This document shows positions 1-43,010 of a stretch of 43,010 nucleotides of DNA, in pieces. Within the stretch, counting starts at the first letter, position 1; each line of letters opens with the position of its first letter. A model generated the notes under the pieces. The model made no database searches, was not told where the DNA came from, and saw only the letters and a list, made by a program, of their open reading frames with translations. The translations under genes and the position numbers were made by a program. Location: the NCBI GenBank assembly GCA_913062955.1, contig CAJXZP010000029.1:1-43010 (forward strand), given 5' to 3'. Source of the DNA: an uncultured Flavobacteriales bacterium (lineage in GTDB: Bacteria > Bacteroidota > Bacteroidia > Flavobacteriales_G > Salibacteraceae).

Positions 1-177
1 TTAATTTACCACACACAAGATGGTACTAAAATAGCCGCAAGACCAAGTGGAACAGAACCGAAAATAAAATTCTACTTTAGCGTTAAGGGTAAATTAAACA
101 ATGTGGCTGATTACGAAACGGAATTACAGGTATTGAACCAGCAAATTGAAACGATCAAAGCCGATTTAGGCATCTAA
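1..177 (+). CDS. Phosphoglucomutase/phosphomannomutase, C-terminal end (partial)
   Basis: This is the last 58 codons of a gene that begins before the window. The reading frame contains RPSGTEPKIKFYFSV at about residues 14-28, which is the phosphate-binding loop of domain IV in alpha-D-phosphohexomutases. These enzymes interconvert hexose 1- and 6-phosphates in the cytoplasm. The rest of the protein is outside the window, so substrate preference cannot be judged. The stop at 175-177 is 9 bp before the next gene on the same strand, which suggests co-transcription. Confidence 0.85.
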   Translation, partial: LIYHTQDGTKIAARPSGTEPKIKFYFSVKGKLNNVADYETELQVLNQQIETIKADLGI

Positions 178-186
178 TTAAATGGC

Positions 187-729
187 ATGGAGTCCAAGCA
201 GTTATTAACCGATTTAAAGCGTAAAACAGCATTCTGTAACAAAGAAGCCAAACGACTTCTAAAACTCAATGAAACACGCTTAAACCATAAGGAAAGCGTG
301 CACTCTTGGAGTGCCTTACAATGTTTGGATCATCTCAATAAGTATGGGGATTTTTATCTGATGGAAATGGAAAAAGCGATCCATGCTTCTTCCAAACCTT
401 CCGTTAAAAAATTCAGTCCGGGTTTTCTGGGAAATATTTTTGCTAAATCGATGATTGCGCAACCCAAAACCACCACTATGCAATCGCCAAAGAACATGGA
501 ACCGGCTACTTCCTCTTTAACGAAAGATGTCATTAATACCTTTTTAGGGCAACAAAAAGAGTTTATTAGATTGCTGGAATTATGTCCGCAAAAGAACCTG
601 AATAAAATCAAGGTGAAAATCACTTTATCGAAATGGATTAAACTTAAATTAGGGGATACGTTACGTATCACTATTTTCCATAACGAGAGACATATATTAC
701 AAGCACTCAAAGCCGCAAAAATGAAATAA
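187..729 (+). CDS. DinB-like (DUF1569-type) protein
   Basis: A 180-residue cytoplasmic protein. Near the N-terminus, SWSALQCLDHLN places a histidine at residue 49, and the C-terminus has HNERHILQ with histidines at 165 and 169. This His plus HxxxH layout is the metal-binding pattern of the DinB/YfiT four-helix-bundle superfamily, and the overall form fits the DUF1569 branch. Members are often thiol-dependent transferases or damage-inducible proteins, but nothing here fixes a substrate. It sits 9 bp after the phosphohexomutase and abuts the following dehydrogenase, so all three probably form one transcript. Confidence 0.7.
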   Translation: MESKQLLTDLKRKTAFCNKEAKRLLKLNETRLNHKESVHSWSALQCLDHLNKYGDFYLMEMEKAIHASSKPSVKKFSPGFLGNIFAKSMIAQPKTTTMQSPKNMEPATSSLTKDVINTFLGQQKEFIRLLELCPQKNLNKIKVKITLSKWIKLKLGDTLRITIFHNERHILQALKAAKMK

Positions 730-3660
730 TTGGAAGTAGAACTTCAAACATTATCCCGTCAACTTTCGGGTGAATTAAAGACCGATGAAGCCGTAAAAAT
801 AATGTACGCTACGGATGCTTCGGCCTATCGTGAAATGCCGTTAGCCGTGGCCATTCCTACACATAAAAAAGACATTCAACTACTTCTTCAATTTGCCAAC
901 ACACAAGGAGTTGGATTAATACCTAGAACTGCGGGTACTTCCTTAGCTGGACAAGTAGTTGGAAATGGAATTGTGGTAGATGTTTCTCGGTTTTTCACTT
1001 CAATTTTAGAATTCAATTCCGCCCAACAATGGGTAAGCGTTGAACCCGGAGTGATTCGCGATGAATTGAATTACTTTTTAAAATCCAAAGGTTATCTTTT
1101 TGGTCCCGAAACATCTACTTCTAATCGAGCGATGATTGGAGGAATGGTTGGTAATAACTCCTGTGGCTCCAATTCGATTGTTTACGGTAGTACCCGAGAT
1201 CATCTTTTGGAAATAGAAGGCTTTTTAAGCGATGGATCGGAAATCACGTTTAAAGAACTCTCGAAATCTGAATTCAAGCAAAAACTAAACCTACCCACCG
1301 GTAATTTAGAAGGTCAGATTTACCGACATATATTTGATTTGCTTAAGGATACTACTACCCAAAACCAAATCACGGACAATTACCCTCATCCGGAAATAAA
1401 ACGGAGAAATACAGGATACGCATTGGATCTATTAATGGATTCGGAAGTATTTAATTCCAGTACTAAAAAATTCAATTTTTGTAAGTTAGTTGCTGGTAGC
1501 GAAGGCACTTTAGTCTTTATTACTCAAATAAAAATTGGGGTAACTCCCCTACCGCCCCAACATCAAGCCTTAATGGTGGCTCACTTCGATTCCCTAAGAG
1601 ATTCTTTAGAGGCCAATTTAATCGCTCTGAAATACAAACCCTATGCCGTGGAATTAATGGATCACCTTATCCTGGATTGCACCATAGGACATCCATTATA
1701 CGAAAAATACCGTTTCTTTTTAAAAGGAACACCAAAAGCCATATTGGCCATTCAGCTTCATGCCGAAACGGAAGAACAACTCCAAAAATCGGTTACGGAA
1801 CTGAAAGCGGAGTTAGTAAAAAACGGATATGGCTACCATTTCCCCATCCTAAAAGGCGCTGAAATCACCCAGGTTTGGGCCTTACGAAAAGCAGGTTTAG
1901 GATTACTAGCGAATATCCCTGGTGACGACAAAGCCGTACCGGTAATTGAGGACACATGTGTTCGGGTGACAGATCTGCCACAATACATTGAAGATTTTGG
2001 TCATAAATTAGCCCAAAGAAATCTGAGTTGTGTGCATTACGCCCATGCAGGAACGGGTGAATTGCATCTCCGTCCAATGATTAACTTAAAAACATCCGAA
2101 GGAGCTCAATTATTTAAGGATGTTGCCCAAGACATTGCGGATTTGGTGAAAAAATATGGTGGATCATTAAGCGGTGAACATGGTGATGGAAGATTACGAG
2201 GCGAGTTTATTTCACAAATGGTAGGGAGTATAATTTATTCAGAATTCGAAAAACTTAAAACGGTTTGGGATCCCAATAATATTCTTAATCCAGGAAAAAT
2301 TGTACATACCCCGGAAATGAATACGAGTTTACGGTACGAACCAGATGTACCTGTTAACACCTTTAATACGGCTTTTGACTTTTCCAAACACGGGGGTTTT
2401 TTGGAGTCGGTTGAATTATGTAATGGATCCGCTGATTGTCGCAAAACGGAACTTACAGGAGGCATTATGTGTCCATCTTACATGGCCACTAGAGAGGAAG
2501 CTCACACGACTCGTTCACGAGCGAATACCCTACGGGAGCTGATGACCAAACGTGCCCAAAAGGCGTTCAATTCTCCCGAATTGGCTCAGTCTATGGAACT
2601 GTGTTTAATGTGCAAGGGGTGTAAAATTGAATGTCCAAGTAATGTGGATATGGCTACATTTAAAAGTGAGTACCTGTATCAAAAAAGCTTGGTTCAAAAG
2701 CCTTCTTTTACCGAAAAGAAAATGGCTCATTTCAGTGATGGAATGAAACTGATACAGGCATTTCATCCCATTTCCACTGCGGTACTAAAATCGCCTTTAA
2801 AAGGAATTTTCAAAAAAGCGTTACACATTGCCCCGGAAAGAGAAATTCCCCTCCCCGAAAAAACGAGTCTATTTCGTTGGTATCAAAAAGAAGGGGAATC
2901 CACCCGAAAAAAATTCTTACAAAAGAAAAAGAAGGAAGTTCTCTTTTTCTGTGATGAGTTTACCAATTTCCTAGATGTTGAAGTCGGAAAAAAAGCGGTC
3001 ATGTTATTATGGTCCCTAGGATATGATGTCAAAATCACGGAGGAGTCGGAAAGTGGTCGTACGGCAATTTCAAAAGGTTTTTTAAAGGAAGCCAAAGAAT
3101 TAGCGCAACATAATGTGGCCCATTTTAGGGGAAAGGTAAACTCAGACACCCCATTAATAGGTGTTGAACCTTCCACCATTTTGATCTTTAGAGATGAGTA
3201 CCCTTCTTTAGTGGAAGACGCACTAAAAGAATCCGCAACTCTTTTAGGAAAACAGAGCTTTTTATTGGAAGAATTTTTATGTCAAGAAATGGATTTGGGA
3301 AATATTACCACTCAAGACTTTGACCACCGAACCCTTGAAATGCAAATCCATGGACATTGTCATCAAAAGGCCAATTCAAGTGTGTCTTTCACAAAAAAAA
3401 TATTAAACCTACCCCTACATGCAAAAGCTACAGTAATCCCATCTGGATGTTGTGGAATGGCCGGTTCTTTTGGTTACCAGCATTACGAAGTATCCATGAA
3501 AATTGGAGAGCTTGTATTATTCCCAGCAATCCGTAAAAAAGTAGACGGAACTATTACGGTAGCCGTTGGTACCAGTTGTCGAGAACAAATAAAGGAAGGT
3601 ACAAAAACGAATTCCAAACACCCCGCAGAGGTACTTTTTGATATGTTAGCTTCTAAATAG
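730..3660 (+). CDS. FAD-linked 2-hydroxyacid dehydrogenase fused to 4Fe-4S and CCG domains (YdiJ-like)
   Basis: A 976-residue fusion. The N-terminal half is a PCMH-type FAD domain (PRTAGTSLAGQ near residue 64; NNSCGSN near 140) followed by an FAD-oxidase C-terminal domain. The second half has ferredoxin-like cysteines (CNGSADC near 563; CLMCKGCKIECP near 623) and ends with cysteine-rich CCG motifs (HGHCHQK near 875; SGCCGMAGSFGY near 905). This order matches the YdiJ / D-2-hydroxyglutarate or D-lactate dehydrogenase group of about 1000 residues, which oxidises a D-2-hydroxyacid and passes electrons through FeS clusters. The start is a TTG that directly follows the upstream TAA. A later ATG would cut into the FAD domain, so TTG is preferred. 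The exact substrate is not known. Confidence 0.85.
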   Translation: MEVELQTLSRQLSGELKTDEAVKIMYATDASAYREMPLAVAIPTHKKDIQLLLQFANTQGVGLIPRTAGTSLAGQVVGNGIVVDVSRFFTSILEFNSAQQWVSVEPGVIRDELNYFLKSKGYLFGPETSTSNRAMIGGMVGNNSCGSNSIVYGSTRDHLLEIEGFLSDGSEITFKELSKSEFKQKLNLPTGNLEGQIYRHIFDLLKDTTTQNQITDNYPHPEIKRRNTGYALDLLMDSEVFNSSTKKFNFCKLVAGSEGTLVFITQIKIGVTPLPPQHQALMVAHFDSLRDSLEANLIALKYKPYAVELMDHLILDCTIGHPLYEKYRFFLKGTPKAILAIQLHAETEEQLQKSVTELKAELVKNGYGYHFPILKGAEITQVWALRKAGLGLLANIPGDDKAVPVIEDTCVRVTDLPQYIEDFGHKLAQRNLSCVHYAHAGTGELHLRPMINLKTSEGAQLFKDVAQDIADLVKKYGGSLSGEHGDGRLRGEFISQMVGSIIYSEFEKLKTVWDPNNILNPGKIVHTPEMNTSLRYEPDVPVNTFNTAFDFSKHGGFLESVELCNGSADCRKTELTGGIMCPSYMATREEAHTTRSRANTLRELMTKRAQKAFNSPELAQSMELCLMCKGCKIECPSNVDMATFKSEYLYQKSLVQKPSFTEKKMAHFSDGMKLIQAFHPISTAVLKSPLKGIFKKALHIAPEREIPLPEKTSLFRWYQKEGESTRKKFLQKKKKEVLFFCDEFTNFLDVEVGKKAVMLLWSLGYDVKITEESESGRTAISKGFLKEAKELAQHNVAHFRGKVNSDTPLIGVEPSTILIFRDEYPSLVEDALKESATLLGKQSFLLEEFLCQEMDLGNITTQDFDHRTLEMQIHGHCHQKANSSVSFTKKILNLPLHAKATVIPSGCCGMAGSFGYQHYEVSMKIGELVLFPAIRKKVDGTITVAVGTSCREQIKEGTKTNSKHPAEVLFDMLASK

Positions 3661-3762
3661 GGTTATTAACAACTCAATTTGATTAAATATATTGCAATTC
3701 CCTTTTGTAATCCTAATAAAAACGGTTAATTGCGACATAATTTAATTTAAATCCAACTAATT

Positions 3763-4095
3763 ATGAAAAAGACATTACTATCAATGGCCGCTGTAGCGTT
3801 CTTCTTTGCAGGTTCTGTAGCACTTACCTCTTGTGGTGGTGGTGAAGAATCTCATGACCACGCAGCTGGTGAAGAACATGTAGATCACGCTGAAGAAGCT
3901 GTAGCTGAAGAAGCTGTAGTGGAAGAAGTTGTTGTAGAAGAAGTTGCCGTAGAAGAAGTTGTTGCTGACTCTGCTGAAGGCGAAATGAAATGTGGTGAAG
4001 GTAAATGTGGCGAAGGTGATGCTACAGAAGCTGAATCTACGGAAGCTGAAGGTGAGCACAAATGTGGTGAAGGTAAATGTGGTGAAAGTCACTAA
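3763..4095 (+). CDS. Small Cys/His/Glu-rich lipoprotein with EGKCG motifs
   Basis: A 110-residue precursor with a signal peptide and lipobox LTSC (lipidated Cys24). The mature part begins with a His/Glu stretch (SHDHAAGEEHVDHAEE), then a low-complexity E/V/A repeat, then two near-identical cysteine modules, MKCGEGKCGEG at 75-85 and HKCGEGKCGESH at 99-110. Spacing and composition suggest metal binding at the cell surface or periplasmic face. The EGKCG motif is the one modified in HvfA/bufferin-type RiPP precursors, but no DUF692 (MNIO) or DUF2063 partner is in this window, so that link is only a motif match. It is monocistronic, ending in a bidirectional terminator. Its low-complexity middle has probably expanded by codon repeats. 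Confidence 0.75.
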   Translation: MKKTLLSMAAVAFFFAGSVALTSCGGGEESHDHAAGEEHVDHAEEAVAEEAVVEEVVVEEVAVEEVVADSAEGEMKCGEGKCGEGDATEAESTEAEGEHKCGEGKCGESH

Positions 4096-4110
4096 TCCCA
4101 ACCTAAACGA

Positions 4111-4149
4111 AATAAAAAAAGGTTGAACAAATGTTCAACCTTTTTTTTA
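4111..4149. terminator. Bidirectional intrinsic terminator
   Basis: A perfect 8-bp hairpin, GGTTGAAC-AAAT-GTTCAACC at 4121-4140, is bordered by an A tract on the left and a T tract on the right. It therefore works on both strands, ending the lipoprotein gene (+) and the helicase gene (-), which converge here. Confidence 0.85.
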
Positions 4150-4176
4150 TACTTTTTTTTTAGATTTTCAATGCCA

Positions 4177-5292
4177 TTATCTTAATTGACTAATTCGAAT
4201 TCCCAAATCACGTTCAATAGCTCTTAATTTTACAATTTCTTGATTGGTTACAAAACTAATAGCAATACCTTTTTTCCCTCCACGGGCGGTACGACCACTT
4301 CGATGGGTGTAAAATTCTAACTGAGCAGGAACATCAAAATGCACCACGTAGTTTAGCCCATCAATATCAATCCCTCTAGCAGCAACATCTGTAGAAACCA
4401 AAATTTGTAAGGATTTATTTTTTATTCCACGCATAACTTTATCGCGTTCCTTTTGTTGCATATCCCCTTGTAAAGCCTCGCAATTGTAATTCTTGGATTG
4501 AAGTTGTTTAGACAACGTAATCGCCATTTTTTTAGTGGTACAAAAAACAACCCCTCTGGCATTTCCATTTGACTTTAAAAACTGAATAAGCATATCCAAT
4601 TTGTCATGTTCTCTCACCACCACAAATTGATGTTCAATATTCTTATTCACCACGTCATCTTTACTTAACTGAAATGCATGCGCATCTTTATTCAAGTAAT
4701 TTGAAATAATGGCTCTTACTTCTTTCGGTATAGTTGCAGAAAACAACCAAGTATTTCTTCTTTCTGGTAATTGAGATAAAATGGTTTCCAATTCTTTTTT
4801 AAAACCCATGTTCAACATTTCATCTGCTTCATCTAGCACTACCGTTTTTACGGAGTCTAAATTCACCACTTTACGTTGAATTAAATCAATTAACCTCCCT
4901 GGAGTGGCCACCAAAATATGTGTGGTTCGATCTAGTCTACTTAATTGTTTGGAAATATGTTCCCCCCCATATACGGCCTCGGTAAAAATTTTATCCGTAT
5001 TGTATTTCGTAAACTTGAAAAGCTGTTTCGCAATTTGTTGACCTAATTCTCTGGTGGGAGTTAAAATCAATGCTTGTACCTTATCACTGGTAGGATTTAT
5101 TTTTTGTAAAATGGGTAATCCAAAAGCAGCTGTTTTACCGGTGCCAGTCTGGGCTTGTACCACCACATCCGAATTATTCTTTAATAGAAACGGAATAACC
5201 TCTACCTGAACAGGTGTCGGTTCAATAATGTTTAAATCTTTGATTGACTTGATGTAGTTGGAAGAAACTCCGAGTTGTGAAAAATTAGCCAC
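4177..5292 (-). CDS. DEAD-box ATP-dependent RNA helicase
   Basis: A cytoplasmic RNA helicase core without a long tail. Visible motifs in order are the Q motif (ANFSQLGVS ... PTPVQ), motif I AQTGTGKT, PTRELGQQ, TPGR, DEAD, SAT, ARGIDIDG and HRSGRTARG. Both RecA-like domains are complete. An in-frame ATG exists at 5326-5328, but a TACCTTTG promoter-like element (5316-5323) lies just inside it. The GTG at 5290-5292, starting with MANFSQLG as family members do, is the better start and gives 371 residues. Proteins like this unwind structured RNA during ribosome assembly or cold growth. The particular paralogue cannot be named. Confidence 0.9.
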   Translation of the reverse strand: MANFSQLGVSSNYIKSIKDLNIIEPTPVQVEVIPFLLKNNSDVVVQAQTGTGKTAAFGLPILQKINPTSDKVQALILTPTRELGQQIAKQLFKFTKYNTDKIFTEAVYGGEHISKQLSRLDRTTHILVATPGRLIDLIQRKVVNLDSVKTVVLDEADEMLNMGFKKELETILSQLPERRNTWLFSATIPKEVRAIISNYLNKDAHAFQLSKDDVVNKNIEHQFVVVREHDKLDMLIQFLKSNGNARGVVFCTTKKMAITLSKQLQSKNYNCEALQGDMQQKERDKVMRGIKNKSLQILVSTDVAARGIDIDGLNYVVHFDVPAQLEFYTHRSGRTARGGKKGIAISFVTNQEIVKLRAIERDLGIRISQLR

Positions 5293-5315
5293 GATATTAT
5301 TTTTTAATTGGAGCG

Positions 5316-5323
5316 CAAAGGTA
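5316..5323 (-). promoter_or_regulatory. -7 promoter element for the DEAD-box helicase
   Basis: On the minus strand this reads TACCTTTG, a match to the Bacteroidota TAnnTTTG element, 23 nt before the GTG proposed as the helicase start. No TTG at the usual distance is visible, so this is a moderate call. Confidence 0.4.
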
Positions 5324-5373
5324 AGCATTGAACAATATGGGACGTAGGTTACCTATTATAATAAAAGGAATTT

Positions 5374-5949
5374 CTACAGACCTTTAAATAAACCCAAAAT
5401 TCTAACATGGGTAGCCCCTGCTCCATATTCTCTAAAATCGGCATCCTCATATTTCATGTTTCCATGACTTTCCAATACTTTTCTAACTTCCAATCGCAGC
5501 ACTCCTTCACCCACACCATGAATAACAACAAATTCATTGACTCTTGAATCCATGCAGTTCTGAATATATTGTTCCAATCGGAAGGTTTGAATTTGGATCA
5601 TATCCGAGCGGGTTAAATGTTGTGGTTTATCTACCAACTCATATATATGTAGGTCAATTTCGGGAAAACCCATTTTACTCACCTTATCAAAAACCTTTAT
5701 AGGTATGTGAAGTTGTACCTCTTTATTTCTCTTTAAGGATTCATGTCCCAATAAATGATCAAAATCATTTATTTCTGTAGAATGAATAACGGTATTATCT
5801 AGAGCCACTTTAATGATCTGAGTAATGGAGTACTCAAAAGGAAAATCATGCACTTCTACAATGACCCGGTTATTGGTTAGTAATTCCAAAATTACGCCTT
5901 CCCCTTCTTCATCTAACAATTGCACCGTATCTCCTACCCGAAAATTCAT
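5374..5949 (-). CDS. Smr-domain protein of the Bacteroidota DUF2027 type
   Basis: A 191-residue protein. The first 60 residues form a small beta-rich domain (VGDTVQLLDEEGEGVILE). The C-terminal part is a Smr domain with the hallmark IHGVGEGVLRLEVRKVL near residue 142 and a preceding DLHIYEL. Smr domains are nucleases or nucleic-acid-binding modules first seen at the end of MutS2; free-standing versions act on RNA or DNA. The family with this N-terminal extension is common in Bacteroidota, but its physiological role is not settled. It lies 82 bp upstream of the GTG start of the helicase gene on the same strand, and the pair may be co-transcribed. Confidence 0.75.
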   Translation of the reverse strand: MNFRVGDTVQLLDEEGEGVILELLTNNRVIVEVHDFPFEYSITQIIKVALDNTVIHSTEINDFDHLLGHESLKRNKEVQLHIPIKVFDKVSKMGFPEIDLHIYELVDKPQHLTRSDMIQIQTFRLEQYIQNCMDSRVNEFVVIHGVGEGVLRLEVRKVLESHGNMKYEDADFREYGAGATHVRILGLFKGL

Positions 5950-6301
5950 CTTGCAAAATTATGTGACCTATCCAAAATGGATGCTACCAACATGGAAGTA
6001 AAACGAATTATTATTCTTCCATTTTCAAACTGTTTTTTCTTTTACCGAGAAGTTTCAACCGGCAATAAATTATCTCCATCCACCTTAGATACTTACAATC
6101 TCGCTGTTTATGGTACTTGTAGACCATAAATAGGGAGATATTCCGGGTGAATATCAAAAAAATAATTACCAAGCAACCGAACAATATTTTGTTTTCCTTA
6201 CAAAAACACCTTTGACCCCCTTAATATGACTAAAAAAACGGCCTACTTGTTAACAATTGTTCGTAGTTTTCAACAATCCTCATCAAAACTCATGTGAACC
6301 C
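5950..6301. other. Intergenic region without a recognisable gene
   Basis: This stretch separates the divergent Smr and HU genes. Near the Smr start there is a minus-strand TAATTTTG (5954-5961), possibly its -7 element. An open frame at 5920-6129 overlaps the Smr start, has no family features and is not called. I see no RNA gene or repeat. Confidence 0.5.
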
Positions 6302-6331
6302 TTGCTATTACTGATCTATCACATATATTTG
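6302..6331 (+). promoter_or_regulatory. Promoter of the HU gene
   Basis: TTG at 6302-6304 and TATATTTG at 6324-6331 are separated by 19 nt, an exact fit to the Bacteroidota sigma-ABfr consensus TTG-N19-TAnnTTTG. The expected transcript would have a leader of about 40 nt before the HU start codon. Confidence 0.65.
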
Positions 6332-6375
6332 AAGGGAGTAATTAAATATAAAATAACCTCTTAATTAAAATTATT

Positions 6376-6648
6376 ATGAATAAAGCACAATTGATCGATG
6401 CAATGGCTGAAGGAGCTGGTATTTCAAAAGCAGCTGCAAAAAGCGCATTAGAAGCATTTGTAGGAGCAACTGAATCAACTTTAAAAGCAGGTGGACGTGT
6501 ATCACTTGTAGGATTTGGATCTTTCTCTGTTTCTCAAAGAAACGCTAGAACAGGTCGTAACCCACAAACGGGAGCTGAAATCCAAATCGCTGCTAAAAAT
6601 GTAGTGAAATTCAAAGCAGGTTCTGAACTTTCTGGATCAGTTAACTAA
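6376..6648 (+). CDS. HU family DNA-binding protein
   Basis: A 90-residue nucleoid protein. It starts MNKAQLIDAMAEGAGISKAAAKSA (given here in outline only) and carries the HU arm signature GFGSFSVSQRNARTGRNPQTG, with the conserved proline of the DNA-intercalating arm. Length and motif are typical of HU-beta. It binds and bends DNA as a dimer. It is a single gene with its own strong promoter and its own terminator, in keeping with high expression. Confidence 0.95.
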   Translation: MNKAQLIDAMAEGAGISKAAAKSALEAFVGATESTLKAGGRVSLVGFGSFSVSQRNARTGRNPQTGAEIQIAAKNVVKFKAGSELSGSVN

Positions 6649-6668
6649 GCTTAACGCTAAGAAATTAA

Positions 6669-6698
6669 AAAGCCTTTGCGTTTGCAAAGGCTTTTTTT
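6669..6698 (+). terminator. Intrinsic terminator of the HU gene
   Basis: AGCCTTTGC (6671-6679) pairs with GCAAAGGCT (6684-6692) around a GTTT loop, followed by a run of T. Confidence 0.85.
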
Positions 6699-6737
6699 GT
6701 GTCAAAAATGTACATTTCCATTTTTAAACCATTTACC

Positions 6738-7283
6738 ATGAAAAAACTACTATTCATACTTATTATCGGTTTCACATTTTTACCGTCCCTTTCTTGCTTT
6801 GCTCAAAGTACGAGTCAGCCTTTGTCAAAAAAAGAACTTAAAGAGAAATTACGGAAAGATCAAAATGAGCAACTCAAATTAATTTATCAATTAATGGAGT
6901 CTAAAAAATGGATTCTTCAAATTGAACTTGCGCAGTCCTTAAGTTTAGAAACAACCACATTTGAACCCAATTCTAATTTTATTATTTGCGAGAATGACCT
7001 GGCCACCATTCAATTTCCTGCCACCGAATTTATTCAAACCGGAGAAACAAAATTTACGGGACTTACAACCGAGGCAAATATTACCATTTATGAACTCCAG
7101 GAATTTAAGGACCATAAATTGATCCAATGCCTCATTCAATACCAAACCAATGATTTTCCTTGGGTAAATATGCGGTTTGAAATAAATTATGAGGGATTTG
7201 CCACTATTTCTTTCACCCAACTCAATGGTGTAAATTTCACATTATCAGGCACTATTGAATCTCAGGATGACAGGGAGGACTAA
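6738..7283 (+). CDS. Secreted DUF4251-like protein
   Basis: A 181-residue protein with a signal peptide ending near SLSCFAQ. The mature part has the pattern of the Bacteroidota DUF4251 family: an N-terminal Lys/Glu-rich helix (KKELKEKLRKDQNEQ), then a strand-rich domain with FIICENDLATIQFPA, a ...GLTTEANI segment and a C-terminal F.I.Y.G.A.I.F..L.GV....G.I pattern. Function is unknown for the family; members are periplasmic or outer-membrane associated. An in-frame ATG 39 bp upstream would add a hydrophilic stretch before the signal peptide, so the ATG at 6738 is chosen. Confidence 0.65.
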   Translation: MKKLLFILIIGFTFLPSLSCFAQSTSQPLSKKELKEKLRKDQNEQLKLIYQLMESKKWILQIELAQSLSLETTTFEPNSNFIICENDLATIQFPATEFIQTGETKFTGLTTEANITIYELQEFKDHKLIQCLIQYQTNDFPWVNMRFEINYEGFATISFTQLNGVNFTLSGTIESQDDRED

Positions 7284-7342
7284 AAGATGAAAAAAAAATA
7301 AAAAAAGCACTCAAAACCTGCATCAGTACTCAGATTTAATAT

Positions 7343-7350
7343 TACTTTTG
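7343..7350 (+). promoter_or_regulatory. -7 element for tRNA-Asp
   Basis: TACTTTTG, a TAnnTTTG match, lies 32 nt before the tRNA 5' end. No clear TTG is seen at the expected distance. Confidence 0.45.
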
Positions 7351-7382
7351 TCGCACGGAATCGGAGACGATTTAAGAAAATT

Positions 7383-7456
7383 GGTTTGGTAGTTCAGTTG
7401 GTTAGAATACCTGCCTGTCACGCAGGGGGTCGCGAGTTCGAGTCTCGTCCAGACCG
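7383..7456 (+). tRNA. tRNA-Asp (anticodon GTC)
   Basis: The cloverleaf closes by eye. Acceptor GGTTTGG (7383-7389) pairs with CCAGACC (7449-7455) with one G-T. The anticodon stem CCTGC/GCAGG holds loop CTGTCAC with anticodon GTC. The T-arm loop is TTCGAGT, and the discriminator base is G. CCA is not encoded. No neighbouring tRNA is present. Confidence 0.95.
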
Positions 7457-7466
7457 CTAAATTTTC

Positions 7467-7499
7467 AAAAGCTTCACAAAAATGTGAAGCTTTTTTTTT
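7467..7499 (+). terminator. Intrinsic terminator of tRNA-Asp
   Basis: AAAAGCTTCACA pairs with TGTGAAGCTTTT (7467-7478 with 7483-7494) around AAAA, followed by more T residues. Confidence 0.85.
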
Positions 7500-7534
7500 G
7501 TTTTAATCTTTTTTTTTCCCTACCCCACACCCCG

Positions 7535-7563
7535 AGCTACTCTTTTGATGAAAAGAGGTAGCT
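7535..7563. other. Long near-perfect hairpin upstream of the LytTR regulator
   Basis: AGCTACTCTTTT (7535-7546) pairs with AAAAGAGGTAGCT (7551-7563) around GATG, with a single bulged G at 7557. It is not followed by a T run, so it is not a standard terminator. It lies about 180 bp before the LytTR start codon and could be an operator or a leader structure. Nothing else recognisable lies between it and the regulator, apart from a weaker CCTCAAAA/TTTTGAGG inverted pair at 7608-7615 and 7651-7658. Confidence 0.45.
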
Positions 7564-7744
7564 ATTTTGGAGAACTTATATAAAAGACCATTTTAACCGA
7601 GTAATTACCTCAAAAATAATTGTTATTAAAATTCTCTCGTTGTGAAGCTCTTTTGAGGATCAATATCCTAAATTTACACCAGATACAAATAACTCAATAT
7701 CTGAAATTGTAAAATTACCGTAACCTACTAAAACGATACTAAAC

Positions 7745-8461
7745 ATGAAACAGATCCAAGCCGTAATTATCGATGATGAAATCGCAGCTGCCGAAAACAT
7801 TAGCATATTATTGGATTCCTATTGCCCTGAAATAAAAGTAATAGGCATGCAACATTCCATCCCTACTGGGTATAAACTCATCAAACAAATGCAACCCGAT
7901 TTAGTCTTCTTAGATATCTCTATGCCACCTGAAGGAACGGGTTTTGATCTTTTAGATATGTTTCCAAATCGTAATTTTCATGTCATTTTTGTAACTGCTC
8001 ATCAAGATTATGGATTGAAAGCCATCAAGCAACGGGCGTTTGATTATTTGTTAAAACCCATTGATTATAAAGAGCTCATCCAAAGTATGACTCAGTTTAC
8101 GGCATCCTTTGAAAAAACGAATTCCTTAACGGACTCTAATCAAGAAGCCATCATCAAATTATCCACAGATAGCGGTACACACGTAGTTAAACAACAACAA
8201 ATCCTATACTGTAAGGCTTCAGGGAGTTATACTGAAATTCATATTAAAGATCGATCTCCCATTCTTATTTCCAAATCGCTAAAGTTTGCAGAGGCGCAAT
8301 TAAATATGACCGTTTTTAAAAGAATTCACCGTTCCTATATTGTGAACCCCAGGTTCATTACTAAAATAAATAAAGAAGACGGAGGCAATATTTTTCTTGG
8401 TGACATCCAAATTCCTGTATCCAAAAATTACTGTGAAGATGTTTTTGATTTGGTGAATTAA
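7745..8461 (+). CDS. LytTR-family response regulator (orphan)
   Basis: A 238-residue two-domain regulator. The receiver domain (1-118) has the acidic pair D10/D11, phosphoacceptor D57 in LVFLDISMP, T83 and K103 in YLLKPIDY, so it looks fully phosphorylatable. The C-terminal LytTR DNA-binding domain (about 138-238) shows ILYCKASGSYTEIHI and the characteristic FKRIHRSYIVNP. Bacteroidota LytTR regulators are usually paired with a 7TM or LytS/YehU-type histidine kinase, but none is adjacent or elsewhere in this window. Immediately downstream are four repeat units each with three LytTR-like boxes, which makes this protein the obvious candidate to control them. Confidence 0.93.
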   Translation: MKQIQAVIIDDEIAAAENISILLDSYCPEIKVIGMQHSIPTGYKLIKQMQPDLVFLDISMPPEGTGFDLLDMFPNRNFHVIFVTAHQDYGLKAIKQRAFDYLLKPIDYKELIQSMTQFTASFEKTNSLTDSNQEAIIKLSTDSGTHVVKQQQILYCKASGSYTEIHIKDRSPILISKSLKFAEAQLNMTVFKRIHRSYIVNPRFITKINKEDGGNIFLGDIQIPVSKNYCEDVFDLVN

Positions 8462-8480
8462 TCTCCTCAAAAAATCATTC

Positions 8481-8564
8481 ATGAACTCAACCCAGGATTT
8501 CACGAACTCAAACAGGGGTTTCACAAACTTAGAAGAATTAATCTAACAGGATAGTATACATTGG
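8481..8564 (+). promoter_or_regulatory. Unit 1 control region: three LytTR boxes and -7 element
   Basis: Boxes at 8481-8489 (ATGAACTCA), 8502-8510 (ACGAACTCA) and 8523-8531 (ACAAACTTA) are spaced exactly 21 bp. On the complementary strand they match the LytTR half-site [TA][AC][CA]GTTN[AG][TG] at 8, 8 and 9 of 9 positions. The -7-like TACATTGG starts at 8557, 34 bp after the start of the third box. No separate TTG is seen, as expected for an activator-dependent promoter. Confidence 0.65.
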
Positions 8565-8568
8565 GGCC

Positions 8569-8668
8569 ATGAACGGGTTGGGTGTGATAATTTACCCATT
8601 CTTGCTCCATCTAAAACCTGGTCTTAGCACTACAAAAATACATAGAGCTCTGGTTCCACGTATTTTTC
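8569..8668 (+). ncRNA. Putative small RNA, copy 1
   Basis: Expected to start near 8569, just after the -7 element. The 5' hairpin pairs GAACGGGT with ACCCATTC with one C-A mismatch. The loop has TTGGGTGTGATAATTT, and the linker contains CTAAAACCTGGTCTTA. The terminator stem AAAAATAC/GTATTTTT (8634-8641 with 8660-8667) is the most decayed of the four in its upper part. The same region holds a 62-codon open frame from an ATG at 8569, but the differences between copies do not favour third codon positions, so I treat it as non-coding. Confidence 0.55.
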
Positions 8669-8915
8669 ACTACACTTCTTCTTCTTTTCTACTTGTAGGT
8701 TCCTTTGAACTTACCCCTTCCCTATTAAATCCAGAAAAGTCACTATTATTCAAATAAATCATTCGTCATTTTTAAAGTAGGAACTCCTTTTTACCGTCTA
8801 AAAAACGGATACATTTTAGCCTCTTATTTTTCTTATTTGAGAAAGAAACCCTTCAATTACACTAACTACAATAACTCTAATTAATTAGGGGAATTTAATT
8901 GAGCATAAAACATTT

Positions 8916-8999
8916 ACAAACTACACCTCTACTTTCACAAACTAAAATATGGGTTTCAAGAACTTTGAAAAATTAAACTAAAGGGATCCTATACATTTG
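8916..8999 (+). promoter_or_regulatory. Unit 2 control region: three LytTR boxes and -7 element
   Basis: Boxes at 8916-8924 (ACAAACTAC, 7/9), 8937-8945 (ACAAACTAA, 8/9) and 8958-8966 (AAGAACTTT, 8/9) again have 21-bp spacing. The -7 is a consensus TACATTTG at 8992-8999, 34 bp from the start of box 3. This is the best -7 match of the array. Confidence 0.65.
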
Positions 9000-9003
9000 T
9001 GGC

Positions 9004-9103
9004 ATGAACGGATTGGGTGTGATAATTTACCCGTTCTTGCTTAACCTAAAACCTAGTCTTAACACTAAAAAATACTTGGAGCTTCGGTTCCAAGTATTTT
9101 TTA
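9004..9103 (+). ncRNA. Putative small RNA, copy 2
   Basis: The best preserved copy. The 5' hairpin pairs GAACGG with CCGTTC around a loop containing TTGGGTGTGATAATTT. The linker is CTTAACCTAAAACCTAGTCT followed by TAACACT. The terminator is a 14-bp perfect stem (9067-9080 with 9089-9102), prolonged by a G-T and a C-G pair that close a TTCG tetraloop, and its 3' arm ends in six T. The open frame from ATG 9004 is shifted relative to other copies by a one-base change in the A run, which argues against a shared peptide. Confidence 0.65.
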
Positions 9104-9307
9104 CACCACTTTTTATTCTTTTCTACTTGTAGGTTCCTTGGAACTTAGAACTTCCTGTTCTATTTCCAGAAAATCCGATACATTTGAAACCAATGGTTAG
9201 ATACTTTTAAAAAAGTAAGGACTTTTAAACCGTCAAAAAAATGGACAAATAGGATGCGTTTATTTTTTTTTTAGAGAAATAACGGTCACAAACATTAACT
9301 AGAATAG

Positions 9308-9336
9308 CTCTATTTAATTTGGGAAATTAAATAGAG
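9308..9336. repeat. Perfect 13-bp inverted repeat with a GGG centre
   Basis: CTCTATTTAATTT (9308-9320) and its exact complement (9324-9336) flank GGG, just upstream of the LytTR boxes of unit 3. Unit 2 has a decayed version (about 8876-8903), and unit 4 keeps only the right arm (about 9708-9724). The position next to the first box suggests a second protein-binding site or a terminator-like insulator between units. Confidence 0.6.
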
Positions 9337-9348
9337 CATAAAACATTT

Positions 9349-9432
9349 ATAAACTCTATTCCTACTTTCACAAACTAAAACCTGTATTTCAAGAACTTAT
9401 AAAAATTCAACTAAAAGGATCCTATACATTCG
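9349..9432 (+). promoter_or_regulatory. Unit 3 control region: three LytTR boxes and -7 element
   Basis: Boxes at 9349-9357 (ATAAACTCT), 9370-9378 (ACAAACTAA) and 9391-9399 (AAGAACTTA), each 8/9 matches, are spaced 21 bp. The -7 TACATTCG at 9425-9432 is again 34 bp from the start of the third box. Confidence 0.65.
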
Positions 9433-9436
9433 TGGC

Positions 9437-9536
9437 AAGAACGGATTGAGTGTGCTTATTTACCCGTTCTTGCTTAACCTAAAACCTAGTCTTAACACTA
9501 CAAAAATACTTGGAACTCCGGTACCAGGTATTTTTC
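9437..9536 (+). ncRNA. Putative small RNA, copy 3
   Basis: The 5' hairpin is GAACGG/CCGTTC. The loop is the most changed of the four (TTGAGTGTGCTTATTT), while the linker is identical to copy 2 over the CCTAAAACCTAGTCTTAACA core. The terminator stem (9502-9513 with 9524-9535) has one T-G wobble in place of a T-A pair and a TCCG tetraloop. The ATG present at the RNA start in the other copies is AAG here, so a conserved peptide is unlikely. Confidence 0.6.
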
Positions 9537-9562
9537 ACCCCACTTCTTCTTCTTTTCTACTT

Positions 9563-9582
9563 GTAAGTTCATATGAACTTAC
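9563..9582. promoter_or_regulatory. Dyad of two inverted LytTR-like half-sites after the terminator (unit 3; copies in all units)
   Basis: TAAGTTCATATGAACTTA within 9563-9582 is a perfect palindrome, and each arm matches the LytTR half-site at 9 of 9 positions. Matching dyads are at 8695-8714 (unit 1), 9129-9148 (unit 2) and 9951-9970 (unit 4), where the left arm is TAGGTTC. As RNA these would be 7- to 8-bp hairpins with G-U/A-U exchange. Whether the element acts as DNA or RNA is open. Confidence 0.5.
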
Positions 9583-9735
9583 CCCTTCCCTTTTATTTCC
9601 ATTTCAGCATTTACATTTAAAACCACCGGTAGTGACTTTTAAGGTCGTAAGGGATTATTGACCGTCAAAAAAAATGGACAAATGAGAAGCTCCTATTTTT
9701 CTTATTAGGGAAATTAAATAGAGCAGAAAACATTT

Positions 9736-9819
9736 ATAAACTCTATTCCTACTTTCACAAACTAAAATCTGTGTTTCAAGAACTTAGAAGAATAAAACTA
9801 AAAGGATACTATACATTCG
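9736..9819 (+). promoter_or_regulatory. Unit 4 control region: three LytTR boxes and -7 element
   Basis: Boxes at 9736-9744 (ATAAACTCT), 9757-9765 (ACAAACTAA) and 9778-9786 (AAGAACTTA), each 8/9, are spaced 21 bp, with TACATTCG at 9812-9819, 34 bp from the start of box 3. The geometry is the same as in units 1-3. Confidence 0.65.
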
Positions 9820-9823
9820 TGGT

Positions 9824-9924
9824 ATGAACGAGTTGGGTGTGATAATTTGCTCGTTTTTGCTTAATCCAAAACCTAGACTTAAAACTAAAAAAATACTTGG
9901 AGCTCCGGTTCCAAGTATTTTTTA
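9824..9924 (+). ncRNA. Putative small RNA, copy 4
   Basis: The 5' hairpin is GAACGAGT paired with GCTCGTTT. The G-C pair at stem position 6 of copies 1-3 is an A-T pair here, which is a compensatory change. The loop TTGGGTGTGATAATTT is identical to copies 1 and 2. The linker is TTGCTTAATCCAAAACCTAG and the following CTTA. The terminator is a perfect 14-bp stem (9888-9901 with 9910-9923) with a TCCG tetraloop. Confidence 0.6.
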
Positions 9925-10051
9925 CTTCACTTCTTCTTCTTTTCTACTTTGTAGGTTCGCTTGAACTTACCTCTTTCCCTTTACCTCTGAAAGGACAAAA
10001 AAAACCAAACAATTTGACACCGAATTATAATAATTCTACATTCACAAAATG

Positions 10052-10059
10052 TACTTTTG
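10052..10059 (+). promoter_or_regulatory. Possible -7 element for fmt
   Basis: TACTTTTG matches TAnnTTTG and lies 85 bp before the fmt start. It falls inside the tail of repeat unit 4, at a segment shared with the other units as GACTTTTAA, so it may have arisen from repeat sequence. No TTG is found at the usual spacing. Confidence 0.35.
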
Positions 10060-10144
10060 ACCCTCACTAAAATGGGCAAATGGTATTATCCTATTTTTCA
10101 ATTTTAATGACCTGATCGCTAGTTAAATCATATTCTATTTCAAA

Positions 10145-11095
10145 ATGAAACCACTTAAAGTCGTCTTTTTAGGAACTCCAGATTTTGCCGTTGAAAGTTT
10201 AAAGGCCATTGAAAATTCTGCTCACCAAATTGTTGGGGTGGTGACGATGCCCGACAAAAAAATGGGAAGAGGAAGAAAGTTAACCGGATCTGCGGTAAAG
10301 ACCTATGCGGAATCCAAAGGCTTATTTTTAATGCAACCCGAAAAACTAAAAAACCCGGATTTTGTCAACGAATTGAAGGGTTTAAATGCGGATATATTTG
10401 TGGTGGTTGCTTTTAGAATGTTACCTGAAATGGTTTGGAATATGCCCATTCATGGTACGGTAAATGTTCACGGCTCTTTATTGCCTCAATATAGAGGTGC
10501 TGCCCCTATTAATTGGGCAATTATTAACGGAGAAACGGAAACGGGAGTGACTGTTTTCAGACTCAAACATGAAATTGATACGGGAGATATTTTACTCCGA
10601 AAATCCGTAGCTATCCATTCCAACGATAATGTAGAAACGATCCATGATCAATTAATGATTTTGGGAGGACAAGCAGTGGTAGAAGGATTGGATAAAATTG
10701 CAAATGGAAGTCCGGAGTATTTACCACAACTAAACGCCTCGGATTTAAAAAGTGCCCCTAAGATTTTTAAAGACACCTGTAAGATAGACTGGAACCAACC
10801 CGTGGAGAAGATTCACGATTTCATCCGTGGTTTAAGTCCATACCCGGCATCATGGACCACCATCCAAAACGGGGATTCTGAGATAGATGTAAAAATTTAT
10901 TATGCCTCTTTTGAAATAAAGGAAAATTCTATACCCGGAAAAATTGAAACGGATCACAAATCCTATTTCAAAATATCCGGAACAAATGGCCAATTAATGA
11001 TCCAAGAGTTACAAGTTTCCGGAAAACGAAAAATGCCTACCGCAGATCTATTAAGAGGTTTCTCTTTTGAGGCCGACTGTAATATTTCGAATTAA
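10145..11095 (+). CDS. fmt: Methionyl-tRNA formyltransferase
   Basis: A 316-residue cytoplasmic enzyme that formylates initiator Met-tRNA using 10-formyl-tetrahydrofolate. It begins KVVFLGTPDFAVESL and has the formyltransferase signature VNVHGSLLPQYRGAAPINWA, with the catalytic Asn/His pair and the later ETGVTVFRLKHEIDTGDIL. The C-terminal OB-like domain is present (from about 205), so length is normal. It is followed 38 bp later by the lyase gene on the same strand. The usual def or other translation neighbours are absent. Confidence 0.95.
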   Translation: MKPLKVVFLGTPDFAVESLKAIENSAHQIVGVVTMPDKKMGRGRKLTGSAVKTYAESKGLFLMQPEKLKNPDFVNELKGLNADIFVVVAFRMLPEMVWNMPIHGTVNVHGSLLPQYRGAAPINWAIINGETETGVTVFRLKHEIDTGDILLRKSVAIHSNDNVETIHDQLMILGGQAVVEGLDKIANGSPEYLPQLNASDLKSAPKIFKDTCKIDWNQPVEKIHDFIRGLSPYPASWTTIQNGDSEIDVKIYYASFEIKENSIPGKIETDHKSYFKISGTNGQLMIQELQVSGKRKMPTADLLRGFSFEADCNISN

Positions 11096-11133
11096 TATTG
11101 GAATATTCACACCTAGGGAGTTAATTTCGCTAT

Positions 11134-11985
11134 ATGAAAATTATTGAATGTCCGAGAGATGCAATGCAAGGTTTACATGATTTTATTGAAACCGATAAAA
11201 AAGTAGCCTATATCAATCAACTTTTACACGTTGGCTTTGACACTTTAGACATGGGGAGTTTTGTATCGCCTACTGCGATTCCTCAAATGAGAGATACCGC
11301 TGAGGTTCTCAACAAAATAAACCTAGAAAATACAAACACCAAACTATTAACAATCGTAGGTAACGAAAGAGGTGCTCGTCAGGCAGCTGAATTTGAGCAA
11401 GTTCAATATTTGGGTTTCCCTTTTTCCATTTCAGAAACGTTTCAAAAACGAAACATCAATAGTAGTATAGAAGATTCTTTTCATCGAGCAGAAGAAATTC
11501 TAAACACCTGTGTCATCAAACAAAAGGACTTGGTCGTATACATTTCTATGGCTTTTGGAAATCCGTATAACGATCCTTGGGATGCGGATATCGTATTGGA
11601 ATGGACCCACAAACTACACAATGAATTAGGAATTGAAATCATTTCCTTATCGGATACCATCGGAGTGGCTCAACCCGAAACGATTCGGTATTTATTCAAT
11701 TCATTAATTCCGGAGCTCCCCAATGTGGAACTGGGAGCCCACCTGCACACCACGCCCTCTACCTGGGAAGAAAAAGTACATGCTGCTGTTCAATCGGGTT
11801 GTGTTCGTTTTGATGGCGCCTTTAAAGGATTTGGAGGCTGTCCTATGGCTAAGGATGATTTAACAGGTAACATGCCCACCGAAAATCTGTTGGATTATTT
11901 TGAACGCAAAAAAATTGAAACGGGCATAAATAAAGAGGCTTTTGATAAAGCATATCAAATGACGCAATCGGTTTTTCCAATGTAA
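11134..11985 (+). CDS. Hydroxymethylglutaryl-CoA lyase-like enzyme
   Basis: A 283-residue TIM-barrel protein of the HMGL/DRE-TIM family. It opens with IIECPRDAMQG (the ExxPRDxxQ motif with the catalytic Arg-Asp), has LSDTIGVAQP, GAHLHTTP for the metal-binding histidines, and FKGFGGCPMAKDDLTGN holding the loop cysteine of HMG-CoA lyases. The reaction would cleave HMG-CoA to acetoacetate and acetyl-CoA in leucine breakdown. The presence of the GGCP cysteine supports lyase over isopropylmalate or citramalate synthase. No leucine-degradation partners are adjacent. Confidence 0.85.
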   Translation: MKIIECPRDAMQGLHDFIETDKKVAYINQLLHVGFDTLDMGSFVSPTAIPQMRDTAEVLNKINLENTNTKLLTIVGNERGARQAAEFEQVQYLGFPFSISETFQKRNINSSIEDSFHRAEEILNTCVIKQKDLVVYISMAFGNPYNDPWDADIVLEWTHKLHNELGIEIISLSDTIGVAQPETIRYLFNSLIPELPNVELGAHLHTTPSTWEEKVHAAVQSGCVRFDGAFKGFGGCPMAKDDLTGNMPTENLLDYFERKKIETGINKEAFDKAYQMTQSVFPM

Positions 11986-11988
11986 TAC

Positions 11989-12708
11989 TTATACGGACTC
12001 CACTACCCTATAAACGGTTCCATTGTCCAATCCCATATGGATCACTTTAATCGTTTTTAAGGATAAATGGTTTTGTTTTGCTCTTCGGCAAATGGAAAAC
12101 AATTCCGCTTCTTCCGGTAAAAACAAAAACACCTGGGTATCTCTAAGCGTTCGAATCTTTAACTGGTTAAATAAGGATTCATAGAACTTAAAATTTACGC
12201 CCGCCATACTTCCTTTTTCTTCTATATTCATTGGGTTTTCTGGAAGAATAGGTGGATTAATAAGAATGTAATCAAAGTGAAACTGGAGATTATCAAATAA
12301 ATCTGAATACACGGAGATAATATCCCAATTGTTATCTCTTGCCTGTACGGATAATTCGCTTAAAGCCACATCATTTATATCGCTTGCCGTAACCATGGCT
12401 CCATTTGCGGCACAATAAGCAGAAATGACACCAGAACCACACCCGAGTTCCAAAACCGTTTTATGCTTTATTTCCAAACCTTGAATAAATTCAAGGAATA
12501 AGGATGTACTGGAATTCATTACGGGCGAAAAAACACCGGGAAGCACATTAACCCCTACATTTTTATAGGTATACTGAACTGGATTTCTATGTCGCCATTT
12601 TTGATACCGAGAAACGAACGGTGTTAAAACGGACTTTACTATTTTATTGAGGTACACCACGGATACTTTAATATTTTCTGAACGGTAAATCACCAAAAAC
12701 AATATCAA
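11989..12708 (-). CDS. Class I SAM-dependent methyltransferase (PrmC/RlmG-like)
   Basis: A 239-residue protein with the SAM-binding motif VLELGCGSGVISAYCA, acidic motif II ASDIND, and the NPPI tetrapeptide in DYILINPPILPENP. NPP[YI] marks N-methyltransferases acting on planar nitrogens, such as release-factor glutamine or rRNA guanine/adenine. The actual target is unknown. The ATG start overlaps the upstream hydroxylase gene by 41 bp; a GTG at 12658-12660, 7 bp after that gene's stop, would give a 223-residue product and is a realistic alternative. The two genes are probably co-transcribed. Confidence 0.75.
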   Translation of the reverse strand: MILFLVIYRSENIKVSVVYLNKIVKSVLTPFVSRYQKWRHRNPVQYTYKNVGVNVLPGVFSPVMNSSTSLFLEFIQGLEIKHKTVLELGCGSGVISAYCAANGAMVTASDINDVALSELSVQARDNNWDIISVYSDLFDNLQFHFDYILINPPILPENPMNIEEKGSMAGVNFKFYESLFNQLKIRTLRDTQVFLFLPEEAELFSICRRAKQNHLSLKTIKVIHMGLDNGTVYRVVESV

Positions 12709-13531
12709 ACCGTTCTTTTAAACTTAGATCAGGTTGTTTTACTTCACGCCAAATAACAATAAACTCATGCATTCCAACCACCCACGGGTTTTCCGTGTCT
12801 ATATTATTTGGTATTCCAAATTCAATTTCTTCATCTGTTTCTGCATACGTACCGAATAGTTTATCCCAAAAGATAAAAACACCCCCCAAATTTTTATTTA
12901 ATAAATTGGGATCCACACTGTGATGTACCGAATGATTTACCGGGGTTTGCATAATTTTTTCCAAAAGGCCTAATTTACCTATTAATCGGGTATGCACCCA
13001 AAATTGATAGAAATATACCAAGGAATCGGTAAAGAAAACATCCAATGGCTCAAACCCAAAATAGGGCATGATACCCCACAATGGAAACTTAAACACCTGT
13101 AGTAAAAACAAGCCTCGAATAGATACCGTAAAATTATATTGCTTAGAATTATGATGGGCTACATGTAAGGCCCAGAAAAATCGACTTTTATGTGCAATCC
13201 AATGAAAAACATAAAACATCAAGTCGTTTAATAAAAACAATAAGGACCAGTATAAAACCGACATGACCACCGTCTCTTTGGAGAACGTAAAAAGTCGGTG
13301 TTCATATAAAAAATCGAACATAATAAATACGCCTCCTTTTACAGATGCAATAGAAACAAAGGTTAATACCGCCAGGAATAAATTGGTGAAGGTGTCCTTT
13401 GTTGAATATAGCTTAACAGTTTTAAAGGATGAAATGACTATTTCACCCACGATAAACGAAACAAAGAATACGATCATTACAATTTGATCCGTTCTAGCTG
13501 CTTGGCTTTGAATAATTTCTAATACAGTCAT
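12668..13531 (-). CDS. Fatty acid hydroxylase / sterol desaturase family protein
   Basis: A 287-residue membrane protein with several hydrophobic segments (about 15-40, 45-70, 85-112, 150-175). The three histidine clusters of the di-iron family are visible: HWIAH near 118, HVAHH near 132 and HSVHH near 206. The family uses a membrane di-iron centre to hydroxylate or desaturate lipids. In Bacteroidota similar proteins act on fatty acids or carotenoid-type lipids, but the substrate is not given by the sequence. It heads a two-gene unit with the methyltransferase. Confidence 0.85.
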   Translation of the reverse strand: MTVLEIIQSQAARTDQIVMIVFFVSFIVGEIVISSFKTVKLYSTKDTFTNLFLAVLTFVSIASVKGGVFIMFDFLYEHRLFTFSKETVVMSVLYWSLLFLLNDLMFYVFHWIAHKSRFFWALHVAHHNSKQYNFTVSIRGLFLLQVFKFPLWGIMPYFGFEPLDVFFTDSLVYFYQFWVHTRLIGKLGLLEKIMQTPVNHSVHHSVDPNLLNKNLGGVFIFWDKLFGTYAETDEEIEFGIPNNIDTENPWVVGMHEFIVIWREVKQPDLSLKERFDIVFGDLPFRKY

Positions 13532-13616
13532 GGTAGAATGTTTCGCTTATCAAATATAAATAAAACCCCTAATTTTACGTTATTATTGAGTTTCAAACTA
13601 GACAAAAAAAATCTGA

Positions 13617-14423
13617 ATGCATCCTATTTTATTCCAATTTAAAACACCTCCATTTTTACTCGGTATATTCCCGGATTACATCACCATTTATGCCTACGGA
13701 GCTTTGATACTAATTGGGGTAATTTGCGCCTTTCTGTTTTTAAGAAAACATGCCTTTAAAGAATTTGGACTTTCAGAAGATGATTCTCAAGCCTTATTAA
13801 TGGGTTTAATCATTATGTCGGTGTTGGGAGGTAAATTCTTCCTGATATTTGAAAACCCCTCTTTCTATTTATCCAATCCTGGAGCACTTTTTAGTAATTC
13901 AGGTTTTGTATTCTACGGTTCCTTGATTTTTTCAATGAGTTTTATTTATTGGTTTATTAAAAAACATACACTACCCGCTTGGCAATTCATGGATTTAATC
14001 GCCTTCACCACGGTTATTGTACACTTCTTTGGCCGATTAGGGTGTTTTTTTGCCGGATGTTGTCATGGGACTGAAAGCCAAGGTCCCCTTTTTGTCATTT
14101 TTACCGACCCCGCAAGTCAGGCCACTCCCTTAAACACGCCTTTACATCCTACCCAGTTATACAGTGCGTCTATGTTAATGGGGATCTTTCTCGTTCTAAA
14201 CTGGGTCAAAAAACGCCAAAGCTTTGCGGGACAATTGTTCTTATTATATCTGATTCTTTATGCTACGGGAAGATCCATTATTGAAGAGTTTCGTGGAGAT
14301 GAAGCCCGGGGATTCCTATTGGAGGATTGGTATTCAAACAGTCAGTTTATTTCGACCCTAATTATAACCTTCGCCCTTTTGATGTATTGGAAACTGTATC
14401 CCAAGAAGGCCCTTAAACTTTAA
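13617..14423 (+). CDS. lgt: Prolipoprotein diacylglyceryl transferase
   Basis: A 268-residue inner-membrane enzyme that transfers diacylglycerol from phosphatidylglycerol to the lipobox cysteine of prolipoproteins. Visible are multiple membrane segments and the Lgt signature HFFGRLGCFFAGCCHG, with the later GRSIIEEFRGDEARG carrying essential arginine and glutamate residues. Length is normal. Its 3' end overlaps the convergent aroQ gene by 11 bp. Substrates in this window include the lipoproteins at 3763 and 32388. Confidence 0.93.
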   Translation: MHPILFQFKTPPFLLGIFPDYITIYAYGALILIGVICAFLFLRKHAFKEFGLSEDDSQALLMGLIIMSVLGGKFFLIFENPSFYLSNPGALFSNSGFVFYGSLIFSMSFIYWFIKKHTLPAWQFMDLIAFTTVIVHFFGRLGCFFAGCCHGTESQGPLFVIFTDPASQATPLNTPLHPTQLYSASMLMGIFLVLNWVKKRQSFAGQLFLLYLILYATGRSIIEEFRGDEARGFLLEDWYSNSQFISTLIITFALLMYWKLYPKKALKL

Positions 14424-14826
14424 CAAAGGCTTGCACCGCCATATGGTAACCCGCTAAGCCTTTACCCGTAATGGTTTGAATACAAGCCTGGGAAGACAGT
14501 AATACATGTCTAAAAACTTCTCGTTTCATCACATCGGTTATATGCACCTCAATGACTGTGGTTTCAATCGCTTTAATGGCGTCTAATAACACCACAGATG
14601 TATGGGCCAAACCACCTGGGTTCATGACAATCCCATCCCATCTATCTTCGTGCAGTTTATCTAAAATAGATCCTTCATGATTACTTTGAAAATATTCGAA
14701 TTCTACCTCCAAAAACTCTTTTTCTAATTTCGAATAATAGGACTCAAAATCTGAAATGCCATACAGCTCAGGCTCTCTCTTTCCCAATAGATTTAGATTG
14801 GGCCCATTAAGAATTAATAACTTCAT
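14413..14826 (-). CDS. aroQ: 3-dehydroquinate dehydratase, type II
   Basis: A 137-residue enzyme of the shikimate pathway that dehydrates 3-dehydroquinate. Motifs in order: NGPNLNLLGKREPELYG with the catalytic tyrosine, NHEGSILDKLHE, MNPGGLAHTSVVLLDAI, EVHITD with the catalytic histidine, and GLAGYHMAVQAF near the end. It is slightly shorter than the usual 145-150 residues but complete. Its start is 1 bp after the stop of the upstream WYL gene, so the two are co-transcribed. Confidence 0.92.
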   Translation of the reverse strand: MKLLILNGPNLNLLGKREPELYGISDFESYYSKLEKEFLEVEFEYFQSNHEGSILDKLHEDRWDGIVMNPGGLAHTSVVLLDAIKAIETTVIEVHITDVMKREVFRHVLLSSQACIQTITGKGLAGYHMAVQAFVKV

Positions 14827-14827
14827 A

Positions 14828-15832
14828 TTACGAATATTTGTTTAAAGCCTTTAAGTGACGTTCTTTCAATTCTTTTATTAAACTCTTGGGTTGCATTACT
14901 TTGACTTCATGCGCCCAGCCCGACAGTAATTGAATTAATTCAAATGTAACAATGATTTGTAAAGAAACAATTCCACCTGTTTCTGTTAATTCTATTTCTT
15001 GGCTATGATGAATGGGTTGTGAGTCAATGTATTGAATTAATACCGAGTTGCATTCAAATTTAACGTGTTCGGCTTTTAACTTCGGATTAGCGGTTATTCC
15101 TAACGAATTTTTAAAAAATTCTTCAGCTTTAAATTCAGCGGAGCGTTCAAACTTAGCATCTAATAGCGTCACATTCGCCATACGTTCCAATCCAAAAACC
15201 TTGTAAATGCTAGCCCCCTCCTCTTCACAAATCAAATACCAACGGTTTTGGTGTTCCTTTAATAAATAAGGCTCCACCCAACGTTGTTTGCTTGCATCGG
15301 ATTTAAAACTTTGATAGTTAAACCCTACCCTAACACGCTTTCGAATGGCATTTAACAAAGGGGCCAAAAATTCATTTCCGGATGCCGTTGGAATATTTTC
15401 AAATTGAATGTATTCCTTTTCATTCGTGGCATTCCCAGTAGAGAGATTTACTTTATCCAAAACCTTTTCGATGGCATTTTCGTAATCCTGAAAAATGGCT
15501 ACATTTTTAAATTGCGTTAATATATTAGTCGCAAATTGAACGGCCTCAATTTCATCTTCATTCAACGGAACCTTATCTATACTATAGTCCGAATTCGCAT
15601 AAAAATACCCTTTATGGGTACGACTATATTCAATAGGCGCAAAATAGCCCAAAGCTTCATCATCCTTCATGGCTCGAACATCTTTCTCAATGCTTGATTT
15701 CGAAATGGGTTTTAACAAAACATCCCCGCATTTCTCCATAATATCCTCTACTGTAGGATAAGGTTTATACTTATTACGAAGCATCTTATCAATGACATGA
15801 TAGCGTATGGTGGCGAATTTATTTGCAGGCAT
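14828..15832 (-). CDS. WYL-domain transcriptional regulator
   Basis: A 334-residue protein. The N-terminus (1-60) is a winged-helix-like segment (KFATIRYHVIDKMLRN ... KSSIEKDVRAMK). The central and C-terminal part is a WYL module, with RVGFNYQSF and PYLLKEHQNRWYLICEEE near residues 170-205, followed by a WCX-like domain ending with LLSGWAHEVKVMQP. WYL proteins sense nucleotides or nucleic acids and often repress defence or stress genes. Neighbouring genes are housekeeping, so no defence role is indicated here. Confidence 0.85.
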   Translation of the reverse strand: MPANKFATIRYHVIDKMLRNKYKPYPTVEDIMEKCGDVLLKPISKSSIEKDVRAMKDDEALGYFAPIEYSRTHKGYFYANSDYSIDKVPLNEDEIEAVQFATNILTQFKNVAIFQDYENAIEKVLDKVNLSTGNATNEKEYIQFENIPTASGNEFLAPLLNAIRKRVRVGFNYQSFKSDASKQRWVEPYLLKEHQNRWYLICEEEGASIYKVFGLERMANVTLLDAKFERSAEFKAEEFFKNSLGITANPKLKAEHVKFECNSVLIQYIDSQPIHHSQEIELTETGGIVSLQIIVTFELIQLLSGWAHEVKVMQPKSLIKELKERHLKALNKYS

Positions 15833-16185
15833 TTTTCAACTTTTATAGGTGCAAATATAACCTCTGAAACCATGGGATAGCTCATTTTAACAAGCGCAGT
15901 GTTAATTCGATACAATTACACAACACATAAGCTAACCAACTGGTATTAAGAACTATTAGTCTCTACTAAATTATTTTATCGACTCATCTAACAACACACA
16001 CCCCCCTGTTTAGGATGTGTTTTGCACTTCTTACAGTAAGAAATTCGCATTCCATTATTCGTTCGGCTGGCAGTATGAAATTTCTCGAAATAGGAACATC
16101 GATAGATGGGAATTATCTTTGAGTCACCTTCGTTTTATTCATATGTTTTATACTTTATTTGTAAGACCATCAACTACGTTAATAA
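15833..16185. other. Divergent intergenic region
   Basis: It separates the WYL regulator (-) and a YceI-like gene (+). A minus-strand TATATTTG (15852-15859) fits the WYL gene -7 element. A plus-strand TATCTTTG (16114-16121) could serve the YceI-like gene with a leader of about 60 nt. A short inverted repeat TTCTTAC-A-GTAAGAA is at about 16028-16042. The open frame at 16017-16247 has no family features and overlaps the YceI-like start, so it is not called. Confidence 0.5.
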
Positions 16186-16785
16186 ATGAAATATATTGGA
16201 CTCTTCCTTTTACTACTTCCCATCACCCTATTTGCTCAAAAGAATGAAGCTTTAACAAATATATTTTTAATTGAAGACAGCGAAATAATAATACTTGGAA
16301 CCTCCAATGTCATTGATTACACCTGCAAATTACATGACCTATCCAATAACGCCAACATTCGGATCTCTAGCAAGGTGTATGGCCATACGATCAAACTAAA
16401 CAATGCGGTGGTCAAATTAAAATCTAGCGGTTTTGATTGTGACCATAAAAAAATGACGAATGATTTCTTTAAAGCCATAAAAGGAGATGAGTTTCCAGAA
16501 GTATTGGTTGAGTTTCATCAATTTACCCTAATCCATGACGTATCCATTTCCCCCAGACAATACAAAATCCCTTCCAAAATATCCATCCAATTGGCTGGAG
16601 TAACCAACTATTACTCTCCTCGATTAAGTTCTTTATCTGTAAAAGAGAACGAACTCACTTTTACGGGATCGGTAAAATTATTAATGACCGATTTTGAAAT
16701 AGATCCGCCAACCGCACTAATGGGAGCCATCAAAACCGCCAACGAAATTCAAATTAAATTCCGTATTACATTTAAGATCAAATAA
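16186..16785 (+). CDS. YceI-like secreted protein
   Basis: A 199-residue protein with a signal peptide ending at LFAQ. The mature domain has the YceI lipocalin-like pattern: LGTSNVIDYTCK near the start, DFFKAIKGDEFPEVLVEF in the middle, IQLAGVT, and the closing LMTDFEIDPPTALMGAIKTANEIQIKF. YceI proteins bind amphiphilic or isoprenoid-type lipids in the periplasm. It is a diverged paralogue of the YceI protein encoded at 18231 on the other strand, sharing GTSNV, MTD and the PPTA.MG.IK segment. The linker and core are more variable than in that copy. Confidence 0.75.
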   Translation: MKYIGLFLLLLPITLFAQKNEALTNIFLIEDSEIIILGTSNVIDYTCKLHDLSNNANIRISSKVYGHTIKLNNAVVKLKSSGFDCDHKKMTNDFFKAIKGDEFPEVLVEFHQFTLIHDVSISPRQYKIPSKISIQLAGVTNYYSPRLSSLSVKENELTFTGSVKLLMTDFEIDPPTALMGAIKTANEIQIKFRITFKIK

Positions 16786-16819
16786 AAAAGGCCAATTAAC
16801 TTTCGTTAATTGGCCTTTT
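16784..16819. terminator. Bidirectional intrinsic terminator
   Basis: GGCCAATTAAC (16790-16800) pairs with GTTAATTGGCC (16805-16815) around TTTC, with A and T tracts on either side. It serves the YceI-like gene (+) and the beta-barrel gene (-), which converge here. Confidence 0.85.
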
Positions 16820-16835
16820 CGAATTTCGTTTGGAA

Positions 16836-18173
16836 TTAAAACCCAATCACTGCTTCAAACATGACCCCGTTAAAATTTCCATCTTCAAATTTGGAACCTT
16901 GATATCCATCACCGGTATATGACTGGTTAACATACTCCAATTTAGCCATTACATTTTTGGTTAAAAACCATCCAACTCCTACGTTAAGACGATTTATCCC
17001 TGTAGAAAAATCATCCTTTTCGAATTCAGACCCGTATCCACTAACAGAATTGTATCTAACCCCACCATAAAACTGATCCCATGATCCAAATCTATATATC
17101 AATTCAGCCCCTAATTGTGTGTAACTACCACCTTTCATGGTATATTTATCATCAAATTTAGATTCATCATCTGCTTTATCACCCATAGCCATTTCATAAA
17201 TTCCGAAAAACTCAAGTCCTTTCCATTTTACAAAAGGATTAATTTGAAAGGAATTAAATTTCTTAAAATTGGGATTGAACCTTCCACTTCTAAAATCATC
17301 ATTCGCACCGGCTTCTTCCATTACATGGTAATACCTAGCCCCAGAACGATCACCTTCATAGAGCCAACCTCCGTTGTAATAACCTGGAGAAGTAATAAAC
17401 GAACCTGTAATTCGAATACGAGTATCTTCATTCACTTGCTTATCCCAACCCAACTTTGCATACACGGACATTTTATTTTCCTGTCCCGAGGTAACCCTAA
17501 CCGATTGATTTAAATTACCATTCGACACCCCTCCTACGATAATGAAATCGTTCGGCAAAAAAGTCAATTCAGCGAAGGCCTCTGTCGTAAATGCATCCAT
17601 AATATAGTTTCCTACAAAAGGATTATAAATGGCGGAAGCATTATCAGATCTTCTAAAATGAGCATCACCGTAATTTAACTCATCCATCCCAATCCGAATG
17701 GTAGTGAAATCCATGATATTACTTAAGAACCCATCCTTAATAAAATCCAATTTATCCATTTGAATATACCCTCCTTTAACATAGGCGTCATTATGATGAC
17801 GAGAAGATAAGTACGTTCTTAAATGCATTCTTAAACCATCCGCTAATTGCACATCTAAGTTTAAGTTAGCGGTAGGAAGGTTAAAATTACTTCCAAGATT
17901 CGTCAGTTCAGAAACCCCCGACAAGGAATCGGAGTTCCATTTATTTTCATGACTAATTCCTTGAAATTGCAAGGCAAAATCGCCTCCAACTCTTACTTTC
18001 AACCCTGCGAATGGCGTTTGATTATCTTTTTTGGATTCAAAAGTATTTAACCCATCATATCCGGGAGCTCTATAATATTGAACATCGGGCTGAATATCCA
18101 CTTGTGCACTAAGGGATAAGGTGGTTAATGCAAACATTCCCAAAAGGGATTTCCTAATAATTCTTCTATTCAT
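16836..18173 (-). CDS. Outer-membrane beta-barrel (porin-like) protein
   Basis: A 445-residue protein with a signal peptide ending at LSLSAQ. The mature part is rich in alternating aromatic/hydrophobic strands and short turns and ends in a C-terminal Phe (VMFEAVIGF), as in barrel proteins. I do not recognise a named family. The pattern LKVRVGGDFALQFQG and the mid-region LRIHL-type strands resemble Bacteroidota porins of the OprP/DcaP-like shape. It lies 47 bp downstream of a YceI gene on the same strand and may be co-transcribed, suggesting a shared role in lipid or small-molecule handling. Confidence 0.65.
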   Translation of the reverse strand: MNRRIIRKSLLGMFALTTLSLSAQVDIQPDVQYYRAPGYDGLNTFESKKDNQTPFAGLKVRVGGDFALQFQGISHENKWNSDSLSGVSELTNLGSNFNLPTANLNLDVQLADGLRMHLRTYLSSRHHNDAYVKGGYIQMDKLDFIKDGFLSNIMDFTTIRIGMDELNYGDAHFRRSDNASAIYNPFVGNYIMDAFTTEAFAELTFLPNDFIIVGGVSNGNLNQSVRVTSGQENKMSVYAKLGWDKQVNEDTRIRITGSFITSPGYYNGGWLYEGDRSGARYYHVMEEAGANDDFRSGRFNPNFKKFNSFQINPFVKWKGLEFFGIYEMAMGDKADDESKFDDKYTMKGGSYTQLGAELIYRFGSWDQFYGGVRYNSVSGYGSEFEKDDFSTGINRLNVGVGWFLTKNVMAKLEYVNQSYTGDGYQGSKFEDGNFNGVMFEAVIGF

Positions 18174-18230
18174 TGGTTACGTTTTAGTTTCGTTTTAGTA
18201 ATTCTTTTTAGGTTATCGTAATTGGTTTGA

Positions 18231-18788
18231 CTATTTGGAAAAAACGATATCAAACTCAAATTTCAAATCATCCCCACATTTTATGGTTCCCATCACTGCC
18301 GTAGGGGGAGCTATTCCATAATCAGTCATCTTTAAGGTACATGACCCTTTGAATTTAATTTTATTTCCTTCCACGACATATGTGGCTGGGAACTTCACAT
18401 CTTGGCTCACCCCTGCTATGGTCAATGTCCCCGTTAAATGAACCTTTCCATCGGTTACCCCGTATGATTTAATTTTATAGGTAATAATGGGATGTGTAGA
18501 TTCTTTTAACGCTTTATACGTATTTTCATCCATGGCACCCTTGCCACTTTTTATTCCTTTAACGGGAATATTCATTTCAATCCCAGTCACTTTAATGATT
18601 TTGGACGCTTCCAAGTCTAGGTTTAAAGTACCGGTTACATTCTCACATGTTTCCTCCCAGTCGTGTACATTAGAAGTTCCAAAAATCACCATTGAACTTT
18701 CAGAAGAAACATAGGTATACTGTGCTACCGAAACAGCTGAAACTGTTAGTAACAATAGGGTTAAAGATATTTCAAATATTCTTTTCAT
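18231..18788 (-). CDS. YceI family protein
   Basis: A 185-residue periplasmic protein with a signal peptide ending near VSVAQ. It is a clear YceI: SSMVIFGTSNVHDW, IEMNIPVKGIKSGKGAMDEN, HPIITYKIKSY, GTLTIAGVSQDVKFP and the end motif LKMTDYGIAPPTAVMGTIK. The family folds as an extended lipocalin that binds long-chain isoprenoids or fatty amides. It is followed by the porin-like gene on the same strand. Confidence 0.9.
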   Translation of the reverse strand: MKRIFEISLTLLLLTVSAVSVAQYTYVSSESSMVIFGTSNVHDWEETCENVTGTLNLDLEASKIIKVTGIEMNIPVKGIKSGKGAMDENTYKALKESTHPIITYKIKSYGVTDGKVHLTGTLTIAGVSQDVKFPATYVVEGNKIKFKGSCTLKMTDYGIAPPTAVMGTIKCGDDLKFEFDIVFSK

Positions 18789-18971
18789 AGGTTCATCTAT
18801 TTTTAATTTGTAACAAATCTAATTAAGTTTCCTTGAATTAAAACTGATTAAAGTCACAAAAAGAAGAAGAAATAAAAATTAGTTCTAGCCATTTTCTTCT
18901 GGGATTATAACCGAAGTTATTCACCCATATATTCATCTCATATTTTACCAAATTCTTATCCTCCTAATCCT

Positions 18972-18979
18972 TACTTTTG
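18972..18979 (+). promoter_or_regulatory. -7 element for cvfB
   Basis: TACTTTTG, an exact TAnnTTTG match, 18 nt before the start codon at 18998. No TTG at the consensus distance is seen. Confidence 0.4.
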
Positions 18980-18997
18980 CACTAAAATAATAGAGCC

Positions 18998-19891
18998 ATG
19001 GAACTAGGGGAATATAACAAACTACATATTTTACGATTTAGAAGTAACGGGTGTTATTTAGGAAAATATGAGGGGGACCCATCTGAAATCACAGATGACG
19101 TAGACCCATCTGAAAACCCGTTTGGAGAAGGCGTATTATTACCTCAGCGTTATGTAAAAGACACCATGAAATTGGGGGATGAACTCACCGTTTTTATTTA
19201 CACGGATTCGGAAGATCGAATTGTGGCGACTACTGAAAAACCAAAAATTCTTTTACATGAATTTGCACCCCTACGGGTGAAATCGGTTACTGCGGTAGGG
19301 GCATTTATGGATTGGGGATTACAAAAAGACCTATTTGTTCCCTATGCAGAGCAGGCAAAAAAACTGGAAGAAGGGAATACCAACGTTATTTTCTTGTATT
19401 TAGATGCCGAAACAGAACGATTAGTAGGAACGACCAAAATTGATAACGTTTTAGATAACGAAGAACTCATTGTAGAAGAAAAAGAAGAAGTAAAACTTTT
19501 AATCTATAAAGAAACCCCGTTAGGATACAAAGCCATTATTAATGATGAAAACGTAGGTTTACTGTACCGAACAGAGCTTAATCGTCAAGTTAGAATTGGA
19601 GATTATCACACTGGATATATTAAAAAAATTCGTGAACTCAATAAAATTGACCTGACTTTAGATATTCAAGGATCTGAAATTATTGAACCTAGTGCAAAAT
19701 CAATTTTAGTGCGTTTGCAATCGGATACTGGTTTCTTACCCTTCAATGATAAGTCACACCCGGATGATATTCGGGACGAATTTAATATGAGTAAAAAGAC
19801 CTTTAAAAAAGCAATCGGTTCGTTATACAAGGCAAAACATATTGAAATTAAAGAGGATGGTATCTATCTAATTGTCGAAGATATTCTTTAA
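18998..19891 (+). CDS. CvfB-like S1 RNA-binding protein
   Basis: A 297-residue protein with the CvfB layout: N-terminal S1-like domains (VGAFMDWGLQKDLFVPYAEQ near 105; YKAIINDENVGLLYRTEL near 173) and a C-terminal winged helix (GFLPFNDKSHPDDIRDEFNMSKKTFKKAIG). CvfB proteins bind RNA and affect virulence and biofilm gene expression in Firmicutes; their role in Bacteroidota is unstudied as far as I know. It precedes gpmI by 22 bp and the two are likely co-transcribed. Confidence 0.88.
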   Translation: MELGEYNKLHILRFRSNGCYLGKYEGDPSEITDDVDPSENPFGEGVLLPQRYVKDTMKLGDELTVFIYTDSEDRIVATTEKPKILLHEFAPLRVKSVTAVGAFMDWGLQKDLFVPYAEQAKKLEEGNTNVIFLYLDAETERLVGTTKIDNVLDNEELIVEEKEEVKLLIYKETPLGYKAIINDENVGLLYRTELNRQVRIGDYHTGYIKKIRELNKIDLTLDIQGSEIIEPSAKSILVRLQSDTGFLPFNDKSHPDDIRDEFNMSKKTFKKAIGSLYKAKHIEIKEDGIYLIVEDIL

Positions 19892-19913
19892 TCACCTTTC
19901 TTATTTGAGTTGC

Positions 19914-21434
19914 ATGCGTAATAAAGTAATACTAATGATTTTTGATGGCTATGGTATTGCCAAAAACCCAGCGGTTTCGGCCATTGAAAGTGCCAACACT
20001 CCCTTTATGGACTCGCTTTATGCCTCCTATCCTAATGCCCAACTAGAGGCATCCGGATTGTTTGTGGGTTTACCGGAGGGACAAATGGGGAATTCGGAAG
20101 TAGGCCATATGAACCTAGGTGCTGGAAGGGTGATTTATCAAGACATTGTTAAAATTAATAAGGAAATAAAATCCGGAGATTTTAATACGAATCCAACCTT
20201 GGTTGATGCCTTTGAAACCGCGATAAAGAACAACAAAAAGGTACATGTAATGGGCTTGTTGTCGAATGGGGGCATTCATTCGCATATCGACCATTTAAAA
20301 GCCATTTCTAGTTACTCAAAATCGCTCGGTTTCGAGCAGTTGTACTTACATGCATTTATGGATGGTAGAGATACCGATCCAAAAGGAGGAATCGGATTTT
20401 TACAAGAGATAGAATCCCATTTTGAAGCCCATACGGGGAAAGTAGCTTCCTTAATTGGGAGGTATTATGCCATGGATAGAGATAACCGTTGGGAACGGGT
20501 ACAGCAAGCTTATCACTTACTCGTTAAGGGGAAAGGTGCTGAATTCACTTCTTCTAAGGATGCCATTGAAGCGTCTTATGCGCAAGGAATAACCGATGAA
20601 TTTGCTCCCGCTTCTGTCCTTACAGAAAACGGTCAACCTATCGCAACCATTGAAGAAGGGGATGTTATTATCCATTTTAACTTTAGAAGTGATCGTGCAC
20701 GTGAATTAACCGCTGCTTTAACGCAAGGCGTAGAAAACGAATATGGGATGGAAGTGATTCCGGTACATTTCAACTGTATGACCGTTTATGATTCCAGTTT
20801 TGAGGGCATGAATGTATTGTATCGCAAGGATAATTTGAATAATACCTTAGGTCAAGTAGTGGCAGCGGCAGGAAAAAGCCAGATTCGAATTGCGGAATCT
20901 GAAAAATACCCGCATGTAACGTACTTCTTTAATGGAGGTCGAGAAACTCCTTTCGAAAACGAAAGTCGAATATTGATTCCATCCCCCAAGGTAGCGACCT
21001 ATGATTTACAACCCGAAATGAATGCAGCACAATTACGTGATTCTATTTTGGTTGAATTAAAAAAGCAAGAAGTGGATCTTGTCGTACTGAATTTCGCAAA
21101 CCCGGATATGGTAGGTCATACCGGTGTATTTGAAGCGGCTATCAAAGCCGTTGAAACGGTAGATGAATGTGGCAAAGCAGTTATTGAATGTGGCTTAGAA
21201 AACGGGTATGCCACCCTTCTATTAGCGGACCATGGGAATGTGGATTGCATGAAAAATGAGGATGGATCACCTAATACAGCGCACAGTACACAACCCGTTC
21301 CATGGTTCTTTATTGATAAAAAAAGTAAGCCGACATTAAAAAACGGAAAATTGGCTGACGTAGCACCTACTCTATTAACATATTTAGGGGTGGAAATCCC
21401 CTCCGATATGGATGGAAACATCTTATTCGAATAA
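19914..21434 (+). CDS. gpmI: 2,3-bisphosphoglycerate-independent phosphoglycerate mutase
   Basis: A 506-residue Mn-dependent glycolytic enzyme that interconverts 3- and 2-phosphoglycerate. It begins MRNKVILMIFDGYGIAKNP, has the catalytic serine in GQMGNSEVGHMNLGAGR, then HSHIDHL, FMDGRDTDPKGG, and the C-terminal metal-binding MVGHTG and LLADHGNVD. An in-frame ATG 42 bp upstream lies within the preceding gene, and the ATG at 19914 gives the usual length. No separate promoter is evident. Confidence 0.95.
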   Translation: MRNKVILMIFDGYGIAKNPAVSAIESANTPFMDSLYASYPNAQLEASGLFVGLPEGQMGNSEVGHMNLGAGRVIYQDIVKINKEIKSGDFNTNPTLVDAFETAIKNNKKVHVMGLLSNGGIHSHIDHLKAISSYSKSLGFEQLYLHAFMDGRDTDPKGGIGFLQEIESHFEAHTGKVASLIGRYYAMDRDNRWERVQQAYHLLVKGKGAEFTSSKDAIEASYAQGITDEFAPASVLTENGQPIATIEEGDVIIHFNFRSDRARELTAALTQGVENEYGMEVIPVHFNCMTVYDSSFEGMNVLYRKDNLNNTLGQVVAAAGKSQIRIAESEKYPHVTYFFNGGRETPFENESRILIPSPKVATYDLQPEMNAAQLRDSILVELKKQEVDLVVLNFANPDMVGHTGVFEAAIKAVETVDECGKAVIECGLENGYATLLLADHGNVDCMKNEDGSPNTAHSTQPVPWFFIDKKSKPTLKNGKLADVAPTLLTYLGVEIPSDMDGNILFE

Positions 21435-21477
21435 TTTGTATTTTTCTCCTCTTTGAACACACTATAAACACCAGTAA

Positions 21478-22479
21478 ATGAAAACTTTAAAATACATCGG
21501 ATTTTCTCTTATGAGTTTAGCGATCATCTTTGTGCTATTCGGCTTATTTCAAGACCGTGAGGTTTCGGTGAGTCGTTCCATCGTGGTGAACGCACAAATT
21601 GATATTGTTTTTGACCAATTCAACGATCTTAATAAACGGAAGGTTTGGTCTCCTTGGGAAAAGCAGGATTCCACCATGGTAGCTACCTTAGGAGAAATCA
21701 CCAAAGGTAAAGGGGCCAATTACTCGTGGACTTCACCTGCAAATGGAGATGGCAAACTTTGGTATACCCAAGTAGTAGAAAATCAATTAATTGAATCGGC
21801 TTTACAATTCGGTTCTCCCGAGGACGATCCTGCTCAAGGCTTAATGATTTTCACGGAGGTTCCTGACGGAGTGAATGTAACTTGGGAAGTCCATATGGAT
21901 ATGGGCAATAACCCAGTCATGCGGATTTTAGGCAGATACCTAGATGAAATCATTGGGGCCACTTTTGAAAGTGGACTTGCCGATATGAAGGAAATTGCAG
22001 AGAACGAAGAACCCTTACCTACTATTAGAACGGTGGCGTTAACTTCGGTCCCTTTTATTTCGACCCTTGATTCGTGCGCTATTAATGAAATGGGTCCACG
22101 TATACAACAGCATTACACTACTTTACACCGATATCTTGGGGAGAACCAATTGGCAACAGCTGGGTTTCCTAGAACGAGTTACTTAAAATGGGATGCCCCT
22201 ACATCGGTCACTTTTCAACAAATGTTGATCGTTAATACGGAACATGTATCCGGAAAAGAAGGGATTATTTCGGGAATGACATATGGTGGTAAAGCCATTG
22301 TAATTCAACACCTAGGAGCTTATGAAAACCTCGCAAAATCTTGGGAAGCCATCTATGCATATGCGACCACAAATGGACTTGAATTGAATGGGGTTCCCTT
22401 TGAGGAATATGAGAACTCACCGGTTACCCAACAGGATGCTAGCCAACTGATCACCAATATTTACCTACCTATAAAGTAG
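21478..22479 (+). CDS. SRPBCC (polyketide-cyclase-like) plus GyrI-like protein
   Basis: A 333-residue protein with one N-terminal membrane segment (about 5-24). Residues about 32-175 form a START/SRPBCC-like ligand-binding domain (VSRSIVVNAQIDIVFDQFNDLNKRKVWSPW). Residues about 185-333 resemble the GyrI-like / AraC effector-binding fold (MGPRIQQHYTTLHRYL ... GKAIVIQHLGAYENLAKSWEAIYAY). This fusion is common in Bacteroidota and Proteobacteria and is probably a membrane-tethered small-molecule binding protein. No DNA-binding domain is present, so it is not itself a transcription factor. Confidence 0.8.
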   Translation: MKTLKYIGFSLMSLAIIFVLFGLFQDREVSVSRSIVVNAQIDIVFDQFNDLNKRKVWSPWEKQDSTMVATLGEITKGKGANYSWTSPANGDGKLWYTQVVENQLIESALQFGSPEDDPAQGLMIFTEVPDGVNVTWEVHMDMGNNPVMRILGRYLDEIIGATFESGLADMKEIAENEEPLPTIRTVALTSVPFISTLDSCAINEMGPRIQQHYTTLHRYLGENQLATAGFPRTSYLKWDAPTSVTFQQMLIVNTEHVSGKEGIISGMTYGGKAIVIQHLGAYENLAKSWEAIYAYATTNGLELNGVPFEEYENSPVTQQDASQLITNIYLPIK

Positions 22480-22495
22480 TACCCACAACATTTTT

Positions 22496-22527
22496 AAATG
22501 GTCATCTTAAAGGTGACCATTTTTTTT
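22496..22527 (+). terminator. Intrinsic terminator
   Basis: AAATGGTCA (22496-22504) pairs with TGACCATTT (22514-22522), followed by a T tract. It ends the transcript of the preceding gene. Confidence 0.75.
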
Positions 22528-22557
22528 ACCCATAGCAATCATTTTATAGGGCTACCC

Positions 22558-22565
22558 TACTTTTG
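22558..22565 (+). promoter_or_regulatory. -7 element for the CPBP protease gene
   Basis: TACTTTTG matches TAnnTTTG. A TTG start codon that would extend the next gene lies inside this element, which rules that start out. Confidence 0.45.
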
Positions 22566-22583
22566 CGTCCCAAATTAAAGCCA

Positions 22584-23228
22584 ATGTTACCAAAGTCGAA
22601 AATTTACATCATGGGATTAGTCACTCTATTCGGGTTCCCTGCTATAGGCTATACCATTATTGGGTTGGTAGAAGATAATCCATGGGTATTTGAAATAAAC
22701 TGGACCCATCCCATGAATTTGGGAACTCAAATTCTTTCGGGCTTAGCTTTTGGTACCCTGGCTGGATTTTTTGCGTGGTGGTTAATTAACCAACGAAGCA
22801 TGTTGGAGATAAAAATGAAATATGGAAAACTAATCCATAATTTCAAACTCAATTTATGGGAAATCATTTTCCTTTCCTTTTGTGCGGGAGTTGGAGAAGA
22901 GTTCTTGTTCAGAGGGGTGATTCAACCCTATTGGGGAATTTGGATTACCGCCATATTTTTTGTCGCCATTCACGGGTATTTGGATCCGAAAAATAAAAAA
23001 ATGATGACTTATGGGTTAGTAATGACCTTAATTATCGGGCTTTTAGGATATATGAAAAACTACCTAGGCTTAGTAGCTCCCATGATGGCTCATTTTGCCA
23101 TAGATGTTGTTTTATTATATATGTTATCCAAGGATAAGGTTTTCAACTTCACTCCCAGTCAGCCCTCCTCCCTAATGAGAGCTATGGACCCGGAAGAATT
23201 GGATAAAAATGGAACATCTCCAGAATAA
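22584..23228 (+). CDS. CPBP family intramembrane metalloprotease
   Basis: A 214-residue polytopic membrane protein (about six hydrophobic segments). The CPBP/Abi motifs are present: EEFLFRG near 105 (Glu-Glu-x3-Arg), HGYLD near 132 and HFAIDV near 170, which form the active site. CPBP proteases act on prenylated or other membrane substrates and are linked to bacteriocin immunity or signalling. The gene stands alone with no bacteriocin genes nearby. The ATG at 22584 is preferred over a TTG seven codons upstream. Confidence 0.85.
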   Translation: MLPKSKIYIMGLVTLFGFPAIGYTIIGLVEDNPWVFEINWTHPMNLGTQILSGLAFGTLAGFFAWWLINQRSMLEIKMKYGKLIHNFKLNLWEIIFLSFCAGVGEEFLFRGVIQPYWGIWITAIFFVAIHGYLDPKNKKMMTYGLVMTLIIGLLGYMKNYLGLVAPMMAHFAIDVVLLYMLSKDKVFNFTPSQPSSLMRAMDPEELDKNGTSPE

Positions 23229-23280
23229 AAAACCAAGTTATCTTTAAGGTATTAGTGGGGTGTGGATTAATAATGCCCCC

Positions 23281-23366
23281 TTGGTCACCTCCTTGCCAAT
23301 TATCGATCCCAGATCGGTGCATTCTCGTGCAAAAAAACATCGAGTTCAAATCCTCAAAGTTCTACC
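23281..23366 (+). pseudogene. Possible decayed tRNA-like remnant
   Basis: CCTTGCCAA at 23291-23299 resembles a GCC anticodon loop, and CGAGTTCAAATCCTC at 23341-23355 resembles a T-arm, with TCTACCA following at 23361-23367. The parts do not close into a cloverleaf and the spacing is too long, so this is at best a relic and may be chance. Confidence 0.15.
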
Positions 23367-23405
23367 AAACCAAGAATAGTGGAGAAGTAAAGTGGCCAGC
23401 AACCG

Positions 23406-25049
23406 TTACTTTCTTCTTTTAATATTCACGTCCACAAATTCAAACGTATCCCCGTCAAACAATCCTTTATCGCTCAATTTCAGACTCGGGATCACCAACA
23501 AAGCCATGAAAGATAAGGACATGTAAGGCGCTCTTAATTTACTACCCAAAGCAATGGCTCGTTTACTTAATTCCTCATAATTTTCAGCCACCTCTTCTGC
23601 CGGTTTATCCGACATTAAACCCGCCACTGGCAAGGGTAAGACCTCTACTCCATTTGCATCCACAATAGATAAGCCACCTTTATTTTCTATGATCGCATTA
23701 ATCGCTTTCAAAATATCCTCATCGTCCACCCCCACTGCAATAATATTGTGCGAATCGTGTGCGACAGAACCGGCAATGGCACCGGATTTCAATCCGAAAT
23801 TTCGAATAAATGCTACGGCTGGTTTGGCTTTATGGTACCGATTTACGACCACCATTTTCAAAACATCTTCGGCTACATTAGATAGCAATTGGTCTTTATG
23901 TAACCTGGCATTTCCTTGAATTTTATTCGTGACTAATTCACCGTCCAATACTTCAATAACATTCACTTTAGTCTCGGTCCCCGAAACCACCACATCCTCT
24001 AATACGATGGGCGAAATGGTAAACTTGTTAACGGTTTCAATGGGAACGGATTCCATAAAGCTCGTTCCATTTTCGGCTACTTTTCTACCAGCGATCCAAG
24101 TGGCTTTTACCCCAAAGTCGGTCAGGTTATTCACCTCAATAAAATCGGCTACATCCCCCACCTTTAACTGGCCCACTTCCAATTTGTAATGCTTTACCGG
24201 GTTGCAACAAGCCATTTGAAGTACTTTAAAAATATCTTGCCCTTTGGCCACGGCTTCTTTTACCAATTCATTGATATGTGCCCGTTCTAAATCATCCGGG
24301 TGTTTGTCGTCCGAACAAAACATCATTTGCTCAAAATGGGCATCGATTAAAGGATAAAGTGCCTCAAAATTTCGAGCAGCACTCCCTTGTCTAATTTGAA
24401 CGTTCATTCCATATTTTAGCTTATCCAACGCTTCTTCAGCCGTAAAACATTCATGATCGGTTGAGATTCCTGCCGAAATATATTTTTTTGCCATATCCCC
24501 TGTTAATCCCGGAGCATGTCCATCCACAGGTTTTCCATATTTCTTGGCTAATTCAATTTTCGCAAAAACACCCGGGTCATTATTTAGTACCCCTGGCCAA
24601 TTCATCATTTCCGAAACATATTTTATTTCATCCATTTGCAAAAGCTCTTCCAAATCACGGACACTTATTTCATCCCCTGCAGTTTCAAAAGGGGTGGCAG
24701 GTACACAAGGAGAAGCACCAAAAAAGAAATGAAAGGGTACTTTCCTCCCATTTTCAATCATATACTTCACTCCACTTAACCCCAACACATTGGCTATTTC
24801 ATGCGGATCAGACACGGTAGCTACGGTTCCATGAATTACGGCTAAACGTGCAAATTCGGAAGGAACAAGCATGGAGGATTCCACGTGTATATGTGCATCT
24901 ACAAAACCGGGCATGACATAAGAGTCTAGCTTTTCCTCTATTCTCTCGATACTCGAAATCGTTTTCCCTGTAATAGTAATGGCCGCGGCATAAATCTCTC
25001 GATTCAAGACATCTACCACATTAGATTTAATGACCTTTTGATGTTTCAT
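23406..25049 (-). CDS. ade: Adenine deaminase
   Basis: A 547-residue metallo-amidohydrolase that converts adenine to hypoxanthine in purine salvage. Motifs: VMPGFVDAHIHVESSM (HxH metal ligands) near 46-62, DGHAPGL, STDHECFTAEEAL and FCSDDKHPDDL, then the AdeC C-terminal domain with AGSVAHDSHNI. An upstream ATG at 25107-25109 would add 20 residues with no family similarity, so the ATG at 25047-25049 is chosen. The gene is monocistronic. Confidence 0.93.
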   Translation of the reverse strand: MKHQKVIKSNVVDVLNREIYAAAITITGKTISSIERIEEKLDSYVMPGFVDAHIHVESSMLVPSEFARLAVIHGTVATVSDPHEIANVLGLSGVKYMIENGRKVPFHFFFGASPCVPATPFETAGDEISVRDLEELLQMDEIKYVSEMMNWPGVLNNDPGVFAKIELAKKYGKPVDGHAPGLTGDMAKKYISAGISTDHECFTAEEALDKLKYGMNVQIRQGSAARNFEALYPLIDAHFEQMMFCSDDKHPDDLERAHINELVKEAVAKGQDIFKVLQMACCNPVKHYKLEVGQLKVGDVADFIEVNNLTDFGVKATWIAGRKVAENGTSFMESVPIETVNKFTISPIVLEDVVVSGTETKVNVIEVLDGELVTNKIQGNARLHKDQLLSNVAEDVLKMVVVNRYHKAKPAVAFIRNFGLKSGAIAGSVAHDSHNIIAVGVDDEDILKAINAIIENKGGLSIVDANGVEVLPLPVAGLMSDKPAEEVAENYEELSKRAIALGSKLRAPYMSLSFMALLVIPSLKLSDKGLFDGDTFEFVDVNIKRRK

Positions 25050-25252
25050 AATGGCAAAAAATTGAACGGACCAAATTAGCGGAAAAGGAGTAAATATCCT
25101 ACCACCCATTGCTTCATTTATGGCTAAAAACGTTCTTTATTAAACACACATTTACGAGGAAATTACTTCCCTGAAAATCCTTATCCAAAAAGGAAAAATA
25201 TCCTTTGGATTTTCTTAATTTCGCCATCCAAATAATTAAAATATTTAACGAC

Positions 25253-26641
25253 ATGAATTACGATGTTTTAGTACTAGGAAGTGGACCTGGTGGATATGTT
25301 GCAGCTATTAGAGCTTCTCAATTGGGACTTAAAGCCGCAGTAATTGAAAAAGCAGAAATTGGTGGTATTTGTTTGAACTGGGGCTGTATCCCAACGAAAG
25401 CGCTACTAAAATCGGCTAGTGTATACGAAAGTATGATTCATGCAGAGAACTACGGAATCAAACAACAACCTATTGAATTTGATTTCAGTAATGTAGTTGA
25501 TCGTAGTCGTGGTGTGGCAGACAAAATGAGTAAGGGAGTTGAATTCCTTATGAAAAAAAATAAAATTGACGTAATTAACGGTTTTGGTAAATTGGTTGCG
25601 GCCAATAAAATTGCGGTGACCGATGATGCTGGGAAAGTAACGGAATACGAAGCAAAAGATATCGTATTAGCTACAGGTGCTCGTTCTCGTCAATTACCAA
25701 ACTTACCTCAAGACGGAAAGAAAATTATTGGATATAGAGAAGCATTGGCCTTACCAGAATTTCCAAAATCTATGGTGATTGTAGGTTCAGGTGCTATTGG
25801 TTCTGAGTTTGCATATTTTTATCATACCATGGGTTGTAAAGTAACCTTAGTTGAGTTTATGCCAACTATCGTTCCTGTAGAAGATGAAGAAGTTTCTAAA
25901 ACTTTAGCTCGTTCTTTTAAGAAATCGAAAATGACGGTAATGGTGAATTCTTCGGTAGAGTCTGTGGATACCACGGGTGATATCTGTAAGGTAACCATCA
26001 AAACCAAAAAAGGCGAAGAAATTGTAGAAGCGGATATCGTTCTTTCTGCGGTGGGAATTACAGCTAATATTGAAAACATTGGTTTAGAAGATGTGGGTGT
26101 AGCTACCGATGCGGGTAAAGTATTGGTAGATGAATTCGGTCAAACTAATATCCCTGGAGTATGGGCCATTGGCGACATCGTTCCTGGTGCAGCTTTAGCG
26201 CACGTTGCTTCCCATGAAGGAATTGTTGCGGTTGAAAAAATGTCTGGATTGAATCCGACTCCAATCGACAAAGGAAACATCCCTGGATGTACCTATACTG
26301 TTCCTGAAGTTGCCTCTGTTGGAATGACAGAAAAAGCGGCTAAAGAAGCGGGTTACGATATCAAAGTAGGTAAATTTCCATTCTCTGCTTCTGGTAAAGC
26401 ATCGGCTGCAGGTCAAAACGAAGGTTTTGTGAAATTAATCTTTGATGCCAAATATGGCGAGTTATTAGGTGGCCATATGATTGGTTACAATGTAACTGAA
26501 ATGGTGGCTGATTTAGTTTCTATCCGTAAGTTAGAAACCACAGGACACGAAATCATCAATACCGTATATCCTCACCCAACAATGAGTGAAGCGATTATGG
26601 AAGCGGCTGCGGAAGCATACGGTGAGTGTATCCATTTATAA
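25253..26641 (+). CDS. lpd: Dihydrolipoyl dehydrogenase
   Basis: A 462-residue FAD enzyme, the E3 component of 2-oxoacid dehydrogenase and glycine cleavage complexes. It starts MNYDVLVLGSGPGGYVAAIR (FAD Rossmann motif), has the redox disulfide GGICLNWGCIPTK, the NAD motif VIVGSGAIGSEFA, and the active-site HPHPTMSEAIMEAA near the end. The ATG at 25253 begins the Rossmann strand directly, whereas the frame 48 bp upstream lacks similarity. A strong terminator follows at 26694. Confidence 0.95.
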   Translation: MNYDVLVLGSGPGGYVAAIRASQLGLKAAVIEKAEIGGICLNWGCIPTKALLKSASVYESMIHAENYGIKQQPIEFDFSNVVDRSRGVADKMSKGVEFLMKKNKIDVINGFGKLVAANKIAVTDDAGKVTEYEAKDIVLATGARSRQLPNLPQDGKKIIGYREALALPEFPKSMVIVGSGAIGSEFAYFYHTMGCKVTLVEFMPTIVPVEDEEVSKTLARSFKKSKMTVMVNSSVESVDTTGDICKVTIKTKKGEEIVEADIVLSAVGITANIENIGLEDVGVATDAGKVLVDEFGQTNIPGVWAIGDIVPGAALAHVASHEGIVAVEKMSGLNPTPIDKGNIPGCTYTVPEVASVGMTEKAAKEAGYDIKVGKFPFSASGKASAAGQNEGFVKLIFDAKYGELLGGHMIGYNVTEMVADLVSIRKLETTGHEIINTVYPHPTMSEAIMEAAAEAYGECIHL

Positions 26642-26693
26642 AAAATTAGAAGTCGGAAGTCCATAGACGGAAGAATGATCTCTAAAATTATTA

Positions 26694-26728
26694 ATCCCGA
26701 TAGCATTTTGTTATCGGGATTTTTTTTT
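26694..26728 (+). terminator. Intrinsic terminator of lpd
   Basis: AATCCCGATA (26694-26703, approximately) pairs with TTATCGGGAT (26711-26720) and is followed by a run of T. Confidence 0.85.
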
Positions 26729-26756
26729 ATCCTTGCCAACCATATTTAAATTTACC

Positions 26757-27314
26757 ATGAAAATAATCCAATTTACTCTCCTCGCATTTTTATTCCTTTT
26801 TGGCAGAAATACTTTTGCCCAGAACCAATCAGACACCCTTCAAAACATAAACTCTATTCCGGGTAATGTCAATAATACCGACTCTATCCCAGAAGATCTT
26901 ATTTATACCATTTCCGAATTAAATCCCGAATTTCCAGGAGGTGAATCTGAAATGTACAAATTTTTGGGTTCTAACCTGAACTACCCACCCGATGCTCGCG
27001 ACAAAAACATTCAAGGCAGGGTTTACATTTCATTTGTGGTGGAAACAGATGGTAAAATAACTCACGTGAAATGCCTTCGAGGAATTGGAGGAGGTTGTGA
27101 TAAAGAAGCTATTCGTGTTGTTAAAACCATGCCTAATTGGACACCAGGAATGCAAGATGGTGAAGTGGTAAGAGTTCGGTATAATTTACCAATCGTATTT
27201 AAACTTCAGGGTGGTGGTAGAACCAAAGCCCAAAGAAAAGAGGACAAGAAACGCAAAAAAGAACAAGAAAAGAAACTTATGTCATCACCTACAATGGAGT
27301 CGTTTCCAGGGTAA
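26757..27314 (+). CDS. TonB C-terminal domain protein
   Basis: A 185-residue protein with a signal peptide ending at NTFAQ, a variable stretch, then a TonB C-terminal domain: FPGGESEMYKFLGSNLNYP, VYISFVVETDGKITHVK, GGGCDKEAIRVVKTMPNWTPG, and a basic tail rich in Lys/Arg. Because the hydrophobic N-terminus looks cleavable, this is a secreted or loosely anchored variant rather than a classical energy transducer. Such small TonB-domain proteins are common in Bacteroidota; the receptor partner is unknown. No ExbB/ExbD genes are adjacent. Confidence 0.8.
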   Translation: MKIIQFTLLAFLFLFGRNTFAQNQSDTLQNINSIPGNVNNTDSIPEDLIYTISELNPEFPGGESEMYKFLGSNLNYPPDARDKNIQGRVYISFVVETDGKITHVKCLRGIGGGCDKEAIRVVKTMPNWTPGMQDGEVVRVRYNLPIVFKLQGGGRTKAQRKEDKKRKKEQEKKLMSSPTMESFPG

Positions 27315-27354
27315 TTGAAAATGAAATAAACGAACAATAATCACCAAAATATAT

Positions 27355-27384
27355 TTGGCAGTTACTTCAATTGACTTACTTTTG
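27355..27384 (+). promoter_or_regulatory. Promoter of the LuxR-type regulator
   Basis: TTG at 27355-27357, 19 nt, then TACTTTTG at 27377-27384: a full consensus match. The expected transcription start near 27391 lies downstream of the TTG at 27387 that would open the longest frame, which favours the start at 27423. Confidence 0.6.
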
Positions 27385-27422
27385 ATTTGCTTAAACTATA
27401 TACAAACCAAATTTACTCGAAA

Positions 27423-28052
27423 TTGAAAACATTAATCGTAGGTGACCCAAATTTATTACGAGAATCATATCTTGAACTGACGAAATCAATTATTGATGTC
27501 AAATCCTCGATAAGTTCTTGTCACATTGACAGTTTTATTAATAACCCGCCTTCTTTATTGGGTCTAAATAATTTTATATTTCTAGAGAGTAAAACACATA
27601 TTCTTACTAAAGGAATTTATGAATTACTAAACAATTATGGCATAAAAATTTTACTGATTATAGATTCGTTGCACAAAATGAAATCGGATCAGAAATGGCA
27701 CAAAAATATTTCGGTAATTATACAATCTTCTGATAGTATCGAATCTTTTCGAGAAGGGCTAAATACTTTACTGAATACCGATAAAAACTTTTACTCATCA
27801 AGTGTTCTAACTCATATTCTTTCTCAAGGTGATGGCCAAATCACATTAAAAAACAATGTGAATATTTCAAAAAAAGAAACCCAAGTAATTCAACAGTTTT
27901 GGAATGAAAAATCCAAATGGGATGTGGCCGAATCTATGAACATTAGTATTCGTACAGTTGAAGCTTATAGATCCAGATTAATATCCAAATTAAACAAAGA
28001 TTCATTTATTGGAGTAATTAAATACGCTGTAGAAACAGGATTGGTTAATTAA
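27423..28052 (+). CDS. LuxR/NarL-type regulator with an atypical receiver
   Basis: A 209-residue protein (TTG start at 27423, giving MKTLIVGDPNLLRE). The N-terminal two thirds have the shape of a receiver domain, but the phosphoacceptor position in NFIFLESKTH is Glu55, not Asp, and the usual acidic pair is reduced to D8. The C-terminal HTH (about 147-205) is NarL-like (ISKKETQVIQQF ... WDVAESMNISIRTVEAYRSRLISKL). It may be a phosphorylation-independent or ligand-sensing regulator. It converges on the secretion operon, and its stop and that of the GspF-like gene share one TTAATTAA palindrome (28045-28052). Control of that operon is an inference from position. Confidence 0.75.
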   Translation: MKTLIVGDPNLLRESYLELTKSIIDVKSSISSCHIDSFINNPPSLLGLNNFIFLESKTHILTKGIYELLNNYGIKILLIIDSLHKMKSDQKWHKNISVIIQSSDSIESFREGLNTLLNTDKNFYSSSVLTHILSQGDGQITLKNNVNISKKETQVIQQFWNEKSKWDVAESMNISIRTVEAYRSRLISKLNKDSFIGVIKYAVETGLVN

Positions 28053-29175
28053 TGGCTGTACTTAATTCAAATAAGGGTAAGTACATTGATATTAAAATCA
28101 TTCCAACAAATAAACCTATAAATATTATCATAACTGGCTCAATAATACGACCCATAATTTCAGTTTCATAGGTAATTTCCTCTGTAAGTTGTGTTTCAAT
28201 TTTCTCAAACATTTTAGGTAATTGATTAACCTCTTCCCCAACTCTAATTAATGTGACAAATCTAGATGGAAAAATGGAATGTTGTGCCAGACAATAATGT
28301 AGGCTTTTACCATCAAAAAGGCCTTTTTGTAAATCTTTTAATGCCATAGACACGGGATGAAATGATGTCATTCCATCAATTAAGTTCACTGCTGTTAAAA
28401 CCGGAATATTGGATTTAAGCATCATTTTCATTGACAAAGAGAACCTACTTAATTGTACTTTCTGAACTAAGGTTCCAAATACTGGAATATTCAAAATCAA
28501 AAGCGATGTCAAAGCATTAAACCAAACTTTATTCTTCACAATTGAAAAAGCAATGCCACCTAAAAGGAAAATTATTAAGGCCACCCAATAATACTGCTGC
28601 ATAAAATTAGACATTGAGATTACATATTGGGTAACTTTAGGTAATTCACCTCCAAATTGACCGAATACATCTGAAAACATGGGGACAACAACCGATAACA
28701 TAAACCAAACGATTCCTACTGTTACGAGTAAAACGAACGAAGGATAAGAAATTATGGAGATCAGTTGTTTTCTTAAATTTTGCTTTCTTTTAAAATAGAA
28801 TGCCAATTCGGAAAACACCTCTAATAAACTACCTGACTCTTCACCAATTTGAACATTAATGCACACATATGAATTAAATTGACCAGATTTTAATAATGCA
28901 TCCGAAAACTTGATTCCATTAGTGACGTTCTCTTTTATGAGACGTATTTTATCTTTCAATTTAATTTTATTAGACTCCTTTTCTAGGATGTCTAACGCAG
29001 TTCGAATATCTAGACCAGAATTCATTAGGACAAAAAGATCATTAAAAAAAACTTCCTTTTGCGCATCATTAATAATCTTAAGAGAATAGTCCTTATTAAG
29101 AAATAAAACGAATCTTTTAAACCAAGAATCCCGGTTTACATCACTCGAAGTATTTGAATTAATCTTTATCCTCAT
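28045..29175 (-). CDS. Type II secretion / type IV pilus inner-membrane platform protein (GspF/PilC)
   Basis: A 376-residue polytopic membrane protein with two T2SSF repeats (about 50-170 and 245-365). Motifs are SGLDIRTALDILEKE, QIGEESGSLLEVFSELAFYFKRKQNLRKQL and a second GEEVNQLPKMFEKIETQL. Three hydrophobic segments lie at about 140-165, 195-215 and 345-365. It is the last gene of the minus-strand operon and would contact the GspE/PilB ATPase. It is 3 bp after the pseudopilin gene. Confidence 0.9.
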   Translation of the reverse strand: MRIKINSNTSSDVNRDSWFKRFVLFLNKDYSLKIINDAQKEVFFNDLFVLMNSGLDIRTALDILEKESNKIKLKDKIRLIKENVTNGIKFSDALLKSGQFNSYVCINVQIGEESGSLLEVFSELAFYFKRKQNLRKQLISIISYPSFVLLVTVGIVWFMLSVVVPMFSDVFGQFGGELPKVTQYVISMSNFMQQYYWVALIIFLLGGIAFSIVKNKVWFNALTSLLILNIPVFGTLVQKVQLSRFSLSMKMMLKSNIPVLTAVNLIDGMTSFHPVSMALKDLQKGLFDGKSLHYCLAQHSIFPSRFVTLIRVGEEVNQLPKMFEKIETQLTEEITYETEIMGRIIEPVMIIFIGLFVGMILISMYLPLFELSTAIN

Positions 29176-29178
29176 AAA

Positions 29179-29631
29179 TTATTTATTAAATTTATTATAA
29201 GCACAATATTCCGTGCAATACACAAACAATATGTTGTTTGGTAGAACCATCAATTGACCTTGATCTTCCACACCTATGGTTTCTTCCATGTTAAAAACAC
29301 CCTTCACCATAATGGTATCCCAAACGCCATTATTTTCAATTTGAATACTTTCATCATTAAATATATAAACCGAATTTACTTTATTTTCGAATTCAAAAAT
29401 CAAATGATTCTCCAGAAACGATACTTTATTACAATCCTTGAATTTCGTAATCAAATCCCGATCCAACCGATTAATGGTGTACACTGTTTGTTGTTGATTT
29501 ATAAAATTTGAAACTATTTTTTCAAAAAACAGAACTCCAGAATAAACGAAAGAAATACAGATTGTGGATAGAACTAAAGCAATAACAATCTCAATAAGAG
29601 TATATCCTTTAATAACTTTTGTCATGTACAA
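29179..29631 (-). CDS. Pseudopilin-like protein
   Basis: A 150-residue protein with a short leader and the prepilin motif KGYTLIEIVIALVLSTICISF: cleavage after Gly9 before Tyr-Thr-Leu-Ile-Glu, with Glu at +5 and a 20-residue hydrophobic helix. The rest is a small beta-rich domain with three cysteines. It is a minor pilin or pseudopilin for the operon's machine. It overlaps the preceding pseudopilin gene by 23 bp; an internal ATG at 29625 is an alternative start with the same leader. Confidence 0.75.
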   Translation of the reverse strand: MYMTKVIKGYTLIEIVIALVLSTICISFVYSGVLFFEKIVSNFINQQQTVYTINRLDRDLITKFKDCNKVSFLENHLIFEFENKVNSVYIFNDESIQIENNGVWDTIMVKGVFNMEETIGVEDQGQLMVLPNNILFVYCTEYCAYNKFNK

Positions 29632-29926
29632 ATTCGTTTATTGTTAACACTTCACGCCCATCATACCTTACCTGGTAACTTATCATAATAACGTCCGTCC
29701 AATTAAAAGGATCTGAATAGGTGATTATTAAATCGTACCCCTCAATTTTCAATTCCCTGTTGGTCAATTTGTACTTATTGACCATACCTTGAGCTTTCAA
29801 AACTTGTTGCGATTGGCTACCTTTTATCACATTAAAAAAGATCATACTTAACACCATCATAACTATGGATAACATAGATAAAGCTATCATCGATTCCAAT
29901 ATGGAAAATGCTTTTAATTTAAGCAT
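29609..29926 (-). CDS. Pseudopilin-like protein with Ala at the cleavage site
   Basis: A 105-residue protein with leader MLKLKA followed by FSILESMIALSMLSIVMMVLSMIFF. The residue before the cleavage site is Ala instead of the usual Gly; Phe at +1 and Glu at +5 are kept. Ala at -1 is tolerated by some prepilin peptidases. The short globular part suggests a minor pseudopilin. It overlaps both neighbours (13 and 23 bp), typical of tightly coupled translation. Confidence 0.65.
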   Translation of the reverse strand: MLKLKAFSILESMIALSMLSIVMMVLSMIFFNVIKGSQSQQVLKAQGMVNKYKLTNRELKIEGYDLIITYSDPFNWTDVIMISYQVRYDGREVLTINEFVHDKSY

Positions 29927-31170
29927 TGAATTCGTTTTGAATGCGTTAATTGATATCCCTTATAAGTATCCACATAAAATTTCGGAATTTTATAGGGCGT
30001 AATTTTTGTATCCAATAAATGATTATAAAACTTTGAGGCTCCATTTTTCAAAAACAATCCCTTACAAATTAAACCCCTATTAATAGTTATTTTTCTCTCC
30101 AGTTGAATTTCATGATTTGAATATACAACACCCCAAATCCTACTATTTTCACCTAAAATCAGGTAGGGACTATTTCCCGACTTAACATTTTCAGAATATA
30201 TCAAAACGCCACCCTGAACCTCACTCCCCTTACCCATGATTAAACTATTTTCTGTTCCTAATGTTTCATTAATCAATCCAATATTAGAAGGGTATAATAA
30301 TTTTGTATTTTTACCTAGGACCAAACTTCCACTTGCAAACACTTGAAACCTTCCAGTAACAAAGTCCTCAAGAATGACATTTTCCCCAAAAACCACCACA
30401 TCTTCTAATTCCGTTTTATGTCCAATGAATAATTGTTTTTCACAGTAAATAAAAACATTACCTGAAACCTTTAAAGAATCTAAGTTCAAATTTGATTCTG
30501 ACCATAGTACATGCCTTTTACTCGTATAAGAAATATGCTTCATGTTATTGAGGTATTCTAGGGACACCAATGTATCGTACTTCGGATAAATTATACTCTG
30601 ATTTAGAATTTTCCTATAGGGGTCCATTTGTAACTTCAGCATTTCACTCGAGCTTGGTTCTATTATATCATACCCTAATTTTTCGTTCAAATAATTAATT
30701 CCATTAATACTAGCCGGTGTAATTATTCCGAGAGGGACTAGGGCAGGCCCTTCAATTTTAGTATCTCCACAAACTTTTAAAGGGTAAGTACTTGAGGGGA
30801 TAAATAATGCAATTTGGTCCAATGGTACGGCATACCCATATAGAGAATAATCACTTTTATTTTGCCCCTTACCATAGGAGGTGCATTTATAAAAATCCAA
30901 TAACCCAAAACTGCGTTTTAAAATACTAACACTATCAAACCCACTCCCAAATAAATCAAAATCATACCTAGCTAATTCCGAGATTTCTATATTTCCAGAC
31001 TCAATTAACACTCGAACCGAACTTAGATTAAGAAGTAGTTTCTTTTCATTATTTAATCTTGCATTTGCGTGACTATAGGTTGACATCAATAATAATAGCA
31101 TCATTACCGAAAAACCAGCGACAATTGAAAAAATTAGAGCATAAAAAAGAGCACTAGCTTTTAACATCAT
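29914..31170 (-). CDS. PilX/GspK-like minor component with a beta-helix-like domain
   Basis: A 418-residue protein. The N-terminus MMLKASALFYALIFSIVAG plus following hydrophobics looks like a pilin-type membrane helix without the Gly-Phe-x-x-x-Glu site, as in PilX/GspK-type proteins. Residues about 225-385 consist of short repeated strands (FIYCEKQLFIGHKTEL, VVVFGENVILEDF, LVLGKNTKLL, SLIMGKGSEVQGGVLIYSENV) resembling a bactofilin-like or right-handed beta-helix. I know no named family with this combination. It sits among the pseudopilin genes and overlaps the MORN gene by 17 bp. Confidence 0.55.
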   Translation of the reverse strand: MMLKASALFYALIFSIVAGFSVMMLLLLMSTYSHANARLNNEKKLLLNLSSVRVLIESGNIEISELARYDFDLFGSGFDSVSILKRSFGLLDFYKCTSYGKGQNKSDYSLYGYAVPLDQIALFIPSSTYPLKVCGDTKIEGPALVPLGIITPASINGINYLNEKLGYDIIEPSSSEMLKLQMDPYRKILNQSIIYPKYDTLVSLEYLNNMKHISYTSKRHVLWSESNLNLDSLKVSGNVFIYCEKQLFIGHKTELEDVVVFGENVILEDFVTGRFQVFASGSLVLGKNTKLLYPSNIGLINETLGTENSLIMGKGSEVQGGVLIYSENVKSGNSPYLILGENSRIWGVVYSNHEIQLERKITINRGLICKGLFLKNGASKFYNHLLDTKITPYKIPKFYVDTYKGYQLTHSKRIQCLN

Positions 31171-31873
31171 CCTGGGATTTTAACTTAAATAACTTTTTTA
31201 TCCAAGAGTGTTTCTTCTGCCTCTCATTATCCGTTGGAGTTACAGGTTCCATTGGAATAATTTTTATTTTTTTAATACGTTTCTTTTGATTTTGATCCGT
31301 TCGCTCAATTTTGGATTTCTTCTTTTTCTTTAGTACTTCCATGCCGTGCCTAAATTTCTTTTTAGTCACCTGTTGATTTTTATCATAAAAAGTAACTTTC
31401 CCATTTATGGTCCCTCTTTTATATTTCCCTCGTTCTTTAATTAAACCCGATTCAAAATATTTAACGTAACCACCATTTTGCATACCCCTTTTCCAATGAT
31501 CCACGGAAGATAATTTTCCATTTTCATACCAGGAAAGCCATTCTCCTATCTTATATCCTTTTTTAAAGGCACCTAGTTTATGCAACTGACCCGAAATAGA
31601 AAACTCTTCATATTTTCCACACAAAAGACTCCCTGAATACCCTCCCTGAGAAGAGTGAATTTTACGGTACTTTGTCCAAAAGTAGGTCACATTCTTATGA
31701 GGTTTAATGGTCCAATTCCCATAATTACACACCACTTTGACATTATTCTGATGGATCGATAAAGACTGAATTGGAGAATCTGAGATCGTTTGTCCAAGAC
31801 CCATTTGCGTATGAAAAATAATAAGCACCACCCCTAAAATCCTCAAACTAATTTCGAATAATATTTTTACCAT
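31154..31873 (-). CDS. MORN-repeat (YwqK-like) protein
   Basis: A 239-residue protein with a signal peptide (about 1-27, ending MGLGQ). The middle has MORN-variant repeats of the type FKKGYKIGEWLSWYENGKL, WKRGMQNGGYVKYFESGLI and YKRGTINGKVTFYDKNQQ. The C-terminus is highly basic (KKKKKSKIERTDQNQKKRIKK). MORN repeats bind lipids or serve as scaffolds. Placement inside the secretion operon suggests an accessory envelope part, but a function cannot be assigned. Confidence 0.65.
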   Translation of the reverse strand: MVKILFEISLRILGVVLIIFHTQMGLGQTISDSPIQSLSIHQNNVKVVCNYGNWTIKPHKNVTYFWTKYRKIHSSQGGYSGSLLCGKYEEFSISGQLHKLGAFKKGYKIGEWLSWYENGKLSSVDHWKRGMQNGGYVKYFESGLIKERGKYKRGTINGKVTFYDKNQQVTKKKFRHGMEVLKKKKKSKIERTDQNQKKRIKKIKIIPMEPVTPTDNERQKKHSWIKKLFKLKSQDDVKS

Positions 31874-31879
31874 TTCATT

Positions 31880-32386
31880 TTATTTATTCAAGTGAAACTC
31901 TTTATTAGTTCCAGAAAAATTCAACTTTATAAATTCTACTCCTATCCCGAGAACCTTAACATCTTCAATAAGCGAACCTATGGAAACCACATATTCCTTA
32001 TTATTTATGACTAATATTCCCTTTACCTTCCGGGTTGATTTATTTTTAAACCCACCCATAAAACTAATAGCGGGCCATAGAACAGTTGGTTGAGTGGTTA
32101 AAATAACCTGATCCACTTTCCGCTTCATTGCTTTTGTTCGTATGGAACTATTCCACTTTTCATTCTCAAAACTCTGATTCTTTAAAAAAGGATCTAGAAA
32201 ACTCCCCGAAACAACATAAGTCCTTGGCGTGGTGTTGACTAATTTATTTTCCACCACTTGAGACACTATGGTCTGGTCAATTTTATAAGAGTCTGAAAAA
32301 TAGGTGTCATAAATTTCCTTAACCAAAAGACCCCAGATAATCATAACCACTGAAATTAAAACAATCGTACTCACCTTCCCCTTCAT
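31880..32386 (-). CDS. PilP/GspC-like periplasmic connector (tentative)
   Basis: A 168-residue single-pass membrane protein: hydrophobic segment at about 5-24, then a linker containing the DPF motif in SGSFLDPFLKNQ, and a C-terminal small beta domain (KGILVINNKEYVVSIGSLIEDVKVLGIGVEFIKLNF). This layout matches GspC HR domains and PilP, which link the inner-membrane complex to the secretin. The call rests on topology, the DPF-type motif and operon position rather than strong sequence similarity. Confidence 0.55.
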   Translation of the reverse strand: MKGKVSTIVLISVVMIIWGLLVKEIYDTYFSDSYKIDQTIVSQVVENKLVNTTPRTYVVSGSFLDPFLKNQSFENEKWNSSIRTKAMKRKVDQVILTTQPTVLWPAISFMGGFKNKSTRKVKGILVINNKEYVVSIGSLIEDVKVLGIGVEFIKLNFSGTNKEFHLNK

Positions 32387-32387
32387 C

Positions 32388-33338
32388 TTATTCTACCTTA
32401 AATTTATTAACGGGACTAAAAGAGGTGAAGTTTCCAGCTTTATCAAACCGTTTACAAGACCAATAATAAAAACCAGTATCCAATACCTGAATAAAAATAC
32501 CCGATAAAGATTCCTCTTTAATAATGAGCGAAGTTTGATTGGAGTCTGAGCTTATATATATACTATCAAATTCTGGAGCACCAATATTACCTAGACCTGA
32601 CCAATTGAAAATCACTGTAAGACCTTCCACACTATTGTTTAAGGGCGATTGAAGGACCGGTAATTGCGGAATAGTTGTATCCACTTCAAATTTTCTAGAG
32701 TAAAATAACGATTTAGATAAATTATTTTCGGCCCTAACTCCCCAATAGTATGCTTTTTCTTGAAGATTTTCACCCCATATATGACTGGTATTACCTGTTT
32801 TTACAATTCCTGAAACAAGATCACTCTGTTCAAAGTCACCCTCATATACACGTAGTTCATATTCACTTGAATTGTAAACAACATCCCATTTAAACTCTGG
32901 ACGTAATGAGTTGACATAGCCATTAAAATCAGGCTTTAGTAGAAACACTTCCGAAGAGTTGAGATTAGTCGTATCGGTAATTTCAAAGGATCTGGTAATA
33001 AACTCTGACTCACTTGAACCATTTTGAGCTTTAATCCTCCATTCGTATTTACCGGGTGCCAAATTAATGATTATCCTAGAATCAATAATTATGGAATCTA
33101 TCACCAATCTATCGATCAATACGAATTCTGGTTTTGCTACTTGAAATCGATAATTAATGGCGCCTTCTACTTCATTCCATACAAATGATTGAGTAGATTC
33201 CGCATTTTTCACCCCATCTCTAGGAACAAGAATTTCCAATACCACATCAGAAATATCCTCCTCCAAAATATCCTTACAACTAGAAAAAGATATTATAATG
33301 AAAAAAACAAAAGTGATTTTAAAGAATACTTTGAACAT
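32388..33338 (-). CDS. Lipoprotein with Fn3/SusE-like domains
   Basis: A 316-residue lipoprotein. The lipobox SFSSC places Cys21 when the start is the ATG at 33336-33338; an ATG seven codons upstream would lengthen the signal peptide. Three beta-sandwich-like repeats are visible, each with an F.W..V/... Y.. .V pattern (QSFVWNEVEGAINYRFQVAK; PEFKWDVVYNSSEYELRVYE; VIFNWSGLGNIGAPEFDSI). It might act as an outer-membrane accessory or pilotin of the secretin, or as a surface protein exported by the system. The role is inferred only from its place in the operon. Confidence 0.65.
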   Translation of the reverse strand: MFKVFFKITFVFFIIISFSSCKDILEEDISDVVLEILVPRDGVKNAESTQSFVWNEVEGAINYRFQVAKPEFVLIDRLVIDSIIIDSRIIINLAPGKYEWRIKAQNGSSESEFITRSFEITDTTNLNSSEVFLLKPDFNGYVNSLRPEFKWDVVYNSSEYELRVYEGDFEQSDLVSGIVKTGNTSHIWGENLQEKAYYWGVRAENNLSKSLFYSRKFEVDTTIPQLPVLQSPLNNSVEGLTVIFNWSGLGNIGAPEFDSIYISSDSNQTSLIIKEESLSGIFIQVLDTGFYYWSCKRFDKAGNFTSFSPVNKFKVE

Positions 33339-33834
33339 ATAACTCGGTAAATAATTCATCTTTTTTTAATTTATTATTCCTTTTGGAATACATTTTTAGC
33401 GAGCTTATTTGAAACTCTGAGTGATACTTGTCTAATTGATCCAATAGTTTAACCACAGAAGAGTAATCAGATTTTAATTCTACGATTTGATTAGCGACAA
33501 TAAAATCACCCATTACAACGGTATGAGTAGTTAGCAACGCATTTAATTTTAACGCTTCATTCTCCGAAAAACGCCCAATAATTTGAATTAATTTTTGTTG
33601 TAGCCCTATAATATCAGCTCCAGACGAATCACTACGAGCAGTTATTTCCAGCTCATTTTGAAGTAATTGCAACGAGTTTTCAAAAAACGCCACACTTTGA
33701 CCTTCCTCCGAATAGATAACAATTATCCCTTTTGAAATTGTAGGTACGGTAAGCTTAAAAGTGACGAAGCAAACCAAAACTATTGCCCCAAGGAGACTTA
33801 AATAAAATTGATGTTTATGATTTATTTTATTCAT
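33319..33834 (-). CDS. PilO/GspM-like inner-membrane protein
   Basis: A 171-residue protein: short cytoplasmic N-terminus, one membrane helix (about 10-30), a coiled-coil-like region (about 45-100) and a C-terminal domain (IVELKSDYSSVVKLLDQLDKYHSEFQISSLKMYSK) with the beta-alpha-beta look of PilO/GspM ferredoxin-like folds. It follows the PilMN-like gene with an 8-bp overlap, as pilO follows pilN in T4P operons. Confidence 0.65.
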   Translation of the reverse strand: MNKINHKHQFYLSLLGAIVLVCFVTFKLTVPTISKGIIVIYSEEGQSVAFFENSLQLLQNELEITARSDSSGADIIGLQQKLIQIIGRFSENEALKLNALLTTHTVVMGDFIVANQIVELKSDYSSVVKLLDQLDKYHSEFQISSLKMYSKRNNKLKKDELFTELYVQSIL

Positions 33835-35041
33835 TACTATACGCCATTAATATTTTAAATAAATAATAGTTACTACGCTCTTTCCGTTTATACTCAATCA
33901 CCTCTACAGAACTGATCCAGTCTAATTTATTTAGACTGGTAATCCAAATATTAAGTTCCAATTCATTTTTAATAATCCCAATAATTTCAATATGGTTTTC
34001 ACGAACGGCTAATTTTGAATCCAGTTTGATTTTTTGTGTTAACGGATTCAATTTTAATTCCCTTAGCACAATATTTTCTGGAACGGATGCTCCAATTTGA
34101 TCCAGAAATTGAGCAGTTCTGTTTGCATTGGCAGGTTCTACTTCCATCAACACTTGTTTTTGTTGAGTCAATTGTTTTTTTAAGGTTTGTATTTTATGAA
34201 ACAGGATCTCCTTATTTTCATTATCTTGAAGTAACTGAGAGTGCTTTTCAAATAAGAAAGTGTTTATAGCAAAACTCGAAAAAGTCAAAACAAAAATGAA
34301 AGATACGCCCCACGTTTTCAATTTTTTATTCCCCACAAAGAATTGTCCTTCTTTCCTAGAAAAAACAATATAGTCCAACCCTTGTGGTTGAAATTTTTTA
34401 TCTGCAAAATAGCCTAGGGCGCCAAAAATTGCAATGGCAAATTTAGTGGAATAATGTTTCTCAAAAACCCGAAACTCATCAACACATTCAGAAATGTTTT
34501 TTTGCAAATAATTTTCAAAGGGCGACTCAAAATCAAAAATAAAATCTTTATTACTAAAATTAGAACCATTTTCTACCAGTGACTGATAATTGGCTTTATT
34601 CACCTCCAATGGGCCTATATTTAACTGCAGAATTTTACTATTTTTGGAAATAAATACATTCATAACCTTTTTCACAAACTCCATTCTAGAAAAACTTACC
34701 CAAGCTTGATTTTCTTTAATAATGGATGAAAAATAGAAATCACTTTCCTCAATATTGGGTATGGCCTGAGTTAAAATCCCCCTAGAGCTATCGTAAGACG
34801 GGATGAATTTATTTAGCACACATTTACCCGTTAAGGAAAGCACAAAAAAATCGTATTTTCCATAAAAACCAATCAAGGACTCGATATCCTGAAATTGTTT
34901 TGGTTCAGAAATCATGTCAAATTCGTTCTTAATAAATCTAAATTTGGCAGATTGAATTTCAACTATATTTCCTACTTCGTTGCAAACGAGTTCTACGCTA
35001 ACCACAGTTGAAACTGCCGATATATTCGTCCAAATACTCAT
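33827..35041 (-). CDS. PilM-PilN fusion / GspL-like protein
   Basis: A 404-residue protein. Residues 1-240 are soluble and have a PilM/GspL-like actin-fold look (LTGKCVLNKFIPSYDS, FAIAIFGALGYFADKKF). A membrane helix is at about 248-266, followed by a coiled coil (HSQLLQDNENKEILFHKIQTL in part) and a PilN-like C-terminal domain (FLDQIGASVPENIVLRELKL ... ITSLNKLDWISSVEVIEYK). Full-length PilM plus PilN in one chain corresponds to GspL of type II secretion. It lies directly after the secretin gene. Confidence 0.7.
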   Translation of the reverse strand: MSIWTNISAVSTVVSVELVCNEVGNIVEIQSAKFRFIKNEFDMISEPKQFQDIESLIGFYGKYDFFVLSLTGKCVLNKFIPSYDSSRGILTQAIPNIEESDFYFSSIIKENQAWVSFSRMEFVKKVMNVFISKNSKILQLNIGPLEVNKANYQSLVENGSNFSNKDFIFDFESPFENYLQKNISECVDEFRVFEKHYSTKFAIAIFGALGYFADKKFQPQGLDYIVFSRKEGQFFVGNKKLKTWGVSFIFVLTFSSFAINTFLFEKHSQLLQDNENKEILFHKIQTLKKQLTQQKQVLMEVEPANANRTAQFLDQIGASVPENIVLRELKLNPLTQKIKLDSKLAVRENHIEIIGIIKNELELNIWITSLNKLDWISSVEVIEYKRKERSNYYLFKILMAYSNE

Positions 35042-36955
35042 TTAGTAAATCACAACTGGCTTTATTAATAAATGCAATTTCGATTGGGATTTCACTTTTG
35101 TTCGGGAACCAAAAATCCACTTAAGAATGGGAATTCTTGAAATAAATGGAAGCCCTTTTCCTGAATCGTTCGTCATTTTTTCTTCTAAACCTCCGAGAAG
35201 TATCATCTCACCATTTTTTACACGTATCATGGATTTAAATTTACGAGTCACTTTCCCGGGGGGTGCCGTTTTACTAATCCTTTCTGTAAAATCCGATTGA
35301 CCCACTGTAATTTCTAAGGTAACATGCCCATCACTCGAAACCATGGGTAAAATGTCCAAGGTTAAATCGGCCGAAGTAGATTTATAAATTTGTTGCTGGT
35401 TGGTTATGGGATTTTGGCTTCCGACATAACTATTGTTAACTTCTAAGTAATATTCGGTATTTCCTATTTCCATAGTGGCTTGATGCCCATTTAAGGTGGA
35501 TAACATTGGGGTAGACCTTATTTTTAAATTTCCATTGGCTTCCAAAGCTTGAATAGTCATGTAAAAATCAGGTTGAACTGCCCCTAGATTAACTAAACCA
35601 TATCCACTAAAAGCAGATAACAGATTGTTAATAGTGCTACTATTAAGGGTAGCTGTACCTCCCTCTGCTCCTATTTCCCCGGATGTTGTAGAAGGGGTAT
35701 TACCTACTCCTAACTTCATATCAATACCGCCAGACATGGTATGGGATTTATTAAAGTCAATAATCATGACTTCAATACGTACCATTGGAACTACTTTATC
35801 CACCGCAAATAAAAAGCGTTTAATCTCTTCCACATTAGGCCGTGATCCACTCATAACAAACCCATTAAGCTCTTTGAATTCTCTGATTTCAACATCAATT
35901 TTTAGATCCGAAGGAATAAAATCTAAAATGCTTTCAATGGTTCTATTTTCCAATTGAACCAGCTCAGTGGTTCTAAGTATTTCATCCTTTCGATGACCAA
36001 TTAGATAAACTCCATCCTGTTTTCTAAACGTCAAATTCGAACTATTTAAAATATAGTCCATAAAGTCATCAAATTCAGTATCCTCTATATAGATTGACGC
36101 ATTTCCTTCGGGTTGATCATATAAAAAATACGGAATAAATGTTTTTTGAGAAACAGCAGCCAATATGTCTTTAATGGGTTGATTAAAGGCCGTTACACTT
36201 ATTAAGCCCTGTTCATTCACTTCAACTTGAAGTTCTTCCTTATTTTGATGTTCAATCTTTTTCTTCCTGTCTTGGAAAGTTATTTTTGGCTTTTCATTGG
36301 GTTTTTCATTGGCATGAACCACATAAAAATTTGAGTGAACCCGTTCTATATATAGATCGTTTGAAACAGCCAACATATCTAAAGCACTTTCTAATGGTCT
36401 GTTTTTTATAAACACACTCACTAATTTACCTTTAACCTCCGGACTTGCAATCACATTTACCAACGATAATTTAACAATTTCCCGAAGGACATTTTCTATT
36501 GTATCGTTTTTTAGATCAAGAGAAAGGAAATGGTTCTTATCGTTATAATTAATTTTAGGTAACTTGACAAATATCTGTGGAACAATTACTGGATCATAAG
36601 GAACATAAAAGGTCATTATGGAACCCATAAATTCAATTTTCATAGAATACTCGTTACACAAAAACAACAGAACATCCAGTACTTTGGCATCAGAGAAATT
36701 ATTGACAACTACCCCTGGTATTTCACCTCTTACATTAATATTTAAGGAATGGTTGGAAGCCAGTGAACGTAAGAACTCTTTTACAGAAACACCACTCACT
36801 GAAAACTCAACCGATTCATTCAACCCAGGGTAGGTTTTCTTACCTAGTAGTTCAAGTTCACTGGTCAAGGAATCCAAGTAACTTACTTCTTGAGCAACTA
36901 GGATCTGAGAAAACAGAATCACATAGATAAATAAGACTATTTTTTTTACCGACAT
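35042..36955 (-). CDS. Secretin (GspD/PilQ)
   Basis: A 637-residue outer-membrane channel with a signal peptide ending LVAQ. The periplasmic part has three STN/N0-like modules (about 48-112, 140-212, 245-325) and one secretin N-domain (about 330-390). The secretin core follows, with VPMVRIEVMIIDFNKS, PMLSTLNGHQATMEIGNTEYY, ITVGQSDF and the C-terminal GEMILLGGLEEKM ... GLPFISRIPILKWIFGS. It would form the multimeric outer-membrane pore of the operon's machine. Repeated STN domains are unusual for a short secretin. Confidence 0.9.
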   Translation of the reverse strand: MSVKKIVLFIYVILFSQILVAQEVSYLDSLTSELELLGKKTYPGLNESVEFSVSGVSVKEFLRSLASNHSLNINVRGEIPGVVVNNFSDAKVLDVLLFLCNEYSMKIEFMGSIMTFYVPYDPVIVPQIFVKLPKINYNDKNHFLSLDLKNDTIENVLREIVKLSLVNVIASPEVKGKLVSVFIKNRPLESALDMLAVSNDLYIERVHSNFYVVHANEKPNEKPKITFQDRKKKIEHQNKEELQVEVNEQGLISVTAFNQPIKDILAAVSQKTFIPYFLYDQPEGNASIYIEDTEFDDFMDYILNSSNLTFRKQDGVYLIGHRKDEILRTTELVQLENRTIESILDFIPSDLKIDVEIREFKELNGFVMSGSRPNVEEIKRFLFAVDKVVPMVRIEVMIIDFNKSHTMSGGIDMKLGVGNTPSTTSGEIGAEGGTATLNSSTINNLLSAFSGYGLVNLGAVQPDFYMTIQALEANGNLKIRSTPMLSTLNGHQATMEIGNTEYYLEVNNSYVGSQNPITNQQQIYKSTSADLTLDILPMVSSDGHVTLEITVGQSDFTERISKTAPPGKVTRKFKSMIRVKNGEMILLGGLEEKMTNDSGKGLPFISRIPILKWIFGSRTKVKSQSKLHLLIKPVVIY

Positions 36956-36956
36956 A

Positions 36957-38396
36957 TTAATTAATAAGTATTGGATATATTTCCTTAAAAGTGGTCACCC
37001 CGTTCAGGTATAAACGCCAGGCAGAGTGAACAAGGTTTTTGATTTCATTTTTTTCAAAATAGGGTTCAATGCGATGGTCATTTTCTCGGACCATATGTGT
37101 TAGTTCCTCATCTAAACATAAAACCTCATAAATGGCTGTTCGGCCACTAAACCCGGTATAATAACAATGTTCACATCCAACAGAAATAAAATGTGAAGTC
37201 GGAAAATCTAACTTTAAGGGAGTGGGTATTTTTAATCCTTCAAATTCTGTTACCTCTTGTTTACAATGAACACACAACTTACGAACCAACCGTTGGGCCA
37301 TAGAAATATTCAAGGTATTTGCCAAAAGGTAAGCCGGAATACCCATTTCTATGAGTCGTGAAATAGTTGCCCATGCAGAATTAGTATGAATGGTTGATAA
37401 AACTAAATGCCCTGTTAAAGCGGCTCTTACAGCCATTTGAGCTGTTTCCGCATCCCGGATTTCACCTAGCATTATTATATCTGGATCTTGCCTTAAAAAT
37501 GTTTTTAATGCTTTGGAAAATGTTAAACCTATGGATTCTTTTAATTGAACTTGATTTATCCCTTCCAAAGTGTATTCAATAGGGTCTTCAATGGTCAGGA
37601 TATTCGTTTTTTCTTCATTAAGAATCTTTAAAGTGGCATATAAGGTGGTGGTCTTTCCAGAGCCCGTAGGGCCACTAATTAACACCAACCCGAAAGACTT
37701 TTTTGTTCCCAATAAAAAATCCTCCAATTGCCGTTTTTCAAAGCCCAGATGATTTATATCAATATTAGTAGCGTCATTACTCAATAATCGGAGTACTATT
37801 TTTTCGCCATATAAAGTGGGTAATATAGAAACTCTTAATTCTAGTTTGGATTGGAGTTGGTTTAACGTCATCCTACCATCCTGAGGCAACCTTTTTTCAG
37901 CAATGTCCAAATTTGACTTAATCTTGATCTGGTTAACTAAAGCTGGATATTCTTGCTTGTCCAATTTGTAACGTTCTACCAGTACACCATCAATCCGGAT
38001 ACGAATTCGGGCTTTCTCTGCATAGATTTCAATATGGATATCGGAGCTACCCAAACTTTTGGCTTCCTCCAGTAATCTTTCTAAAAACCGATTCGAATTC
38101 TCGGATGAAAACTTGAGAACCTTACCATTGAGGTCATGTTGGCGATAAAACTTATTTAACGCCACCCCAATTTTTTCTTGAGGAACAAACTCAAACTGGA
38201 TTGACTTGCCTAGTATTAGTTGCAATTCTTCTTTCTTTTCGGTGTAGTCTCCTTGCGAAGAAACAAAAAAACACAATTCTGTTTCATTCTTGAATGCTGG
38301 AATTATTTGATAATGCCATGCCTGTTGGGGACTTATTAATTGCTGTAAGTCCACAGAAAGCGTAAGGGGAACCTGCTGTATTTCCTTGTTTACCAT
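36957..38396 (-). CDS. Secretion/pilus assembly ATPase (GspE/PilB)
   Basis: A 479-residue AAA-type hexameric ATPase. Walker A SGPTGSGKTTTLYATL is near residue 240, the Asp box ILTIEDPIEYTLEG follows, then Walker B DPDIIMLGEIRDAETA, His box LSTIHTNSAWATISRL, and the zinc-binding cysteines CVHCK and GCEHC. The N-terminal GspE-type domain is short. It powers pseudopilin or pilus assembly. No second retraction ATPase (PilT) is found in the window, which favours a T2SS-like or non-retracting role. It overlaps the prepilin peptidase gene by 7 bp. Confidence 0.93.
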   Translation of the reverse strand: MVNKEIQQVPLTLSVDLQQLISPQQAWHYQIIPAFKNETELCFFVSSQGDYTEKKEELQLILGKSIQFEFVPQEKIGVALNKFYRQHDLNGKVLKFSSENSNRFLERLLEEAKSLGSSDIHIEIYAEKARIRIRIDGVLVERYKLDKQEYPALVNQIKIKSNLDIAEKRLPQDGRMTLNQLQSKLELRVSILPTLYGEKIVLRLLSNDATNIDINHLGFEKRQLEDFLLGTKKSFGLVLISGPTGSGKTTTLYATLKILNEEKTNILTIEDPIEYTLEGINQVQLKESIGLTFSKALKTFLRQDPDIIMLGEIRDAETAQMAVRAALTGHLVLSTIHTNSAWATISRLIEMGIPAYLLANTLNISMAQRLVRKLCVHCKQEVTEFEGLKIPTPLKLDFPTSHFISVGCEHCYYTGFSGRTAIYEVLCLDEELTHMVRENDHRIEPYFEKNEIKNLVHSAWRLYLNGVTTFKEIYPILIN

Positions 38397-38899
38397 AACA
38401 AATAGTTAGAATAAATATTGGGTATCCATCCCAAATAATAACCTGCTTTTACGACTAAAAAAAGTCCCGCTAGGGCTCCTGCTAGAGGAATACGTTTTTC
38501 CGTTTGCGGGTTTATTTTTTGTTTGATTCCGTACACCAGAGCGACTAATAAAAGAGAAAACACAAAAAACAATAGGTAATGACTAAAAGAGAATGAAAAA
38601 ACGATAACCAAGAAGAATAATATATCTCCCCACCCTATCATTTCTTTGCTTACATTGACCCATTTTTTAGATTTTAGAGAATACCATAACGTCATTACAA
38701 AAAACTGCATTCCAATAAAAAAAATACTGAATAGATAATCCGCTAATAATAAACGGGGAGATAACACCTGTAGCCCCATATATATCCCTATCCCCGCGAT
38801 AATTGGTAACCACCCCCAACTTATGGCAAAGTGTGTATAGTCTTGAACTATAATAGCTACTAAGCAAATCATTTCTATCAGTATTAAAATGGTATTCAT
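38390..38899 (-). CDS. Minimal prepilin peptidase (A24-like)
   Basis: A 169-residue integral membrane protein with about six hydrophobic segments. The two aspartates of A24 aspartic peptidases are present: D20 in IIVQDYTHFAISW and D92 in the GWGD (GxGD) motif. It ends with the typical IPLAGALAGLFL. It lacks the N-terminal methyltransferase domain and zinc cysteines of full-length PilD, so it should cut leaders but not methylate. Its genes of substrate prepilins are adjacent on both sides. Confidence 0.75.
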   Translation of the reverse strand: MNTILILIEMICLVAIIVQDYTHFAISWGWLPIIAGIGIYMGLQVLSPRLLLADYLFSIFFIGMQFFVMTLWYSLKSKKWVNVSKEMIGWGDILFFLVIVFSFSFSHYLLFFVFSLLLVALVYGIKQKINPQTEKRIPLAGALAGLFLVVKAGYYLGWIPNIYSNYLLW

Positions 38900-38907
38900 A
38901 ACAAATC

Positions 38908-39327
38908 TTAATCTCTAATAATTTCTCGGAGTTGGCGTTCATTATCTATTTGCCAAACATTTAAAACACCGTCATTATCAAAATCCACCACAGCAGTAGC
39001 TGTCGCAATAAATGCGGTTGGAGAGAACGAAGAAAATTCAATCCTGTAATTTGCATTTCCACCATCAATTGTTAACTTTTCCTGAATAAAACCTATTTCA
39101 TCCAAATCATTGGAATAACGTGACCTTTCATAAAAGTAAGTAAGCTCCATATTGTACAGGGCATTTAGTTGCAATTGTGCTTCCTTGGCTTTCGCTTTGG
39201 ATATAACGGCAGTTTGATTAGGAAGTACCAACAACACCAATATGCCAATAATAGCGAGAACAATTAAAATCTCCGTTAACGTCCAACCCGGTAGTTTTTT
39301 ACTTGGTTTTAGCACATCACTTCTCAT
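38908..39327 (-). CDS. Major prepilin/pseudopilin (GspG-like)
   Basis: A 139-residue protein with leader ending KLPG and the prepilin motif G^WTLTEILIVLAIIGILVLL; Glu at +5 and the long hydrophobic helix are standard. A C-terminal beta domain with DFDNDGVLNVW may bind calcium, as in GspG. A longer frame reaches 39462, but a TACATTTG promoter element at 39360-39367 and the leader length favour the ATG at 39325-39327. It is the first gene of the operon, as expected for the major pseudopilin. Confidence 0.85.
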   Translation of the reverse strand: MRSDVLKPSKKLPGWTLTEILIVLAIIGILVLLVLPNQTAVISKAKAKEAQLQLNALYNMELTYFYERSRYSNDLDEIGFIQEKLTIDGGNANYRIEFSSFSPTAFIATATAVVDFDNDGVLNVWQIDNERQLREIIRD

Positions 39328-39359
39328 TCCCTTTTTCAGGTATTTCCATGCCGAAGATG

Positions 39360-39367
39360 CAAATGTA
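39360..39367 (-). promoter_or_regulatory. -7 element of the secretion operon
   Basis: On the minus strand TACATTTG, exact to TAnnTTTG, 32 nt before the prepilin start codon. No TTG at 19-23 nt is obvious. The same -7 sequence TACATTTG is used by unit 2 of the LytTR array, but no LytTR boxes are seen here. Confidence 0.5.
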
Positions 39368-39549
39368 AATTGGTTAGTTTTTGGTACCATTTTGAACGTA
39401 ATTATGGAGGTGTTAAAAAACCGGAAATATCCCTCTTTTAAAATGGATACTCCCAAATACATACATAGTATTTTTACGATGTACTGTGGTATTTTTACGC
39501 TAAAACCACCAATTTCATGGTATAATTACGCTGTTATTTTGTCCATCTA

Positions 39550-39583
39550 TTGAAGGTAACAAACCTAGGGATTCATAAATTTG
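39550..39583 (+). promoter_or_regulatory. Promoter of the M43 metallopeptidase
   Basis: TTG at 39550-39552, 23 nt, then TAAATTTG at 39576-39583. The spacer is at the upper end of the consensus range. A TTG that would open a longer reading frame lies inside the -7 element and is therefore not the start. Confidence 0.45.
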
Positions 39584-39622
39584 ACTTCTAATGGAAAACT
39601 CATTAAACAGGTGCAAATAACG

Positions 39623-40810
39623 ATGAAAAAACTGATTATCATTTTTCTAATGCTCCTCTCTGTCCAGGGTTGGGGAAATACCAAAAATGATTCAATTTTA
39701 TATGTTCCCATTGTATTTCATAATTTATTTTCTAAATCAAGCGAACAAGTAGCGACTCCCCAAGTTATGGACATTCTAAAACAACTTAACCAAGAGTTCT
39801 CCCCTTCAACACAGGAGATATTTATAGGAGTACGTTCCATTTTTCAATCAGTTACCGGAAGTCCAAAAATTCAATTCGTTTTGGCACAAAGAGATTCTTT
39901 AGGAGTAACCCAATTAGGTATGGAACAAAAAAAAATTCACCGGCCCTACTTTTTAAAGAGTAATATTGAAGACGTAAAACAAGGTACTCCAAATGGGTTT
40001 CAGGCATGGGATTGTACAAAATATATCAATATTTGGATTTGTCATATTAGTTCCTTTAATCCCAAATACAAACGCTACTCAGGTCTAACAAAAAAAGTAA
40101 ATACAACCGATGCTACAATTCCCGGGATAGTTATTGATTATCGCGATTTTAACGACTCCCGGGTTATTATTCATGAAATGGGGCATTTTTTGGGACTCAT
40201 TCATACCTGGGGTAATTATAAATACACCTGTAATTATGACGATGGAATGAAAGATACTCCCAAATGCCAAGAACCTGCATTTGGTTGTATTAACCCCAAA
40301 AACACATGTGAATCTATTCAACAATGGGAAAACTGGATGGATTACTCCGCATGTTCTGCTATGTTCACCAAAGAACAATGCCTTCGAATGAGAACCGTTC
40401 TTACCTCCAACCTTACTTATTATAGGAACTCCCCCTATAGGTTACAACCCGTAGATAAATGGCCCTTATTTAATTTAAATATACAAACCCAAGCCCCCCT
40501 TCTAATAAAGCTAAATAATAAGAAAGTCATCCCTATTTGGCCTGATGGTGCGGTATCAATAAGTACACAAAAGGCAAAAAAAACAACGCTATTTGGTTTT
40601 TACCCTTCTAGTACTTCCATCAATGGTTATTACTCCATTTTAAGAATATCTAAGAAGGAAAAAATATGGATTACCCAAAACACCCCAATACACCATAAAG
40701 AACCCACCATTTTAACTAAAGGCCGTTATAGAATATATATTACTTTAAAAAAATGGCTTCCTCAGCAAACTATAGGTGCCGGTAAGGTTATGATGTTACA
40801 CTTAAAGTAA
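39623..40810 (+). CDS. Secreted M43-type (pappalysin-like) zinc metallopeptidase
   Basis: A 395-residue secreted protein with a signal peptide ending SVQGWG. The catalytic zinc motif HEMGHFLGLIH is at 184-194, followed by a cysteine-rich stretch (DTPKCQEPAFGCINPKNTC) and the Met-turn NWMDYSACSAMFTKEQ, as in M43B pappalysin/ulilysin. The C-terminal 120 residues form an unassigned strand-rich domain. It has no T9SS C-terminal sorting domain, so secretion by another path, possibly the neighbouring machine, is conceivable. It is divergently transcribed from the secretion operon. Confidence 0.85.
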   Translation: MKKLIIIFLMLLSVQGWGNTKNDSILYVPIVFHNLFSKSSEQVATPQVMDILKQLNQEFSPSTQEIFIGVRSIFQSVTGSPKIQFVLAQRDSLGVTQLGMEQKKIHRPYFLKSNIEDVKQGTPNGFQAWDCTKYINIWICHISSFNPKYKRYSGLTKKVNTTDATIPGIVIDYRDFNDSRVIIHEMGHFLGLIHTWGNYKYTCNYDDGMKDTPKCQEPAFGCINPKNTCESIQQWENWMDYSACSAMFTKEQCLRMRTVLTSNLTYYRNSPYRLQPVDKWPLFNLNIQTQAPLLIKLNNKKVIPIWPDGAVSISTQKAKKTTLFGFYPSSTSINGYYSILRISKKEKIWITQNTPIHHKEPTILTKGRYRIYITLKKWLPQQTIGAGKVMMLHLK

Positions 40811-41162
40811 AAGGCCATTACTTTTTTGATATTGAAAAGTATATTGACTTCTGCTAAAGGTGAAAACTGTTATATCTCGAAGAGATAAATAATAATCAAA
40901 CCATAAATCTGCCATGATTCCCATTATGGCCTTAGCAAACCAAAAGACCACTTAATTAATTTATTCTTTAGGAAGTAAAACCACTCTTCCTAATCAGGCA
41001 TACGACCTCTTAATAAACACTTATCCATTGGATCATTTGTGGAATATGAAATAATTTCAATATTACTCTTACTTTTCCATTTTCAAAGTGGTGTTTTTAA
41101 GCATCCCATGGGAACTTCTAAAAATAGCTTTATCCTTCATCTAAATTTTCAATGGAAATAAA
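40811..41162. other. Intergenic region without a recognisable gene
   Basis: No coding signature, tRNA or strong hairpin is apparent. Short inverted pieces such as GGCCAT / ATGGCC occur but are far apart. Confidence 0.4.
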
Positions 41163-41243
41163 AAAGCCCTTACATCCCTGTAAAGGCTTTCTCTTTTATT
41201 TCATACTTATTGGTGCATAACCCAGTTTCCATTAAGTTTCTCT
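41157..41243 (-). repeat. Copy A of a terminator-containing direct repeat
   Basis: The hairpin AAAGCCCTTACA/TGTAAAGGCTTT (41163-41174 with 41179-41190, one mismatch) and the following 53 bp match copy B at 42807-42893 closely. On the minus strand the hairpin is followed by a T tract, so it is a terminator for that strand. It is preceded there by a short frame reading KLNGNWVMHQ before a stop. This copy lies downstream of the T9SS protein gene. Confidence 0.6.
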
Positions 41244-41358
41244 AGTTTCTGCTAAACACCAGAATAGAAAACTATAATATAGCAACTTGCTTCTATTCTT
41301 TATTTAGATGGCAAGCTACGGGGGAATTGGGTTTCTGGAATTATTGTTGGTAAAAAAC
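41244..41358. other. Spacer between the T9SS protein gene and repeat copy A
   Basis: AT-rich, with a short minus-strand frame ending in the repeat. Nothing definite is seen. Confidence 0.4.
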
Positions 41359-42552
41359 CTAATTTTTTATTACTTTCTGCGAAACCCCATTTACAGTTAA
41401 CACATAGATACCTTTTGGCAAGACGGAAGTGTCTATCACAGTACCCTTAGAATACAATAAAACTTGCCCAGTAATACTCGTAATTATTACTTCCGAATCG
41501 TAAGGAGCATCAATAAAAACCTGATTTTGAAAAGGATTTGGATATGCCTTAACGACAATATTCTTCTTTTTGCTCACCCCCACAGGAGGTAAAGCACTAG
41601 AAAAAACAAAGGTATTTACTAATCCCCCTTGTTTTGACATACCACAAACAAAAAGAGTATTATTAGAAATAACTAGGCCAGATAAATAAGATCTATCCTC
41701 TAATCCCGTTATAGGTATGGTATCCCAGGTATCTCCGAAATTTATTGATCTATACATCAACACTTCACGTAATTGAGTCGCAGGATTCTTATAGTATCCC
41801 AATGCAAACAACACGTGATCATCGGTCAAAACGATATTAGGTATTTGCAACAAATCTTTTTGAAATTCAAATTTTTCCACCCAATTCAAACCGTTGTCGG
41901 TACTTTCAAACAAGTACGTATATGGAGAAGAAGACCCTCGTTTAAAACACGTAATTAATAGTTTATTTCCAATAATATCAAAGGAGTATGCTGCGCCAAT
42001 ATTGTCATTCCCCGAAATTTGCAATTCTGACCAAGAAGCACCCTGATTAGTACTTTTATACAGTTTATAGTTCACATTATTGTCAACACCTCCTACCAAC
42101 CAATGCGTATTTGATATTTCAACCATATCCATCATGACATCCTTTACGTCAATACCATTGTTTATTAAGGTCCAATTCAACCCATTATCAACACTTTTAT
42201 ATATTAAGCTTTCATTCGCTAGGTTTCTACCTAAAAGAACCAATCCAGAGTTAGTACTCTTTAGACTAAAGACAGCATGCAAATTGTTTAAACCAATGGC
42301 ATTCATAGCCACCCAATTATCTCCTTGATCAGTGGACTTAAACACATCCGGAGAACCAGGATCGCCTGGATAAGTATCCATACAAATAACAATATCACCA
42401 TTCGCTAAGGCTGTCATGGAAGTGGTTATCCTATGTATCCCTAGGCCTAAGCCATTGGTTTTAGGAGTCCAATGGTATTGAGCTAACAGATTGGTGCTTA
42501 CCAATACGCTAGCTATTAATACCAATCCGTATAAAATTACACTATTTTTCAT
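41359..42552 (-). CDS. Secreted BNR-like repeat protein with T9SS type A sorting domain
   Basis: A 397-residue protein with a signal peptide ending NLLAQ. The body has repeated beta-propeller-like Asp-box segments (KSVDNGLNWTLIN, KSTNQGASWSEL, ESTDNGLNWVEK, RSINFGDTWDTI), as in sialidase/BNR-type or photosystem-stability-like propellers. The C-terminal 75 residues are a T9SS type A domain (VKAYPNPFQNQVFID ... ITGQVLLYSKG ... LPKGIYVLTVNG). It is therefore an extracellular or surface-anchored protein. An upstream ATG at 42598-42600 adds 16 residues before the signal peptide; the ATG at 42550-42552 is preferred. Confidence 0.88.
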   Translation of the reverse strand: MKNSVILYGLVLIASVLVSTNLLAQYHWTPKTNGLGLGIHRITTSMTALANGDIVICMDTYPGDPGSPDVFKSTDQGDNWVAMNAIGLNNLHAVFSLKSTNSGLVLLGRNLANESLIYKSVDNGLNWTLINNGIDVKDVMMDMVEISNTHWLVGGVDNNVNYKLYKSTNQGASWSELQISGNDNIGAAYSFDIIGNKLLITCFKRGSSSPYTYLFESTDNGLNWVEKFEFQKDLLQIPNIVLTDDHVLFALGYYKNPATQLREVLMYRSINFGDTWDTIPITGLEDRSYLSGLVISNNTLFVCGMSKQGGLVNTFVFSSALPPVGVSKKKNIVVKAYPNPFQNQVFIDAPYDSEVIITSITGQVLLYSKGTVIDTSVLPKGIYVLTVNGVSQKVIKN

Positions 42553-42587
42553 TTTTGTTAAACTAAGGTTACCACTAATTAAGGATC

Positions 42588-42595
42588 CAAATATA
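42588..42595 (-). promoter_or_regulatory. -7 element of the T9SS protein gene
   Basis: On the minus strand TATATTTG, an exact TAnnTTTG match, 35 nt before the start codon at 42552. Confidence 0.45.
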
Positions 42596-42806
42596 AACAT
42601 AATTACAGGAAATTAGATTTCATTACCACCTATTATTTTCACCCTTAAGGCTTTGTTTAAAATGATTCTTTTAACGGAATAATGTTATTCGTTTCTTATC
42701 ATTCCATTGGATGTAAATTGAATTATGTACCCTCGATTTGCAACCCGGTAGTTGAAAAAAACAAAGAAGGGCGTTTTGGAACAATAACTTTCTGCTTAAG
42801 CTCCAT

Positions 42807-42893
42807 AAAAAAAAGCCTTTACATTAATGTAAAGGCTTTCTGTTATATTTCATACTTATTTTTCCATAACCCGATTGCCATTAAGTTTTCTAT
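42807..42893 (-). repeat. Copy B of the terminator-containing direct repeat
   Basis: AAAGCCTTTACATT with its complement at 42812-42839 forms a perfect dyad with a T tract on the minus strand. The following sequence aligns with copy A without gaps. A minus-strand frame ends here as KLNGNRVMEK before its stop. It probably terminates a minus-strand gene that lies, or once lay, to the right. Confidence 0.6.
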
Positions 42894-43010
42894 ATCGGCA
42901 AAGCCGACAAGAAAGCTAAAATGCTCCTTTAGTTTCGTTCTGTATAAAAATGAAAGAAAAATCTACCTTTCATATTAAACAGATTTGTAAAAGAGTGAGG
43001 TGAACTTTTA
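42894..43010. other. Right-edge intergenic sequence
   Basis: The open frames covering this stretch on either strand show no family feature. With 42596-42806 it forms a region where I see no gene. Confidence 0.4.

Follow-up and report, generated by a model that had tools for sequence, protein, structure and literature searches.

In the 43,010-nucleotide stretch of Flavobacteriales DNA analysed here (the window), a gene for a LytTR-family response regulator is followed by four tandem units, each of which combines three phased LytTR boxes, a -7 element and a predicted RNA of about 100 nt. The anatomy of the units, their spacing, their linkage to the regulator in two species and their non-coding character are observed here, and the best explanation for them is probably a two-component output module consisting of LytTR-activated sibling small RNAs. 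Points that count against this explanation are the fold of unit 1, the lack of conservation of the RNA in a congener, a weak covariation signal, a linker-based target search that yielded no convincing mRNA, and a conserved block past the terminator, which is unaccounted for if transcription stops at that terminator.

The regulator gene (7745..8461, plus strand) is intact and encodes a protein of 238 amino acids with the receiver and LytTR DNA-binding domains of a LytTR response regulator, both of which score well over their Pfam cut-offs (Response_reg, 61.9 bits with a cut-off of 30.2; LytTR, 64.4 bits with a cut-off of 22.6). A DUF4251 gene and a tRNA-Asp gene flank it on the 5′ side, and fmt follows at 10145 on the same strand. 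Since neither neighbour is a kinase, the preliminary description of an intact LytTR regulator without an adjacent kinase was confirmed. A search of the contig collection for homologues of the regulator returned only the known congener.

The 1.7 kb between the regulator gene and fmt are home to the four units, which were delimited as direct-repeat copies at 8449-8694, 8884-9129, 9317-9562 and 9704-9949. Their start-to-start spacing is 435, 433 and 387 bp, and they have diverged to 76-88% identity to the third unit over 246 nt. Whole-genome BLASTN found these four copies and none besides, which, together with the repeat coordinates, establishes the tandem array of four diverged units that had been claimed for this interval. 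Among the units, the boxes, the -7 element, the RNA and a palindrome further downstream are mostly 82-93% identical, as against about 44% in the diverged spacer beyond. Within this spacer, each unit has towards its 3′ end another island of weak conservation (CCGTCaaaaaaATGGaCAAAT...TATTTTTC; about 0.70 identity), at 8794-8832, 9230-9268, 9662-9701 and 10061-10099. Between units 2 and 3, a perfect 14-bp inverted repeat with a 3-nt loop (GCTCTATTTAATTT/AAATTAAATAGAGC; 9307-9337) directly precedes the box array of unit 3.

The TTCACAAACT-like boxes are spaced exactly 21 bp from start to start and fit, on the reverse strand, seven to nine positions of the sequence [TA][AC][CA]GTTN[AG][TG], which we take to be the 9-bp LytTR consensus. 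They begin at 8478, 8499 and 8520 in unit 1 (8478..8531, minus strand; 8, 8 and 9 of 9 consensus matches), at 8913, 8934 and 8955 in unit 2 (8913..8966, minus strand; 7, 8 and 8 of 9), at 9346, 9367 and 9388 in unit 3 (9346..9399, minus strand) and at 9733, 9754 and 9775 in unit 4 (9733..9786, minus strand), with 8 of 9 matches in every box of the last two units. Four such phased triples were observed in the region, whereas 1000 Markov shuffles averaged 0.15 and never exceeded 3; the four are paralogous copies and not independent occurrences. LytTR proteins recognize 9-bp direct repeats separated by a 12-bp spacer, that is, with a period of 21 bp (PMC6193735), and the sequence of the array has both these repeats and the position upstream of a promoter that characterize LytTR-regulated promoters.

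In all four units a -7 element of the type TATACATTNG follows box 3 at a distance of exactly 35 bp on the plus strand, namely TATACATTGG in unit 1 (8555..8564), TATACATTTG in unit 2 (8990..8999) and TATACATTCG in units 3 and 4 (9423..9432 and 9810..9819). The motif TAnnTTTG is that of the -7 region recognized by flavobacterial sigma-A (PMC9723704). No -33 motif was discernible by eye in the promoters of the units, which fits the expectation for activator-dependent promoters. A sequence that may be a fourth LytTR box, weaker than the other three (TCCTTTTAG, minus strand), lies 20 bp after box 3, immediately 5′ of the -7 element, at 8544-8552, 8978-8986, 9411-9419 and 9798-9806.

From just 3′ of the -7 element onward, the predicted RNA forms a hairpin at its 5′ end; about 27 nt of linker then lead to a long terminator hairpin, which has an A/U foot. 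This structure is predicted on the plus strand for unit 2 (9000..9103; fold z = -5.1), unit 3 (9433..9537; z = -5.6) and unit 4 (9820..9924; z = -5.3). Hairpin and terminator are degraded in unit 1 (8565..8669, plus strand; z = -1.1), where pairs are lost in both hairpins and the fold is little better than that of shuffled sequences. Covariation among the units amounts to a single compensatory change along with several changes on one side of a pair that preserve the pairing, and the observed score was reached by 35 of 500 shuffles, a weak signal that reflects the presence of four paralogues only. The core of the linker, AAAACCU...CUUA, is conserved and single-stranded in the predicted fold. 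When mRNA targets were sought via the extended linker complement, the units themselves and one site with two mismatches were recovered, which is within chance, and nothing convincing emerged. Feedback of the linker on the mRNA of the regulator was considered and rejected because the regulator ranks last among the 36 gene starts in the window. Judged by sequence, fold and non-coding character, units 2-4 are candidates for the functional class of sibling sRNAs under one response regulator, with transcripts that are predicted, and the array as a whole looks like a regulator-driven family of such RNAs.

Two other sequenced species of the genus (G001 and G002; the window genome is G000) were available for comparison, and both possess an orthologue of the regulator, with 59% identity in G001 and 69% in G002. 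Directly behind the G001 gene lies a single unit. Its three boxes are spaced 21 bp apart, the distance from box 3 to TATACATTTG is exactly 35 bp, and the sequence that follows has an RNA-like fold of hairpin and terminator (z = -3.5). The RNA of this unit has no recognizable relation to those of the window, as a model built from the window units gave no match in G001. Of the homologues with conserved structure that were envisaged beside LytTR genes, the promoter anatomy is thus present in this congener and the RNA sequence is not. In G002, the regulator gene has the same neighbours on its 5′ side as in the window, namely a DUF4251-like gene and tRNA-Asp, and the contig ends inside boxes of 21-bp spacing. 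The end of this contig (L050:3920-3960) reads CTGTCTCTTATACACATCTGACGCTGCCGACGA and looks like residual transposase-adapter sequence in the public assembly.

A composite pattern made up of two boxes with a 21-bp period, a 27-nt gap and TANNTTNG occurs in the three genomes of the genus at four sites in the window genome, i.e. in the units, at one in G001, immediately 3′ of the orthologous regulator gene, and at none in G002, with no site for the backward control. It is absent from the other genomes of the order. Across 395 genomes of the class, six further sites were found versus two control sites; none of the six loci encodes a homologue of the regulator, and they were not accepted as units. 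Likewise, our own covariance model of the RNA identified homologues in this genome only, and three weak matches were discarded because no regulator homologue is nearby. In L057, the model weakly matched 2456-2528, about 3.5 kb 5′ of the regulator of that locus, but this match resembles the terminator of a gene and not a unit. A match in another genus (L017) lies inside coding sequence and is due to chance.

Conservation among the window units amounts to 0.82-0.92 in boxes 2 and 3, the -7 element, the hairpins and the linker, stays at 0.85-0.87 in a pyrimidine tract and palindrome behind the terminator, and then falls to 0.44. This block, taken from the conservation profile and given without strand (8670..8714, 9104..9148, 9538..9582 and 9925..9970 in units 1 to 4), extends the conserved unit by about 45 nt past the terminator and had been overlooked in the preliminary description, whose three boxes and fixed-distance -7 element stand, whereas the end of the unit at the terminator does not, nor does the proposed structure in the degraded unit 1. 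The palindrome GTAGGTTCnnnnGAACTTAC (8695-8714, 9129-9148, 9563-9582 and 9951-9970) has nearly invariant arms, GTAGGTTC/GAACTTAC, and a variable centre of 4 nt. Its arms resemble half-sites of LytTR boxes, and the left one (UAGGUU) could pair with the linker (AACCUA). A role as genome-wide operator was rejected, given that exact and near-exact matches are found in the units only and other matches do not exceed the control.

The palindrome could belong to the RNA, serve as an operator in the DNA or form the 5′ portion of an RNA from the opposite strand. In the first case the transcript might reach about 150 nt and contain three hairpins, with the first hairpin and U run acting as a pause site or partial terminator and the tract and palindrome forming the functional 3′ part. 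This would be a variant of our best explanation and not its opposite. It agrees with conservation that holds through the palindrome and drops only thereafter, with nearly invariant arms around a variable centre and with the restriction of the palindrome to the units. By contrast, the hairpin and U residues at about +100 are built like a strong terminator, nothing comparable is seen behind the terminator of the G001 congener, and either of the other two roles could account for the palindrome. We thus regard the longer RNA as unlikely, albeit worthy of consideration.

Two further LytTR regulators of G001, with 45% and 41% identity, also carry arrays of 21-bp-spaced boxes just downstream, so that the layout of regulator, array and output recurs within the genus. 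Both arrays precede genes whose secreted products have type IX sorting domains, and in one of the two loci the distance from box to -7 element is 36 bp. The two loci (L053:1813-4263 and L054:1996-6450) have in common a leader, CTCCCATT...GGAGC...GCGGAAAATCC...AAAGAGTACGCT, which has no gathering match in Rfam and is possibly an undescribed structured leader.

Arrays in front of protein genes raise the question of whether the RNA of the window is a relic leader and the units are functionless duplicates of a piece of a promoter that has lost the gene once located behind it. The decayed structure of unit 1 would be in line with such an origin. However, boxes, -7 element, RNA and palindrome have mostly remained 82-93% identical next to flanking spacer of about 44% identity, and units 2-4 by far surpass shuffled sequences in their folds, which makes non-functional copies improbable. 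It is less probable still that the twelve phased boxes beside the regulator gene serve as a DNA decoy that titrates the regulator, with the RNAs as by-products, because the -7 element at its fixed 35 bp, the 5′ hairpin, the linker and the terminator roughly equal the boxes in conservation, and the G001 congener has a single array and yet retains -7 element and terminator in the same register. Hardly credible, finally, and largely refuted is a small peptide made by near-leaderless translation from an ATG at about +4 that opens the frame MNGLGVIIYPFLLNLKPSLN...: the ATG is present in units 1, 2 and 4, and frames of 62, 42, 74 and 46 codons are open, but unit 3 has AAG instead, units 2 and 4 are out of frame owing to a one-base deletion and an insertion, respectively, none of the four units contains a stop in this frame ahead of the terminator, differences between units 1 and 3 show no third-position excess (15/10/12 by codon position), a further count of differences over the codon positions gives 9/6/7, and the frame directly after the -7 element of the G001 congener closes within a few codons.

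For a module of LytTR-activated sibling RNAs we propose that the regulator is phosphorylated in trans, probably by an orphan propeller/Y_Y_Y-type kinase encoded elsewhere, and that the phosphorylated protein would bind the three 21-bp-phased boxes upstream of each unit and recruit polymerase to four weak promoters, with transcription from the -7 element. Each transcript of about 100 nt would consist of a 5′ hairpin, a single-stranded linker and an intrinsic terminator, and the four sibling sRNAs would act in trans by base-pairing with mRNAs. Transcription, activation by the adjacent regulator, partner kinase, base-pairing and targets are what we infer in this scheme. A single ancestral regulator-linked unit may have given rise to the four copies by tandem duplication, by which dose would have been raised and the copies left free to diverge; unit 1 may be decaying.

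With regard to the kinase, the orthologous regulator of G001 is preceded by a propeller/Y_Y_Y/His_kinase sensor of 829 amino acids. The C-terminal half of this kinase recurs alongside it, in tandem, as a near-identical copy (L051:63-824 and 957-3446; 92% identity). The best matches to the kinase in the window genome include two adjacent propeller/Y_Y_Y histidine kinases (L085:2973-5816 and 5965-7833) at the end of contig C19, where they adjoin a MatE transporter gene; according to the list of LytTR genes of this genome, none is located on C19. Homologues of the kinase in the window genome and in G002 have no regulator gene alongside in the stretches examined. Based on these similarities, the orphan kinases of C19 and of G002 are candidate partners of the regulator, a pairing that we infer.

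In the clade of the window, the output of the system is predicted to be a short RNA. It is tempting, though decidedly tentative, to speculate that the module is self-contained: the regulator would have no recognizable promoter targets of this kind other than its own tandem sRNA genes, and a two-component system would thereby operate wholly via RNA. Related regulators of the genus, whose similar arrays lead to secreted proteins, would then record a switch from protein to RNA output.

A comparison with Rfam 15 covariance models yielded no relevant match to the units, even at relaxed E-value, and none to VR-RNA, RNAIII, LhrC, Qrr or csRNA for those having models; nor was an LytTR-driven sRNA of Bacteroidota found in the open-access literature. 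Both results uphold the earlier statement that no described family of this phylum matches the array. LuxO-Qrr and CiaR-csRNAs had been named as precedents, while the closest ones, the LytTR-driven RNAs of VirR and AgrA, had gone unmentioned. VirR is a regulator of the AlgR/AgrA/LytR (LytTR) class, and the RNAs that it controls are dispersed. In Clostridium perfringens it directly activates several regulatory RNAs (VR-RNA, VirT, VirU) by way of direct repeats that occur in pairs 5′ of the promoter (PMC2838878). VirR/VirS thus shares with the window system a regulator of the LytTR class, several regulatory RNAs and direct repeats, but differs in having two boxes instead of three, Firmicute promoters and mutually unrelated RNAs, and there is no relation in sequence. 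The LytTR regulator AgrA of Staphylococcus activates RNAIII, which is encoded beside its own operon (PMC4227749). Unlike in the window, the output is a single large RNA, which doubles as the message for a peptide and is made from a divergent promoter, with kinase and pheromone genes adjacent.

LisR, CiaR and LuxO are not known to be LytTR proteins, and in their systems the regulator gene is not known to lie directly upstream of the sRNA array. As in the window, one response regulator drives several sibling sRNAs in LisR-LhrC1-5 of Listeria, CiaR-csRNAs of Streptococcus and LuxO-Qrr of Vibrio (PMC4132741; PMC4211561), whose RNAs are unrelated to the window units. A paralogous sRNA family of Bacteroidota is FopS/GibS of Bacteroides thetaiotaomicron, which is in Rfam and has 14 loci and a single-stranded 5′ seed (PMC11697453). 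The window units differ in beginning with a 5′ hairpin, and no linkage to LytTR is reported for FopS; provided that FopS is among the Rfam 15 models, the search of these gave no match to it either.

Since LytTR-driven regulatory RNAs and sibling sRNAs under one regulator are both documented, the array does not represent a new principle. Two-component-controlled regulatory RNAs are, however, hardly known in Bacteroidota, which are not known to have the familiar Hfq-centred biology. The window shows regulator, operator, promoter and RNA side by side, and the one-copy and four-copy states in sister species along with the secreted-protein outputs of the paralogues make it possible to test directly how an RNA output evolves and what sRNA copy number is worth. 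Unrelated in sequence to these systems and assigned to no described RNA family, the array is, in our best reading, mechanistically similar to VirR-VR-RNA, AgrA-RNAIII and LisR-LhrC.
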